Shown here: positions 1-64,000 of the stretch, in pieces
How positions within the stretch are numbered: position 1 is the first letter of the stretch
Layout: each line of letters begins with the position of its first letter
Assembly (NCBI GenBank): GCA_016292145.1
Contig: JAEFBA010000003.1
Location: 1 to 64,000 of the forward strand
Direction: 5' to 3'
Origin: Saccharofermentans sp.
GTDB taxonomy: Bacteria > Bacillota > Clostridia > Saccharofermentanales > Saccharofermentanaceae
DNA length: 64,000 bases
The notes under the pieces: model-generated
Databases searched by the model: none
The model's input: only the letters and a program-made list of their open reading frames with translations
Told to the model about the DNA's origin: nothing
Program-made: the position numbers and the translations under genes

Positions 1-3000
1 ACAAGGCTGAAGACCGCCAGATGTTTAAAGACACGATGGAAGCGATCGGCCAGCCCTGCATTCCTTCAAAGGTCGTAACGACAGTGGAAGATGCTCTCGC
101 ATTTGCAGATGAGATCGGTTACCCGGTTATCGTAAGACCTGCCTTCACATTGGGAGGCACAGGCGGCGGTATCGCAAAAGACAAGGATGAGCTCCACGAG
201 ATCGCAAGAAATGGTCTTGCCCTGTCGCCTATTACACAGATATTAGTTGAGCGCGGTATCGCAGGCTGGAAAGAGATCGAGTTCGAAGTAATTAGAGATA
301 AGGACGGCAACGTCATCACGGTCTGCTCGATGGAGAACTTAGACCCCGTCGGCGTTCATACGGGTGACTCTATCGTTATCGCTCCTGCAGTAACTCTCTC
401 AGACAAAGAATATCAGATGTTAAGAACAGCATCTCTTAACATCATCGAAGCATTGGGCGTTGAAGGCGGCTGTAACTGCCAGTTCGCGCTTAATCCGAAC
501 TCATTCGAGTATGCGGTAATCGAGGTTAACCCGAGAGTCTCAAGATCATCGGCTCTCGCATCGAAGGCAACAGGTTATCCTATCGCAAAGGTTGCTACAA
601 AGATCGCTATAGGCTACAGGCTCCACGAGATCGTAAATGCCGTAACAGGCCACACTTATGCTGCTTTCGAGCCTGCATTGGATTACGTTGCAGTTAAGTA
701 TCCGAAGTGGCCTTTCGACAAGTTCGTATACGCAAAGAGAAATCTCGGCACACAGATGAAGGCGACAGGCGAAGTCATGGCGATCTCCGACTCGTTTGAG
801 AGCGCGCTCATGAAGGCCGTAAGAGGCGCAGAGATCTCAGCTGATACACTCCACCTGAAGAAGATGGAGGAAGTCGCAGACGAAGACCTTATGGAGCGCT
901 GCGTTACGCCTACAGACGAGAGACTCTTCTATGTTGCTGAGGCTATCAGAAGAGGTGTAGAGATCGAGAAGATCAACGCTGAGACCAAGATCGACATGTG
1001 GTTCCTCTCAAAGATCAGGAACCTCGTCGAATTCGAAAAGAATATCGCAGGAAGAGACATTTCTTTCGATGAATACGTAAAGGCAAAGAAATTAGGCTTT
1101 ACTGACAAGGCGATCGCAAGGATCACAGGCAAGCCCGTTACATATGAACTCAAGCCTACATTCAAGATGGTTGATACATGCGCAGGCGAGTTCGAAGCGC
1201 ACACACCTTACTTCTATGCAACATTCAACAGACCTGAAGAGGGCGGTGAGAATGAAGCTGATTTTGAGAAGGCAGGCGACAAGGACAAGCAGACAGTAAT
1301 CGTATTCGGTTCAGGCCCGATCCGTATCGGTCAGGGTATCGAGTTCGACTATGCCGCAGTTCACTGCGTACACGCGCTCCGCAACTTAGGCTACAGGGTA
1401 GTTATCGTAAACAACAACCCTGAGACTGTATCCACTGACTTCGATACAGGCGACAGACTTTATTTCGAGCCTCTGACACCTGAAGACGTAATGAACATCG
1501 TCCATCAGGAAAAGCCGTTCGGCGTTGTAGTCGCATTCGGCGGCCAGACAGCTATCAAGCTCACGAAAACCTTATCCGAGAACAACATCAACATCATCGG
1601 TACATCTGCTGATTCCATCGATATGGCAGAAGACCGTGAGAGATTCGATGAGCTCTTGGAGCGCCTCGGAATCGCAAGACCTAAGGGCTTCTCCGTCCTC
1701 ACACTCGAGGAAGCACTCAAGGCTGCAAACACACTTGAATACCCTGTACTCTTAAGACCTTCTTATGTCCTGGGCGGTCAGAACATGATCATTGCCTTCA
1801 ATGACGAAGACGTTAATGAGTACATGAGGATCATCTTAGCTCAGGGCATCGAAAACCCTGTCCTCATCGACAAGTACATTCAGGGTAAGGAGATCGAAGT
1901 AGACGCTATCTACGACGGCAAGGATGTCCTTATCCCCGGACTTATGGAACACGTTGAGCGTGCGGGAATCCACTCCGGTGACTCGATCGCTATGTATCCT
2001 GCAAAGCATATCTACGACGATATGTATAAAAAGCTTGCAGATACAACGATCGCTCTCTGCGACGGCCTTAAGTCAACAGGTATCGTAAATATCCAGTACA
2101 TCGTAAAGGACAACAGGATCTATGTAATCGAGGTCAACCCGAGAGCATCAAGAACAGTTCCTTACATGAGCAAGGTTACGGGCATTCCGATGGTAGACGT
2201 TGCCATTGAAGTAAGCCTCGGCACACCGCTTGCAGATATGGACTACGGCACAGGATTCTACAGACAGTCACCTTATACCGCAGTTAAGGTTCCTGTATTC
2301 TCATTCGAGAAGCTCACTGACGTTGATACACAGTTAGGACCTGAGATGAAGTCCACCGGTGAGGTATTAGGCGTCGGCAGAAACCTCTCTGAAGCACTCT
2401 ACAAAGGCCTTGTAGCAGCAGGCTACAAGATGTATAAGCGCGGCGGCGTATTCATCACGGTAAGGAATTCCGACAAGATGGAGATCGTAGAGATCGCAAA
2501 GAAGTTCGATTCGATGGGCTTCAAGCTCTATGCAACTCACGGTACGGCAGAGGCATTAAGACAGGCCGGAATGGAAGTTACGGCAGTATCCAAGATCCAC
2601 GAGTCTGATGAGAACAACACCATGACGCTTCTTGAGAGCGGCAAGATCAATTACATCATCTCGACATCTGCAAAGGGAAGACTCCCTGCAAGAGACTCCG
2701 TTAAGCTCAGAAGAAGAGCAGTCATGCTCGGCATCCCCTGCCTTACGGCTGTCGATACCGCAGATGCTCTTGCAGACTCTCTGATGAGCCACTTCTCCGA
2801 GATCAACACAGAGCTCGTAGACATCAACAACATGCGTGACAAGAGAAGGAAGATCAACTTCACGAAGATGCAGGGATGCGGCAACGATTATATCTACATC
2901 GACTGCATGGAGAACATGGTATCTTCACCTGAATCACTCTCTGTCTATATGAGTGACAGACACTTCGGTGTAGGCGGTGACGGCATCGTCCTCATCGCTC

Positions 3001-3689
3001 CCTCCAAGGTTGCTGACTGCCGCATGATAATGTTCAACCTGGACGGCTCTGAAGGCATGATGTGCGGCAATGCTATAAGATGCGTTGCAAAGTACATGTA
3101 CGATGAGCGCGGCCACAAGAAGAGACACATGAAGATCGAGACCAAGAGCGGCATCAAGACTTTAGAGCTCATGACATCAGGCGGTGTCGTAGTAAGAGTT
3201 AAAGTTGACATGGGCAAGGCAGAACTCAATCCGCCGAAGATCCCGTGCACGCTCCCCGGCGATACTGCGATCAACGTCCCTGTAAATATAGACGGCGATC
3301 AATATAACATTACGGCAGTATCCATGGGCAATCCTCATGCTGTTGTATTCACTGACCGTGTTGATGTTCTGGATCTTAATACCATCGGTCCCAAGTTCGA
3401 ATACTCGACGGATATCTTCCCCGAGAGAGTCAACACCGAGTTCGTCAAAGTCATCGACGAGCATACACTCAAGATGAGAGTATGGGAGAGAGGCTCAGGC
3501 GAGACTATGGCCTGTGGTACCGGTGCCTGCGCAACAGTCGTTGCAGCATGTGAGAACGGCTTCTGCAAGAAGAACGAAGACATCAGGGTCATCCTTAAGG
3601 GCGGAGATCTCATCATCAGATACACAGACGATGCAGTATTCATGACGGGTAACTGCGACAAGGTCTTCGAAGGATCCATGGAGGTCTGA
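1..3689 (+). CDS. carB-dapF: Carbamoyl-phosphate synthase large subunit fused in frame to diaminopimelate epimerase (CarB-DapF); 5' end cut by window
   Basis: Frame is open from base 3. CarB ATP-grasp halves and MGS-like domain, then 'INFTKMQGCGNDYIYID...MCGNAIRC...GSGETMACGTGACATVV' (both DapF catalytic-Cys motifs) with no intervening stop. Confidence 0.93.
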   Translation, partial: KAEDRQMFKDTMEAIGQPCIPSKVVTTVEDALAFADEIGYPVIVRPAFTLGGTGGGIAKDKDELHEIARNGLALSPITQILVERGIAGWKEIEFEVIRDKDGNVITVCSMENLDPVGVHTGDSIVIAPAVTLSDKEYQMLRTASLNIIEALGVEGGCNCQFALNPNSFEYAVIEVNPRVSRSSALASKATGYPIAKVATKIAIGYRLHEIVNAVTGHTYAAFEPALDYVAVKYPKWPFDKFVYAKRNLGTQMKATGEVMAISDSFESALMKAVRGAEISADTLHLKKMEEVADEDLMERCVTPTDERLFYVAEAIRRGVEIEKINAETKIDMWFLSKIRNLVEFEKNIAGRDISFDEYVKAKKLGFTDKAIARITGKPVTYELKPTFKMVDTCAGEFEAHTPYFYATFNRPEEGGENEADFEKAGDKDKQTVIVFGSGPIRIGQGIEFDYAAVHCVHALRNLGYRVVIVNNNPETVSTDFDTGDRLYFEPLTPEDVMNIVHQEKPFGVVVAFGGQTAIKLTKTLSENNINIIGTSADSIDMAEDRERFDELLERLGIARPKGFSVLTLEEALKAANTLEYPVLLRPSYVLGGQNMIIAFNDEDVNEYMRIILAQGIENPVLIDKYIQGKEIEVDAIYDGKDVLIPGLMEHVERAGIHSGDSIAMYPAKHIYDDMYKKLADTTIALCDGLKSTGIVNIQYIVKDNRIYVIEVNPRASRTVPYMSKVTGIPMVDVAIEVSLGTPLADMDYGTGFYRQSPYTAVKVPVFSFEKLTDVDTQLGPEMKSTGEVLGVGRNLSEALYKGLVAAGYKMYKRGGVFITVRNSDKMEIVEIAKKFDSMGFKLYATHGTAEALRQAGMEVTAVSKIHESDENNTMTLLESGKINYIISTSAKGRLPARDSVKLRRRAVMLGIPCLTAVDTADALADSLMSHFSEINTELVDINNMRDKRRKINFTKMQGCGNDYIYIDCMENMVSSPESLSVYMSDRHFGVGGDGIVLIAPSKVADCRMIMFNLDGSEGMMCGNAIRCVAKYMYDERGHKKRHMKIETKSGIKTLELMTSGGVVVRVKVDMGKAELNPPKIPCTLPGDTAINVPVNIDGDQYNITAVSMGNPHAVVFTDRVDVLDLNTIGPKFEYSTDIFPERVNTEFVKVIDEHTLKMRVWERGSGETMACGTGACATVVAACENGFCKKNEDIRVILKGGDLIIRYTDDAVFMTGNCDKVFEGSMEV

Positions 3690-4351
3690 TGACTAAGACA
3701 GAGAGATCCTTTAAAGCAGCGATTTTCGATATGGACGGACTGATCCTTGATTCAGAAAGGACAGTCCTTTCCATTTGGGAACAGATCGGCTCCAGGTACG
3801 GTTTTGCAGGTATCCGCGATTACGGAATAAGCGTTATCGGAAAGAATAAGAAGGCTACCGTTGATGAATTCAGGAGAAGATACGGTGAGCCCGGAGAACC
3901 TTATGAGCGGGAGCTCAGAGCAATTTACAACGATCTGGCGGCTCAGGGCAAGGTGCCGTTAAAGCCTCATACGATAGAACTTTTGAGTGCGATGAAGAAT
4001 GCCGGCATGAAGACCGCGATCGCATCGTCTTCCACCAGGGAGGAAGTGACTTCGCAGATGGAAGTGCTCGGTGCTCTTCCCTTTTTCGATGCCTGTGTAT
4101 GCGGCGACCAGGTCACTAAGTCCAAGCCTGATCCGGAGATATTCCTCCTGGCATGTGATGCCCTGGGTGTAAAGCCTGAAGAAGGCGTGGGACTTGAAGA
4201 TTCATTCAACGGAGTAAGGTCATGCAGGGCATCAGGCCTTTATACCATAATGGTTCCTGACATCATTCAGCCCGATGATGAGATGAAGAGCTTAGCAGAC
4301 GTTATCCTTCCGTCGTTAAAGGACGTTCAGGACTTCTTAAATCTCAGGTAA
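3689..4351 (+). CDS. HAD-superfamily hydrolase (beta-phosphoglucomutase-like)
   Basis: 'AAIFDMDGLILDSE' motif I, 'KPDPEIFLLACDALGV...GLEDSFNGV'; ATGA overlap with upstream gene. Confidence 0.85.
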   Translation: MTKTERSFKAAIFDMDGLILDSERTVLSIWEQIGSRYGFAGIRDYGISVIGKNKKATVDEFRRRYGEPGEPYERELRAIYNDLAAQGKVPLKPHTIELLSAMKNAGMKTAIASSSTREEVTSQMEVLGALPFFDACVCGDQVTKSKPDPEIFLLACDALGVKPEEGVGLEDSFNGVRSCRASGLYTIMVPDIIQPDDEMKSLADVILPSLKDVQDFLNLR

Positions 4352-5313
4352 TTGTTGTTGTAAAGATAGTTCATGACGGATGCGCCGATGATTATCGCGT
4401 ATCCTATGATGCTTAAGAAATCAGGGACCTCGCTCAAGAAGATAAGACCGAGCAGAGCCGTAAAGATTACGGTCGAATAGTCGTAGATAGATATCTCCTT
4501 TGCAGGGCACGCGGCATAAGCGGATGTGATGAATATCTGGCCGAAGCATGCAGCAACGCCCGTCATGCAGCAGTAGAAGAACTGGAGACCCGTGATAGGC
4601 CGGTATGTGAATATGATGAACGGTATCAATGCTATGCACGAGAACGTCGAAAAGAACGCGACTACGACGATGCCGCGCTCACCTTTGATCGTGGCCTTGC
4701 GCAGGAACGCGTAGGCGATTCCGGCACAGATACCGCCGATAAGAGCGATAACAAGAGGGAAGACCGAATCGCCGCTTATGCCTAAGTTTCCGAAGATAAA
4801 AGACGGTTTTACGACGAATACCGCGCCTGCTATGGCGGTCAGGATAGCTGCCCACTGGAAGCCGTCAGCAGCTTCCTTAAGAACGATGATGGAAGTAAGC
4901 ATCGCAAAGAACGGAGAGAGCTTGTTGAGCATCATGGCATCGGACATGTTGGCAGTCGAAATCGCGTAGAAATTCGCAAGAACGCCTATCGTGCCGAAGC
5001 CCGCGCGCATGAAGAGGTACGGCAGGGTCTGCTTTTTTATCTTGAACTTCTCGGGAGACCTCGCGAGGATGATATAAGACATTACGATAGCTACAAGGTT
5101 CCTGAAGAAAGCTTTCTGGAATACGGGCATATCTCCTGCAAGGTTGATGAACAGAGCCATGCATGCAAAAGAGAATGACGACAGAAGAAGGTATACGATC
5201 CCTCTCTTCCTTGGTGATAATCTGTTAAGAAATCTAATAGTCACGGGCCGTTCTCTTTTCGAAATCTTCAGCAATAAAAATAAAACAAGAAAGCACTGTT
5301 GTCTATAAGACAA
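4327..5313 (-). CDS. EamA/DMT-family transporter
   Basis: About 10 hydrophobic helices, two EamA-like repeats; convergent 25-bp overlap with the HAD gene. True start may be internal. Confidence 0.75.
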   Translation of the reverse strand: MSYRQQCFLVLFLLLKISKRERPVTIRFLNRLSPRKRGIVYLLLSSFSFACMALFINLAGDMPVFQKAFFRNLVAIVMSYIILARSPEKFKIKKQTLPYLFMRAGFGTIGVLANFYAISTANMSDAMMLNKLSPFFAMLTSIIVLKEAADGFQWAAILTAIAGAVFVVKPSFIFGNLGISGDSVFPLVIALIGGICAGIAYAFLRKATIKGERGIVVVAFFSTFSCIALIPFIIFTYRPITGLQFFYCCMTGVAACFGQIFITSAYAACPAKEISIYDYSTVIFTALLGLIFLSEVPDFLSIIGYAIIIGASVMNYLYNNNYLRFKKS

Positions 5314-5332
5314 GGCTTGTTCAATTCATAGA

Positions 5333-5361
5333 TTGACACACCTCTTAACCCTCAATACAAT
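5333..5361 (+). promoter_or_regulatory. Sigma-A-type promoter for the 5401-9883 gene cluster
   Basis: TTGACA - 17 nt - TACAAT. Confidence 0.7.
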
Positions 5362-5400
5362 TAGGGAGTTGCTTAAATATTATAATTTAGAGGTCGATAT

Positions 5401-6360
5401 ATGCTTAGAGTCGGTATATTAGGTTGCGGAGTGATCGCTGCCAAGATCTGTGACAGCCTTAAGGGCAACAGAAAGGTCAGGATCGAAGGTGTCGCTTCAA
5501 GAGAAAGAGCGAAGGCAAAGAAGTTTGCCGCTTCGCACTGCCCTGATGCAAAGGTGTTTACCGGTTATGAGAAGCTCGCCAAGTCTCCCGATATCGATCT
5601 TATCTATATTGCGACCCCCAACACTTATCACTACGAACACGCGATAATGTGCATCAAGGAATATAAGAATGTCCTTATCGAGAAGCCTTTTGCAATGAGC
5701 AGGGCCGAAGCCGACAGCATCTTCTTCGAAGCCAAGAACAGAGGCGTTTTTGTCGCAGAAGCCATGTGGACATCTTATCTGCCGCTCCACAAGAAGGCTC
5801 TTGAATGGATCGAGAAGGGCAGGATCGGACAGATCAAGTATGTAACCGCTAACCTCGGATACGACATTGAGAATGTTCCGAGACTTAACAGCACGGTATT
5901 GGGCGGCGGAAGCTACCTGGACCTCGGTGTATATACAACGAACTTCGCGCTCTCTTTTATGGGTGATGACATTAAGGTATCCAGAGTCTTTGCGAGGAAA
6001 GATTCATCCGGTATCGACCGCGATACGACGTATTCCATGGAGACAGATGACGGTGCCATCCTCGGCAACTTCTATGTTACGATGTGCGCCAACACCGACA
6101 AGGACGGCGTAGTTATAGGTGAGAGAGGCAAGATCAGATTTACCAACATCAACAATTACAGGAAGATCACTCTTTATTCGGCAGATGATGTGATGCTGGA
6201 TGAAGCAGAAGCAGACAAGAATTACTTAAAGGGGTATGTATACGAATTCGAATCCTGCGCAAATGCCATTTCGAAGGGACTTATCCAGGCACCTGAGATG
6301 CCGTGGAGCAGGACTGTCAGGATATGCCAGATAAACGATACGATTCGTTCAATGATGTGA
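5401..6360 (+). CDS. Gfo/Idh/MocA-family oxidoreductase
   Basis: 'VGILGCGVIAAKICDSL' Rossmann start, 'LIEKPFAMSRAEAD' EKP motif. Confidence 0.88.
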   Translation: MLRVGILGCGVIAAKICDSLKGNRKVRIEGVASRERAKAKKFAASHCPDAKVFTGYEKLAKSPDIDLIYIATPNTYHYEHAIMCIKEYKNVLIEKPFAMSRAEADSIFFEAKNRGVFVAEAMWTSYLPLHKKALEWIEKGRIGQIKYVTANLGYDIENVPRLNSTVLGGGSYLDLGVYTTNFALSFMGDDIKVSRVFARKDSSGIDRDTTYSMETDDGAILGNFYVTMCANTDKDGVVIGERGKIRFTNINNYRKITLYSADDVMLDEAEADKNYLKGYVYEFESCANAISKGLIQAPEMPWSRTVRICQINDTIRSMM

Positions 6361-6362
6361 TT

Positions 6363-6890
6363 ATGACGGACAATATTTCAAGACAGGCAAAGAACAGAAA
6401 GCTCATAAGATTTATCGTCTTCAACGGTATCGTTGCAGCGCTCTATGTGGTGCTCACGTATTTCCTTGCGCCTATCTCATACGGACCGATCCAGGCGAGG
6501 ATCTCTGAGGTCATGACGGTATTCCCGGTCTTCTCATGGGGCATGATCCCCGGTGTTACTTTGGGATGCCTTATCTCGAACCTCTTAAATCCCGACAATC
6601 TGGGTCCTGTCGATATCATCGGAGGTACACTGGCTACGCTTCTTGCAGGCTATCTGTCTTATCTCATCGGCAGGAAGAACAAGTGGCTCGGCATCATCCC
6701 GCCGGTTGTCTGCAACGGACTTATCGTCGGAGGATATCTTCCGTTCCTTTTGTTTGACACCGTAACATGGCAGGAAGTCGTTCTCACCATGCTCTCTGTA
6801 GCAGGCGGCGAAGCTGCCGTTTTAGTAGTATTGGGACTGCCGCTCGTAGCAGTTATCGAAAAGACAGGATTAAAGAGTAAATTACCATGA
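6363..6890 (+). CDS. queT: QueT-family transporter (ECF S component, queuosine precursor)
   Basis: 'LAPISYGPIQARISEVMTVFPVFSWGMIPGVTLGCLISNLL...PVDIIGGTLATLLAGYLSYLIG'. Confidence 0.85.
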   Translation: MTDNISRQAKNRKLIRFIVFNGIVAALYVVLTYFLAPISYGPIQARISEVMTVFPVFSWGMIPGVTLGCLISNLLNPDNLGPVDIIGGTLATLLAGYLSYLIGRKNKWLGIIPPVVCNGLIVGGYLPFLLFDTVTWQEVVLTMLSVAGGEAAVLVVLGLPLVAVIEKTGLKSKLP

Positions 6891-7498
6891 CACAATATTT
6901 TGACCCCAATCCGACAACTCCTTCAGACCGTAAAGTGATCCCCTACAGAATGAACGGGATCAACTTCGAATTCTCAACGGATTCATCGGTCTTCTCGAGG
7001 AAGGAAGTTGACTTCGGAACAAACCTTTTGATCGATACCATCGTTAAGGACATCAAGTCCAGAGGTCCTAAGATGGAACGCTTTGTAGACCTGGGATGCG
7101 GCGTCGGAATCGTCGGCATCGTTATAAAGTCATGCTTTATGGCTTTCGATGTAACGGGCGTCGACATCAATTCAAGAGCGGTTGCTCTCGCCCGCGAGAA
7201 CGCGATCAACAACGGCGTAAACTGCAGATTTATGTCGAGCGACATCCTCTTCGGCGTAAGGGACGAGCGCTTCGATATCGTTGCGACAAATCCCCCTGTA
7301 AGAGCCGGCAAGAAGACTGTGTTTGGCTTCTACGAGCAGGCCTTTGAGGTCCTTAATCCGGGCGGATATCTTTATGTCGTCCTGCAGCGCAAGCAGGGCG
7401 CGCCTTCAACTATGGATAAGATGAAAGAGCTCTTCGGCAATTGCGAGACGCTTGCAATAGACGGCGGATACAGAGTTATGAGGTCCCGAAAAGAATGA
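6887..7498 (+). CDS. Class I SAM-dependent methyltransferase (RsmC/YbxB-like)
   Basis: 'FVDLGCGVGIVGIV' motif I, 'DIVATNPPVRAGK' NPP motif. Confidence 0.85.
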   Translation: MTQYFDPNPTTPSDRKVIPYRMNGINFEFSTDSSVFSRKEVDFGTNLLIDTIVKDIKSRGPKMERFVDLGCGVGIVGIVIKSCFMAFDVTGVDINSRAVALARENAINNGVNCRFMSSDILFGVRDERFDIVATNPPVRAGKKTVFGFYEQAFEVLNPGGYLYVVLQRKQGAPSTMDKMKELFGNCETLAIDGGYRVMRSRKE

Positions 7499-8469
7499 GC
7501 TTCTTACCGTATCCGTTTATAGATTCCTACATGATGTTCTTCATCTACAGCTTTGTCGGCTGGGTAATCGAAGTCATCTACTACGGGATCACCGAGGGTA
7601 AATTCATCAACAGAGGCTTTCTGGCAGGCCCCTTATGTCCTGTTTACGGACTGGGCTTTTATGCCGCTATCTGGATATTCGAACCCTTGAGCAATAACTT
7701 CTTCATCATATTCTTCGGCATGGCTGCCGCATGTACGATAGTTGAGCTCATTGCCGGCGTTATCCTCTATCACGTATTCCATATGCGCTGGTGGGATTAT
7801 TCGGAATACAAGCTCAACTTCAGAGGTTATATCTGCTTAAGGTTCTATATCTACTGGGGTATTGCGGCTTCGCTCGGCATCTATGTCCTGCATCCGCTCG
7901 TAAAGCATTTAATTGCCCATATCAATTATCCCGTGAGGATCGGCGTTCTCGCCTTCTTTACCCTGGTTCTCGTTACTGACATTGTTACCACCATCATTAC
8001 GATCGCGGGCTTCAAGAAAAAGTTCGAAGCAATGGAAAAGGTCGTATCCGGCACGAAGGTCGTATCAGATCTCATCGGTTCGCAGATATATGGCGCGGTC
8101 GACACTGTTGTAACAGTATCCGAACCTACCAGAAATCACTACGAGCAGTACAGAAAGCTGATCGACGAGAACCGCCGCCAGGAAAGGGAACTTGCTGCCC
8201 AGCACAGGGCTGAGGAAAAGGCTTTTGCGAACCAGTTCACCGAAGCCGAGAAGGAGAGCCTGAGGCTCGCCAAGGCGCAGGCTGCAAATACCGTAGGTTC
8301 TCTCATAAGTTCATTCAAAAAGAACGAGAAACGTCTCGTAAACGTTGTTATGGTGAGATCAAGTGATGCCGGTGCCGCAGTGATGAGATTCATCAAGAAG
8401 AGAACGGAAAGCGGCAGCGACGAGATTTTCGAGATCGACGAAGAAGAACAGACTTTGAAAAAAGAGTAA
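7495..8469 (+). CDS. Putative ABC-transporter permease-like membrane protein (PF06541 type) with coiled-coil C-terminus
   Basis: 'FIYSFVGWVIEVIYYGITEGKFINRGFLAGPLCPVYGLG'; ATGA overlap supports start at 7495. Confidence 0.7.
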   Translation: MSFLPYPFIDSYMMFFIYSFVGWVIEVIYYGITEGKFINRGFLAGPLCPVYGLGFYAAIWIFEPLSNNFFIIFFGMAAACTIVELIAGVILYHVFHMRWWDYSEYKLNFRGYICLRFYIYWGIAASLGIYVLHPLVKHLIAHINYPVRIGVLAFFTLVLVTDIVTTIITIAGFKKKFEAMEKVVSGTKVVSDLIGSQIYGAVDTVVTVSEPTRNHYEQYRKLIDENRRQERELAAQHRAEEKAFANQFTEAEKESLRLAKAQAANTVGSLISSFKKNEKRLVNVVMVRSSDAGAAVMRFIKKRTESGSDEIFEIDEEEQTLKKE

Positions 8470-8513
8470 GCGTTAACTATAATAGGCGCGTCAAAATATA
8501 AGGAGGACATATT

Positions 8514-9362
8514 ATGTCATCAGCATGTGATACTTGCCCGTCAAAGAACGGCTGCACATCGCAGGATTCCTGCCCGTCAGCAAACGGGATCCAGAAGGAT
8601 CCTCTTGCTAAAGGATCATCCATCAAGACCGTTATCGGTGTTGCAAGCGGCAAGGGCGGCGTAGGCAAGTCATTCGTTACATCAGTTCTCGCAGTACAGC
8701 TTGCGAGAAAAGGCTATAGAGTAGGCATCATGGATGCCGACATCACGGGTCCTTCGATCCCGCAGTCCTTTGGTCTTACAGAGAATTTAAGAGGTACTGA
8801 CGACCAGCTCATCGTTCCTGCAGAGACAAAGACAGGGATCAAGGCTGTCAGCGTCAACCTCGTGCTCGAGAACAAGGAAGCTCCGGTTATCTGGAGAGGC
8901 CCTGTCCTTTCATCGCTCCTCAAGCAGTTCTGGGGCCAGACAAACTGGGAGACATTAGACGTTCTCCTCATCGACATGCCTCCGGGAACAGGCGATGTTC
9001 CGCTCACAGTATTCCAGTCCATGCCTGTAGACGGCATAATCCTTGTCGCAACGAGCCAGGATCTTGTTTCCATGATCGTCAACAAGGCAAGAAACATGGC
9101 TTCCATGATGAAGGTCCCTGTTCTTGGTATGGTCGAAAACATGAGCTATATCAAGTGCCCTCACTGCGGTGATGAGATCAGGCTCTACGGCGACGGCTCC
9201 ACTATCGAGAAGTCCGCTTCTGAGATCGGTGCAAAGGTTACGGATAAGCTTCCTTTAGATCCTGAAGTTACTAAGCTCGTCGACTCAGGCAACGCAGAGA
9301 AGGTCAGCCCTGATCTTTTGTCCGGTACTGTCGACCTGATCGCAGAACTCATCGAGAAGTGA
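8514..9362 (+). CDS. Mrp/NBP35-family P-loop ATPase (Fe-S carrier)
   Basis: 'GVASGKGGVGKSFVTSVLA' deviant Walker A, 'DIDMPPGTGDVPLTV', 'CPHCG'; RBS aaggagga. Confidence 0.9.
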   Translation: MSSACDTCPSKNGCTSQDSCPSANGIQKDPLAKGSSIKTVIGVASGKGGVGKSFVTSVLAVQLARKGYRVGIMDADITGPSIPQSFGLTENLRGTDDQLIVPAETKTGIKAVSVNLVLENKEAPVIWRGPVLSSLLKQFWGQTNWETLDVLLIDMPPGTGDVPLTVFQSMPVDGIILVATSQDLVSMIVNKARNMASMMKVPVLGMVENMSYIKCPHCGDEIRLYGDGSTIEKSASEIGAKVTDKLPLDPEVTKLVDSGNAEKVSPDLLSGTVDLIAELIEK

Positions 9363-9883
9363 AGACCGGATTCCTGACATTGCTTGCCGCAGCAGCGGTC
9401 CTGCTGGTGTTCCTTGGCGGCTGTTCCAAGCCCAAGGAGAATAATCCTCTCATGGAATATCTGGGTGATTATTCATACAGCGACCCTGCCGTATGCATGG
9501 TCTATGAAAGGATAGAAGATGAGACTGACGAAGACGGCAATCCTCTCTACGGGATCCAGTACCGCAAGGTAACGGACTTTGAAGGACTCAAGGCTTCCGG
9601 GCTCACGCTTCTTATCTATTTCTACAGTTCCATGGATAACAGAAGTGCGCAGGTCACCGCAGCAGTTGAAGACATTGCTTCAAGCTACAACGGAAAGCTC
9701 TGCGTGCTGATGCTCGATGCGATGGAGTATAAGGACCTCATGGGCAAATATGAGATCGAAGCTGTTCCTGAATTTGTCCTTGTAAGAAAGGGGCAGGCCG
9801 ATAAGATCTTCGGCGGTGTCTCACGTGAATACTGGACGGTCGGCGATGTGTTATCATGGCTTCAGGAAAACGGAATAACATAA
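9359..9883 (+). CDS. Thioredoxin-fold lipoprotein (GTG start)
   Basis: Lipobox 'LVFLGGC'; 'LLIYFYSSMDNRSAQVTAAVEDIA...YEIEAVPEFVLVRKG' Trx-like fold. Confidence 0.6.
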   Translation: MKTGFLTLLAAAAVLLVFLGGCSKPKENNPLMEYLGDYSYSDPAVCMVYERIEDETDEDGNPLYGIQYRKVTDFEGLKASGLTLLIYFYSSMDNRSAQVTAAVEDIASSYNGKLCVLMLDAMEYKDLMGKYEIEAVPEFVLVRKGQADKIFGGVSREYWTVGDVLSWLQENGIT

Positions 9884-9895
9884 AGGTGGATTCTT

Positions 9896-10390
9896 ATGGG
9901 AAATATTGTTTCTATCAGCACGATCGGTCAGGACAGCCACAGATTCGGTGAGCCCTGCGGTGATACCCTGATAAGGCTTGGCGGGATCGATATCCCGTTC
10001 GACAGACCCATCGAAGCCAACAGCGACGGTGATGTCGTCTATCACGCGATCACAAATGCCATATCCGGCTTTACCGGCGTCAATATCCTTGGCGGCGAAG
10101 CAGATAAGATCTGCCTCGAGAAGGGCATTAAGGACAGCTCTGTATATCTTGAGAAAGCTCTCGAGTATCTTACCGGCGGTAAGATCATTCACTGCTCTGT
10201 TACTATAGAGTGCCTGCGCCCCAAGCTCATGCCGCACATTCCCAAGATGAAGGAATCTGTAGGAAAGATACTTGGTATCCCTGCATCTTCAGTCGGCATA
10301 ACAGCCACGACCGGAGAGGGTCTTACGGGGTTCGGAAAAGGTGAAGGAATACAGGTGTTCTGCATCCTGACATTTACAAAAGAGATTTGA
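9896..10390 (+). CDS. IspF-like 2-C-methyl-D-erythritol 2,4-cyclodiphosphate synthase (divergent)
   Basis: 'GQDSHRF' (D-x-H), 'SDGDVVYHAI', 'PHIPKMK', 'ATTGEGLTGFGKGEGI'. Confidence 0.8.
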   Translation: MGNIVSISTIGQDSHRFGEPCGDTLIRLGGIDIPFDRPIEANSDGDVVYHAITNAISGFTGVNILGGEADKICLEKGIKDSSVYLEKALEYLTGGKIIHCSVTIECLRPKLMPHIPKMKESVGKILGIPASSVGITATTGEGLTGFGKGEGIQVFCILTFTKEI

Positions 10391-10395
10391 ATCAA

Positions 10396-10424
10396 AAAGC
10401 CCGCTCGATCTGAAAGCGGGCTTT
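10396..10424 (+). terminator. Intrinsic terminator between convergent ispF-like gene and ispD
   Basis: aaagcccgct-cgatctgaa-agcgggcttt. Confidence 0.85.
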
Positions 10425-10428
10425 GTTA

Positions 10429-11178
10429 TTAATCGTGGAACGGTTCGCTCTCGCCCCTTGATCTTACGATCTCCGAGGCTATCGCGATATCTTCAGGAGT
10501 CGTTATCTTCAGGTTCGAATAAAGGCCCTTCGTAAGATAAACATCAAGTCCGTAGATGGTGGCAAGCGCGGTGTCATCCGTTGCCGAGATACCGTCATCT
10601 GTTGCCTTCATATAACATGTCTCGATATCCTTGAACCTGAAGCCCTGGGGAGTAAGTATCTCATAGAACCTGGATCTGTCAGGCGTGCTAGTTACCTTGA
10701 CATCGCCCGAAGGCAATATATCGACTTCCTTTAATGTGTTCTTGACGGGAACCGCAGAAGCGCATACAGGATGGTCATTAAGTCCGTCGATGCATGCCGT
10801 TATCTCTTCAGAAGTAACGAGGCAGCGCGCGCCGTCGTGGACGAGCACCAGGTCATCGTCGTCCGCATCGTTGATCATGTTAAGTCCCTTTGCTACTGAT
10901 TCCGTTCTGGTATTTCCACCGAGCGTGAAAGCTATACTGAGGTCAGGGAAATACTCTGCACACATTGCCTGCAGAATGCCTAAGAGGTCATTAGTCGTAA
11001 CGAGGACGATCTTATAATCCATGTCTGCATAATTGCATCTGCAGACATCTGCGATCGCACCGAGAGTCCTTAAGATCACCGGGCGTCCTTCGACGTTCCT
11101 CATGAGCTTGGGCTGTCCTTCGCCCATACGCGTGCCGCTGCCTGCGGCCGGTATCAGAAAATAACATTTGCGGTTCAT
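10429..11178 (-). CDS. ispD: 2-C-methyl-D-erythritol 4-phosphate cytidylyltransferase
   Basis: 'LIPAAGSGTRMGEGQPKLM', 'VLVHDGARCLVT', 'TPQGFRF'. Confidence 0.9.
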   Translation of the reverse strand: MNRKCYFLIPAAGSGTRMGEGQPKLMRNVEGRPVILRTLGAIADVCRCNYADMDYKIVLVTTNDLLGILQAMCAEYFPDLSIAFTLGGNTRTESVAKGLNMINDADDDDLVLVHDGARCLVTSEEITACIDGLNDHPVCASAVPVKNTLKEVDILPSGDVKVTSTPDRSRFYEILTPQGFRFKDIETCYMKATDDGISATDDTALATIYGLDVYLTKGLYSNLKITTPEDIAIASEIVRSRGESEPFHD

Positions 11179-11192
11179 AAGAATACCTCCTG

Positions 11193-12611
11193 TTATGAGA
11201 ACAGTATATCAGCTGCTTCCTTAAGGTTATCCGCATATATGAATTCCGGCACGGGATTGCCTGCAAATACCGCTGCCGAAGCATTGGCAAGTTCCTTCTC
11301 CAGAGCGTCCTTCGAGCTTCCGGGAAGGACCACTGTCGTGATGCCGAGTCTTGCGGATGCCAGGCACCTCTTGAGGATCCTTGAGACAGGCCTGATCTCG
11401 CCAGACAATCCGACTTCTCCTAATATCAGTGTATTGGGCTTGACGCTGACGCCTCTTGCGGAAGATACGGTCGCCATGCAGACGGCGAGGTCTGTTGCAG
11501 GGTCAGATACCTTAAGACCTCCGATCACATTTACGAAGCAGTCCTTCGAAGTAAGGCCGAGCTTTAAGAGCTTCTCACATACTGCCAGAAGCATGAGGAC
11601 TCTGCCTCTCTCGGGTCCTGATGTCATTCTCTGCGGGTTGGGATAAACACTCTCGGTGCAGAGCGCCTGGACCTCTATCGTCAGCGCATCGTTGCCTTCT
11701 AGTGTTGAAGTAAGCACTGAGCCGGGGCTGTTAAGAGGTCTTCCTGCAACGAGCAGGGCCTTCGAGCTGTCCACGGGGATAAGTCCCTGTTCGCCCATCT
11801 CGAAAAAGCAGATCTCATTGGATCTTCCGAATCTGTTCTTGGCTGATCTGATGATGCGGTATCCGCCTGTAGCATCGCCTTCAAAACCCAGTACCGTATC
11901 GACCATGTGCTCGATCGTCTTAGGGCCTGCGATGGAGCCGTCCTTGGCGATGTGGCCTACCATTATGATCGTGATGTTATTCGTCTTTGCGATACGGATA
12001 AGGCCTGCAGCAACTTCCCTGATCTGGGCTACGCCGCCGGGAGTTCCCGCAACCTGTTCGGAGTAAAGAGTCTGAATGGAATCGATTATCGCAAGGCAGG
12101 GCTTATGGGTCTTGAGCTGCTCTGCGATAGCTTCAAACCTCGTCTCACCGCATACAAGGATATCGCGCTTGATCTTGAGCCTTGATGCACGCATGCCGAT
12201 CTGGGCAGGGGATTCCTCACCTGAGATATAAAGGACTTCACCGTCGGCCTTATAGGAATCTGCAAGCTGCATGAGGATCGTCGATTTGCCGATGCCGGGC
12301 TCGCCTGCGACAAGTGTAACGGAGCCTTCGGTAATGCCGCCTCCGAAGAGAACATCAAGGCTGGGTATCCCTGTTGAATGTCTCTTGTAATTCTCCTTGC
12401 CTGCTTCGCTGAGCCTTACGGTAACAGCGGAATCTGTCCATGAATACTGATTGGCGGTAAAAGCGGGCGAGTCTGTCTTGGCCTTGGCCGGAGCCTTCTC
12501 GGAAGGCGCTTCGACAAAGGTATTGAACATGCCGCAGGCAGGGCATTTGCCCATCCAGCCGGATGTCTCATAACCGCATTCCTTGCAGAAAAAAGTAGTC
12601 TTCTTAGCCAT
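11193..12611 (-). CDS. radA: DNA repair protein RadA
   Basis: N-terminal zinc finger 'FFCKECGYETSGWMGKCPAC', Walker A 'GEPGIGKST', 'KNRFG' motif, Lon-like C-terminus. Confidence 0.95.
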   Translation of the reverse strand: MAKKTTFFCKECGYETSGWMGKCPACGMFNTFVEAPSEKAPAKAKTDSPAFTANQYSWTDSAVTVRLSEAGKENYKRHSTGIPSLDVLFGGGITEGSVTLVAGEPGIGKSTILMQLADSYKADGEVLYISGEESPAQIGMRASRLKIKRDILVCGETRFEAIAEQLKTHKPCLAIIDSIQTLYSEQVAGTPGGVAQIREVAAGLIRIAKTNNITIIMVGHIAKDGSIAGPKTIEHMVDTVLGFEGDATGGYRIIRSAKNRFGRSNEICFFEMGEQGLIPVDSSKALLVAGRPLNSPGSVLTSTLEGNDALTIEVQALCTESVYPNPQRMTSGPERGRVLMLLAVCEKLLKLGLTSKDCFVNVIGGLKVSDPATDLAVCMATVSSARGVSVKPNTLILGEVGLSGEIRPVSRILKRCLASARLGITTVVLPGSSKDALEKELANASAAVFAGNPVPEFIYADNLKEAADILFS

Positions 12612-12680
12612 AGTCTTATCCGTCCATATCTTATTTACCTGCATTATAACAAAGGTGCGCTTCTATTAATGGGACAAAAA

Positions 12681-12703
12681 AGCCGGCTCCTCTGAACCGG
12701 CCT
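12681..12703 (-). terminator. Intrinsic terminator downstream of dapL
   Basis: agccgg...ccggcct hairpin followed on the minus strand by a T tract (ttttttgtccc). Confidence 0.75.
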
Positions 12704-12730
12704 TTAATGAACTTGTTTTATGTGTGCATC

Positions 12731-13912
12731 TTACAGAGTCTTAAAGAATTCGCAGGCCTTAAGAGTATTCTCATAAGAACCGAAAGCAGTAAGACGGAAA
12801 TATCCTGCGCCGTTCTCGCCAAAGCCTTCGCCCGGTGTTCCTACGATGCCGAAGCGGTTAAGCAGCATGTCAAAGAACTCCCAGCTGCCCATGTTATCAG
12901 GGCATTCGAGCCAGATGTAAGGTGAGTTTACGCCGCCTGTGAAGTAGATGTCCTTCTCGGTAAATACCTCAGCAAGCGCTGCTGCGTTGCGCTTGTAGTA
13001 AGCGATGTTTGCTTTGCAGTCTGCAAGGCCCTGACCGGAGAGGGAAGCCGCAGCGCCCTTCTGTGTGACATAGGATACGCCGTTGAACTTGGTTGCCTGG
13101 CGTCTTGCCCAGAACTTGGAGAGTTTGATGCCGTCAGATTCCAGGGAGTCGGGAACGATCGTCCAGCCGCATCTTACGCCTGTAAAGCCTGCGAACTTAG
13201 AGAATGAGGATACTTCAACAGCGCAAAGACCGGCGCCGGGGATCTCGTAGATCGTGTGAGGCTTGTCTTCTGTGATGAATGCTTCATATGCCGCATCGAA
13301 AATAATGAGCGAGCCTGTCTTCAGTGCGAAGTCTACCCATGCGGTGAGGCCTTCGCGGCTGTATACTGCGCCTGTCGGATTGTTGGGCGAGCAGATGTAG
13401 ATTACGGAAGGCTCGATATCCGTGTCAGCAGGAGGCAGGGGAAGGAAGTCATTCTCCTTATTGCCTGCAACGAAAGATACCTTTCTGCCGTTCATGAGGT
13501 TTGAATCGACATAAACGGGATATACGGGATCGGGAATGATGATGGGGTTGTCGCCTAAAACGTCGGGAAGGTTGCCGAGGTCGCTTTTCGCGCCGTCGGA
13601 AACATAGACTGTCTCGGGAGCGACCGTGACACCAAGATTCTTATAGTGATCAGAGATCGCATTTCTTAAGAAATCGTAGCCGTATTCCGGGGGATAACCG
13701 TGGAATGTATCTTTGGCGGACATCTCCTTGACTGCTTCTTCCATAGCGGATGTGACCGACCGGGGAAGCGGAAGGGTTACGTCTCCTATGCCCATCCTGA
13801 TGATCTCACGGTCAGGGTTCTCTTCCTGGAACTTTCTGACGCGCTTGGCGATGTCGGAGAAAAGGTATGTTTCTTTTACGTCGAGGAAATGTGTGTTGAG
13901 CTTGATGTCCAT
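12731..13912 (-). CDS. dapL: LL-diaminopimelate aminotransferase
   Basis: 'MDIKLNTHFLDVKETYLFSDIAKRV...IGDVTLPLP...GYDFLRNAI...SFSKFAGFTGVRCGW'; start with good RBS (agaggt) at 13912, alternative ATG at 13948. Confidence 0.88.
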   Translation of the reverse strand: MDIKLNTHFLDVKETYLFSDIAKRVRKFQEENPDREIIRMGIGDVTLPLPRSVTSAMEEAVKEMSAKDTFHGYPPEYGYDFLRNAISDHYKNLGVTVAPETVYVSDGAKSDLGNLPDVLGDNPIIIPDPVYPVYVDSNLMNGRKVSFVAGNKENDFLPLPPADTDIEPSVIYICSPNNPTGAVYSREGLTAWVDFALKTGSLIIFDAAYEAFITEDKPHTIYEIPGAGLCAVEVSSFSKFAGFTGVRCGWTIVPDSLESDGIKLSKFWARRQATKFNGVSYVTQKGAAASLSGQGLADCKANIAYYKRNAAALAEVFTEKDIYFTGGVNSPYIWLECPDNMGSWEFFDMLLNRFGIVGTPGEGFGENGAGYFRLTAFGSYENTLKACEFFKTL

Positions 13913-14123
13913 GGACTGTACCTCTTGATCCTTAAATTCTTTGAACATTTTAACACCGCCGGAGAGCAGTAAGCCTGAAAAAGTTTTCGTACACATGCAC
14001 AAATGATTGCCTGATATCTTGCCTTTGTTATACACAGTATTTATGTCTGCCGGACAGTGTATAATAAACGCATTCGGGTGTTTATTTCAGCAATGCTGAT
14101 CCAGACAAAAACGGAGAACAGAT

Positions 14124-15899
14124 TTGGAAAGCCAGTGGAGTGTCTTTTATCCTGAGAATTACGCAAATCCGGTTACAGATACGGATGAGACACTTTACAT
14201 GCGCATAAAGAGGTCATGCACCAGGTATCCTGACAGGGTAGCGGTCGAATACGGTGCGACGAAGATACTTTATTCTACGCTTCTGGAGAAGATCGACGAG
14301 GCAGCTTCCGCGTGGAAGAATCTCGGCGTCAAAAAGGGTGATGTCGTAATGATTGCGATGGGCAACAACACCCTCAATATCATCAGTGTTTATGCGCTCG
14401 ACAAGATCGGCGCTTCTGCGGCGCTCTGCGTTCCGAATCTTTCGACCGAGTATTTTGCAGGATATGCAAACTGCGTAGGGGCGAAGTTCTGCGTTATGAG
14501 CTGCAACCAGTATCTCAACTATTCACAGGTATTGAAGGAGACGGGCATCAAGACCGTTGTTATCGCCAAATACACGGAAATGACGAACGGGATATATAAG
14601 TTCACAGTCCGTTTTTATCCTTTGGGAAGCTATGACACGCCGAAGCCTAAAAATGTTCCGGAAGGCATAAAACTGGTATATTGGAAAGACGTTGTCAGCC
14701 TTACGGATAACATGTCCGATCCGGAGAACCTGATCCACGACAGAGACAATAACAGAACGGTTCTTTATCTGTTCCCGAGCGTTCTTGCCGAATGCCGCGC
14801 AGCTGAATTTACCGCAAAGAACCTGAACATATCGGCCAATCTGAATGAAATGGTCTTTAAGGCAAATGAAGATCTGACGGGCAAGCCCGCGAGGATGCTC
14901 TGCCTTAATGAGACCTGCTTTGCTTTCGGATTTGCGGTCGGGATCCATAGCATCCTGTCGTGCGGACAGACGGTCCTGATCTTCACATGGTACGATGCGG
15001 ACAAGATCTTCTTTGCCATAAAGCGTTATAAACCTGATGTTCTTATCGGTTACAACAGCTCCGTTGCATCGATCAATAAGGTCGGAGGACGTTCTGATAT
15101 CCTGAAGAGCGTTGACAGGATAATCGTAGGAGGCGGTCTTCTTACGAGCAGCCAGAAAGCTATGCTCTTTGAGATCGCCCAGTCTTCGGGAAAGAAGCTT
15201 TCCGTATGTTCGGTCACAGGCTGCGATGAGCTTCTGACTTACGCATACGGACCGTCAGATCTGCAAAGTGACAGGCTTCTCGGATTCCCGCTGCCCGGTG
15301 TTCTGATGAGGGTAGCTGACGCTTCGACTGGTCTTGATGTGCCTGAAGGTGCCGAAGGAGAGATAATCGTATATTCACCGGTCAATAAATTTGCTGGCCC
15401 GAACAGCACGGGAACAGGTAACGGAAAATACAGGAAGCTTCCGGACGGAAGGATCTGGTATTTCACGGGAAACATCGGAAAGCAGGACGGAAACAAGATG
15501 TTCTACATCGTTGCAAACGCAAGGCGTGAGATAAGGATCAACAGCTTTCCCGTATATCCCGGCAAGGTCGATGAGGCTGTCCAGATGACAGAAGGCGTCG
15601 TTGAATCCTGTACCGTAGTCATTGAGAAGCCTGAGGGCTCTGCCATTGTCACGGCTGTTGTGCCGAATGAGGAATACTTCTTCGATAATGCCATGATGGA
15701 AGATCTGAGGGACCGCATAAAGTCAGAATGCGAACTGACGCTCCATGAAGCAATGAGACCCTCAGAGATCACGTTCTTTGCGACATTCCCGAGAGATGCC
15801 AAGGGAGACATCGACTACGAAGCCGTAAAGGAGAAGGTCGAGGAGATCCAGAACGAGATAATATCCGGTTTTGCATTTCAGGAAGACTCTGACGAGTGA
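14124..15899 (+). CDS. AMP-binding (acyl-CoA synthetase/adenylate-forming) family protein
   Basis: ANL architecture: 'AVEYGATKILYSTLLEKIDEAASAW', 'GYNSSVASINKVGG', 'PDGRIWYFTGNIGKQDG'; TTG start after ggag RBS. Confidence 0.75.
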   Translation: MESQWSVFYPENYANPVTDTDETLYMRIKRSCTRYPDRVAVEYGATKILYSTLLEKIDEAASAWKNLGVKKGDVVMIAMGNNTLNIISVYALDKIGASAALCVPNLSTEYFAGYANCVGAKFCVMSCNQYLNYSQVLKETGIKTVVIAKYTEMTNGIYKFTVRFYPLGSYDTPKPKNVPEGIKLVYWKDVVSLTDNMSDPENLIHDRDNNRTVLYLFPSVLAECRAAEFTAKNLNISANLNEMVFKANEDLTGKPARMLCLNETCFAFGFAVGIHSILSCGQTVLIFTWYDADKIFFAIKRYKPDVLIGYNSSVASINKVGGRSDILKSVDRIIVGGGLLTSSQKAMLFEIAQSSGKKLSVCSVTGCDELLTYAYGPSDLQSDRLLGFPLPGVLMRVADASTGLDVPEGAEGEIIVYSPVNKFAGPNSTGTGNGKYRKLPDGRIWYFTGNIGKQDGNKMFYIVANARREIRINSFPVYPGKVDEAVQMTEGVVESCTVVIEKPEGSAIVTAVVPNEEYFFDNAMMEDLRDRIKSECELTLHEAMRPSEITFFATFPRDAKGDIDYEAVKEKVEEIQNEIISGFAFQEDSDE

Positions 15900-15984
15900 G
15901 AAATCATCAGTAATTCATGATATAATTCTAGATGGCGTCTTGGGGAGATGTCGTGTTATGGAAAAGGATAGAGGAGATGAATAA

Positions 15985-17976
15985 ATGAAAAAGAAATCAG
16001 TTAAACTGACAGCACTGTTGTGCTGCATTGCTGTCGTAATGTCCCTTGCAAGCTGCGTCGGAGGTGCTCCGAGACACAGCGGAAGAGAGACCGACAAAGG
16101 CAACAAGATCGAGTACGGACAAAGCGACCCCACAGGCTTTACGGATCCTGCGACAGATCCCACGGCCGATCCGACAACAGACCCCACAACAGATCCGACA
16201 ACGGGTCCTTCAGGCGGTCCTGTAACTGCGGATAAGCTTACATATCCGGATCATGTCGCATCCTTTAAGGAAGTCCATCCCGACCATGCGCCGGGAAACG
16301 TAAGCGGAAGTGAAGCGGTAAAGCTTCTCTCGGAGGTTGAGAATAATATCCTTCATCACGAGATCACCAGCTATGCTGATGTCGAGATACTTTTCGAGAA
16401 CCCCGGAAAATTCGGCTTCGACATCAAGAAGGCCACATGGGGCGACTTCACTACTGTTGACCAGTATCCTGCCGAGAAGCAGTTCTATCAGCAGCAGCTC
16501 GATAAACTTCTGAAGATCAATTACAATTCCCTTCAGGGTGACGACAGGCTCTGCTACGATAAGCTCGTCTACGATATCGAGGAGAGCATTTACGGCTATT
16601 CGTACACGGCATTCAAATACTACACGATGATCTTCAATTATCTTGTAGGACCTCAGTCAGAGATATTATTCATCCTGGATGTCTATTCATTCGATACAGT
16701 CGAGGATGCCGAGAAGTACATCGAACTGGTCAAGGATCTCGACAGGTATTATGACCTGATGTGCGAGTATGAAGAAGAGCGTGTAAGGCTTGGTTTTGCT
16801 TCATCTGACGACAGTTATGAAGAGGCTGCCAAATCATTCGACAACCTGGTCAAGCAGAAGGATGACTGCTTCCTTTACGATTCATTTGAGGAGCGCCTGG
16901 ACAACATCAAGGGGCTTTCCGCAAGTGACAAGAGCAGGCTTATTAAAGAGCACGAGAAGGCCATGAAGGAAGTCGCATTCCCTGAATTTGAAGAATGCGC
17001 CAGAAGGATGAGAGCTCTTAAGGGCTCAGGCGGAAAAGACCAGGGCCTTTGCGAATTCAAGGGCGGAGACGCTTATTATGCAATGCTCACAAGGATCATG
17101 ACGAATAACAGCGCAAGCACTCAGGAGAGCATCGATGCTCTCGAAAAGAGGATCAAGTACGTTTACGACGATTATACGAAGATCGCGACATCCGGAAATT
17201 CCTGGTATTCGGAATATGTGAACCACAAGTATTCCAAGGGCTCACTGGAGCAGAACCTTGATTTCCTCCGTGAAGCTGTAAAGAACGAATTCCCTCAGAT
17301 CCCGCCTCATGAGTATTACACGATGGACGTTCCGAAGGTATTCGAAGATAACTTCTCTCCTGCGGCATACTTGGGTTACCATCTCGATAACTTCAATGCC
17401 AATCTGATCATTATCAACCACAAGAGTGCGGATTCCGATAAGGACTTCGGCGTTACGGTCGCTCACGAGGCTTACCCCGGACACATGTTCCAGTCACTTT
17501 ATACGAGGGCTCACACTAATCATCCGTACATGTATCTGTCGGTTTCAACAGGCTATTCCGAAGGCTGGGCTGTCTATGTCGAGAATTACTCCATGAGGTA
17601 CTTCTCAGGCAACGGCGTTACCGACGCTACTAAGCTTGTAAGCTATGAATCAAACCTGTCGCTCCTTATCAGCACCAGGGTCGATTACGGCATTCATGTT
17701 GAGAACTGGTCTTTGAAGCAGTGCGTGGATTATTTCAAGAAGTTCGGTTTTTCTGTTACGGAGAAGTCGTTCAAGAAGTACTATACGCTGCTCGTCACAG
17801 ATCCGGGCTACTATGCAAAGTACGGCATGGGTTATGTCTGGACACAGCAGACCATGGAGGACATGCATGCAAAGTTCCCGAACAAATCGGAAAAAGAGAT
17901 CCATACGGCATATCTTGATTCCCTTACGGGAACGTTCCCGCAGATCAGAAATAACATGGAAAAGCTCTTAAGCTGA
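15985..17976 (+). CDS. DUF885-family putative metallopeptidase lipoprotein
   Basis: Signal/lipobox 'VMSLASC'; zinc-peptidase-like 'VAHEAYPGHMFQ'; 'GYSEGWAVYVE'. Confidence 0.85.
   Translation: MKKKSVKLTALLCCIAVVMSLASCVGGAPRHSGRETDKGNKIEYGQSDPTGFTDPATDPTADPTTDPTTDPTTGPSGGPVTADKLTYPDHVASFKEVHPDHAPGNVSGSEAVKLLSEVENNILHHEITSYADVEILFENPGKFGFDIKKATWGDFTTVDQYPAEKQFYQQQLDKLLKINYNSLQGDDRLCYDKLVYDIEESIYGYSYTAFKYYTMIFNYLVGPQSEILFILDVYSFDTVEDAEKYIELVKDLDRYYDLMCEYEEERVRLGFASSDDSYEEAAKSFDNLVKQKDDCFLYDSFEERLDNIKGLSASDKSRLIKEHEKAMKEVAFPEFEECARRMRALKGSGGKDQGLCEFKGGDAYYAMLTRIMTNNSASTQESIDALEKRIKYVYDDYTKIATSGNSWYSEYVNHKYSKGSLEQNLDFLREAVKNEFPQIPPHEYYTMDVPKVFEDNFSPAAYLGYHLDNFNANLIIINHKSADSDKDFGVTVAHEAYPGHMFQSLYTRAHTNHPYMYLSVSTGYSEGWAVYVENYSMRYFSGNGVTDATKLVSYESNLSLLISTRVDYGIHVENWSLKQCVDYFKKFGFSVTEKSFKKYYTLLVTDPGYYAKYGMGYVWTQQTMEDMHAKFPNKSEKEIHTAYLDSLTGTFPQIRNNMEKLLS
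16147..16209 (+). repeat. Tandem DPT(T/A) repeat linker coding region
   Basis: Encodes DPATDPTADPTTDPTTDPTTGP. Confidence 0.75.
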
Positions 17977-18001
17977 GCGCTGCCACAGAATTACACCAGA
18001 C

Positions 18002-18029
18002 GCCCCGCGGGTAAAAAAGCCCGCGGGGC
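18002..18029 (+). terminator. Intrinsic terminator
   Basis: gccccgcggg-taaaaaag-cccgcggggc followed by tttatttt. Confidence 0.9.
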
Positions 18030-18143
18030 TTTATTTTAGGGCGTTTTCGAGAAAATTACCATTTAATTAAATTTTATATAATATGCTTGAGAAAATAATC
18101 GTTGTGTTATAATTAACCTGAATATTTATACGGAGGACGGCTC

Positions 18144-21100
18144 ATGGCTACCTTAACAAGGCTTGCAAGCACGCTTACAGCGCGTTATTTTCCTTCCAGC
18201 TCGCTTACTGATGCATTCTATCTTGACGGCAGACTCTGCGGAAAGAGAGAGACCAGACAGGCTGATATTACAATCGACAAAGATGAGAGAGGCTTTTTCT
18301 TCTCGCTCTTTACACATCCCACGATAGAAGGCTTTGAGCCCGGAACTATTCCGCCGTTTGAACCTCAGCTCCGCGGCCTCTGCAATGAAGTCAAGAGCGG
18401 TCATAAAGAGATCGATGCCATGATCGAGAAGTTCCTTTCGACCGCAGTTGAAGTTGCAGGAACAACAAAGCTTATAGACAACGAGGTAAGAGACCCTTAC
18501 TTCTCCGGCGTTATCGTCAGGGATTCCGAGGCATTCGCTGTTACTATCGGCGGCGGTCTTGCATTCCTTTACAGAGACGACACGATGTTCCCTCTTACTG
18601 ACGCAGGCATCCCGATGGAGCCCATCGATGCTTACGGCAACAGAGTAGGTGACTTCCAGTACTATTGCTCATCCAAGACAGCTAATGCTCTCTGGTCTAA
18701 CTTCTTCACACTCACACCCGATGACTGCATCATCCTTTGCAACAAGGCAATCTACGATGCATTGGGCCAGAGGGAGATCTTAAGGATCCTCACAGATGCA
18801 GAAGACCAGTGCGACGCTGCAGGACTTATACTTACACAGGCCTCCGCAAGAATGCCCAACACACCTATGCAGATCTCGATCTCATTCGTTGAGAGCGTTA
18901 CGAAGGAAGAGAAGAGAGGCCTTTTCGGCAGAAAGAAGAAAAAGGACGATTACGACAGCGAGAGCCATGAACTTCTGGAGTCCACGGTTGAAGGCGGCAT
19001 GGTCGGTGCAGCAGCAAAGGCTATCGCAGATGCAGGTTTTGTAAGCCTCACACCTGACGCTCCCGTTGTTGTTCCCGATACAGAGGCAGCACCTTCTGAC
19101 GGCAGCATCTCTTTCGGTGATAAGATCCAGACTCAGGCACAGAAGATCCCTGAAGCTGCTCCCGAGTTCCCTGACAAGAAGGAACCCGTTGAAGAGCTCT
19201 CTGCAGAAGATGCAATGAAGAAGATCTTCGGCGAGATGAAGGAAGCTGCACAGAGCGATTCCGCAGCTGCAGCAAAGGCTGAGGAAGCAGCGATCGCAGA
19301 TTCACCGTTCGTTTTCAATATCGACGAAGCTTCTGTATCGGCAGCGCCCAAGGCAGCAGAACCTGAGAAGGCTCCCGCTATGGAAACTGTTTCCAAGACA
19401 GCGTTCACACTTGATAATTCCGATGATTCACCGACGAAGCCGGTATCAGATATCAACTCGCTCCTGTTCGGTGCAAGCGGTTCAGGAATCCTTGCCCAGG
19501 CGATCAATGAATCTAACAAGGCAGCATCGAAGGAGACTTTGTTCACTGACCTTAAGGAAGAGCCGGTAGTACCTGCAGCTCCTGCAGCACCCGTAATTCC
19601 CGTTGCTCCTGCAGCACCTGTAATTCCCGTTGCTCCTGCAGCACCCGCTGCTCCGGTCATTCCTGAAGCTCCTGTAGTCATTCCGCCGGCACCGGCAGTA
19701 GTCAATAAGCCTGAAGAGATCGTTTTCGCGCCCGGCGAGGTTAAGGTTGACGCAGGTTCATCTGATGCTTCAACCGGCGTTGAAGATATATTCGATCCTT
19801 ATGGCAAGAACAGTGCTCAGGAACTTAAGAATACAGCACCTCTCGTATTCGGTGAGGATGTAGCTCCCAAGGCAGAGCCCGTTCCTTCCGAGGAGGTATC
19901 TTCAATACCCGTTCCTGAATATGAGATCAACGAAGATAAGCCCGAACTCAAGGAAGAAGACAAGCTTGATGTTGATTTCCCTGAGGTCGAGAAGCCGGAA
20001 GTAAAGGCACCCGAGGTAGCTCCTGCACAAGTAACTGAAGCAGCAGCTCCCATCATCGAAGAGGTTGTTCCTCAGGTAAATGCCGTTGCACCTTCACAGG
20101 ATGACATCATCCTTCCGTTCGGCGAAGCAACTTTCGCTACGGGCGCAGAAGAAGCACCCAAGGTCAAGGCAGACGACATTCCTCAGATGCCGCTTTACGA
20201 TTCCGATAATTACAACAACCCGGTAAATGCTGTAGGTTCAGAACAGAACATCTCTGAACCTTTCAATAATGCTTCTGTATATGGGGATTATGCAGGCACT
20301 GAAGCGCCTTCCGAAGTTCCGCCTTATCAGCCATACGGTGCAGAAGCTTTCTCAACGGCTGATCAGAGTAGTTATGGAACTTACGGATATGGCAATCAGA
20401 CTGTAGACATGCAGGGAGGTGTACCAATGGATAACAACGGATATCCTGATTACGGAAATGCTGGCAACGGATACGTTCCGGGTTATGACCAGGCTCCGCA
20501 GAGCGGCTTTGGCGATTATCCCCAGGGGGGATATCAGGATCCCAATGCCGGTCAGTACTATCAGCAGAATGTACCTCAGGGCGGGTATAATAACTATTCA
20601 GCACAGCCTCAGCAGGGATTCGGCGAAGATTATTCGCAGCCTCAGGCATCTGCATCGTCGTCTTCTTCATTAGACGAAGAGTGGTTCAACAATATCCTCG
20701 GCGTTGATGACAGCGGCCAGGTTTACGGCGGCGAGCAGACATACGGTTACAGCAGTGCACCTGCAGAGCCTCAGCAGCCTGCAATGCCTGATCCTGTACA
20801 GCAGGCTCAGTACACGAATCCCGGACAGACTTCCTACAGACCTTCCGGTTCAGGCCCGAACAACATCAGCAAGCCTCAGAACAGTGCACCGCGTCCGGCT
20901 CCTGCAGCAGGCAAGAGCGGCAATGGCGGCAACGGCGGCAACGGCGGCGGAAAGAAGATGAAGCTCAACCGCAACGGTTATATGTTCATTGCTTTCCTTG
21001 CAATCCTCCTGATCTGCATCATCGTTGTTATTTCCCTCATTGCAAAGGGCTGCAGCAAGGGCAAGAAGCCGGTTGAATCAACTACTGAATCTACAACAAC

Positions 21101-21479
21101 AGAGAGCACACTGCCTCCTACGACAACTACTACACAGGCAACTCTCCCGGATCCTTCTGCTCCTATCGGATACTTCTGGTTCTCGGATTATATCGGATAC
21201 AGAACATGGTGGGACGTATTCCATTACGTATACGGAATCGATATCAAGGATAACAGAGATACGAGGATCAACACGATCCTTACATACAACAAACTTGATC
21301 CTTCATCCTACTCCGGTCCTAACCCGGATGACAGACTCCTTCTGCCTCCTCTCGGAGTAATCACAGGTGAGATCCCGCCCACATGGAATGCCGGTGGTTC
21401 GACAACAGGCGGCGGTGAGACTTCAGGCGCCACAACGACCACTCAGAATGAGGTCAACAGTTCCATTCACCTCACCTGA
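18144..21479 (+). CDS. Single-pass membrane protein: N-terminal PP2C-like domain, long disordered region, TM helix, Thr-rich linker, C-terminal LysM-like domain
   Basis: 'DDCIILCNKAIYDALGQREILRILTDAEDQCDAAGLILTQA' PP2C-like; TM 'GYMFIAFLAILLICIIVVISLIA'; 'TWWDVFHYVYGIDIK...INTILTYNKLDPSSYSGPNPDDRLLLPP' LysM-like. Confidence 0.6.
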   Translation: MATLTRLASTLTARYFPSSSLTDAFYLDGRLCGKRETRQADITIDKDERGFFFSLFTHPTIEGFEPGTIPPFEPQLRGLCNEVKSGHKEIDAMIEKFLSTAVEVAGTTKLIDNEVRDPYFSGVIVRDSEAFAVTIGGGLAFLYRDDTMFPLTDAGIPMEPIDAYGNRVGDFQYYCSSKTANALWSNFFTLTPDDCIILCNKAIYDALGQREILRILTDAEDQCDAAGLILTQASARMPNTPMQISISFVESVTKEEKRGLFGRKKKKDDYDSESHELLESTVEGGMVGAAAKAIADAGFVSLTPDAPVVVPDTEAAPSDGSISFGDKIQTQAQKIPEAAPEFPDKKEPVEELSAEDAMKKIFGEMKEAAQSDSAAAAKAEEAAIADSPFVFNIDEASVSAAPKAAEPEKAPAMETVSKTAFTLDNSDDSPTKPVSDINSLLFGASGSGILAQAINESNKAASKETLFTDLKEEPVVPAAPAAPVIPVAPAAPVIPVAPAAPAAPVIPEAPVVIPPAPAVVNKPEEIVFAPGEVKVDAGSSDASTGVEDIFDPYGKNSAQELKNTAPLVFGEDVAPKAEPVPSEEVSSIPVPEYEINEDKPELKEEDKLDVDFPEVEKPEVKAPEVAPAQVTEAAAPIIEEVVPQVNAVAPSQDDIILPFGEATFATGAEEAPKVKADDIPQMPLYDSDNYNNPVNAVGSEQNISEPFNNASVYGDYAGTEAPSEVPPYQPYGAEAFSTADQSSYGTYGYGNQTVDMQGGVPMDNNGYPDYGNAGNGYVPGYDQAPQSGFGDYPQGGYQDPNAGQYYQQNVPQGGYNNYSAQPQQGFGEDYSQPQASASSSSSLDEEWFNNILGVDDSGQVYGGEQTYGYSSAPAEPQQPAMPDPVQQAQYTNPGQTSYRPSGSGPNNISKPQNSAPRPAPAAGKSGNGGNGGNGGGKKMKLNRNGYMFIAFLAILLICIIVVISLIAKGCSKGKKPVESTTESTTTESTLPPTTTTTQATLPDPSAPIGYFWFSDYIGYRTWWDVFHYVYGIDIKDNRDTRINTILTYNKLDPSSYSGPNPDDRLLLPPLGVITGEIPPTWNAGGSTTGGGETSGATTTTQNEVNSSIHLT
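19584..19655 (+). repeat. 27-bp imperfect tandem repeat encoding Pro/Ala-rich linker (APVIPVAPA)
   Basis: gcagcacc[c/t]gtaattcccgttgctcct in two full copies plus a partial third. Confidence 0.8.
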
Positions 21480-21517
21480 TCGCCCACAAGCGAAAATCAT
21501 TACATAAAACAATCAGA

Positions 21518-21546
21518 CCGCCTGCTGTGTATTTCACGGCAGGCGG
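21518..21546 (+). terminator. Intrinsic terminator
   Basis: ccgcctgc...gcaggcgg followed by cttgtttttt. Confidence 0.85.
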
Positions 21547-21651
21547 CTTGTTTTTTGGCTATTTAGTCAACTCATTTTGTAACAAAAAAGTAAGATTCAA
21601 GTATATAATGCTATTGCTCTAATAATAACGCGCGAAAAGAGGGTTTATAAC

Positions 21652-22737
21652 ATGCATAAGAAACTGTTCATACCTGGACCTATCGAGGTTTCACAGGATG
21701 TACTGGAGAAGATGTCTACTCCCATGATCGGACACAGAACCAAGGATATGTCCGCTCTTCAGCAGTCTATCTCCGAGAAGCTCCAGAAGGTAATGATGAC
21801 CAATAACACTATCGTTTTATCAACGTCATCAGGCAGTGGTCTTATGGAAGGTGCCGTAAGAAGCTTCACAAAGACAAGAGCGGCAGTTTTCTCGATCGGT
21901 GCATTCGGTAAGAGATGGCACAAGATGTGCACATCCAACGGCATCGCAGCAGATCTTTTCGAGTCTGAGCTCGGTCAGCCTACAACACCCGAGATGCTTG
22001 AAGAAGCACTCTCCACAGGCAAGTATGACCTTATCACTATCACACAGAACGAGACATCAACAGGTATCCACAATCCCATGGATAAGCTCGCTGAAGTCTA
22101 TAAGAAATATCCTGATGTCATCGTATGCGTTGACGCAGTCTCATCAATGGCAGGCGACTATATCCCTGTAGATGAGCTCGGTATCGACGTCTGCATCACA
22201 TCAACACAGAAGTGTCTGGGACTTCCTCCGGGAATGGCAATCGCTTCCGTATCAGACAAGGCTATCAAGAAGGCTGAGACAGTAGAGAACAGAGGTCTTT
22301 ACTTCGACTATCTCGAACTCGTCAAGTTCGTTAAGGAGAAGCCCTATCAGTATCCTTCAACACCTTCCGAGTCACATATGTTTGCTCTTGATTACCAGCT
22401 CGACAAGATCCTTGCCGAAGGTGTTGAGAACAGATATCAGAAGCACGTAAGACTTGCAAAGATCGCTCAGGACTGGGCAAGAGAGAACTGCGAACTCTAC
22501 TCCAATCCCGAGAACCTTTCTGTTACGGTTACCTGTGTAACAAATACAACGGGAATCCCTACATCAGACCTTATCAAGGCTATGGGAGAGAAGGGTTACC
22601 TCATGAGCAACGGTTATGGTCCTTTGAAGGACAAGACCTTCAGAATCGCTCACATGGGTGATCTTACAGAAGAAGAACTTAAGACTTACTTAAGTGACCT
22701 CAAGGCCACGATCGATGAGCTTAAGGCTAAAGCTTGA
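21652..22737 (+). CDS. Class V PLP-dependent aminotransferase (serine-pyruvate / phosphoserine aminotransferase-like)
   Basis: 'LFIPGPIEVSQDVLEKMSTPMIGHRTKDM', 'VDAVSSMAGDYIPVDELGIDVCITSTQKCLGLPPG'; next to serA. Confidence 0.85.
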   Translation: MHKKLFIPGPIEVSQDVLEKMSTPMIGHRTKDMSALQQSISEKLQKVMMTNNTIVLSTSSGSGLMEGAVRSFTKTRAAVFSIGAFGKRWHKMCTSNGIAADLFESELGQPTTPEMLEEALSTGKYDLITITQNETSTGIHNPMDKLAEVYKKYPDVIVCVDAVSSMAGDYIPVDELGIDVCITSTQKCLGLPPGMAIASVSDKAIKKAETVENRGLYFDYLELVKFVKEKPYQYPSTPSESHMFALDYQLDKILAEGVENRYQKHVRLAKIAQDWARENCELYSNPENLSVTVTCVTNTTGIPTSDLIKAMGEKGYLMSNGYGPLKDKTFRIAHMGDLTEEELKTYLSDLKATIDELKAKA

Positions 22738-22776
22738 AATTAAATTACGCATTATAAATCACGGGGGGAACCAAAA

Positions 22777-24399
22777 ATGAAGATCCTTATCACAGAGAGC
22801 ATTGCTGAAGAGAGCGTTCAGTACCTGAGAGACAGAGGCTATGAGGTTGAAGAATATCTCGGCCATTCCCAGGAAGAGATCGAACAGTACATCAAGGGCT
22901 TTGATGCGATCATCGTAAGATCAGCAACAAAGATCAATGAGACTCTTTTGAATAACGCAGACTGCCTCAAGGCAGTAGGCAGAGCCGGAACAGGTATCGA
23001 TAACATCGACGTTAAGGCTTGTACAGAACACGGCGTTATCGCTCTTAACACACCTACAGCCAACAACATGGCAGCAGGTGAGCTCGCAGTAGGCCACGCA
23101 TTCTCCATCTTCCGTAACCTCTGCACAGCTAATGAGGGCGTACACAACGGTGACTTCAGACGCGGCAACTGGGTAGGAATCGAGCTCGAAGGCAAGACAG
23201 CAGGTGTTATCGGTCTTGGCCGTATCGGTTCCATCGTATCCAGAAAGCTCAAGGGTGTAGGCATGAACGTAGTAGCTTACGATCCTTATGTACCCCAGGA
23301 GAAGTTCGACAAGCTCGGAGTTACAAGATGCAAGACTCTTGACGAGCTCCTTCCCCAGTGCGATCTCATCACACTTCATACACCTAAGACAAAGGAAACA
23401 TACGGAATCCTTTCCAAGGAGCAGCTCTATAAGTGCAAGAGAGGAGTCAGGATCGTAAATGCTGCAAGAGGCGGTCTCGTAAACGAGCAGGACCTCGCTG
23501 ACGCTTTGGCTGAAGGCCAGGTTGCTGCAGCTGCAATCGACGTTTTCGATAAGGAGCCTTCCTACAACAAGGCACCCGGCGAGCAGGAGTACGATAACGT
23601 TCTTCTCCACGCTCCCCACTGCTACATCACACCTCACCTCGGTGCTTCCACTGTTGAAGCTACAGCCAAGGTAGGTCAGGGAATCGTTGAACTCATCGAC
23701 GGCGCTTTGAAGGGCGAACTCGTTGCAGCTATCAATATGCCCCAGTTCTCCGGCAGCATCGAAGACATCAAGCCTTACTGCTCACTCGCTGAGAAGATCG
23801 GCCGCATGTATTTCCAGGCTGAAGCTACACCTATCTCTAAGGTAGAAGTAAGATACAGAGGCGAGCTTGCTGAGAGCTCCGGCACAGGTATCATCACACT
23901 CTCACTCATGATGGGCCTTTTGAAGGGCATGGGCAACGATCACGTTTCTTACGTAAATGCTCAGGAGTGCATGGCTGAGACAGGCATTGAAGTTGTTGAG
24001 ACAAAGACTGAATCCATCCAGAAATACAACAACCTTATCAACGTTAAGTTCGTTACAGAGGATGGCAGAGAGCTTAAGATCAACGGTACCGTATTCGGAC
24101 CTGACACAGAGGTTATCGTTTCTTTCTTCGGTTACGAGATGAACTGTCCTCTGTCCAACACAGTTCTCGCTCTTAAGAACAACGACGTTCCGGGCGTTAT
24201 CGGAAGAATCGCTACGATCCTCGGATCACACAACATCAACATCGCTTCCATGCATTGGGGAAGAAAGAACCAGGACGGTTCTGACAACCCGCATGCTCAG
24301 GCATTCGTTGCTATCGATCAGCCTGTATCCCAGGAGATCATCGACGAGCTTTCCAAGGCCGAGGGCGTCCTCAAGGTATCGCTCTTAGAGCTCGGCTGA
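22777..24399 (+). CDS. serA: D-3-phosphoglycerate dehydrogenase with ACT domain
   Basis: 'VGRAGTGIDNIDV', 'AGVIGLGRIGSIV', ASB and C-terminal ACT 'VPGVIGRIATILGSHNINIASM'. Confidence 0.93.
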   Translation: MKILITESIAEESVQYLRDRGYEVEEYLGHSQEEIEQYIKGFDAIIVRSATKINETLLNNADCLKAVGRAGTGIDNIDVKACTEHGVIALNTPTANNMAAGELAVGHAFSIFRNLCTANEGVHNGDFRRGNWVGIELEGKTAGVIGLGRIGSIVSRKLKGVGMNVVAYDPYVPQEKFDKLGVTRCKTLDELLPQCDLITLHTPKTKETYGILSKEQLYKCKRGVRIVNAARGGLVNEQDLADALAEGQVAAAAIDVFDKEPSYNKAPGEQEYDNVLLHAPHCYITPHLGASTVEATAKVGQGIVELIDGALKGELVAAINMPQFSGSIEDIKPYCSLAEKIGRMYFQAEATPISKVEVRYRGELAESSGTGIITLSLMMGLLKGMGNDHVSYVNAQECMAETGIEVVETKTESIQKYNNLINVKFVTEDGRELKINGTVFGPDTEVIVSFFGYEMNCPLSNTVLALKNNDVPGVIGRIATILGSHNINIASMHWGRKNQDGSDNPHAQAFVAIDQPVSQEIIDELSKAEGVLKVSLLELG

Positions 24400-24444
24400 T
24401 AACGGAACAAATATTTAGAATTTCAGGCCGCAGAGGTTAGACCA

Positions 24445-25494
24445 GTGAAATACCATTATTCAAGAAAAGAAGGTTGGCTGGGTAATCCCTGCGGTCTTGT
24501 TTATTTCAAAGATAGATATCACCTGTTCTACCAGTTAAATCCGTATCTTCCGAGATACGGCCTCATGCACTGGGGACATGCGGTGTCTGAAGATCTGGTA
24601 ACGTGGGAGGAACGCCCGGTTGCGATAAGTCCTGAAGACGAAGCAAGCTGCAATTCAGGCTCTGCCATCGTTCATGACGGAAAGCTCTGGCTGTTTTACA
24701 ATGCGTCCTTATCAGACGGCAGCGAAGTCATCTGCGCCGCATATTCCGAGGACGGCGTCTGCTTTGAAAAGTGCTCCGGCAATCCTGTTTTAACCAATCC
24801 TTATGAAGAAGGGGGCAAATTCAGGGAACCTTTTGTATTCCGCTTCGGCAGCGGATTCAGGATGCTCGTGGGAGCCGGAAAAGACGGTATCGCAAGGGTC
24901 CTTCAGTATGAGTCAAAAGATCTGACTGACTGGAAGTTTATGGGTGAACTCATAACTGACGGCCGGTACGGCAGCGTCATCGAAGTGCCCCAGTTAGTTG
25001 AAGTCGACGGCAAATGGGTCTTTATCATCCAGAGCGAAAAGCATCTTCCTACCAAAGTATTGTTTGCCACAGGCGATTATGACGGCGGGGCTTTTGTTTT
25101 CGATGACGATAAAGAGCCTTTCAAACCGGTGGATACCGGAACCGATTTCCTTAATCCCGTGACCTGCGAAGACAGCGAGGGCAGGAGGATAATCATGGCA
25201 TGGATGTTCTCGATGAAGATGAACTCATCTGCCATAAGCCTTCCCCGCGAGATGTACTTATCGAGGAAGGGCGAGCTGTGCCTTAATCCCGTCAGGGAGT
25301 TTAAGAGCAGGCAGATAAAGGAGAGCAGGTTCGTGACATACGCTTCAGGAAGACTGAGGATATCCTTCGAAGGGCGGACCATGTTCGACAAGGCTTACAG
25401 GGAATGTCCCGAGATAAGCGTTATAGAAGATGTAGGCACCGTTGAGGTATTCCTTGACGGCGGGCGCGAGAATATCTCGATGTTTATCTGCTGA
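24445..25494 (+). CDS. GH32-like protein (degenerate active site)
   Basis: 'GWLGNPCGLVYFKDRYHLFYQLNPYLPRYGLMHWGHAVSEDLVTWEE', 'KFREPFVF', 'SVIEVPQLVEVDGKW'. Confidence 0.8.
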   Translation: MKYHYSRKEGWLGNPCGLVYFKDRYHLFYQLNPYLPRYGLMHWGHAVSEDLVTWEERPVAISPEDEASCNSGSAIVHDGKLWLFYNASLSDGSEVICAAYSEDGVCFEKCSGNPVLTNPYEEGGKFREPFVFRFGSGFRMLVGAGKDGIARVLQYESKDLTDWKFMGELITDGRYGSVIEVPQLVEVDGKWVFIIQSEKHLPTKVLFATGDYDGGAFVFDDDKEPFKPVDTGTDFLNPVTCEDSEGRRIIMAWMFSMKMNSSAISLPREMYLSRKGELCLNPVREFKSRQIKESRFVTYASGRLRISFEGRTMFDKAYRECPEISVIEDVGTVEVFLDGGRENISMFIC

Positions 25495-25497
25495 TAT

Positions 25498-26061
25498 ATG
25501 ACAAAGATCTTGGCTGAAGGCAAAGGATATCAGATCCTTTATAAGGAAAGAGGGGAGGACAGCGAGAAGCTCGCTCCTTCCGGCATGTCATGCCTTTCAA
25601 GGCTTGATGTTCCTGTTCCGGGAATAATCGCAGCGGCAGATTCGGGCAAGAGAATAAGGATAACAGACAAAAGATATTTCCTCGTATGCCAGGGAAAGAT
25701 GGAAAATGAAGAGGGCATTATGGAAGACCTTCTTTTCCACGACTCGAGAAGCAACAGGACATTCCCCGTAAAGCGCATGAGAAAAGGCGTAAAGGAAGCA
25801 AGATTAAGCTATAAGGTCCTGTCTTATAACGAAGAAAAGGATCTGTCCTATGTAACCGTGACACTTGATACGGGACGCACTCACCAGATAAGAACTCAGT
25901 TTGCTTCCAGGAAGCACCCTCTTGCGGGAGACGGCAAATACGGGAGCAGGATAAAGTGTCCCATAGCTCTCTTGTGCGGAGAATTGACCTATGATGAAGG
26001 AGAGGGCACGAAGCCCTCTGTAGTAAAGATCGATCCTAAGGCAGAACTTCCCGAGGTATAA
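25498..26061 (+). CDS. Short RluA-family pseudouridine synthase
   Basis: 'LSRLDVPVPG' and 'VTLDTGRTHQIRTQFASRKHPLAGDGKYG'. Confidence 0.8.
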   Translation: MTKILAEGKGYQILYKERGEDSEKLAPSGMSCLSRLDVPVPGIIAAADSGKRIRITDKRYFLVCQGKMENEEGIMEDLLFHDSRSNRTFPVKRMRKGVKEARLSYKVLSYNEEKDLSYVTVTLDTGRTHQIRTQFASRKHPLAGDGKYGSRIKCPIALLCGELTYDEGEGTKPSVVKIDPKAELPEV

Positions 26062-26063
26062 GG

Positions 26064-28727
26064 TCAGGCAACAGCGCCCGGTGTTACCTTATAGACCGTG
26101 AGCGTGTCATAAGAGAAGACCGGAGTGCCTAACTGTGAGATGACATATGTATTGTCATAACCGAACTTCAAACGCTCCATATCACCGATAATGATATATT
26201 CGATCTGATACTTGTCGATGATCTCCTGGATCGCTTCAGGTGATTCGCTGAAGTAGACAGTATTTATATCTTCATGTCTCGGATTAATGTAAAGCGTAAA
26301 TACATCATGGTCGGGATCTGAGACAAGAAGATCCTGTTCCTTGTCAACGATGCCGTGGAATCTCCAGAGCCACTCATGTGTCTGCCATCCGAAGACCGTG
26401 GGAAGTCCTGTGTAAGCTGAGATAATGCAGCTGTCTGTATAGCTGTCTCCGTAAGCTTCGCAGATGACCGGATCGCCCTTAACCTCAGAGTTGAACCAGT
26501 CGATGCAATATTTATATGACATGAGGTTTCCGCCGTAATTCTGTGATACCTGATTGGAAGCATGGTAACTGAGATAAGCCGTACCGTCGATGCCTTTATA
26601 GTCCTCTTTCTTAAGATCCTGTCCGCAGCGCTGCTTCAATGATGCCATGGTGTAATGGGCAGGTACGAAGAGCATGAGCGCAAATACTATCGCAACGGCA
26701 AACAGAGCGCTGGAATACCTGCCGTCCTTTTTAACGAACCATAAAAGTCTTACGACAGAATAGATCATTGCAACAGAAAGGATGATGAATGCCGCAAAGC
26801 AGAACTTAAACATCGTATTCGAACGGAGATATCCTGATGTATAGATGTCTCTTACGTAGAAGATCTCAGGCGCGATGATCATCATGAGGCCTACCACGGT
26901 CATTCCGCATACGAAGATATCGATGAGGTTGCGCTGTGCAAAGAACGCCTGTACCGGATTGTTATAAGTATTGCTGTCGCCGATAACAGGTGCAGCGCCG
27001 CTCATCTTCTTGGCCTTTGCTGAGGATACGAACATATAATTCTTTGTTGCGAAAACAATAATAAAGAAGACGACGCAGATTATTACGTGTGTGCCGTACA
27101 GGATGTAGAGCTGATACAACGGCGAATGGTTCTTGACCTTGCCCAAGGAATTGGAGATCATGTCGAAGTTCAGGTTGAACGAGAGCGCCGTGAGCGTAGC
27201 AAAAGTGAACAGGAAACTCATCTGGAAGGATGTCCTCGGGAGAGCCGAAGGATTTACTACACAGAACAGGAATGCCGCTACCATGAGCAATGCTTCAAGA
27301 GCGTAGAGCACAAGAGGATTGCTTCCCTGTGAGAGGTAGATCAGGAGTATTCCGCCGACATTTACGACGAATACGACGATTCCCAGAGGATTAGCGAATT
27401 TGGGCGTTTTGATCGTATTAACGATCAGCAAAGCCATCGCACAGTAAATGAAATAGATAAGGAAGTCCCAATAGTTTGTCATCTGGGCACATCCCAAAAG
27501 GACAGCGCACAGAACGAGATGGAGACTTATGGAAGACTTTACTTCAGGAACTAATCTCGAATGCTCCGAACTTAAGTTGTTAAGGTCGGGAACGATGCCG
27601 ATCTCCTCTTTTGACGGGAGCTTCACTGAGCTTATGAGTGACAGGAGGATCGCCGTTATGAGAAGTACTATCATCATCGAGATGACGTGAGCATGAAGGT
27701 CGCCTACGAGATAGGAATAAAAGGGAAATTCGTGGATCGTGTGATCTCCTCCGTTTATCTCGATCTCAGGGTTCCATCCGATGAACCTCGTACTGTCAGG
27801 ATAGAAGAAACCGTCTGTTCTGCCGACGTCGTTGCCCCAATTTCTGAATGTTGTAAGAAGTCCGTTGCCGATGCTGTTCTCGTCGTAGAAGAAGGAGTGC
27901 GAATTGCCCCACAATGAGACTGCGCAGCCCGTGAATAAGCCTGCAACGTACTTGACGATCTTGTTGTCCATAAAGCCCCTCTGGGAAGATGCCTCGATAA
28001 GGAACTTGCCGATAGCAAAGCTCATTCCGAACGGAATAGCCGTAGCGGAGCACATAGCGAGATTGTAGCCGATGCCGGGATTAACGCCCGTAGCCTTTAC
28101 AACGACTGCCCAGATATACTGGCCGAAGTAATAGTAGTTGATCGATTTTCCGGAAAGCCACATGTCGTTGGCAGGGAGCTTATCGTTCCTGAGCATCGAC
28201 ATGATGAAGCCGTAATCCATGAACTTCTCCTGGCCGTTGATGTCAGGGAGGAAGCCCTTGAAATAGCACATGAGGATAAAGACAACGAGGAAGACTGTCT
28301 CTTCGATCACAGCGGCTTCGACAAAGCCTCTGCTGTTTAATTTCTTTATAAGAGACTGCCTGAATGTCTTCGGTATGTAGCAGCAAGCGGCCACTATGAG
28401 TGCTGATAATAAGATGCAAAAGACATTCAGCCTGAATATCTTAATGTGGATCAGTGTCCACAATACAAGGCTTGTAAATATGAGGCCCATTGCCTGTGAC
28501 AGGAAAAAGCCTCCTGATGAGAAATTCTCCCAGAGCTTGGTCGCGAGAGGAAGTGTAACGATACCAATGAGCATAAGGAAAAAAGCCCACCAGAGGCAGG
28601 GTGCCGTATCCTTGCTCCCCATGGTGAACACACCGAGCATCGTTGCTATAGCAAATGGTAATAAGAACAGAAAATAACGCAGAGGTGATGTAGGCCCGAA
28701 TCTGGAATCCTCGAAAACCTTACTCAT
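26064..28727 (-). CDS. DUF2298 (YYY-type) multi-pass membrane protein
   Basis: 'SGKSINYYYFGQYIWAVVVKATGVNPGIGYNLA', 'HEFPFYSYLVGDLHAHVISM', many TM helices. Confidence 0.82.
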   Translation of the reverse strand: MSKVFEDSRFGPTSPLRYFLFLLPFAIATMLGVFTMGSKDTAPCLWWAFFLMLIGIVTLPLATKLWENFSSGGFFLSQAMGLIFTSLVLWTLIHIKIFRLNVFCILLSALIVAACCYIPKTFRQSLIKKLNSRGFVEAAVIEETVFLVVFILMCYFKGFLPDINGQEKFMDYGFIMSMLRNDKLPANDMWLSGKSINYYYFGQYIWAVVVKATGVNPGIGYNLAMCSATAIPFGMSFAIGKFLIEASSQRGFMDNKIVKYVAGLFTGCAVSLWGNSHSFFYDENSIGNGLLTTFRNWGNDVGRTDGFFYPDSTRFIGWNPEIEINGGDHTIHEFPFYSYLVGDLHAHVISMMIVLLITAILLSLISSVKLPSKEEIGIVPDLNNLSSEHSRLVPEVKSSISLHLVLCAVLLGCAQMTNYWDFLIYFIYCAMALLIVNTIKTPKFANPLGIVVFVVNVGGILLIYLSQGSNPLVLYALEALLMVAAFLFCVVNPSALPRTSFQMSFLFTFATLTALSFNLNFDMISNSLGKVKNHSPLYQLYILYGTHVIICVVFFIIVFATKNYMFVSSAKAKKMSGAAPVIGDSNTYNNPVQAFFAQRNLIDIFVCGMTVVGLMMIIAPEIFYVRDIYTSGYLRSNTMFKFCFAAFIILSVAMIYSVVRLLWFVKKDGRYSSALFAVAIVFALMLFVPAHYTMASLKQRCGQDLKKEDYKGIDGTAYLSYHASNQVSQNYGGNLMSYKYCIDWFNSEVKGDPVICEAYGDSYTDSCIISAYTGLPTVFGWQTHEWLWRFHGIVDKEQDLLVSDPDHDVFTLYINPRHEDINTVYFSESPEAIQEIIDKYQIEYIIIGDMERLKFGYDNTYVISQLGTPVFSYDTLTVYKVTPGAVA

Positions 28728-29875
28728 GACAGAACTCCTTCAAATGAATCTTTGTTTATTATTTCCTGGGCATTAAGTTCAGTTACCGGAGCCGCTTCAG
28801 TTTTTCTTACAAGTGAATCCTCGTAAGATCTGATGATCTCGGAACTGATCTTTCCCGCGAGACTTACGACCGAGTCCATATGGTTCTCGGGAGTGTCAGT
28901 TGTAGCAAATTTAGTAAGACCCGTTGAGCATACATAGAGATTCTCGCAGGGATTTGTAAGATCGATCTCAGGATACTGCGTTGTGAGCGCATATCTCGTC
29001 TTGGTAAGACGCCATGATTTGACGTCGGACTTGCGGAGCGAAGGATAGAGCTTGCGCAGGCCTGCGAAATATTTGAGCATGATCTCGGCATCCGAATCGA
29101 TCCAGAGTGCATCGGTGATCGAACAGGAACCGACAAGATATACGACAGAACCGCCGTAACTGCGGTCGCGGAAAGCGCTTGTATGGTTGATTATAGCCTT
29201 GAAAGGAAGTCCCGAATCTGCAGGCGGTACCTGATAGAACATCTGGGAAACCTCATGCTTCATTACCATCATGGCAGTGATCTTCGCACTGTATGTGACG
29301 TTCATGAGGATATCTCTGACATCAAGCGGGATCGGAAGTCCGTGGCTTACGTTTACGAATGTTCTGCAAGAGCCGGTAAAAACAACATAAGTGCTGTCTA
29401 TGACGACTCTTGTGGAGTTCGAGAGGATGCAGCTTGTCCTGTAAAGGCCGTTGCTGAGTCTTGAGATCTCAGCGACCGTAGTTGAATAGCAGATCTTTCC
29501 GCCGTTATCCGTTATAGCCTGCATGAGGCTTGTGATAAGGCATGCAAAGCCGCCCTCATAGTAACCGACCTTGCGGTGGGATGCTTTGCCTGACCATGCC
29601 GAATCGAACCAGGAGATCTTATCGTCAACGCCCATCTCTTTCGAGAGCGCGAGCAAAGCCTTGTCGCTCTTTCTCAAATGGTGAGGGAGGAGCTCTAAAT
29701 ATTCTCTTCCGATCCTGGTATAAGCAAGAAGACCGCCGGGAGAAGCAAGCTCCTCAACGACAGTAACATTGAAGCCTGCCTTTGCAAGCTTCATTCCGCA
29801 GGTAAGGCCCGACAGACCGGATCCTATGATGCAGACTGTTTTCTTCTCATTTAACGATTCGTTCTCAGGATCCAT
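28724..29875 (-). CDS. FAD-dependent oxidoreductase (phytoene desaturase-like)
   Basis: 'VCIIGSGLSGLTCGMKLAKAGFNVTVVEELASPGG' dinucleotide-binding motif. Confidence 0.82.
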   Translation of the reverse strand: MDPENESLNEKKTVCIIGSGLSGLTCGMKLAKAGFNVTVVEELASPGGLLAYTRIGREYLELLPHHLRKSDKALLALSKEMGVDDKISWFDSAWSGKASHRKVGYYEGGFACLITSLMQAITDNGGKICYSTTVAEISRLSNGLYRTSCILSNSTRVVIDSTYVVFTGSCRTFVNVSHGLPIPLDVRDILMNVTYSAKITAMMVMKHEVSQMFYQVPPADSGLPFKAIINHTSAFRDRSYGGSVVYLVGSCSITDALWIDSDAEIMLKYFAGLRKLYPSLRKSDVKSWRLTKTRYALTTQYPEIDLTNPCENLYVCSTGLTKFATTDTPENHMDSVVSLAGKISSEIIRSYEDSLVRKTEAAPVTELNAQEIINKDSFEGVLS

Positions 29876-31137
29876 TATTCGATCTTCTTTGCCTCAAGAT
29901 AAAATCTCTTCTCAAATGCTTCGCCCATAGAGAATGTCTTTCTGGGGAATACGCCTTCCTTCTCGACAGTAGAGAAGAAAGTATCTTTGCTGATTGCAGG
30001 TACGAGGATTCCCGTATTGCCTGATGCTGCAAGCTTCCTTACGGAGTCTTCGCCGTGGATGTAATCGCACTCAAGACCCAGGCTGTCTATCATCATCTGA
30101 ACGGAACCGACGGCCAGGGTGTGGGGAGGATTAGCCAAAGACACTTTGACGTCTTCAGCACCTTCCGTAACGACAACAAATGTCTGAAGTCCTTCATCAG
30201 AACCGTTAATGACGATGCCGTTATCCTTGAAATATTCCTTAGCCTTAGCGATGAATTCCTCGCCTGAGATATTGAATACGACTCTGTGGATGGGCTCGAA
30301 ATCAAGGCCCTTGTCGTGAATGTTTACGATCTCTGCGAGTGCATATCTTGCAGGGTGGCTGAGCTTCTCCTCATCGGAAAGATTCTCTCTTATGTTCTCC
30401 CAGTGAGCCTTAGCGGAAGCCAGGGAGTGGTTGCCGTCTCCGACAAGGAACAAAAGACCGTCGGAGTTATCAGCCTTAAGCTTTGAAAGGCCTGCGATTA
30501 TTGACTCTGCGATGGGCGTGCCGTCAGGAATGAATGTTCCTGAGATGTGACCTGAACCGAGCATGAGATCAGTGTCATACAAAGGCTTTAAGCCTTCTTC
30601 TTTTGCCATCTCGAATGCCTTCTCGATCGTTAAGCCCTTGGGGTCATCGATGAGGATCATGATATGCGGAAGTTCCAGAGGCGAATTTGCCCTGATCCTT
30701 ACTCTCGGAGGAATTCTCGAGAGGACTGTGCCTTCGGTTGCCCTGCAGATATTCTTGTTGCCGGGTTCGAAGCTGTAGCCTTCGAGGTCTATGGCAGCCA
30801 TGAGACCCTTTCTTGAAGGGTGGAGCTCAGTTGCTCTGTCGGTCAGGATGAAGCCTGTGCCGAGGCCGGAGAGAATGCCTTCATCCAAGTATTTTCTTGC
30901 TGTTTCAGCGATGGAACCGAGCTTCTCGGTCTCTTTCTCTTTTCCGAGATAAACTTCGGGAAGAACGAGATTCAATGTGGAAGGAGCATCTCCGACCTCT
31001 TTCTCGCAGCTGTCCCAGTATTCAGGTTCTGAAGTATATTGATCGCAGGCGATTACTGCCCATTTCTTGAAGTCTGTTCCTTGTTGCGGAATAAGGATAT
31101 CCGGCACCGCAAAGCCGAGATCATTAATAGTTCTCAC
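29875..31137 (-). CDS. DUF1015 family protein
   Basis: 'KWAVIACDQYTSEPEYWD', 'LLFLVGDGNHSLASAKAHWE', 'ALAEIVNIHDKGLDFEPIHRVV'. Confidence 0.85.
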   Translation of the reverse strand: MRTINDLGFAVPDILIPQQGTDFKKWAVIACDQYTSEPEYWDSCEKEVGDAPSTLNLVLPEVYLGKEKETEKLGSIAETARKYLDEGILSGLGTGFILTDRATELHPSRKGLMAAIDLEGYSFEPGNKNICRATEGTVLSRIPPRVRIRANSPLELPHIMILIDDPKGLTIEKAFEMAKEEGLKPLYDTDLMLGSGHISGTFIPDGTPIAESIIAGLSKLKADNSDGLLFLVGDGNHSLASAKAHWENIRENLSDEEKLSHPARYALAEIVNIHDKGLDFEPIHRVVFNISGEEFIAKAKEYFKDNGIVINGSDEGLQTFVVVTEGAEDVKVSLANPPHTLAVGSVQMMIDSLGLECDYIHGEDSVRKLAASGNTGILVPAISKDTFFSTVEKEGVFPRKTFSMGEAFEKRFYLEAKKIE

Positions 31138-31345
31138 TTTATAAACACCCTCTAAACAATAAAAGTCTTACCATTCTATCACGGTCAGGGGCTGATTTGG
31201 GGATAAAATGAGTGTTTTTTCAGTGTTATTGGCGCGTTTGCCTGCAAAGTCTCAAGACACCTGTAAACAAATCAATGCTGCACTTAACCAAAAGTACATA
31301 TAATGGTACTATTATTTCATCTGAAAACTTCCGGAGGCGAGACTT

Positions 31346-32440
31346 ATGGCAAACAGTGAATTATCAAAACTCAAGATCCTGTTCATATACGATTATTTCA
31401 AGAACCGGGTAAGTGCCGAAGGCGGTAAAGAGGCGGTGTCCGTAAGCGAACTGATCTCATATCTCGAGGAGAATACCGGTACTACTTTCGAGCGCAAATC
31501 CATCTATGCCGACATCAGCAAGATCAACGAATATGTGCAGAAATCCGGACAGACAAAAGACAGCGACTGGATCTATACGGAAGGCAAGAAATACAGGAGA
31601 TCCGAGCTTAAGGACGAGATCCTTATAGACGAGGCAAGACTCATTGTTGATGCGATAAGCACAACGACCTTCGTCGATTCGGACCTGTGTGAGAAGATCA
31701 TCAAGATGTTTCCTACATATTTCCCTGAAGGCTATCAGAACAGGGCACTTTATCCCCACTACGAGAAGATGGACAGAAAGAGCATTCTTCTCTTGAACAA
31801 CATCAGGAGCGGCATCGAGGAGAGCCGCGCTTTGAAGATCTCTTACGGTTACATGCTGGGCAAGAGCCTTACTGAGAAGACTGATAAGACCGTATCGCCG
31901 ATGGCGCTTGACTGGGAGAATAACTGCTATTACCTGATAGCGATCGATAACGAGGAGTCCGGGGGCCTTGAGAGGGACCATACACTCACGAAGGCTTTAA
32001 GACGTTACAGGGTAGACCGCATAGCTTCGATCTCGGTCCTTGATGACAAGCATCTTTATGTTGACTACAAGAACGAGAGAATGAGAAATCAGGAGCTTAA
32101 GGACTTCATCAACAACTCATTGTCGGCCTTCTCGAGCAGCAGGATGATCCAGCTCGGGATCACGATAAACGGCAAGACGCGAAAAGACGTTCTTAAGGCC
32201 TATGGCGCGTTCAGTTCCAAGGTAAGCGACAAGGTCAGGATCGCCGATGACACCAAGCTTGATAAGGGAATACTGAAGATAAGCGTTACGACAGGACTTG
32301 CACCGACACTCTACACGGACCTTTTCGAGCTCTCGACATTCGAAGACGTAAATATCGAGATCGACAATGAGGAGATCTGCAGGGAATACGGCGAATATAT
32401 CAGGAAGGCTGCCCGTGCGGCAAAACTTACCGCGCTCTGA
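31346..32440 (+). CDS. WYL-domain transcriptional regulator
   Basis: N-terminal HTH and C-terminal WYL-type region ('KTVSPMALDWENNCYYLIAID...YRVDRIASI'). Confidence 0.8.
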   Translation: MANSELSKLKILFIYDYFKNRVSAEGGKEAVSVSELISYLEENTGTTFERKSIYADISKINEYVQKSGQTKDSDWIYTEGKKYRRSELKDEILIDEARLIVDAISTTTFVDSDLCEKIIKMFPTYFPEGYQNRALYPHYEKMDRKSILLLNNIRSGIEESRALKISYGYMLGKSLTEKTDKTVSPMALDWENNCYYLIAIDNEESGGLERDHTLTKALRRYRVDRIASISVLDDKHLYVDYKNERMRNQELKDFINNSLSAFSSSRMIQLGITINGKTRKDVLKAYGAFSSKVSDKVRIADDTKLDKGILKISVTTGLAPTLYTDLFELSTFEDVNIEIDNEEICREYGEYIRKAARAAKLTAL

Positions 32441-32515
32441 TCTAATCCTGATTGCAAAGAGAAATCAAACGTTTTATAATTTCTAAGTTTTATTATTATT
32501 AAGGAGTAGCACCCG

Positions 32516-35203
32516 ATGAGACAGTTCACTTCAAAAGAGCTCAGAAAGACCTGGAAGGAATTTTATATAGAAAGAGGTCACGTTGACGTAGGTGCCGTTT
32601 CACTGGTATCTGACGGATCAACAGGCGTTTTATTTAACGTAGCCGGCATGCAGCCCCTGATGCCTTATCTTCTCGGTGAGAAGCACCCTTTGGGAACAAG
32701 GCTTTGCAATGTACAGGGATGTGTCCGTACAAACGATATCGATTCAGTAGGTGACAGAAGCCACGTTACATTCTTTGAGATGATGGGCAGCTGGAGCCTT
32801 GGTGACTACTTCAAGGAAGAAAGATGCAAGTGGAGTTATGAACTCCTTACTGATGTTTTCGGATTCGACAAAGATCACCTCGCAGCAACGGTATTTGCAG
32901 GTGACGAGAATGCTCCCAGAGACGAGGAAGGCGCTCAGTTCAGGATCGCTTCCGGATTCAAGCCCGAGAACATTTACTATCTTGGCGCTGATGACAACTG
33001 GTGGGGATTGGAGTACGGTCCCTGCGGTCCGGACAGTGAGATGTTCTATATCGCTGACGTTCCCGACTGCGGCCCTGACTGCGGCCCCGGATGCTCCTGC
33101 GGCAAGTACACAGAGATCGGCAATGACGTTTTCATGCAGTATGAAAAGCATCAGGACGGCCACCTCACACCCTTAAAGCAGAAGAACGTTGATACAGGCT
33201 GGGGTCTTGAGAGGATCCTCGCATTCCTTAACGGTACAAAGGACGTTTATAAGACAGACCTCTTTACAGATGCCATCGCTTTTATCGAGAATGCTTCCGG
33301 CGTTAAGTACGATTCAGACGAGAAGCTCACAAGATCAATGAGAGTCCTCGCAGACCATATCCGTACAAGCGTTATGCTCATTGGCGACGCTGCAAAGCTC
33401 GTTCCTTCCAATGCAGGTGCTGGCTACGTTTTAAGACGTCTTATCAGACGTGCAGTAAGACACGCAAGAACACTCGGCTTGTCAACTGCGCAGATCCTTG
33501 ATCTTGCCAAGATCTATATTGACAGAGTATACGATGACAGCTATCCGCTTCTTGCAAAGAACAGAGAGTTCATCCTTAACGAACTCGACAAGGAGATCGC
33601 AAGATTCGAGAGCACTCTTGAGAACGGTATCAAGGAGTTCAAGAAGATCCTTGACGACAAGAAAGCAGCAGGTTCTTCCGAGATCGACGGCGATTCCGCT
33701 TTCTATCTCTACGATACATTCGGTTTCCCTATAGAGCTCACAGTCGAGATGGCTTCCGAGGAAGGCCTCAAGGTAAATGAGGAAGGCTTCAAGGCTGCTA
33801 TGGAAAAGCAGAAGGAAACTGCAAGAGCAGCTACCAAGGCCAAGGGCGATCTCGCACTTTCCGTAAACGAGATCCCTGAAGAAGTTGCCAAGGATTCAAA
33901 TGCAACAGAATATGACGGTTACGATGACCTCAAGTGTGATGCAAAGGTTATCTATATCCTGAGATCTGACGACGAAGGCATCAAGTCAGTTGACAGTGCC
34001 TCCGAAGGCGATGACATCATCATAGTAACTGACAAGACGGTTCTTTACGCTACGATGGGCGGTCAGATCCACGATGAAGGTAAGATCTGTACAGCAGGCT
34101 TTGAAGCTGAGGTCATCTCAGTAGATAAGGATGCCCAGGGCAAGTATCTCCATACTCTTAAGGTTGTTAAGGGCAGCGTATCCACAGGCGAGACAGTCAG
34201 CATCGAAGTTGATAAGAAGAACAGACTTGCGATCGCAAGGAACCATACAGCTACACACATCCTGCTCTCAGCGCTCCAGAAGGTCTTGGGCGATCATGTT
34301 GAGCAGGCAGGTTCTTATGTAGGCAATGACCGTTTAAGATTCGACTTCAATAACTCCCAGGCCATGACTGCAGAAGAGATCGCTAAGGTCGAAGAGATGG
34401 TAAATGATGTTGTCCTTCAGGCTCTCCCTGTTGAGACAAAGGTCCTTGCAATTGAAGATGCTAAGAAACTCGGCGCTACGGCTATCTTCGGCGAGAAGTA
34501 CGGAGAGGTCGTAAGAGTCGTTGCAGTAGGCGGATTTGAGAATCCGTTCGATCTCGAGTTCTGCGGTGGTACACACCTTAAGAACAGCGCACAGATCGGC
34601 CAGTTCAGGATCGTTTCCGAGTCCGGTATCGCAGCAGGCATCAGAAGGATCGAAGCTGTAACAGGCGAGAGATGCTATGAGATGAACAAGGCTGACAGGA
34701 ACCTCATTGATGAGGCTGCAGCTGCCCTTAAGACTCCCAAGGATAAGATCGTTGAGAGGATCGATGCTCTTCATTCTGAAGTCAAAGCTCTCGAAAAGGA
34801 ACTCGCTGAGATCGAGAAGGCTAAGGCAGGTTCTTTCGCTGACAGCGCAGTATCCGGCGCAAAGGATATCGGCGGCGTAAAGGCTGTCATCGCAGCTTGT
34901 GATGCAGCTGATGCGGCAGCTTTGAGAGACACGGCAGACAAGATCCGTGACAAGCTCGACTGCGGTGTCGTATTCCTCGCAGCCAACGGCGGCGACAAGC
35001 TCCTTTTCACGGCTATGGCTACAAAGTCAGCTAACGAGAAGGGCGCTCACTGCGGAAACATCATCAAGGAAGCTGCTAAGGTTGCAGGCGGTGGCGGCGG
35101 CGGACGTCCCGACATGGCTCAGGCAGGCGGTAAGGATGTAAGTAAGCTCGCTGACGCTCTTGCAAAGGCTGAAGAAGTTCTGGCTTCTCAGGTTAACGGT
35201 TAA
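32516..35203 (+). CDS. alaS: Alanyl-tRNA synthetase
   Basis: 'GDRSHVTFFEMMGSWSLGDYFKEE', 'HTATHILLSALQKVLG', 'CGGTHLKNSAQIG', Gly-rich C-term 'GGGGGGRPDMAQAGG'. Confidence 0.96.
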   Translation: MRQFTSKELRKTWKEFYIERGHVDVGAVSLVSDGSTGVLFNVAGMQPLMPYLLGEKHPLGTRLCNVQGCVRTNDIDSVGDRSHVTFFEMMGSWSLGDYFKEERCKWSYELLTDVFGFDKDHLAATVFAGDENAPRDEEGAQFRIASGFKPENIYYLGADDNWWGLEYGPCGPDSEMFYIADVPDCGPDCGPGCSCGKYTEIGNDVFMQYEKHQDGHLTPLKQKNVDTGWGLERILAFLNGTKDVYKTDLFTDAIAFIENASGVKYDSDEKLTRSMRVLADHIRTSVMLIGDAAKLVPSNAGAGYVLRRLIRRAVRHARTLGLSTAQILDLAKIYIDRVYDDSYPLLAKNREFILNELDKEIARFESTLENGIKEFKKILDDKKAAGSSEIDGDSAFYLYDTFGFPIELTVEMASEEGLKVNEEGFKAAMEKQKETARAATKAKGDLALSVNEIPEEVAKDSNATEYDGYDDLKCDAKVIYILRSDDEGIKSVDSASEGDDIIIVTDKTVLYATMGGQIHDEGKICTAGFEAEVISVDKDAQGKYLHTLKVVKGSVSTGETVSIEVDKKNRLAIARNHTATHILLSALQKVLGDHVEQAGSYVGNDRLRFDFNNSQAMTAEEIAKVEEMVNDVVLQALPVETKVLAIEDAKKLGATAIFGEKYGEVVRVVAVGGFENPFDLEFCGGTHLKNSAQIGQFRIVSESGIAAGIRRIEAVTGERCYEMNKADRNLIDEAAAALKTPKDKIVERIDALHSEVKALEKELAEIEKAKAGSFADSAVSGAKDIGGVKAVIAACDAADAAALRDTADKIRDKLDCGVVFLAANGGDKLLFTAMATKSANEKGAHCGNIIKEAAKVAGGGGGGRPDMAQAGGKDVSKLADALAKAEEVLASQVNG

Positions 35204-35215
35204 AGGAGAAAAGCT

Positions 35216-35557
35216 ATGTGCATATTTTGTGATATAGTTGCGGGCAAGATCCCGTCAGCAAAAGTATATGAGAACGATTATGTTTACTGCTTCAAGGACA
35301 TTAATCCCGTAGCACCGGTACACGTTCTCGTTGTTCCGAAGAAGCATTTCGCAGACATGAACGAGCTCGCCTCAGATCCTGAGGGTGCTCTCTATGCAGG
35401 CGAGATCACGAAGGCCATCGCTGAAGTTGCCAAGATCTCAGGTGTAAGCGGCGCTTACAGAACGATCAACAACTGCGGCGAAGGTGCCGGCCAGACTGTA
35501 ATGCACGTTCACTTCCATGTGATCGGCGGCACAACTCTTACGGAGAAGCTTATCTGA
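35216..35557 (+). CDS. HIT-family (histidine triad) protein
   Basis: 'CIFCDIVAGKIPSAKVYENDYVYCFKDINPVAPVHVLVVPKKH', 'GQTVMHVHFHVIGG'. Confidence 0.93.
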   Translation: MCIFCDIVAGKIPSAKVYENDYVYCFKDINPVAPVHVLVVPKKHFADMNELASDPEGALYAGEITKAIAEVAKISGVSGAYRTINNCGEGAGQTVMHVHFHVIGGTTLTEKLI

Positions 35558-35561
35558 TCCT

Positions 35562-36209
35562 ATGGCTAGAATGAGAACCAAGCGCAATATCCCTGCGCGC
35601 ATGGAAAAATGTCATGAGCGCTGGTTTGACGCGCCCATGCTTAATAAAGGCAAGTGGAGAGAAGCATGCGGCTTTCCTGAGGACGTTCCGGTCTGGCTTG
35701 AGATCGGATGCGGCAAGGGCAAGTTCTGCACCGAGATGGCATTAAGACACCCGGAAGTCCTTTATATTGCAATGGAAAGGGACGCTTCCGTCACTTTGGC
35801 TGCCATCGAGAAGGCTCATGAACTTGAGATCCCGAATCTCTTCTTTATCAGAGGCGATGCAGGCATAATCGAGAATTACTTTGCCGAGAATGAAGTAAAC
35901 AGGATCTTCCTGAACTTCTCAGATCCCTGGACAAGGCAGAACAAGCCCAAGAGACGTCTTACTTACAGGGATTTCCTTGCCAAGTACAAGGTCATGATGA
36001 GAGACGGCGGTGCCGTCGAATTCAAGACCGATAATGACGACCTTTTCGACTTCTCTTTAGGCGAATTCAAAGCCATGGGCTTTACGCTTACGGACGCGAC
36101 AAGAGACCTTCATAACAGCGAATGGAATGAGGAGAATATCCGCACGGAATTCGAGCAGAAATTCGCTGACCAGGGCATCACGATCAAGAGAGTCGTAGCA
36201 AATCTTTGA
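35562..36209 (+). CDS. trmB: tRNA (guanosine(46)-N7)-methyltransferase
   Basis: 'LEIGCGKGKFCTEMA', 'NRIFLNFSDPWTRQNKPKRRLTYRDFLAKY'. Confidence 0.9.
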   Translation: MARMRTKRNIPARMEKCHERWFDAPMLNKGKWREACGFPEDVPVWLEIGCGKGKFCTEMALRHPEVLYIAMERDASVTLAAIEKAHELEIPNLFFIRGDAGIIENYFAENEVNRIFLNFSDPWTRQNKPKRRLTYRDFLAKYKVMMRDGGAVEFKTDNDDLFDFSLGEFKAMGFTLTDATRDLHNSEWNEENIRTEFEQKFADQGITIKRVVANL

Positions 36210-36226
36210 TTTCAGGAACGGAAAAT

Positions 36227-36922
36227 ATGGAACTTAATAAATGTCCCAACTGCTCGGGTAAGCTTGCGCTTGCAAAAAACAGAAAAAGACTTGTCTGTTC
36301 ATACTGCGGAAGCGAGTTCCCGCTTGATGAGATAACCAGGAGTGAGATAGGAGATCAGCCCGTTAATATGGACTGGTTTATATACGATTGGGACATTGAG
36401 AGCATCCGTAGCAACAAAGCCTGCGATGAAGTCGTTAAGTCATTTATCAGGACGTTAAACGATTATGAGACATCCTCCGCGATAGAAGCTTATATGCGTG
36501 AGTATCTCATGGACTTTGATGATGTCTCTGCATACGGCATCCGCGAGGAGAAGCTCAAGGGCATTGCCGGGAGACTTGCCCGTAATCTCCTCCCTGAAGA
36601 ACGCATCGTCCTTTATTACGATGACGGTATTCTGATCCACGGCAAGACCGGAATCGTAGTTACGGATAAGCGCACATTCTTTGTTGAGAATAAGAATGTC
36701 AAAGAAGTCATGCATGCGAAGATCCCCTTTATCAACGTAGGTTTTTCCATGGGATATCCGAAGGTCCGTCTTGGCGATAAGTATGTAAATGACATCGGAG
36801 GCGGCTGCGCGCTTGTATCTCATTTCGATCTTGTGGGCGCGCTGATGGCCCTGATATGTGCTTTCGCATTCGAAGAAAGACCTGACAGGCCCAAGATAAA
36901 ACTCGTTGGCAGCGTTAATTGA
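36227..36922 (+). CDS. Zinc-ribbon-containing protein of unknown function
   Basis: 'CPNCSGKLALAKNRKRLVCSYCG'; C-terminal PH-like 'GKTGIVVTDKRTFFVENK'. Confidence 0.6.
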   Translation: MELNKCPNCSGKLALAKNRKRLVCSYCGSEFPLDEITRSEIGDQPVNMDWFIYDWDIESIRSNKACDEVVKSFIRTLNDYETSSAIEAYMREYLMDFDDVSAYGIREEKLKGIAGRLARNLLPEERIVLYYDDGILIHGKTGIVVTDKRTFFVENKNVKEVMHAKIPFINVGFSMGYPKVRLGDKYVNDIGGGCALVSHFDLVGALMALICAFAFEERPDRPKIKLVGSVN

Positions 36923-36929
36923 TCAGGGG

Positions 36930-38417
36930 TTATTTCCTTACGAACAGGAGCACTCCGCCTTCTTCGTAAGCCAGTTCAAAATCATCGTCATGAATCAGTG
37001 ATTCGAGAAGATATCTGTCGCTGCTCTCACCCAGGATAAGATAATTGAACATGTATTTGTCGGTGAAATCGCGGTAGTACATGTGTGCTGATCTCAGATC
37101 GTAATATTCGCCGATATATTCGAAATCCTCGTTATTCTGCCACAAGAACAGTTCGGCTCTGCCGTCTATGTACGGGTGGAAGCCTTTGTATTCAAGATAC
37201 TGGCCGTCATTGAAATTCGTGTAGAGCACAACGGGTTCTTCGCTCTTATTCATTATCTCGATGACTTCGTCCAGGCGGTCGTAATGAGCCGTCTTTCCGG
37301 GAGCTTCGTCGATCGATTTTAAGAGGTAAAAAGCTGAGAATGATACTGTAACCAGTATCAGGATCACGGCGATAAAGACCTCGATGCGCTTGGTGATCTT
37401 TGACTTGAGCTTATCGGGCAGCTTTATTTCAAGGTCCTTCAGGACATACGAAAAAGCGACGATGCCGAAGATGAAGAAATAGGAAATGCCCTTTCTGTGA
37501 AGGAGTCCCAGAAGCAGCGTTCCCATGAACAAGCAGAAATGACGTACTGAGAATTTCTTATCCTTTATGAAGAATCCGATCACTCCGAGAAGGATAGCCA
37601 GAATTATCATGATCTTTCCGTAATGCGTGCTGATATCGACGGGACGCATCTCGGCTATTGTCTCGCTTAACTTGTTCTGACCGTAAGAAGACGTGAGATA
37701 GATCATGTTCTCAAGCCCGTAAGGGTTAATGAAACCTATGCCGGCACCTGCTGCGAGAGCAGTCATGAGGCCTAAAATGCTGCCGTTTGCCTCCAGCTTA
37801 AATGACTTGATCTTAACCGGGATTGCGCCTGCGATATAGGGAAGCATGAATACGAACATCATGGGCCACATTGAAGCGTGGAGATTGATCTGGGCAAGCG
37901 ATAAGAGCGGAATGCCGGTCAGATACTTGTATTTTTTTGTCTGCGCGTGCTTTTCGAGCAGATAGATCTCAAAAAGAAGGATCACATAAGTAAAGACCTG
38001 AGGCCTTGTGACTATGAAAGGGTTAAAGAGCAGGATGTCGATCACGGCGGCAAGGACCGCTGACACTAATTCGTTCCTGGTTATGAGCAGGATGGTCTTA
38101 TATGAGAGCACGCAGATGCATGCAAAGCAGATATATAAGACTATGCTGAGGCCGATAATGCCCAGGCGGGAATATGCCAGATAGAATATGACCGTGCTGA
38201 GCCACTGCTGCAGGACGATCTTCATGTCCGAATGCATCGAAAGGAAATCCGTGTGAGGGAAGCCGTTCTTTAAGATATATTCGCCCGTCGGATACAGGAA
38301 ATAGAAGTCATTGTCGAGCGCGCGCAGCTGGAAACAGGCTGTCACAAAAGGAAACAGGAGAATGATGTATTTGAGCCATTTGGGCAGCTTGTTTTTGACA
38401 AGTTGGGAATCTGACAT
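36930..38417 (-). CDS. Multi-pass membrane protein, glycosyltransferase-like (GT39-type topology)
   Basis: About 10-12 predicted TM segments, soluble C-terminal domain; likely start ATG at 38417. Confidence 0.5.
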   Translation of the reverse strand: MSDSQLVKNKLPKWLKYIILLFPFVTACFQLRALDNDFYFLYPTGEYILKNGFPHTDFLSMHSDMKIVLQQWLSTVIFYLAYSRLGIIGLSIVLYICFACICVLSYKTILLITRNELVSAVLAAVIDILLFNPFIVTRPQVFTYVILLFEIYLLEKHAQTKKYKYLTGIPLLSLAQINLHASMWPMMFVFMLPYIAGAIPVKIKSFKLEANGSILGLMTALAAGAGIGFINPYGLENMIYLTSSYGQNKLSETIAEMRPVDISTHYGKIMIILAILLGVIGFFIKDKKFSVRHFCLFMGTLLLGLLHRKGISYFFIFGIVAFSYVLKDLEIKLPDKLKSKITKRIEVFIAVILILVTVSFSAFYLLKSIDEAPGKTAHYDRLDEVIEIMNKSEEPVVLYTNFNDGQYLEYKGFHPYIDGRAELFLWQNNEDFEYIGEYYDLRSAHMYYRDFTDKYMFNYLILGESSDRYLLESLIHDDDFELAYEEGGVLLFVRK

Positions 38418-38647
38418 GCGCTGTGCTCCGACGATTATTTGTAAAATTATAACACTCGATCTGTGAAGCAAAAATCGTTTGAGGGAAAATGGGGGCAATC
38501 TGCCCCTTTTTTATTAAAATTTACATTCTAATGACATAAATTCTGTGGAAAACCCCTCTTCAGTGGAGTAGAATTCTTAAGGTGCAGACCATAGAGCACT
38601 ATAAAAGTTTAATAATCCCGGTTAAGGGAATTTAGGAGGAATTCAAT

Positions 38648-39682
38648 ATGGCAGTAAAAGTTGCGATTAACGGTTTCGGTCGTATCGGTCGTCTTGCTTT
38701 CAGACAGATGTTCGGCGCAGAGGGTTATGAGATTGTAGCTATCAACGATCTTACAAAGCCTTCCATGCTCGCTCACCTTCTCAAGTATGACACAGCTCAG
38801 GGCGGATATGCTGGTGTATTCGGTGAGAATAAGCACACAGTAACATCTGACGACGAAGCTAACACAATCACAGTTGACGGCAAGTTGCTTAAGATCTACA
38901 AGGAACCCGATGCAAACAATTGTCCTTGGGGCGAGCTCGGTGTTGACGTAGTTCTCGAGTGCTCCGGTTTCTACACATCTAAGGAAAAGGCACAGGCTCA
39001 CATCAACGCCGGTGCTAAGAAGGTTGTTATCTCTGCTCCTGCAGGCAACGATCTTCCTACAATCGTTTACAACGTTAACCACACAACACTCACAGCTGAC
39101 GACAAGATCATCTCTGCTGCTTCCTGCACAACAAACTGCCTTGCTCCTATGACAAAGGCTCTCAATGATTATGCAGCTATCCAGAGCGGTATCATGACAA
39201 CAGTTCACGCTTACACAGGCGACCAGATGATCCTTGACGGTCCTCAGAGAAAGGGTGACCTCCAGAGAGCAAGAGCTGGTGCTGCTAACATCGTACCTAA
39301 CTCCACAGGCGCTGCTAAGGCTATCGGCCTTGTTATCCCTGAGCTCAACGGCAAGCTCATCGGTGCTGCTCAGAGAGTTCCTACATTCACAGGTTCTACA
39401 ACAATCCTTCACGCTGTTGTTAAGGGTGAGGTTACAGTTGACGGCATCAACGCTGCTATGAAGGCTGCTACAAACGAGTCTTTCGGCTACACAGAAGAGA
39501 AGCTCGTTTCTTCTGATATCGTTGGTATGAGATTCGGTTCACTCTTCGATGCTAACCAGACAATGGTTTCCAAGATGGATGACGGCAACTCACTCGTTCA
39601 GGTTGTTGCTTGGTACGACAACGAGAATTCTTACACATCTCAGATGGTAAGAACAATCAAGTACTTCGCAGAGCTCGGCTAA
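38648..39682 (+). CDS. gap: Glyceraldehyde-3-phosphate dehydrogenase, type I
   Basis: '[15 protein letters not shown]', '[13 protein letters not shown]', '[13 protein letters not shown]'. Confidence 0.96.
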
Positions 39683-39708
39683 TAACTGGCTTTAAGAAAC
39701 TGATTAAT

Positions 39709-39734
39709 AGAGGCGTCTCTTATGAGGCGCCTCT
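39709..39734 (+). terminator. Intrinsic terminator of gap
   Basis: agaggcg...cgcctct followed by ttttttattc. Confidence 0.85.
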
Positions 39735-39826
39735 TTTTTATTCTTTTTTTGCTGGGGATGGGTCTGCTGTTTTTTTGCTGAATCAGCAGAGATTCCGGCA
39801 AGGATTTTAGCAAAAACTGCAAACAC

Positions 39827-39940
39827 CAAAATCGTACGCATTTGCCCCCGAAAAGAGCACGATTTTGCCCTTTGCACGGTGCAAACCCTTATATCGTACC
39901 TTTTGGGCATCGAAAAACGTACGATTCGACCCTTTGCAAT
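39827..39940. repeat. Cluster of imperfect cgtacgatt(t)...gcccttt(gca) repeats and inverted repeats
   Basis: aaaatcgt...acgatttt; tttgca-cgg-tgcaaa; atcgtac...gtacgat within 115 bp. Confidence 0.55.
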
Positions 39941-40023
39941 TTTCGCGCCGGGTGAACGAAGAAATGGATTTACTTTATTAATTAATATATGTTAAAAACG
40001 CGTACGCGCGCGAAAAGCCTGAC

Positions 40024-40917
40024 TTACAGACAGATCTCTACGACAGTTGCTTCAGGAGCGGAGAAGATCCTGAACGGGAGGATTCCGCAGCCGACGCCTC
40101 TTGATACGAAGACATCCGTTCCGTTTATATTGAAATGTCCCTGGATAACGCCCATCTTGGGGAACTTATCAGTAGTCCTTAATACGTTGAATTCGAATCT
40201 GAAAGGGAGCTTCATCTGTCCGCCGTGAAAATGCCCCGAGAGCATGTAGGCGGGTCTTGAATCAGGTGACAGGTGCAGGAATGCGTCCGGGTCGTGAGCT
40301 GCCAGGATAACAGGATATTCATTGCCGCAGGAGAGCTTTTCCTGCCAGACGCGGTGGATCTTTCCGGAATCGGGAACGCCGGTAAGGTAAGCTTTAGCGT
40401 CACTTTTTCGCGAGCTGAGGATAACAGAATTTGTATCAAGACTAATAAAACCGGATCTCTCAGGCGCGTTCTTGAGATTGCAGTCATGATTGCCGGAGAT
40501 GCCGTAGAAGGGGATTCCGAGTTCCCTGCAGCATGCACTGACTTCATTTAAGTATTTATAGCCCTTCTCCGAATTCTCCGGATAAGTGATTATGTCACCT
40601 CCGAACACTACCGCATCAACGCCGCCGCTCTCATGAGCCTTTTTAATGGCCTTGTTCATGCGCGCTGCGGTCACGGGGCACCATTCCGTATGGATGTCTG
40701 AGAAGAAGAATAAGCGGAGATCAGGGGCATCAGAAGAGCCTTGAGGGACAAGGGGGAGCTTGCTAATGGTTTCTTTGCTGATGGTGCCTTTGTTTATCTC
40801 GTGCTTTTTTAATACGACCTTGTCGTTAACAAGGAAGAAAGGCTCGGCCAGACACCATAGGACATAAAGCAGAATTAGAGCTGCCAATATCAGTAAAACC
40901 GTCAAAAAAACGTCCAT
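40024..40917 (-). CDS. Metallophosphoesterase (membrane-anchored)
   Basis: 'FFSDIHTEW', 'VFGGDI', 'GISGNHDC', 'LSGHFHGGQ' motifs after an N-terminal TM helix. Confidence 0.9.
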   Translation of the reverse strand: MDVFLTVLLILAALILLYVLWCLAEPFFLVNDKVVLKKHEINKGTISKETISKLPLVPQGSSDAPDLRLFFFSDIHTEWCPVTAARMNKAIKKAHESGGVDAVVFGGDIITYPENSEKGYKYLNEVSACCRELGIPFYGISGNHDCNLKNAPERSGFISLDTNSVILSSRKSDAKAYLTGVPDSGKIHRVWQEKLSCGNEYPVILAAHDPDAFLHLSPDSRPAYMLSGHFHGGQMKLPFRFEFNVLRTTDKFPKMGVIQGHFNINGTDVFVSRGVGCGILPFRIFSAPEATVVEICL

Positions 40918-41020
40918 CGGCCCTGCGATTCTCCTTTTTTCTTAATTATATAATATGCAGGCGCCAAACGTGTGTTATAATTCATACAATTGAAAATGTA
41001 TTTCATAGGAGGAATTTAGG

Positions 41021-41263
41021 ATGCCTAAGACAGAAATCACATACGAGATCGTTCAGCAGATCGGTATTCTCAAGGAGAATAAGTCCGGTTGGCAGCGTGA
41101 GCTTAATATCGTTAAGTGGAATAACGGTAAGCCGAAGCTTGACATCCGTGACTGGGGCCCGAACCATGAGAAGGTAGGTAAGGGTATTTCTCTTGATTTC
41201 GAAGAATATAATACACTCAAGGCTTATCTTGAGGACGGCGACTTTACTTCTCTCGACGAGTAA
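41021..41263 (+). CDS. YdbC/PC4-like small DNA-binding protein
   Basis: 'KSGWQRELNIVKWNNGKPKLDIRDWGPNHEKVGKGISL'. Confidence 0.8.
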   Translation: MPKTEITYEIVQQIGILKENKSGWQRELNIVKWNNGKPKLDIRDWGPNHEKVGKGISLDFEEYNTLKAYLEDGDFTSLDE

Positions 41264-41331
41264 TTGACCGTTACAGGGCAGTTTATTTATTGAATTTGAT
41301 CAGGGCGCGTTATCATGCGTCGTAATTCAGT

Positions 41332-41961
41332 ATGAGAAGCGAAGAACGAGCGGGTATTATCTCAATATTAATGCTGTTTTTGTGGGGGACTCTGATTACA
41401 GAGCCCTTCCATATTTTTGCGCGTTTTATCGCGAGAGCCGTGCACTATGCCTGCAAGGGAATAGGCATAAGCGGAATTGCAGCTTCTCTGATCTTATATG
41501 TTGTAGTCGTATCAGTGGTAATACTGATGCAGAAGCTGGCACCTACCAAGCTGGGCGTTTTTATCCCGTGCGCGATATCGGTGGTCTTCATCGCAATGCT
41601 TCTGGTAAAGGCATTCATGAACCGTTCCGTTGTGATAAGCGATGCGCTTTGCCTTGCCGTCCCTGCAGCGATAGCACTTGTCTTCTACATAATGAAGTTT
41701 GAGAAGGGCCTTAAGTGGTTTGCGGATGTCTATACATATTCGCTTGCCGTGGCACTTGTAAATTCACTCTTATTCGTTCCCCTTGCAAAGCTGGGAACAG
41801 TAGCGGCAAAGATCCTTTACATAACCAGATATAACGATATAGACATTACGTCGGGCTTTGCAGGTCTTGCCGGTATTCCCGAATTCGTGTGGGGAATATT
41901 CCTTACGGCTTTTGCGGTACTTCCGGTAATTTACCTTGCTACTATCGGCAGGAGGAAATGA
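41332..41961 (+). CDS. Hypothetical membrane protein
   Basis: About 6 hydrophobic segments; stop adjacent to ligA start. Confidence 0.6.
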   Translation: MRSEERAGIISILMLFLWGTLITEPFHIFARFIARAVHYACKGIGISGIAASLILYVVVVSVVILMQKLAPTKLGVFIPCAISVVFIAMLLVKAFMNRSVVISDALCLAVPAAIALVFYIMKFEKGLKWFADVYTYSLAVALVNSLLFVPLAKLGTVAAKILYITRYNDIDITSGFAGLAGIPEFVWGIFLTAFAVLPVIYLATIGRRK

Positions 41962-41962
41962 T

Positions 41963-44002
41963 ATGGAGCAGTTAGATCTCTTTGCGAGCATGGCTCAAGC
42001 TGATCAGGAGAGGAATGAATATCTTGAACTCGTAAAAAAGCTCAACCATTTTGCCGAGCTCTACTATGCCCAGGACGAACCTGAGATATCAGACTACGAG
42101 TACGATACCATGAACAACAGGCTTAAAGAGATCGAGAAGGCGCATCCTGACTGGATCGTCCCTGATTCTCCGTCTCAGAGAGTCGGCTGGAAGGCTGAGA
42201 AGGGAATCCTCGTAAAGCACAATGTTCCTATGTTAAGCCTCCAGGATGTTTTCGAAAAAGAGGATGTCTACGAATTCGTTAATTCCATGAGAGAGGAATT
42301 CGGTGATGAGGCAGAGTTCCTTGTAGAGACAAAGATCGACGGCCTGTCGATGGCTCTGCGTTATGAAGAAGGCGAATTAAAGCTCGCTGTTACGAGAGGC
42401 GACGGCATTACCGAAGGCGAAGATGTCACCATGAACGCCAAGATGATCCCTGATGTCGTAAGACAGCTCAAAGAACCTGTGCCTTACATTGAGATCAGGG
42501 GCGAGGTCTACATGACCAGAAAGGCCTTTGAAGCAGTAAATGCGAAGGCTGAAGAAGAGGGCAAGAAGACTTTTGCCAATCCCAGAAACTGTGCTGCCGG
42601 CACGTTAAGGCAGATCGATACGAGAATCACAAAGGAGAGAGGACTTTCTCTCTTCATCTTCAACGTACAGGAGACAAGAGGCGTTACGTTCAACACGCAC
42701 CTTGAAGGATATGAATACTTAAAGCGCAACGGCGTCAAGGTAATCGAGCAGTGCTTTAAGTGCAGGACTGCCGATGAGGTATGGGATGCGATCCAAAAGA
42801 TCGGCGAGATGCGCGGCGACCTTGAATACGATATCGACGGCGCGGTTGTAAAGCTCAATAATCTTTCGGAGAGATCCGCGCTCGGAAATACTATCAAGTT
42901 CCCCAGATGGGCAATAGCTTACAAGTATCCGCCGGAAGTAAAGGAGACACGCCTTCTTGAAGTTGAGGTCAACACCGGAAGAACGGGCAGGGTAACACCT
43001 GTTGCAGTATTTGAACCCATCAGTCTCTGCGGCACGATGGTGTCCCGTGCGACACTCCACAATCAGGATTTCATAGACCAGCTGGGCCTTGGAATCGGCG
43101 ATACGATCCTTGTCTATAAGTCAGGCGAGATCATTCCGAAGGTTAAGGATGTCAACAAAGATAAGAGACCTTCTGACTGGCAGCCTTATAAGATGCCGGA
43201 GAACTGTCCTGTCTGCGGCCACAAGCTCGTAAGGGATGAGGGCGGCGTCGATCTTAAGTGCGTAAATCTCATGTGCCCCGGAACGCTTGTTAACCGCATT
43301 GTTAACTTCGTATCCCGTGACTGCATGGACATTAAGGGATTCGGCACCGAATACATAAGAAAGCTCACAGAAGAAAAATACATTAAGGACATCGCTGATG
43401 TTTTCGAGCTCAAGGACAAGAGGGATGAACTCATAGAGAGTAAGCTCTTAGGCCTTGAGAAGAATACCGATAAGCTCTTAAGCGCCATTGAGGATGCCAG
43501 AAAAGAGACCCCTGCAGACAAGGTCCTTGCAGGCTTAGGAATCCCCGGCGTCGGAAAGGCAACGGCAAAAGAGCTTATAAGGACATTCGGTTCGATTGAC
43601 GCTATTGCAGAGGCTGACAAGGATTCGCTCGTAGCGGTGCAGGACATTGGAGAGATCTCTGCCGAAGGAATCTATAACTTCTTCCACGATGAAGGAAACA
43701 AAGCGCTTCTGGAGCGTTTAAAGGCACTTGGCTTAAACTTCGCAAGAGAAGAGAGCGCGGTGCAGGGCTCTGCTCTGGCGGGTCTTACCTTCTGCATCAC
43801 GGGAACACTCGAAGGCATGAGCAGGAGCGATGCCGAGAGCCTTATCGAGAGCAACGGCGGCAAGCCTGTTTCCTCGGTATCCAAGAAGACCTCCTATCTC
43901 CTTATGGGCGCCGATGCGGGCTCAAAGGAAAGAAAGGCCAGGGAATTGGGCGTCCCGATCATCTCTTTGGAAGAACTTAAGGACATGATCGCGAAGGGCT
44001 GA
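41963..44002 (+). CDS. ligA: NAD-dependent DNA ligase
   Basis: 'VETKIDGLSMALRYEEG' KxDG, 'CPVCGHKLV' zinc finger, BRCT C-terminus; ATG at 41963 after aggagg. Confidence 0.96.
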   Translation: MEQLDLFASMAQADQERNEYLELVKKLNHFAELYYAQDEPEISDYEYDTMNNRLKEIEKAHPDWIVPDSPSQRVGWKAEKGILVKHNVPMLSLQDVFEKEDVYEFVNSMREEFGDEAEFLVETKIDGLSMALRYEEGELKLAVTRGDGITEGEDVTMNAKMIPDVVRQLKEPVPYIEIRGEVYMTRKAFEAVNAKAEEEGKKTFANPRNCAAGTLRQIDTRITKERGLSLFIFNVQETRGVTFNTHLEGYEYLKRNGVKVIEQCFKCRTADEVWDAIQKIGEMRGDLEYDIDGAVVKLNNLSERSALGNTIKFPRWAIAYKYPPEVKETRLLEVEVNTGRTGRVTPVAVFEPISLCGTMVSRATLHNQDFIDQLGLGIGDTILVYKSGEIIPKVKDVNKDKRPSDWQPYKMPENCPVCGHKLVRDEGGVDLKCVNLMCPGTLVNRIVNFVSRDCMDIKGFGTEYIRKLTEEKYIKDIADVFELKDKRDELIESKLLGLEKNTDKLLSAIEDARKETPADKVLAGLGIPGVGKATAKELIRTFGSIDAIAEADKDSLVAVQDIGEISAEGIYNFFHDEGNKALLERLKALGLNFAREESAVQGSALAGLTFCITGTLEGMSRSDAESLIESNGGKPVSSVSKKTSYLLMGADAGSKERKARELGVPIISLEELKDMIAKG

Positions 44003-44005
44003 GAA

Positions 44006-44605
44006 ATGAATACCGCCGAAGAGAAAAAGAAGATCAGAAAAGAGATAAGGAGAAGAAGGCGTAATCTTTCTTCCAAGACCTTATCTGCCATAGATCAGAG
44101 CCTTCCGGAATTCATTTCCGCGATAGGTGACAAGGAACTTTTGAAGACTCTTAAGAATGCGAAAAGGATCGCCCTTTACAGAGCCTTTGATGGTGAGGTC
44201 CCGGTAGACGGCCTTGCAAGGTTCTTTATGGATAAGGGCATTACGTGCTGCTTCCCCAGAATAGAGAATGACAGCATGGTATTTTGCGACTGCCAGAGCC
44301 TTGATGACAGCGAATTCGATGTATCTTCAATTGGGATAAAAGAGCCTGCAGCAACCAAGATGCCGGCAGATCCAAAGGATATTGATGTTGTCGTGCTGCC
44401 GGCGCTTGCATATAATGAAGAAGGTACGAGGCTTGGTGCCGGCGGAGGTTATTACGACCGTTATATCGGCAGCCTGGGCTCTAAGAGGCCGTATCTTTTG
44501 GGAATCTGTTATGAGTTCCAGATATGCTCTGACGTGCCGTCTGACGAGCATGATATCAGCGCTGATTTTATAGCGGTGATACCTGAAGAAGAATATGCGG
44601 AGTAA
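44006..44605 (+). CDS. 5-formyltetrahydrofolate cyclo-ligase
   Basis: 'LPALAYNEEGTRLGAGGGYYDRYIG'. Confidence 0.88.
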   Translation: MNTAEEKKKIRKEIRRRRRNLSSKTLSAIDQSLPEFISAIGDKELLKTLKNAKRIALYRAFDGEVPVDGLARFFMDKGITCCFPRIENDSMVFCDCQSLDDSEFDVSSIGIKEPAATKMPADPKDIDVVVLPALAYNEEGTRLGAGGGYYDRYIGSLGSKRPYLLGICYEFQICSDVPSDEHDISADFIAVIPEEEYAE

Positions 44606-44614
44606 AGAATAAAC

Positions 44615-45049
44615 ATGCGTTATTTTATTGCTAACCTGGCTATGCATCTGGTGATCACGGGCGTCTTCGTCCTGCTTACCTGTGTTGCTGCAGGGCGCAA
44701 TAAGACCAAGAAGACAAAGCATGTTATCTTTTATTTCTTCCCGATCATATTCGCGCTTGCTTCAGTCCTTTATATCGTTTTCTATACTGCTCCGAGACTG
44801 ATGGATATCAACAGTCTCATCAACAGCAATTACTACTACAATTCCGGCACCGTTGAGAAGATAGGCTTTGCCAAGAATTACTTTGTCATCAACGGCGAGC
44901 ATTACTATCTGAATCCTCTGCATAACAAACTGGTCGAGGGTGATAACGTCAGAGTTAAGTACACGCCATATTCTTCTTTCACCGTTGAGGTTATGAAGAT
45001 AGAAGATTCTGATCAGAATCATGGCGGAAACTCTTCAAAAGAAAATTGA
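44615..45049 (+). CDS. Hypothetical membrane protein
   Basis: Two N-terminal TM helices plus small soluble domain. Confidence 0.55.
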   Translation: MRYFIANLAMHLVITGVFVLLTCVAAGRNKTKKTKHVIFYFFPIIFALASVLYIVFYTAPRLMDINSLINSNYYYNSGTVEKIGFAKNYFVINGEHYYLNPLHNKLVEGDNVRVKYTPYSSFTVEVMKIEDSDQNHGGNSSKEN

Positions 45050-45183
45050 AAAATTGAGACTAGTCTCAATTTTTGCCAAAAAGTCTCATTTTAGGCCCGT
45101 TTTTTTCATTTTCGAGCAACTTGCTTACACAAGCCCGTTTTCAGGTCGTAAACTTTCATTAAAACACGAAGGAGGAAGCGACC

Positions 45184-45723
45184 ATGGAGAACACGGCTAT
45201 CAGAAGAGGCAAGGTGGAGATGTCTGTCGTATGCAGTGACTTGAGCCTTTTGGAGAACATCAATTCATTGCTCAATGACAACGGCTTTATTTCCGTTGAG
45301 GATGAACAGGGAATAATGCATTACATAGTCGACGGCCGGCACAACAGGGATGAGGTTGCCGGCAGGGTGACGTCATTAAGTCCCGGCAGAAAGAATAAGC
45401 AGGGTAAGGAAGAAGCATATATTGACACGTGCGTTAAGTCCGTTCTGCACGAGTACGGATTCGATATGTCTCTCATAGGGACGGTATTGCTGTACAGGGT
45501 CCTTTTCGATTCATACATAAAGGGGATCCCGCTTCCGCCGACCATGAAGGCTGTCTATTGCGAGACGGGCAGGGAATTCGGTCTTTCCATAGAACAGTGC
45601 GAGAGAGACGTAAGATATTCGATCTCCAAGAGCGCTCTTAAAGACATGCGCAGCAGATCGGCTCTGAGATGCATGGGAACCAGGATCGAGAGAAGATTAG
45701 GCTTTAGGGATCCTTTGGAATAA
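45184..45723 (+). CDS. Spo0A C-terminal-domain-like DNA-binding protein without an intact receiver domain
   Basis: 'VKSVLHEYGFDMSLIGTVLLYRVLFDSYIKGIPLPPTMKAVYCETGREFGLSIEQCERDVRYSISKSA'; RBS ggaggaagcgaccATG. Confidence 0.6.
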   Translation: MENTAIRRGKVEMSVVCSDLSLLENINSLLNDNGFISVEDEQGIMHYIVDGRHNRDEVAGRVTSLSPGRKNKQGKEEAYIDTCVKSVLHEYGFDMSLIGTVLLYRVLFDSYIKGIPLPPTMKAVYCETGREFGLSIEQCERDVRYSISKSALKDMRSRSALRCMGTRIERRLGFRDPLE

Positions 45724-45727
45724 AAAA

Positions 45728-45747
45728 GGCTCCGTGGAAACGGAGCC
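45728..45747 (-). terminator. Intrinsic terminator for the HU gene
   Basis: ggctccg-tggaaa-cggagcc followed on the minus strand by tttttta. Confidence 0.8.
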
Positions 45748-45772
45748 TCAGGAATCTAAGTTAATATAAGAA

Positions 45773-46066
45773 TTACTTCTTCTTACCCTTCTTAGCGTTT
45801 ACCTTATCCTTAAGTGACTTTCCTGCCTTGAATGTAGGAACAGTAGATGCAGCGATCTTAATCTTATCGCCTGTAGCAGGGTTGCGGCCGCTTCTTGCAG
45901 CGAGCTTCTTTGTCTTGAATGTGCCGAAGCCAACGAGAACAACCTTGTCGTTCTTTACGAGAGCACCTTCAATAGCACCGAGGGTAGCCTTGAGAGCTGC
46001 TTCTGCATCTTTTTTGCTGAGGCCTGCATCTTTTGCGATCTTGTCAATAAGCTGTGACTTGTTCAT
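45773..46066 (-). CDS. HU-family DNA-binding protein
   Basis: '[25 protein letters not shown]...[26 protein letters not shown]'. Confidence 0.95.
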
Positions 46067-46344
46067 GTGGTTTCCTCCTGTATTAGCCGCTGAAAAGGCT
46101 TAATTTTATAGTAATTTCATTATTGATTTAAGTAAAAAAGAAGTCAATAGTTTTCAAGCAAAAATAACAAAAATGTTTGAAAAAATTTGACAATCGAAGG
46201 AACCGGCATATGGTTTTCGGGCACGCGAAAAGAATACCAAAATGAATAGGATGGCAATTATTAATTAATGTCACTTTGATGCAAGATTTATTTGAAATGA
46301 TAGTGTATTATTGTTGTGCAAAAAACCAATCGGAGGATATATAT

Positions 46345-46548
46345 ATGATAGTTACCAAAGATACGATCATCGGAGATGTTGTAATGCAGGATGAAGGCAT
46401 TGCGCCGATCCTTATGGCTTCCGGACTTCACTGCCTCGGCTGCGCACTTGCTTCAGGCGAGACCATTGAAGAAGCATGCATGGTTCACGGCATGGACTGC
46501 GATGCTCTGGTAGAAGAGATCAACAACTACTTCCAGTCCAAGGGCTGA
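46345..46548 (+). CDS. DUF1858-domain protein (hybrid-cluster-protein-associated disulfide domain)
   Basis: 'IGDVVMQDEGIAPILMASGLHCLGCALASGETIEEACMVHGMD'; RBS cggagg before ATG 46345. Confidence 0.85.
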   Translation: MIVTKDTIIGDVVMQDEGIAPILMASGLHCLGCALASGETIEEACMVHGMDCDALVEEINNYFQSKG

Positions 46549-46575
46549 TCTTACTGAAACAACGCTGAGAATTTA

Positions 46576-46601
46576 AGAGAGTGTCATGAATGGCACTCTC
46601 T
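46576..46601 (+). terminator. Intrinsic terminator
   Basis: agagagtg...cactctct followed by tttttg. Confidence 0.75.
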
Positions 46602-46618
46602 TTTTGTTTGATCAGGGA

Positions 46619-48880
46619 TTAATACGAAGCACCGATGATTATCTCGAAAGTGGTTCCTTCGCCGAGTTTGCTCGTAACCTTTATCTCTGCATCATGCTTG
46701 TCGCAGATGAGCTTGACGATCGCAAGGCCCAGGCCTGTACCCTTGATGTTGATTCCCGAGTTATGCGCTCTGTAGAAACGGTCGAAGATCCTCGGCATAT
46801 CCTGTTCCGGAATGCCTATGCCGTCGTCTGACACCGAGATATGGATCTTCTGTGTCGATATATGAGAAAGATCACCTGATCTCCACGCCTTTACGACGAT
46901 ATTGGCCTTAGGTCCGGTGTAGTTGATCGCATTAGATATAAGGTTCTCGAATACGCGCGAGAACTTCGCGGGATCCGCCTTTACGATCAGGGAATCCATC
47001 GGAGGGAGATCTAACGACAGATGCTTGTCCGTATCTTCCAGATCCATTGAATACATGACGACAAGTTCGTCTAACATCTCGGAGATGGATACGGAAGTAA
47101 AGTGGAAATCGGAGTCGGAAGATTCCATTCTCGTAAGTTCCATGATGTCTGCGACGATCCTTTCCATCTGTTCGGATCTTCTGACAATGTTGCTTAAGTA
47201 GGCATTGCGCTGCTCCGGGCTTAAGTTGTCCTGTGAGGAGAGGATAAGCTCTGCATAACCTCTTATGGCTGTGATAGGCGTTCTTAAGTCGTGTGACACG
47301 TTGCTCAGGACGTTCTTACGTGCAGCTTCGCCTTCCATAAGTCGCTTGTTGGTAAGTACCAGGTCGCGGTTGATCTCTGAGATGAAGACGGTCTTCTCTC
47401 TTACCTGGCGCTTCAATACTGCGGCGCTTCTCTGGATCTCGCGCTGCTGGGTAATGTATGAAGATACGAGCGAGATCTCCGCTATGAATGTGAAGACGAC
47501 GAAGATAAGACTGTATGTGGGGATCGTATAGACGATCATGCTGTCTAAGAGGATCGAGAGATAGAGGATAAAGAACATCAGGCTGAACAGCAAGGCCCAG
47601 AGAAGTATCCTCTGGTTCTCTTTGTTATAGAAGAACAGGTCTAAAAAGATCGAGAGCAGTACCGTTGAAACACAGAAAAGCAGTGCCACGAATTCGGGCG
47701 CGAGCCTTCCGAAGCCTATATCACAGATGAAGTAGGCGACAAGGAGCGCAGCGCCGACGACAATAACGATATGGTGTGCTTTGGCGAGCATTACAAATCT
47801 CTTCTGCGGTTTTGATCCCAGGAAGAACTGTGTATTCTCTACAAAGGCCGCTGAAGAAGCGACTACCAGAAGAACGAATCTTATATCGGCTCTGATATGG
47901 CTGTTGACCGAGATAAAACGGCAGTCGTCCAGATAGTAGAGCAGGATCGAAACGAAGCTGACAAAGAATGCGAAGAAGAGTTTCTTGTTCTTGATTGCTC
48001 CGAGGATGATGTTTGAGCCTACACCCAAAGCTACGAAGAAGAGCATCGTAACGATGGCAAAGTGTCCTGCTGTGATGACCGTACGCACATCGTTTGCAAC
48101 CCTTGTCTCAATGATGGGTTCTGAAAGAAGACCGGGATTTGAGACCTGCGGAGTGGATGTGATCACGATAACAAGATCCAGTTTCCCGTTATCGGGGATA
48201 AGCGTACAGTAATCAGCAAATGCCTTGAGATTGAATACGGGAGTCTTGTCGCCGATCTTCTGGATGAATTCACCGTTACAGAAGATCCACGCTGTTCCGT
48301 TGTACTTGTGGAATGTCAGCGATAATGCATTGATCTCTTTGCTGCATTCGAAATGACCGACATATGCTGCTGAATAACAATCCTTCTTATCTACGGTGAA
48401 GTGCTGGTATTCGGGTGCCCTGTCAGTCTCGAACCACTGCGCAGTGGTGTTATAGTCGAACCACCCTTTCCATGTGTCACGGATGCCGACAGTCTCAGCA
48501 TATGGTCTGTGATTGGTCAATACTGAAGATACCCAAGTATAAGGGGAGTTATCGCGGCGGGTGTTCATAGCGTGAGCCAGGCTTGCTTTCGCTGTCTCAG
48601 GCGTTATGTTCGGAACGAATGTCCATCCGCCGGTTACGTGGCTGCTGTAGGGACCGTCCAGTGCGAGTGTGTCGCTTAAGATAAGCGTTCCCCTTTCCTC
48701 GTTATACACAGGCGTCGTATCGGTGGTGTATGTGATACCGATGCTGATTATGCCTGCAATTACCAGTACGAGCAGGAGCGCGAAAATAAAGGCCAGCATA
48801 GTACCGCCGAAGGTCCTGTTGCGCGAATCAGAACCCGGAAACTTAAAACTTCCCAATCTGCTGTGCTTATACTGTGCCAT
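46619..48880 (-). CDS. Sensor histidine kinase with N-terminal extracytoplasmic and 7-TM-like region
   Basis: 'NVSHDLRTPITAIRGYAELI' H-box; 'NLISNAINYTG' N-box; 'GIGIPEQDMPRIFDRFYRA...GTGLGLAIVK'. Confidence 0.9.
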   Translation of the reverse strand: MAQYKHSRLGSFKFPGSDSRNRTFGGTMLAFIFALLLVLVIAGIISIGITYTTDTTPVYNEERGTLILSDTLALDGPYSSHVTGGWTFVPNITPETAKASLAHAMNTRRDNSPYTWVSSVLTNHRPYAETVGIRDTWKGWFDYNTTAQWFETDRAPEYQHFTVDKKDCYSAAYVGHFECSKEINALSLTFHKYNGTAWIFCNGEFIQKIGDKTPVFNLKAFADYCTLIPDNGKLDLVIVITSTPQVSNPGLLSEPIIETRVANDVRTVITAGHFAIVTMLFFVALGVGSNIILGAIKNKKLFFAFFVSFVSILLYYLDDCRFISVNSHIRADIRFVLLVVASSAAFVENTQFFLGSKPQKRFVMLAKAHHIVIVVGAALLVAYFICDIGFGRLAPEFVALLFCVSTVLLSIFLDLFFYNKENQRILLWALLFSLMFFILYLSILLDSMIVYTIPTYSLIFVVFTFIAEISLVSSYITQQREIQRSAAVLKRQVREKTVFISEINRDLVLTNKRLMEGEAARKNVLSNVSHDLRTPITAIRGYAELILSSQDNLSPEQRNAYLSNIVRRSEQMERIVADIMELTRMESSDSDFHFTSVSISEMLDELVVMYSMDLEDTDKHLSLDLPPMDSLIVKADPAKFSRVFENLISNAINYTGPKANIVVKAWRSGDLSHISTQKIHISVSDDGIGIPEQDMPRIFDRFYRAHNSGINIKGTGLGLAIVKLICDKHDAEIKVTSKLGEGTTFEIIIGASY

Positions 48881-48958
48881 TTATGTTCTTCGTTTCCTGA
48901 AAATGATGAAGCGGGACTATTATAAGCCCCGCATTCAATAATTACTAATCTTATTAAA

Positions 48959-49669
48959 TTAGAACTGTGTGTTCATGCTGTTCTTTACCGGCGGATAAGC
49001 GAAGGAATAACCGATGCCCCACTCAGTCTTTACGAATGTGATCTCAGGTGCGATCTTCTCCATCTTCTTTCTGAGGTAGGAGATGTTAACCATTACGAGG
49101 TGGTTGTCGCACGGAGAATCGTCGCCCCAAACGTGGGAATAGATCCTTGTGAAAGGAACGATAACGTTCGGTGTCTCAGCCAAGAGGCAGAGGATATCGA
49201 ACTCGCGGTTTGTAAGATGCAGCGGCTTCTCCTTGAGAGTAACCTCACGAGTCTTGATGTTGATTCTGAGCGGCGGATACTCTACAAGGAATCCCTCGCT
49301 CTTCATGTTACGCTTGATGTGAACGTTGATTCTGAGGCTTAACTCAGGAAGGGAATAAGGCTTTGTGATGTAGTCATCTGCGCCGACCTTAAATCCGTTG
49401 ATAACGTCTTCCTGCTGATCCTTTGCTGTAAGGAAGATGATCGGACAGTCAGTGTACTCTTTGATCTTGGGTGCAAGATCAAATGCACTTCCGTCAGGAA
49501 GCATAACATCCAATACGATGCATGAGAAACTATGAAGCTTGATCTTCTCGAGTGCCTCTGCACAGGAAGCTGCTGTTACTACGTCATATCCTTCGCTTTC
49601 AAGGAAATCACGGTTAAGGACTAAGATGTCGCTGTCGTCATCTACAAGAAATACTTTTTGCTTTGCCAT
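48959..49669 (-). CDS. OmpR-family response regulator
   Basis: 'VFLVDDDSDILVLNRDFLESEG', 'CIVLDVMLPDG', C-terminal winged helix. Confidence 0.93.
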   Translation of the reverse strand: MAKQKVFLVDDDSDILVLNRDFLESEGYDVVTAASCAEALEKIKLHSFSCIVLDVMLPDGSAFDLAPKIKEYTDCPIIFLTAKDQQEDVINGFKVGADDYITKPYSLPELSLRINVHIKRNMKSEGFLVEYPPLRINIKTREVTLKEKPLHLTNREFDILCLLAETPNVIVPFTRIYSHVWGDDSPCDNHLVMVNISYLRKKMEKIAPEITFVKTEWGIGYSFAYPPVKNSMNTQF

Positions 49670-49909
49670 TAAAATACCTCCCCAGTTACTATTAATTTTT
49701 CTTCTTAATCACAATTACCGGTAATGAGCGAGACACCGGATGCTCTTTTACATAATTGTGATTTTTTGATTTTTGACTAGTATAGTATACAACACGTCAA
49801 ACCGATTTTATATAGTCAATTGCAATAAGTTACAGATAATATTTTACAATTTTAAGTGCAAGTGAGCAGAATATAGAAAATATGTTCGGTTAATGGTATC
49901 ATAAAATCC

Positions 49910-51154
49910 ATGAAACGCATCATTTTTCACATAGATCAGAACTGCTATTTTGCGTCGGTCGAGATGATCTCAAGACCGGAGCTCAGGAACGTTCCGATGG
50001 CTGTTGCCGGTGATGCGAAGGCCAGGCACGGCATAATCCTTGCCAAGAACGAGCCTGCAAAGAAATACGGGATCAAGACCGCTGAAGCCATCTGGCAGGC
50101 ACAGGCCAAATGTCCCGACTTAGTACTCGTTGCTGCGCATCACGAGAAATACGAATTCTATTCCAAAAAGCTCCGTGAGATGTATTCGGAATATACGGAT
50201 AAAGTCGAGCCGTTCGGCCTGGATGAGTGCTGGCTCGACATGACGGGAATCGTTTCGGATTACGATGAGGCAGAAGAGGTTGCACTCGAGATAAGGAACC
50301 GGGTGAAGGATGAATTCAAGCTCACATGCTCCGTCGGCATAAGCTTTAATAAGGTTTTCGCAAAGCTTGGAAGCGACTATAAGAAGCCCGATGCCACGAC
50401 CGTCTTTACTGATCAGAACTGGCAGGAGAAGATATGGCCACTGCCCGTATCAGATCTCCTTTTTGTCGGAAAGCATACCGCAGATAAGCTCGCGAAGATC
50501 AATGTAAAGACAATAGGTGATCTGGCAAAGACCGATGTTGAATTTATCAACCGCTATCTCGGCAAGAACGGTGTCGGATTGTGGGAATATGCCAACGGTC
50601 TGGATGATGCGCCGGTTGCGGAATCCGGATATAAACGCATCCCCAAATCAGTCGGGAATTCCACTACTACGGCAGAAGACATGACCTCCGACAGGCAGAT
50701 TGAGCGGACTTTACATATGCTTTCAGAGAGCGTCGCTATGAGACTTAGGAAGCACGGCCTTAAGGGCACTGTCGTACAGATAACTGTCAGGGACAGGGAT
50801 CTCGGCATTTATGAGAAGCAGGGGATCTTATACAGGCCGACGGATGATGCCAAAGACATCTATCAGGCGGCAAGAGACCTTTTCAAAAACTCATACGACT
50901 GGAATAAAGGCGTAAGGAGCATAGGCGTCAGATGCACCAAGCTCGTCAGATCAGACAGCGGCGAACAGCTGTCCCTTTTTGCCGAAGCTCAAAAGAGCGA
51001 ACGCGACGAGCGGCTCAATAAGGCAATCGACGACATAAACAGGCGATACGGGAACGGTGTGATAAGGAGCGCTGCGGAGGCAGAATCCGCGTCAAAAGAG
51101 AATAAAGCTGATAAGATAGTAAATGATCCTTTCCATCCGGAGGCAGATTTCTGA
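49910..51154 (+). CDS. dinB: Y-family DNA polymerase IV
   Basis: 'FHIDQNCYFASVEMISRPELRNVPMAVAGD', 'PFGLDECWLDMTG'. Confidence 0.93.
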   Translation: MKRIIFHIDQNCYFASVEMISRPELRNVPMAVAGDAKARHGIILAKNEPAKKYGIKTAEAIWQAQAKCPDLVLVAAHHEKYEFYSKKLREMYSEYTDKVEPFGLDECWLDMTGIVSDYDEAEEVALEIRNRVKDEFKLTCSVGISFNKVFAKLGSDYKKPDATTVFTDQNWQEKIWPLPVSDLLFVGKHTADKLAKINVKTIGDLAKTDVEFINRYLGKNGVGLWEYANGLDDAPVAESGYKRIPKSVGNSTTTAEDMTSDRQIERTLHMLSESVAMRLRKHGLKGTVVQITVRDRDLGIYEKQGILYRPTDDAKDIYQAARDLFKNSYDWNKGVRSIGVRCTKLVRSDSGEQLSLFAEAQKSERDERLNKAIDDINRRYGNGVIRSAAEAESASKENKADKIVNDPFHPEADF

Positions 51155-52023
51155 TGATCACCGCGAGCAGTTATTTCAAGGGCATGTTCGGACACAAGAT
51201 GTACAAAGCATCGATCTCTCTTAATGGTACATGTCCCAACAGAGACGGGAGCAGGGGTGTGGGCGGATGTATATTCTGTTCCGAAGGCGGTTCCGGCGAG
51301 TTCGCCGCCTCTGGTTATTCGGTCACAAATCAGATCTGCCAGGCTATTGACCAGGTCAGGCGTAAGGCCGGAGATAATGCCGGATACATAGCATATTTCC
51401 AGAGTTTTACTAACACATACTGTGAACCCGAATATCTCGCAAAGGTTCTTTCTGAAGCTTCTTCAGTACAAGGTGTTGAGGCGTTATCCATAGCGACGAG
51501 ACCCGACTGCCTGGGACCTGCGATAATGGAAGTGTTGTCGAGGCAGGCAAAGAAGATGCCTCTTTTTGTAGAACTCGGACTTCAGACTGCAAGTGATGAG
51601 ACTGCCAAATCGATCAACCGCTGTTATTGGACTTATGAATATACTGAGGCAGTAAAAGATCTTAAGGATATCAGAGCAAATGTCATTACGCATATCATCT
51701 TCGGTCTTCCAGGAGAGACGCGCGGGATGATGATGGACACCGTAAAGCTGGCTGTGGATTCAGGCAGTGACGGTTATAAATTCACATGCCTTTATGTGCT
51801 TGAGAATACGCCTTTAGAAAAGCTTTACCGTGACAATAAAGTTGAGATACTCGGCATGGAGGAGTATTTTGATATTGTGGAAGAAGCGTTAAAGCTTTTG
51901 CCTGAAAATGCAGTCATTCACAGGTTTACGGGAGACGGCCCCAAGAAGCTCCTGATCGCTCCGGAATGGACGAAGAATAAGAGGCAGGTCGTAAACTACA
52001 TCAACAGGAGGTTCGGCTTATGA
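51154..52023 (+). CDS. TIGR01212-type radical SAM protein (YhcC-like)
   Basis: 'SLNGTCPNRDGSRGVGGCIFCSEGGSGEF', 'FVELGLQTASDETAKSINR'. Confidence 0.88.
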   Translation: MITASSYFKGMFGHKMYKASISLNGTCPNRDGSRGVGGCIFCSEGGSGEFAASGYSVTNQICQAIDQVRRKAGDNAGYIAYFQSFTNTYCEPEYLAKVLSEASSVQGVEALSIATRPDCLGPAIMEVLSRQAKKMPLFVELGLQTASDETAKSINRCYWTYEYTEAVKDLKDIRANVITHIIFGLPGETRGMMMDTVKLAVDSGSDGYKFTCLYVLENTPLEKLYRDNKVEILGMEEYFDIVEEALKLLPENAVIHRFTGDGPKKLLIAPEWTKNKRQVVNYINRRFGL

Positions 52024-52391
52024 AGAAATATGTTTTAGAGACGATGAACGCCGTACAGAAATATATTGATGAAGAGATGAAGAATGCTCCTGCAGAAAAG
52101 ACCTCTGAAATGCTCTCCGAGTTTGAGACCAAGATCTCCTATTTCCAGCATGAGCGGCTTATCCACCTCATGGTAACGCTTGCTTTTGCATCCTGGCTCC
52201 TCTTTGAGATCTTCTGTCTGTTCGTTCTTCCTTCAGAGTTCCTTATCGCCGGAATACTCCTGGTACTGATATTCTTCGGCCTTACTATAGGATACGTAAT
52301 GCACTACTATTTTCTCGAGAACAGCGTGCAGAAAATGTATCACATGAGAGATGAGATAAGGTCTCATCTTAACAGCGCGAAAGTCATCTGA
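52020..52391 (+). CDS. Hypothetical two-TM membrane protein
   Basis: ATGA overlap with radical SAM gene; two hydrophobic helices. Confidence 0.55.
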   Translation: MKKYVLETMNAVQKYIDEEMKNAPAEKTSEMLSEFETKISYFQHERLIHLMVTLAFASWLLFEIFCLFVLPSEFLIAGILLVLIFFGLTIGYVMHYYFLENSVQKMYHMRDEIRSHLNSAKVI

Positions 52392-52454
52392 TTTCAATTT
52401 GCTTGGTTTTTTGTACCGTTATGTGTTAAATTATTGCGGTGTGGAGGGACGTAT

Positions 52455-52952
52455 ATGCCGACAATAGTTAAGTACATTCTGGTCTTTTTTATTTCTATGG
52501 TTCCGATCATTGAGCTCCGTGGCGCCGTTCCTATCGGAGTTACAGCCTTTGGTTTGAACGAATATATTACTCTCGCAGTTTGTGTTATCGGCAACATGCT
52601 CCCTGTTCCGTTTATTCATCTGTTTGCCAGGAAGATCCTTATCTGGGGAAGCACATGGAAGCACGGCAGCGGTATTTTTAAGTGGATCCTCCAGAAGGGC
52701 GAGAAGGCAGGAAAGAAGCTTACGGCTAATTCCAAGAAGCACGGCGCATTTATTGCGTTGATGCTGTTTGTAGGAATACCGCTTCCCGGTACCGGCGCAT
52801 GGACAGGAACTCTTGCAGCTTCCATGCTCGATTTCGATCTTAAGAAGACTACCAAGGCAGTTGTTCTCGGCGTTCTTATGGCCGGAATCATAATGCTTGT
52901 CATCAGTCTGCTTGCTAAAGCGGGCATCACTTCGGTTTCCGATCTTTTCTGA
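52455..52952 (+). CDS. Small multidrug export protein (COG2426/PF06695-like)
   Basis: 'ISMVPIIELRGAVPIG', 'VGIPLPGTGAWTGTLAAS'. Confidence 0.83.
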   Translation: MPTIVKYILVFFISMVPIIELRGAVPIGVTAFGLNEYITLAVCVIGNMLPVPFIHLFARKILIWGSTWKHGSGIFKWILQKGEKAGKKLTANSKKHGAFIALMLFVGIPLPGTGAWTGTLAASMLDFDLKKTTKAVVLGVLMAGIIMLVISLLAKAGITSVSDLF

Positions 52953-53081
52953 GTCTGTAACGCAAATATCATATAAATCAACGTTTTTAAGCCATTCTTC
53001 ATAAAATGGCAACACTTTGATATACCAAGTATTGTGCAAGTTGCACAACCAAATGATTTTCATTTGGTATCTTCTGCGATA

Positions 53082-53110
53082 TTGCGAACTCCATAGCCAG
53101 CAAGTATTAT
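53082..53110 (+). promoter_or_regulatory. Sigma-A-type promoter for the 53.1-53.75 kb non-coding transcript
   Basis: TTGCGA - exactly 17 nt - TATTAT. Confidence 0.75.
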
Positions 53111-53116
53111 TAGGCT

Positions 53117-53753
53117 AGCTCCAAGGAATACGGAAGCGAGAACTTCCAGATCCGAGGGAGGCCGCCCGAAGCAATTGTCGAGCAGGCGCAGGGAAGAACC
53201 AGAGTTGGAAAGAACTTATGGCGAAGCCGAAGAGACGAAGCCGGAGACAACAATCGAAGGTTGATACAAAGTCCGAGATGAGAACTGAGGGAGTGACGAG
53301 CGAGTGGTTGAAGGTGACGTAGTCATGCAAGCCACAGGTTGTAACAATTAGTTGATTCGGTATTCGGGACCGCGAGTAGGTGAGATGTCACCATCGACAG
53401 GAAAGAACCGTAGCCGCAGCGGATGTTACACCGGTTCGTGCAAACCGAGTAGCCGGCCAGGCTGTCGAGCTGCAAGCGAAGCCGCAAGGTGGAGGGAGCA
53501 GACCACAATCGAATAGCGTAATGTTCGGTGAATGGAGACATGAGATGCACGGTGTGATTGAGTGTTGCAGCAAATCGATTAGTTGTAACGATATCACATA
53601 AAGCTCGGGTAGTGGTTAGGAAAGGGCCTTTTGGTAGGACGGAAGAGCGTAGGAAGATGAGCGTGAATGCGTGATCTTTGTAAGTAATCTAATTTGGTTC
53701 GTTGGAGCGAAAAAGGAGATCCCGATGATCTAGGTCACCGGGATCTTTCTTTT
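53117..53753 (+). ncRNA. Candidate large (~640 nt) structured non-coding RNA (ornate large RNA class; family not established)
   Basis: No credible ORF. Promoter 7 nt upstream of 5' end; 5' GCTCCAA (53118-53124) complementary to TTGGAGC (53702-53708); many internal hairpins; terminator at the 3' end; purine-rich + strand. Confidence 0.75.
53717..53753 (+). terminator. Intrinsic terminator of the ncRNA (could also serve hpt on the opposite strand)
   Basis: agatcccg...cgggatct followed by ttcttttg. Confidence 0.85.
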
Positions 53754-53777
53754 GCGTAATTTATCTTGAATCAGCGC

Positions 53778-54323
53778 TTATTTCCGCTTGGGGATCTGAG
53801 CGATATAAGGAAGATTTCTTCCAATCTCATCCCTGTCCAAGCCATAGCCTGCAAGCCACTGGTCATTGATCTCAAAGCCGAAATATTTGACGGGGATGGT
53901 CATAAGAAGCCTGTCGGGGTTTAAGAGCATTGAGCATAGAGTTATATCCCTGGGCTTCTTCATTTCGAGATTTTGGATGATGTAAGCAGTGGTAAGGCCG
54001 GTTCTGATGACGTCTTCCACAACAAGAACGTGCTTGTCGGTAATATCAATGTCGATATCCTTGGTGATGCGGACGATGCCTGTTTTCGAGGTCGTGTCAG
54101 GAATGCTCGAGAACCCTACCATATCGACCTTGATGGGAAGATCGATCGCTCTGGTAAGGTCAGAGAGGAAATACAGAGAGCCCTTGATAACGCCGATGAC
54201 GATAAGTTCCTTATCCTTGTAATCTTCGGTGATCTGCCTGCCTAATTCCTTTATCCTGTTTTGGATGGTCTCTTCACTGTAAACAACACGCTCGGTATTA
54301 AGAGCTTCTTCGAGATTAGCCAC
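53778..54323 (-). CDS. hpt: Hypoxanthine phosphoribosyltransferase
   Basis: 'LIVIGVIKGSLYFLSDL', 'VLVVEDVIRTGLTTAYII' PRPP motif. Confidence 0.92.
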   Translation of the reverse strand: MANLEEALNTERVVYSEETIQNRIKELGRQITEDYKDKELIVIGVIKGSLYFLSDLTRAIDLPIKVDMVGFSSIPDTTSKTGIVRITKDIDIDITDKHVLVVEDVIRTGLTTAYIIQNLEMKKPRDITLCSMLLNPDRLLMTIPVKYFGFEINDQWLAGYGLDRDEIGRNLPYIAQIPKRK

Positions 54324-54335
54324 TTAATGACCTCC

Positions 54336-55295
54336 TTAAGAATTATCGCCAACGCCGCCGAACATCTTCAGGCGGTCGACGAGTTCGTTGAAATCTTTCT
54401 TATAAACGATGCGGATATTGGTGCCCGGATAGAGCTCTTTTACAAGACGCATCTTTTTATTCTTCTTCGTAACATAACGCTGGTCCATCGTCGTGAGCTC
54501 AAGATAGAGGTTGAACTTCGGCAGATAGAAGTCGGGCGATATCGCCATAGTGACATTGCCTTCAGCATCCCATTCAACCGGGAAAGTCTTGGGTTCATAG
54601 AGCCACTCGATGTTATAAAGGCTCAAGATCCTTGCAAACTCCTCTTCGGTCTCATTCTTGAAAGCAATATTCCTGGTCTGGTGATCGATCGTATTGGATG
54701 AATCATTGGACTCGGCGAGCTTGACCCTTAAGTCATGCTTCCTGGCAAGCTCGGCAATGGCATCGACGCATTCGTCAACGCTTAAACGATCCGTGTTAAG
54801 GATGAGATCGAACTGTTCGGGAGAAGTAATATCCTTGCCGTAGACTGTCCTGACGAATTTCCTGTGCTTGCGGTCGCCTATATCAAGGACTTCGCTGGCC
54901 TCATCCGTGGTAATGCGGTATTTCTTCGCGATCGTATTGAGCCTTGTCGTCTCACTTGCCGTAACCCTGACGTGAATGGCGCCCGGGAAACCTGACAAAA
55001 GGACGCTTCCGCCCATGCCGAGGATTATAAGGTCCTTATCTTTGGATTCCGACGCAAGCGCGCGGATCCTTTCAACAAGGATATCGGCATATGTCCTGTC
55101 GCTGCCGGGAAGTGTCAGGTCAAAGAATTTGGCACTCTCATTAAGTCTGTCCAAAGTACCCTGATTAATCTCACCAAAGAAATTCTCAAGCGCGTACTTG
55201 CGCGATACAACAGTCGTTCCGAGGCGCGCGGCAAGGGCATCAGCAATCTCATCTCCGAGACTTCCGTTCTGTCTTGAGATAGTGATTATCGCCAT
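54336..55295 (-). CDS. Cytidylate kinase-like protein with C-terminal nuclease-like domain
   Basis: 'IITISRQNGSLGDEIADALAARLGT' (PF13189-like); C-term 'YNIEWLYEPKTFPVE...ISPDFYLPKFNLYLELTTMD'. Confidence 0.65.
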   Translation of the reverse strand: MAIITISRQNGSLGDEIADALAARLGTTVVSRKYALENFFGEINQGTLDRLNESAKFFDLTLPGSDRTYADILVERIRALASESKDKDLIILGMGGSVLLSGFPGAIHVRVTASETTRLNTIAKKYRITTDEASEVLDIGDRKHRKFVRTVYGKDITSPEQFDLILNTDRLSVDECVDAIAELARKHDLRVKLAESNDSSNTIDHQTRNIAFKNETEEEFARILSLYNIEWLYEPKTFPVEWDAEGNVTMAISPDFYLPKFNLYLELTTMDQRYVTKKNKKMRLVKELYPGTNIRIVYKKDFNELVDRLKMFGGVGDNS

Positions 55296-55394
55296 AAAAA
55301 CCCCCGAAAAGACCTTATACAACAATTATACCCCAATAGTTTTGCTCTCAAAACGCGAAAAAATAAAAATCTGATAAAAATCTGAAATTCGTGT

Positions 55395-55423
55395 TTGACT
55401 TTGAATGAACGATTAGTTATAAT
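55395..55423 (+). promoter_or_regulatory. Promoter of tRNA-Thr
   Basis: TTGACT - 17 nt - TATAAT. Confidence 0.8.
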
Positions 55424-55440
55424 CTTCCGTGCTAAAGGAC

Positions 55441-55516
55441 GCCATCTTAGCTCAGTTGGTAGAGCAGCTGATTTGTAATCAGCAGGTCGTGGGTTCGAGT
55501 CCCACAAATGGCTCCA
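55441..55516 (+). tRNA. tRNA-Thr (anticodon TGT), CCA encoded
   Basis: Cloverleaf GCCATCT / D-arm GCTCAGTTGGTAGAGC / anticodon stem-loop CTGATTTGTAATCAG / T-arm GTGGGTTCGAGTCCCAC / AAATGGC T CCA; one C-A mismatch in the acceptor. Confidence 0.95.
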
Positions 55517-55521
55517 AGACC

Positions 55522-55555
55522 AAAACCCTTGAAAACATTGCGTTTCAAGGGTTTT
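55522..55555 (+). terminator. Intrinsic terminator of tRNA-Thr
   Basis: aaaacccttgaaa-acattgcg-tttcaagggtttt followed by T-rich sequence. Confidence 0.88.
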
Positions 55556-55642
55556 TCTTTTTTAGTCTCGAGACCTCAAAAAGGGCAAAAATCGCGAAAA
55601 TGGTAACAATTTGGTAACACCTGCTGAAAAAACATCTTTTTG

Positions 55643-55981
55643 TCAGGCGGACTGACGCCCTTTGAGGAATTTATCGAATTCTTCTCTCTTGATTCTTCTG
55701 TGAGATCCAATCCAGATGACAAAGGGACATTCTTTGTCATTAGTAAGCTCTCTGATTCGGTTCATTCCTATTCCGAAAAGCTTTGATGCCTCTGTGACGC
55801 TCAAGAGTTTTTTCTCTTTTAGCTGGTTGAGGTCGACTTCTTTGGTCTCGTTATGTTTGGTGGTTTCTTTAGCTGGAGCAGACTTCAATACTTCAGCCAG
55901 GTAAGCTGCACAGTTCTCGCTTTTTACTACAGGTGTGAGCTGCTGGTCAATAATGATGTTGATGTTATCTTTGTCTTTCAT
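55643..55981 (-). CDS. Excisionase-like / MerR-type HTH DNA-binding protein
   Basis: 'LLSVTEASKLFGIGMNRIRELTNDKECPFVIWIGSHRRIKREEFDKFL' typical Tn916 Xis-like fold. Confidence 0.75.
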   Translation of the reverse strand: MKDKDNINIIIDQQLTPVVKSENCAAYLAEVLKSAPAKETTKHNETKEVDLNQLKEKKLLSVTEASKLFGIGMNRIRELTNDKECPFVIWIGSHRRIKREEFDKFLKGRQSA

Positions 55982-57135
55982 GATAAGTTCCTTTCTGAAT
56001 ATGAGATGATATGTGACGACTGTGATGATGTGACGGCTTTATTGCCACAGTGTTGATTCAGTTCGATTATGTTGCCACAGAGTATGAGATCAAACGGATA
56101 GCATCCTCCTTCTTCGGTGTTATGAGTCTTCTGAGGGAATTGATCGATTTTTTCAAAGCTCAGATATGTGCCGTCACGCTTGTGTTCTCTGGCAAAACGG
56201 AATCCCATTTTTGCAAGCTCGTTCTTTCTGTTCCAGAGTTTTCCGCTTATTGATTGCGGCTTTTTGCTGGCTTTTATCAGATTACAGAACTCCGTAGCAG
56301 TGCCATGAAAGGCTTCGTGTTCTTTCAGGTAATCGAGCGCTTTTCTGAGATCATCATCTGCCTGAAATGCATCTTCAATGGGTGTATTCTCTTTGACAAG
56401 TTCCCAGTGGCTGAGTGTACTGTTGAATCTGATCGTGAGAACACGTTCTTCCATATCGCGGCTGCGAATATGAAGTTTAACATCCGTATCAGAAGATTCT
56501 TTGCGCATAATGAATGCACCATCGGATGCTCCGAACAGACCATTAGTACCCAAGATATCATCGAACGGGTCAATCGATCTCATCTTGCGGGTGTGATGAA
56601 TAAGCAAGATCGTGACATTATGATCTTCACAGAACTTGTGAAGAGGGTTGATAGTGTTGTAATCCCCCTGATAAGGATTCTTGGTGTTAATATCTGCTTT
56701 GTTCTGTTCGCAACGGATAGCAGCAAGTGTGTCTATGATGAACAGACCGATATCCGGATGATCTTTAAGCGCATCTTCAAGTTGTTCTTCCAGGCCGCCG
56801 CCGATTGGAGCAGCATCCGTGCTATACATTAATTCTTTTGGGCATTCATTAGCAATACTGAACAAGCGGTCCTGCAGCCTTTTCTCGCCATCTTCTAGGC
56901 AGAGATATAACACATCTTTCTTTTTGGTGTCGTAATTCCAAAGGTTCATACCTGTGCTGATACACAAGGCAATTTGAAGTGCCATCCATGACTTACCGAC
57001 TTTTGCGCTGCCGCAAAGAAGATATAAACCTTTGCCCGGAAGAAAGTGATCGATCAGGGGATCGATGCTTTCGAATTCCTTTTCAGCAAGATTCTTTACG
57101 GTATCTACCGTAAGCGGTTTAAATTGTTTTTTCAT
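55978..57135 (-). CDS. AAA/RecA-like replicative helicase (RepA-like) of mobile element
   Basis: Walker A 'LLCGSAKVGKSWMALQIAL', 'LFIIDTLAAIR', 'ILLIHHTRK'. Confidence 0.8.
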   Translation of the reverse strand: MKKQFKPLTVDTVKNLAEKEFESIDPLIDHFLPGKGLYLLCGSAKVGKSWMALQIALCISTGMNLWNYDTKKKDVLYLCLEDGEKRLQDRLFSIANECPKELMYSTDAAPIGGGLEEQLEDALKDHPDIGLFIIDTLAAIRCEQNKADINTKNPYQGDYNTINPLHKFCEDHNVTILLIHHTRKMRSIDPFDDILGTNGLFGASDGAFIMRKESSDTDVKLHIRSRDMEERVLTIRFNSTLSHWELVKENTPIEDAFQADDDLRKALDYLKEHEAFHGTATEFCNLIKASKKPQSISGKLWNRKNELAKMGFRFAREHKRDGTYLSFEKIDQFPQKTHNTEEGGCYPFDLILCGNIIELNQHCGNKAVTSSQSSHIISYSERNLS

Positions 57136-57155
57136 ATATACGATAACTCCTTGTT

Positions 57156-58553
57156 TTATCTTGCTCGACCGCCACGGCTTCTTTGTTTTTGTTGTGACTG
57201 AAGCTGTTGTTGAAGTCTTTCGGCATGTTCCAACACCTCATCGGTCGATATGTAGCAGTCATCACATATTTTGAGTTCATGCCGGATATCTGCCATCTCT
57301 TGCGAGATCTCTTTTATTTCACGTTTGAGGCTGGTGACGAATGATTGATGCCCGTTTTTCTCGTGATATCTCAGCCATGAATATCGTTCGTTCTTCTTTT
57401 CCTGCAAAGCTTCGAGCTGCTTGTTATACCCGGCTTTTACTTCGGATATTGGCCGCTTGTCGTACACCTCGTGTTTGCAGATGAAATCCAACATCTCGAT
57501 ATAGTGATCTAACTTACGGATATCTTCGCGGATATACATAGAGATGTGTTCTTTCCGTTTTCGCGGACTGCTGACAAACGTATATAGTTTGAAACAGTAC
57601 CATCTGAACAAATGAGGCTTGGGTGCTAATTTCTGCGCTGGCGGATCCCACTCCTTGATATCGATCTTGTTTTGAGGATGAAACTGAATGCCCGGAGTTA
57701 ATGTGTTCTTGATAATCCTTCTGTAAATGGCATCAGTATCATAATCAGGACCGAGATTCCTGAATCTGAAATAACCCTTTGCATCAGGCGGTTTTAATCC
57801 CGGACATTTTAACGGCTCATGATTCTTCCCGAAGAACTTAAACTCGTATCCGAGTTCATGCATCATTTCGGCAAAATCGTTCCATGAACTGGAGAGTCGG
57901 ATCGCATAATCGATATCTTCACGGATCGTGCCTCGTATTGTGTACTTTCCTTCGCGTTCGGCTTTCCATTCGTCATATGTTTTGCCTTTCGCGGTGGAAG
58001 GGTTCCTGATGGTGTTCAGACCACGTTCACGGCATAAGCGGTCACTGATCTCCTGCATCTTGCGGTAATCGGAATTCATTCGATAAAATTTGTAACCGTC
58101 TGCGAAAGAAACTGAGTTAAGGACAAAATGATTATGATAATGACCGGTATTAAGGTGTGTCGCAACCACGACCTGGAAACGATCACCCCATAATTCTTTT
58201 GCCAGCTCGACACCGATCTCGTGTGCTTCCTCTGCAGTTATCTCACCGGGCCCTTCAAGGAAAGACTGATAGCCGTGATAGGCGAGTCGTCCGCCTTCCT
58301 TGTGCCAGCGCTGTTTGACTTCAATGAATTCTTCGAGCGCGGTATCAGGATCGCAGTTAACGCCGGTGACATACATCATTTCATCTGTCTTATCCTCATT
58401 GCAGGCGTATCCGAGAACGTCACGGATATGTTTCATGGCCGCATTAGCTTCGGGAGCTTCTTCTGGTCTTTGTGTCGTCTTCTCGGGATTCTCGATATAG
58501 TTGAGAACGGTGTCCATGCGGCACTTAACAGCCCAAACTGATGTTACTGCCAT
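57156..58553 (-). CDS. Relaxase / mobilization nuclease (MOBP-like)
   Basis: 'ATHLNTGHYHNHFVLNSVSFADGYKF' HxxxGxxHNH motif. Confidence 0.88.
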   Translation of the reverse strand: MAVTSVWAVKCRMDTVLNYIENPEKTTQRPEEAPEANAAMKHIRDVLGYACNEDKTDEMMYVTGVNCDPDTALEEFIEVKQRWHKEGGRLAYHGYQSFLEGPGEITAEEAHEIGVELAKELWGDRFQVVVATHLNTGHYHNHFVLNSVSFADGYKFYRMNSDYRKMQEISDRLCRERGLNTIRNPSTAKGKTYDEWKAEREGKYTIRGTIREDIDYAIRLSSSWNDFAEMMHELGYEFKFFGKNHEPLKCPGLKPPDAKGYFRFRNLGPDYDTDAIYRRIIKNTLTPGIQFHPQNKIDIKEWDPPAQKLAPKPHLFRWYCFKLYTFVSSPRKRKEHISMYIREDIRKLDHYIEMLDFICKHEVYDKRPISEVKAGYNKQLEALQEKKNERYSWLRYHEKNGHQSFVTSLKREIKEISQEMADIRHELKICDDCYISTDEVLEHAERLQQQLQSQQKQRSRGGRAR

Positions 58554-58781
58554 TTAGCTACCATCCTTTCTTATCGTCTTTCCGAAATGTGATTTTGCGG
58601 CGGATCCGTCGCGGTATCCCGTGATGCTCCTTCCGACCAACAAGCTTCTCAAAACTTCTGATCGGGACAGACCGGATTCTTCAGAGATCTTCTTTAAAAG
58701 TTCGTCTTCTTCTTTGCTCAGCATCACTTTGAACTCGACGGTGCGCTTCCTGTTGGACTTAATTTTCATTCGACTGATCAC
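58554..58781 (-). CDS. MobC-like ribbon-helix-helix relaxosome accessory protein
   Basis: 'RTVEFKVMLSKEEDELLKKISEESGLSRSEVLRSLL'; adjacent to relaxase. Confidence 0.7.
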   Translation of the reverse strand: MISRMKIKSNRKRTVEFKVMLSKEEDELLKKISEESGLSRSEVLRSLLVGRSITGYRDGSAAKSHFGKTIRKDGS

Positions 58782-58802
58782 CTCCTTCGGGTGAAATGAT
58801 TG

Positions 58803-58999
58803 AACGCATATTGCGTTCCTCGGGGTCTCAGGGGTCGCTCCCTGACAAGCTTTGTATTTTCGTGTTCCCGAAAATACGTTGCTTGCTAAGACAAAGATCC
58901 ACTTCGTGGGGCGGTAGAGTCTGGGTCAAGCCGCAAAAACTGACCGCAAGTTTGGTATAGTTTTCCTTCATTGCAGTTTTAGTGTTTTCCGTAAATAGG
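58803..58999. other. Candidate oriT region (hairpin cluster upstream of mobC)
   Basis: gaacgca-tat-tgcgttc; tcaggg-gtcgct-ccctga; gtattttcg-tgttcc-cgaaaatac; then ttggtata...tataccaa. Confidence 0.5.
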
Positions 59000-59081
59000 C
59001 CGACTTATACCAACGCACAAGCACGACCGCTTTTGCGAAAAAACTGTTTATGTTGTAGTGGATCCTTGTAGCTTCCAGGAA

Positions 59082-59192
59082 CTATCCCGGGCCGCTGGGT
59101 TGGATCAGATCGGGCAGGATGGGAGCTTTCAATAAAGACAGCAGGATCATAACTACTGTTTCTCTTTTTATATGACCTTTTGTCTTTATCAT
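59082..59192 (-). CDS. Possible 36-aa micro-ORF MIKTKGHIKRETVVMILLSLLKAPILPDLIQPSGPG
   Basis: ATG preceded by gaggtgagagaa RBS; same orientation as mob module. Confidence 0.35.
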   Translation of the reverse strand: MIKTKGHIKRETVVMILLSLLKAPILPDLIQPSGPG

Positions 59193-59469
59193 TTCTCTCA
59201 CCTCGCTTTCTCCGGCAAGTTATAAGAACTTATGTTCGATTATGTACGGTTAGATTATATGAGGGTGGAAAACGGTTTGCAAGCCTTATTTTTCAAGGTG
59301 TCCCATAAATGGAACAGATGGATAAAAGTACGATTAATGGAACTTTCTGCCTGAGATAATATAAGTTTATAAAATTCTCGTATAGTAAAATTTGCATGAT
59401 GTAATTTATATATTCGAGAGGAAACTCTTAGTAGGGATAATCATCAGTTTAATTCTGCAATAGGAGAGA

Positions 59470-59501
59470 AGAACCAGCCCAGCCGAGGCTGGGCTGGTTC
59501 T
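59470..59501. terminator. Perfect 15-bp inverted repeat upstream of IS30 element (terminator-like, no strong T tract)
   Basis: agaaccagcccagcc-ga-ggctgggctggttct. Confidence 0.45.
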
Positions 59502-59530
59502 GAAGTTTCTGACATTGTATATTCTGTAGA

Positions 59531-60900
59531 GTTACCGTCTGCCAAAAGGAGGCAGAAATGAACGAGTATGGTTTTGGACAGCTATCCTTCTCAGAGAGGG
59601 TGGCTATTGAAACGGGAATATGCAAAGGAGAAACATTCAGACAGATTGCAAAAAGAATTGGAAGACATCCATCGACAGTCTCTCATGAAATAAAAACGAA
59701 CAGGACATTCATTCGCGGACATTTCTATTTTGGCAATGACTGCCGCTTTGCAAGAAATTGCAAGATAAAAGGCCTTTGTGATTCCGCTTGCAACTACGGA
59801 TGCAGGAATTGCCGAAGTCACAACTGCAAGGAATATTGCGACAGATACATCTCGTCCGATTGCGCGAGACCCAAACAGTATCCCTACGTCTGTAATAACT
59901 GCGAAAGCAAAAAGCTGTGTCACAAGACAAAATATTTCTACAGCGCGAAGTATGCGGAAGCAGCAGTTACAAGGCGAAGATCTGAGAGCCGGAAAGGCAT
60001 CAGATTATCAGAAGAACAATTCAGCGAAATGGATAAGTTAATAACCAAGTACGTTAAGAAAGGCCAGCCGTTAGCGCACATATACGCTGAACATGAACAG
60101 GAACTTCCTGTGTGTCTTCGGAGCATATACAACTATATAGATTCCGGAGAGATGACGATTAAGAACATCGACCTAAGGCGCAAGACTTCTTATCGGAAAC
60201 GCCAAGGAAACAAGCCTAAAGTCTCATTCAATCAGGAATACCGCAGTGGCAGGACTTATGTAGACTACGAATATGAATGCAAGCACGGATATATAAGTGA
60301 GGCCATGACGGTTCAGATGGATACCGTAAAAGGAAGAAGAGAAGCAGGCAAACGTCTTCTGACGATGATCTTCAGGAAGAATTCGGTAATGCTTATGTTC
60401 TTAATGCCAGACGGGACTTCTGCTTCCGTAAAGGGTGTATTTGACTATCTGGAGATTATGCTGGGAGATGAGACATTCAGGAATCTGTTCCCGGTATTTC
60501 TTACAGATAACGGCGGAGAATTCAAGAAGGTCAACGAACTGGAGTATGACGATGACTTGATGCCAAGAACCAGGATTTATTACTGCGATCCCATGGCTTC
60601 GTGGCAGAAGGCACAAATTGAGAAGAACCATGAATTCATCCGCTATGTCATTCCGAGAGGCAAGAGCCTTGATCCATATACGGACGATGACATAACGCTT
60701 CTTATGAATCACATAAACAGTGTCAAGCGTCCAAGCCTTGGAAATAAGGCACCTTACGAATTGATTGACGATGAAGACGAAGATATGCTCAAGCTGATGT
60801 ATCTATTAAAAATGGACCTCATCCCTGCGGACGAAGTCCAATTAACCTCTGACTTATTCAGACAAAAATAAGTAAGTCAGATTCTGTTGCAGACGGTAAC
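59531..60900 (+). mobile_element. IS30-family insertion sequence
   Basis: 12-bp perfect terminal inverted repeats gttaccgtctgc / gcagacggtaac flanking an intact IS30-type transposase. Confidence 0.8.
59558..60871 (+). CDS. IS30-family DDE transposase
   Basis: N-term HTH 'LSFSERVAIETGICKGETFRQIAKRIGRHPSTVSHEI'; DDE 'VQMDTVKGRR', 'FLTDNGGEF', 'KAQIEKNHEFIRYVIPRG'. Confidence 0.93.
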   Translation: MNEYGFGQLSFSERVAIETGICKGETFRQIAKRIGRHPSTVSHEIKTNRTFIRGHFYFGNDCRFARNCKIKGLCDSACNYGCRNCRSHNCKEYCDRYISSDCARPKQYPYVCNNCESKKLCHKTKYFYSAKYAEAAVTRRRSESRKGIRLSEEQFSEMDKLITKYVKKGQPLAHIYAEHEQELPVCLRSIYNYIDSGEMTIKNIDLRRKTSYRKRQGNKPKVSFNQEYRSGRTYVDYEYECKHGYISEAMTVQMDTVKGRREAGKRLLTMIFRKNSVMLMFLMPDGTSASVKGVFDYLEIMLGDETFRNLFPVFLTDNGGEFKKVNELEYDDDLMPRTRIYYCDPMASWQKAQIEKNHEFIRYVIPRGKSLDPYTDDDITLLMNHINSVKRPSLGNKAPYELIDDEDEDMLKLMYLLKMDLIPADEVQLTSDLFRQK

Positions 60901-61370
60901 CGGAACATACCATTACAAGTAAAAAGTGTGTCGCGTTTTCTTTTGCAAACCGATTCACGGCACGCTTGTTTGCTATGCGCGGTTTTTACCTAATCCAACA
61001 GATTTATCAGGATTATAGCATGGTTTTGAGCTCAGAAACGTCTTGTACGAGGTCAATTTTCGCGTTTTCGTTAGTTTGTGTATTTTCAGTAAGGTGTTAG
61101 TTTTTCATTCAAGGTTCGATTGTAATATGCAAGAGAACAATATAATCGTTAATTATTTTAATGAAAATCTCAAGTGATTTTTAGGAAATCAGCTCAATTC
61201 AGAACTTTGTAGACTTGTCCGATTAGTTCTGCTATGCCTAATCAGATTCATTTGCGCAGCAATTATGTAGCAATTTTGTAGCGTTTATGATTCATTTGGT
61301 CAGACAAAACATGCTGAAAGCCCTTTGAATAAAGCGATTGGCGAAATGCTACATTCTGATTTTCACCTAT

Positions 61371-61399
61371 TTGACAACGCGATTATGTCTGCATAGACT
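61371..61399 (+). promoter_or_regulatory. Promoter of XRE-TM gene
   Basis: TTGACA - 17 nt - TAGACT; about 12-nt predicted leader to ATG 61418. Confidence 0.65.
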
Positions 61400-61417
61400 G
61401 ATGATGTGGAGGCGCCT

Positions 61418-61885
61418 ATGAACGGTAAAAACATCATAAAGTATAGGGAAGACAACGGGATATCCCAGATAGAATTAGCCAATGAACTTGGTGTTGCCAG
61501 ATCCACATTATCTCGATGGGAGCAGAATAAAACAGTTCCTCGTGGTGAAGATTACGATCATTTACGCAAAATCATAGGCGATGAATATATTACCGACGAA
61601 GATCTTACCGAAGACAAGACGGCTATCGAGGCAATCGAAGTAGTGTCGGACAGAGTAGACAACATTTTATTTCAAGTAACACAAATTGAATCTAATCAAA
61701 GAAGCTTCGAGAATGAGGATAACAAGTCAAAGCTAAAGCACAGAAGAATAAGGACGGTTGCAATAATTGTTACATGCATAATCATACTTGCCATTGTTAT
61801 AGGAACATGGTTTTACCTGATGAATTATGGTTTTGGTGGCGATATAGTTGAGGGTTCTGTAGGAATTGAGGATGTAGATGATTGA
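61418..61885 (+). CDS. XRE-family HTH regulator with C-terminal transmembrane helix
   Basis: 'IIKYREDNGISQIELANELGVARSTLSRWEQNKTVPRGEDYDHLRKII'; TM 'TVAIIVTCIIILAIVIGTWFYLM'. Confidence 0.85.
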   Translation: MNGKNIIKYREDNGISQIELANELGVARSTLSRWEQNKTVPRGEDYDHLRKIIGDEYITDEDLTEDKTAIEAIEVVSDRVDNILFQVTQIESNQRSFENEDNKSKLKHRRIRTVAIIVTCIIILAIVIGTWFYLMNYGFGGDIVEGSVGIEDVDD

Positions 61886-61911
61886 GATAACAATTGAAAG
61901 GAGAAAATAAA

Positions 61912-61959
61912 ATGAGAAAAACAATTGGCGGTACAGATAAACATGCTATTTATACCTAA
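61912..61959 (+). CDS. Possible 15-aa peptide ORF MRKTIGGTDKHAIYT
   Basis: Strong SD (gaaaggagaaaataaaATG); followed by a hairpin. Confidence 0.35.
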   Translation: MRKTIGGTDKHAIYT

Positions 61960-61987
61960 TAATGAGTTGGTTAATAGGGCATAATTA

Positions 61988-62021
61988 ATTTCGGAGAGAA
62001 GCGCAAGCTTTTCTCCGAAAT
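61988..62021 (+). terminator. Long hairpin downstream of the 15-aa ORF (terminator/attenuator-like)
   Basis: atttcggagagaag-cgcaag-cttttctccgaaat (one G-T wobble). Confidence 0.5.
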
Positions 62022-62053
62022 ATCAGCAATATTCACATAGCATGGGGGCAATT

Positions 62054-64000
62054 ATGAGTGATAGGCTGATTGTAGTTACAAAGAAAATATTGGAGATGGT
62101 CATAGTTCTTTCGATAATGCTTTCGGTTGTTTCTTGCGATGCGGTATCTGTAGGGAACAACGGTAAGAGGAAAAGCGTTGTCGCAAAGAATGATCCTTGG
62201 TTTGAGGGGGAATTAGTAGATATTGATGTTAGTCAAGGTTTAGATCCAGACAGACGTTTAACTAACATGTTTCCTAAACTTGCCGGAGCGGATGAAAAAT
62301 TCATCGTTGTTTTAGCTGATGGCTCGTACAAGGTGGATGATTGGGGAACGATTAAGAGCAATTCAGATTATGTTATTAGAAATCTATTAATAATTGACAG
62401 AGCTACAAAGCAAACAGTTAAAATAATAGATTTGTATAGCCTGATTAAAGGTGATGATTATATAAATGCCGTGTCATACCAAAATGGAACGGCCGCTGTA
62501 AGAGCTGAATCATGGGATTCGAAAGCGAAGCAGTCAGTTGATAGAGAGTATACAATCGACATAGAGACAGAGACCGTAACCGGTTTCATTGATTATGGTG
62601 GTATAGATGATTTTTGGTTTAGAGGTTCTTACAAGGTCGGTAATTATAAAATAGATTCGCTTTATAGATATATGGTTGATGCGAACGAAAATCGATACTG
62701 GCTTTTAAGAATCACTTCTCCGGATGGAAATCAAACAGAGATTACTTTTGAAGATCAAGACGAACGGTATGATGAGCTTCCATCAATTTTTGCGTTAGAT
62801 GATAGCACTGCGCTTGTTCCAATTTACAGAAAACCAGAATATGTTTTTTATAAACTGGATCTTACGAATTGCAAGGCAACAAAGGCTGATTCAAAAGAAT
62901 TTCAATGGCTTGAGCCGGATAAGCTGCGCCGTGCATCGAACGGTTCTGACGGCAAAGTATATTTTACAACACGAAGAGGTATCAGTTCGCTCGATTTTGA
63001 GAACAAGAATGCAAAGCAAGTATTTGATTTTAATAACTGTAATGTAAACAGAAGATATATGGAGGATTTGGAAATTGCTGAATGTTCAGGGGATTCATTT
63101 TTGTTCTGTGGCAGCTATGACTCTTTAGACATGCGCTCCTCTAAATTTGTCAAAAACTATGCTGTTGTTGAATTAAAAAAGGCAAAGAAGAATCCTCATG
63201 CCGGAAAGAAGATAATAGAGTTGTGTTCATATGACGGATACTTGAACGGGACATTATATGATGCAATCATCAAATATAACGAGATTAGCAGCGACTATCA
63301 TATAGAATTCTCGGATCGCTACATCATGAATGCTTATTCTGATTTTGGCGATATAAACAGCAGTGATGAATATGATTCTGCTCTGCTTGGCGCGAACGGC
63401 AAATTGAGTGATGCGCTTGCCATGGACATCATGAACGGTGAAGGTCCTGATATCCTTATGAATACGAGCAGACTGGGTCAGCTTAACAATGATAACTTCC
63501 TGATTGATCTCTCGGTATATACTCAGGAACTGGATTCGAGCAAATACTACACCAACATAATAAACGGCGCGAAAACAGACGGAAAGCTGTATCAGATTCC
63601 GATAAGTTATACGATTGAAGGAATTCAGACATCTCCCGAATATGCAGGCAAGACAAAGATAGGTTTTACTCCGGGAGAGTATGAGAAATTCATATCAGAA
63701 GAACTTAACGGAAAAGATTTAATCGAGTCAGGCCAGGCGCTATATTTCACTAAGCTGTTTACCGGCATGAGTGATGAATTCATATCTGGCGGAAGAGTCA
63801 ATTTTAGCAGCTCAAAATTTGCAGATATTGCAGGATATGTTAAGGAAACTGTGCCTCGGAACAGCGCAGCGTGGAATACTATAACTGATGAAACTCAGCA
63901 AGACTCATATGAGACTGCAACGAAAGGTATTAGAACTGCAATCTATTGTAACTGTCCCGGCATCAGCGGTTATCTTATTAAGAGATATCAAATCAAGGAT
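62054..64000 (+). CDS. Large lipoprotein with C-terminal extracellular solute-binding (family 1-like) domain; 3' end beyond window
   Basis: ATG 62054 open for 649 codons to the window end (absent from the ORF track because no stop). Lipobox 'MLSVVSC'; 'LALAMDIMNGEGPDILMNTSRLGQLNNDNFLIDLSVY...KLYQIPISYTIEGIQTS' SBP-like. Confidence 0.7.
   Translation, partial: MSDRLIVVTKKILEMVIVLSIMLSVVSCDAVSVGNNGKRKSVVAKNDPWFEGELVDIDVSQGLDPDRRLTNMFPKLAGADEKFIVVLADGSYKVDDWGTIKSNSDYVIRNLLIIDRATKQTVKIIDLYSLIKGDDYINAVSYQNGTAAVRAESWDSKAKQSVDREYTIDIETETVTGFIDYGGIDDFWFRGSYKVGNYKIDSLYRYMVDANENRYWLLRITSPDGNQTEITFEDQDERYDELPSIFALDDSTALVPIYRKPEYVFYKLDLTNCKATKADSKEFQWLEPDKLRRASNGSDGKVYFTTRRGISSLDFENKNAKQVFDFNNCNVNRRYMEDLEIAECSGDSFLFCGSYDSLDMRSSKFVKNYAVVELKKAKKNPHAGKKIIELCSYDGYLNGTLYDAIIKYNEISSDYHIEFSDRYIMNAYSDFGDINSSDEYDSALLGANGKLSDALAMDIMNGEGPDILMNTSRLGQLNNDNFLIDLSVYTQELDSSKYYTNIINGAKTDGKLYQIPISYTIEGIQTSPEYAGKTKIGFTPGEYEKFISEELNGKDLIESGQALYFTKLFTGMSDEFISGGRVNFSSSKFADIAGYVKETVPRNSAAWNTITDETQQDSYETATKGIRTAIYCNCPGISGYLIKRYQIKD

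What the first reader, a model, noticed from the sequence alone, without database searches (positions are those of the whole stretch)
53117..53753. Large (~640 nt) orphan structured RNA with its own promoter and terminator
Seen: ~800 bp between a COG2426-like gene and hpt contain no credible ORF but a complete transcription unit. Promoter is TTGCGA-N17-TATTAT (53082-53110); predicted start is ~53117. GCTCCAA at the extreme 5' end (53118-53124) is perfectly complementary to TTGGAGC (53702-53708), closing a ~590-nt body. Internal stem-loops include GGAAG/CTTCC (53132-53147), GAGTT/AACTT (53202-53217), GTGG.TTG/CAA.CCAC with inner TGAC/GTCA (53304-53335), CGGT/ACCG (53358-53372), GGTGA-gatg-TCACC (53379-53392), CGGTT/AACCG (53432-53447), GTGAT/ATCAC enclosing ATCG/CGAT (53554-53597). 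A strong terminator follows at 53717-53753. The strand is purine-rich with many GAAG/GNRA-like loops. Knowledge: this size and end-pairing resemble the large ornate RNAs ROOL, GOLLD and OLE. I favour ROOL-like by size and Firmicutes context, but cannot verify the family. A chromosomal copy a few kb from a tRNA and a mobilizable element is notable.
Basis: partly seen in the sequence, partly recalled or inferred. Interest (0 to 1): 0.88.

Follow-up and report, generated by a model that had tools for sequence, protein, structure and literature searches.

The report
New large clostridial noncoding RNA family
The stretch is very probably a real, independently transcribed structured RNA that matches no described RNA family; relatives occur in several families of anaerobic gut and environmental bacteria, usually beside one particular kinase-plus-nuclease-like protein gene that may be its partner.

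Summary
Window 53117-53708 encodes a 592-nt noncoding RNA with a conserved promoter, ends that pair, and a terminator. The ROOL-like label does not hold: no Rfam 15 family matches it or its relatives.

It is a family. A covariance model finds the core in 81 of 87 genomes of the host genus (Saccharofermentans-like rumen Clostridia). Relatives 245 to about 660 nt long occur in other families of the order, in four further families of the class, and in one more distant family (three copies). About 120 distinct sequences share a TTGACA/TATAAT-type promoter, a start at AGCUCCA(G/A)GGAA, an end at GGUUCGYUGGAGC, and compensated changes in the closing helix. A 49-pair structure gave 19 doubly changed pairs, against 10 in shuffles.

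The RNA gene sits beside hpt and a gene for a cytidylate-kinase-like protein with a T7-endonuclease-I-like C-terminal domain. That gene is rare in the class (13 of 246 sampled genomes). The RNA was found near it in 12 of those 13, on either side of the pair; the thirteenth could not be tested. In the genus, the six genomes without the RNA also lack the protein gene. I infer an RNP partnership. Its biochemistry is unknown and no expression data were available.

The parts
53082..53110 (+). promoter: -35 TTGCGA, 17-nt spacer, -10 TATTAT
   Evidence: conserved upstream of the RNA start in relatives
53117..53708 (+). noncoding RNA body, 592 nt; inferred +1 is A53117 (AGCUCCAAGGAAUAC...), 3' end ...UUGGUUCGUUGGAGC
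   Evidence: alignment of 29 full-length genus relatives A2; core covariance model hits in 81 of 87 genus genomes
53118..53124 (+). P1 closing helix, 5' half (GCUCCAA)
   Evidence: all cells paired, compensatory change; order-wide variants
53702..53708 (+). P1 closing helix, 3' half (UUGGAGC)
53160..53163 (+). P2 long-range helix, 5' half (GGCC), pairs with 53625-53628
   Evidence: double changes
53625..53628 (+). P2 long-range helix, 3' half (GGCC)
53304..53335 (+). hairpin 53304-09/53330-35 with inner stem 53314-17/53323-26, the best covarying part
   Evidence: tree-based null E<0.001 for two pairs; 7 doubly changed pairs
53358..53372 (+). hairpin CGGU/ACCG
53379..53392 (+). hairpin GGUGA-GAUG-UCACC
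   Evidence: about 6 independent double changes at one pair
53352..53578 (+). long-range helix 53352-55/53575-78
   Evidence: all cells paired, 2 doubly changed pairs
53426..53557 (+). long arm 53426-53440/53539-53557; competes with UGUAACA/UGUUACA (53340-46/53424-30) and the local hairpin 53432-53447
53717..53753 (+). intrinsic terminator, probably bidirectional (shared with convergent hpt)
   Evidence: sequence; stem sequence differs but pairs in relatives
53778..54323 (-). hpt, hypoxanthine phosphoribosyltransferase, convergent with the RNA
   Evidence: TIGR01203; linked in many families
54336..55295 (-). candidate protein partner: cytidylate-kinase-like domain (PF13189) plus PD-(D/E)XK-type C-terminal domain
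   Evidence: co-occurrence

Best explanation
The stretch encodes a trans-acting structured noncoding RNA of a family not described in Rfam. RNA polymerase starts at A53117 and stops at the 53717-53753 terminator; the ends pair to close the molecule around long-range helices and arms (supported by comparative sequence evidence). The family is chromosomal and old. It ranges from about 245 nt to over 600 nt because lineages insert large domains inside a conserved frame (P1, P2 and the following arms). I infer that the RNA works as the RNA part of a ribonucleoprotein with the protein encoded next door, a cytidylate-kinase-like protein carrying a PD-(D/E)XK domain of the T7 endonuclease I type. That domain would recognise branched helices, and its conserved E-x-T in place of E-x-K suggests binding rather than ordinary cutting. 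Shown by comparison: the RNA gene, its ends, its structure, its distribution and its linkage. Inferred: the partnership and everything about activity.
For: RNA: alignment; 81 of 87 genus genomes, almost always one copy; 97.6% of cells paired; 19 doubly changed pairs against 10.1 in shuffles and at most 7 in slid controls; two pairs beyond a tree-based null; about 120 distinct members; P1 variants GCUCCAG/CUGGAGC, GCUCCAA/UUGGAGC, GCUUCAG/CUGAAGC, GUUCCAG/CUGGAAC, ACUCCAG/CUGGAGU, GCUCUAG/CUAGAGC; promoter consensus; gaps break any frame.

Partner: in an independent pattern search over 292 class genomes, the three RNA finds outside the order (G201, G340, G356) all have the protein gene beside the RNA, although only 13 of 246 sampled class genomes carry it. 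Starting from the protein gene, the RNA was then found in G343, G287 and, partly, G397. In the order, 17 further protein-gene loci had the RNA in their flanks, with no hit in 627 kb of reversed sequence. RNA and protein gene stay linked although the RNA lies downstream of hpt in some lineages and upstream of the kinase gene in others. In the genus, 73 genomes have both, 6 have neither, 6 have the RNA only, none the protein only (Fisher p about 2e-6 by hand, ignoring relatedness).
Against: No expression data. The RNA occurs without a detected protein gene in G012 (99% complete), G043 and five incomplete genus genomes. Several protein-gene loci showed no RNA in the fetched flanks, some of them cut by contig ends. 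In G036 the two genes lie on different contigs. hpt is linked too, so the linkage could be gene-order inertia. Genus counts are not independent events. The PD-(D/E)XK assignment rests on weak sequence matches (best E 0.0085 in Pfam, 0.019 in PDB) and the C-terminal part of the structure model has low confidence.
Confidence: 0.6

Rival explanations
1. The RNA is a stand-alone ornate RNA that folds or assembles by itself, in the manner reported for OLE, ROOL and GOLLD, and its linkage to the kinase-nuclease-like gene and hpt is only conserved gene order.
For: Similar size, closed ends and elaborate structure. The RNA persists without a detected protein gene in G012 and G043, and three copies occur in G845 with no kinase gene or hpt on the fetched contigs. 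OLE, ROOL and GOLLD form RNA-only homo-oligomers (PMC12286853).
Against: The RNA changes side of the gene pair yet stays linked. In the genus, all six genomes without the RNA also lack the protein gene.
Confidence: 0.25
2. A divergent member of a known RNA family (ROOL, OLE, GOLLD, raiA, RNase P, 6S, tmRNA, SRP or an intron) that the Rfam models fail to recognise.
Against: No Rfam match on the window or on divergent members, including permissive scans. RNase P occurs as a separate gene in 18 of 20 genus genomes, the host included; a separate 6S match occurs in 9 of 14 tested genomes, though not in the host genome itself. ARAGORN finds no tmRNA in the window.
Confidence: 0.05
3. A regulator tied to purine salvage: the RNA affects the convergent hpt mRNA or responds to purines.
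For: Convergent with hpt in many families, sharing a terminator region.
Against: The RNA is not in the hpt leader and does not overlap hpt. In G356, G340, G343 and G287 it lies on the far side of the kinase gene, divergent from it.
Confidence: 0.08
4. An intergenic sequence conserved for another reason, not transcribed.
For: No RNA-seq was available here.
Against: Conserved promoter at a fixed distance, conserved ends, terminators whose stems change sequence but keep pairing, and compensatory changes throughout.
Confidence: 0.02

Closest known systems
ROOL RNA (RF03087)
   Same: Large structured RNA; rumen origin of the name; Firmicutes host
   Different: No covariance-model match; ROOL is mostly in phages and prophages near tRNA islands (PMC12286853), whereas this is a syntenic chromosomal gene with no phage copies found
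OLE RNA
   Same: About 600 nt, Gram-positive anaerobes, chromosomal; OLE works with proteins as an RNP (PMC11332333)
   Different: No Rfam match; different neighbours; this family shrinks to about 250 nt in relatives
raiA motif / ModT RNA
   Same: Structured noncoding RNA widespread in Clostridia (PMC11706538)
   Different: No Rfam match; different conserved ends and gene context
GOLLD RNA
   Same: Large ornate RNA
   Different: No Rfam match; GOLLD is phage-borne and mostly longer (PMC12286853)
Cytidylate_kin2 (PF13189) proteins and T7 endonuclease I
   Same: The neighbouring protein has a PF13189 N-terminal domain like PDB 3fdi/3hdt and a C-terminal domain whose only PDB sequence matches are T7-type endonuclease I
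   Different: I found no described protein with this pairing in the libraries searched; the E-x-K motif reads E-x-T; no RNA partner is known to me for either family (own knowledge)

Membership tests
ROOL (RF03087) | match to the curated covariance model | tested here: not met
   no match at the gathering threshold or with E up to 10 on the window, nor on divergent relatives
ROOL (RF03087) | phage or prophage location, often near tRNA islands | tested here: not met
   vertical synteny across the genus; no phage or plasmid hits; the single tRNA 1.7 kb away borders an unrelated element
ROOL (RF03087) | RNA-only multimeric cage | not testable with these tools
   needs cryo-EM or native gels
OLE, GOLLD and raiA | match to the Rfam covariance model | tested here: not met
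   whole-library scans
RNase P class A (RF00010) | covariance-model match; normally one gene per genome | tested here: not met
   separate RF00010 genes in 18 of 20 genus genomes including the host
6S RNA (RF00013) | covariance-model match | tested here: not met
   no match of this RNA; separate 6S candidates in 9 of 14 genomes, not in the host genome
structured noncoding RNA (general) | compensatory base-pair changes beyond controls | tested here: met
structured noncoding RNA (general) | a transcript of the predicted size | not testable with these tools
   no RNA-seq available
PD-(D/E)XK nuclease (neighbour protein) | E..D..E-x-K active site on the nuclease fold | tested here: inconclusive
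   PDB sequence matches to T7-type endonuclease I only; E and PD present but the last position is T; model confidence low there

The most novel reading that the evidence does not exclude
An undescribed ribonucleoprotein of Clostridia: a structured RNA of 250 to 660 nt with invariant paired ends that acts with a dedicated kinase-like/PD-(D/E)XK protein, the two being inherited together across several bacterial families.
Probability: 0.5. Interest if true: 0.9.

Novelty: new variant of a known kind. Interest (0 to 1): 0.8.

Why it matters
New large structured RNA families are rare, and most known ones (ROOL, GOLLD, OLE) still lack a clear function. This one comes with compact natural versions of about 250-290 nt, a candidate protein partner defined by co-occurrence, and named isolates that carry it (YAD3003, AB4001 and KHP2). 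Structure and function are therefore directly testable.

Tried and rejected
ROOL, OLE, GOLLD, raiA or intron identity: no Rfam match.

Divergent RNase P or 6S RNA: separate genes found.

Phage or plasmid origin: no BLAST hits; 105 viral contigs with the 15-mer look like chance, none having the promoter and 3' end.

Protein coding: gaps break every frame.

Kinase-hpt gene fusion (suspected): an artefact of my script; a stop codon separates the genes.

Tree-based covariation over all column pairs: only two pairs were individually significant, so I relied on structure-restricted counts.

Model R3, meant for wide searches, lost to a simple promoter-plus-5'-end pattern (against 54 and 67).

Two of the 123 scan hits are spurious. 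L289, L290, L291 and L293 are chance hits without the 3' end.

A viral-contig search with hpt found nothing and was not needed.

Full report
The observation. The body runs from A53117 to C53708, followed by a hairpin and a T-rich run (53717-53753). Folding is more stable than 20 of 20 shuffles, z = -3.2. The promoter by itself is a chance-level match, but comparison rescues it.

Relatives in the genus. A DNA search of 59 genomes found homologues only in the host genus. A covariance model of the 163-nt core then found it in 81 of 87 genus genomes, almost always as one copy. Public records name these as Saccharofermentans sp. and related rumen Clostridia, including isolates YAD3003, AB4001 and KHP2. 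Gene order around it is largely kept: radical SAM gene, small membrane-protein gene, PF06695 gene, RNA, then hpt and a cytidylate-kinase-like gene on the other strand.

Structure. On 29 aligned members a 49-pair structure keeps 97.6% of cells paired, with 19 pairs changed on both sides; shuffles give 10.1 and slid versions at most 7. A stricter tree-based null over all column pairs leaves two pairs clearly significant, both in the stem at 53314-53326. Supported helices are P1 (53118-24/53702-08), P2 (53160-63/53625-28), the arm 53304-53335, hairpins 53358-72 and 53379-92, and long-range helices 53352-55/53575-78 and 53426-40/53539-57. A switch between the two is possible and untested.

A wider family. 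The first 15 nt, AGYTCCARGGAATRC, occur in nearly every genome of the bacterial family and in scattered genomes of the order, far above the reversed-pattern control. Inspection showed a near-consensus promoter directly upstream and GGTTCGCTGGAGC 245-590 nt downstream, with terminators. A promoter-plus-5'-end pattern then found members in other families of the class and three copies in a more distant genome. In all, 123 distinct scan hits, about 121 of them genuine, share the anatomy. P1 occurs as GCUCCAG/CUGGAGC, GCUCCAA/UUGGAGC, GCUUCAG/CUGAAGC, GUUCCAG/CUGGAAC, ACUCCAG/CUGGAGU and GCUCUAG/CUAGAGC, which is strong compensatory evidence. Sizes run from about 245 to about 660 nt, so the window's 592 nt is an expanded form; the RNA is mostly 58-69% purine in the sampled members.

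Linkage. hpt and the kinase-like gene lie beside the RNA in many families. In most the RNA faces hpt; in G356, G340, G343 and G287 it lies upstream of the kinase-like gene and diverges from it. So the side changes but the linkage stays. A search of 246 class genomes found the kinase-like gene in 13. The RNA is near it in 12 of these, cut by a contig end in G397 and about 4 kb away in G040. In the thirteenth (G395) the protein gene itself is cut by the contig end. In the order, 17 more protein-gene loci proved to have the RNA in their flanks, with no hit in 627 kb of reversed sequence. In the genus, the six genomes without the RNA (G006, G023, G033, G124, G125, G144) all lack the protein gene; six have the RNA but no detected protein gene, of which only G012 is near-complete. 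These counts ignore shared ancestry.

The neighbour protein. Residues 3-169 are PF13189; the fold matches PDB 3hdt and 3fdi. The C-terminal 105 residues match only T7-type endonuclease I in the PDB and weakly Phage_endo_I in Pfam. The segment reads FKHPAEEEFA...SPDF...Y(I/L)E(I/L)T, with T in place of the usual catalytic lysine. The AlphaFold model is good for the N-terminal domain and poor for the C-terminal one. I first thought some species fuse this protein to hpt; a stop codon between them shows they do not.

What it is not. No Rfam family matches the window or its relatives, also in permissive scans. RNase P is a separate gene in 18 of 20 genus genomes; 6S candidates are separate in 9 of 14 tested genomes, though none was detected in the host itself. 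No phage or plasmid copies were found. The ROOL label therefore fails, although working like an ornate RNA is not excluded.

Most likely mechanism. I commit to an RNA that forms a stable, closed particle and acts with the neighbouring protein, whose nuclease-like domain would recognise a branched part of the RNA. The RNA gene, its ends, structure and distribution are supported by comparative evidence. The partnership is inferred from co-occurrence and linkage. The activity is unknown. The papers found in my searches mention no such RNA in the parts I saw, but I could not read the motif lists of earlier large surveys, for example PMC8040213, so an unnamed earlier prediction remains possible.

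Noticed in passing
window 55441-55516 and 55643-60871: tRNA-Thr(TGT) next to a mobilizable element: Tn916-type excisionase, AAA_25 ATPase, MobA/VirD2 relaxase and an HTH_38 protein that looks like an IS30-type transposase.
   Followed up: partly
window 53340-53346, 53424-53447, 53539-53557: Mutually exclusive pairings: two well-paired but non-covarying helices compete with a long covarying arm; possible conformational switch or pairing with another molecule.
   Followed up: partly
window 54336-55295: Unusual protein: cytidylate-kinase-like domain without a classical Walker A GK(S/T), joined to a T7-endonuclease-I-like domain with E-x-T.
   Followed up: partly
L347, L348, L349 (genome G845): Three copies of an A-rich 330-345-nt version of the RNA in one distant genome, with no hpt or kinase-like gene found on those contigs.
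   Followed up: partly
L147 and L150 (genomes G040 and G043): Tandem pairs of the RNA 500-700 nt apart, each with its own promoter.
   Followed up: no
L150 copy b: The second RNA copy runs into a long array of GATCAAAA repeats at the contig end.
   Followed up: no
window 53040-53075: Inverted repeat CCAAATGATTTTCATTTGG with TGCACAA just upstream of the RNA promoter, conserved in close relatives; terminator of the upstream gene or an operator.
   Followed up: no
L352 (genome G012): A near-complete genome keeps the RNA but has no detectable kinase-like gene.
   Followed up: partly
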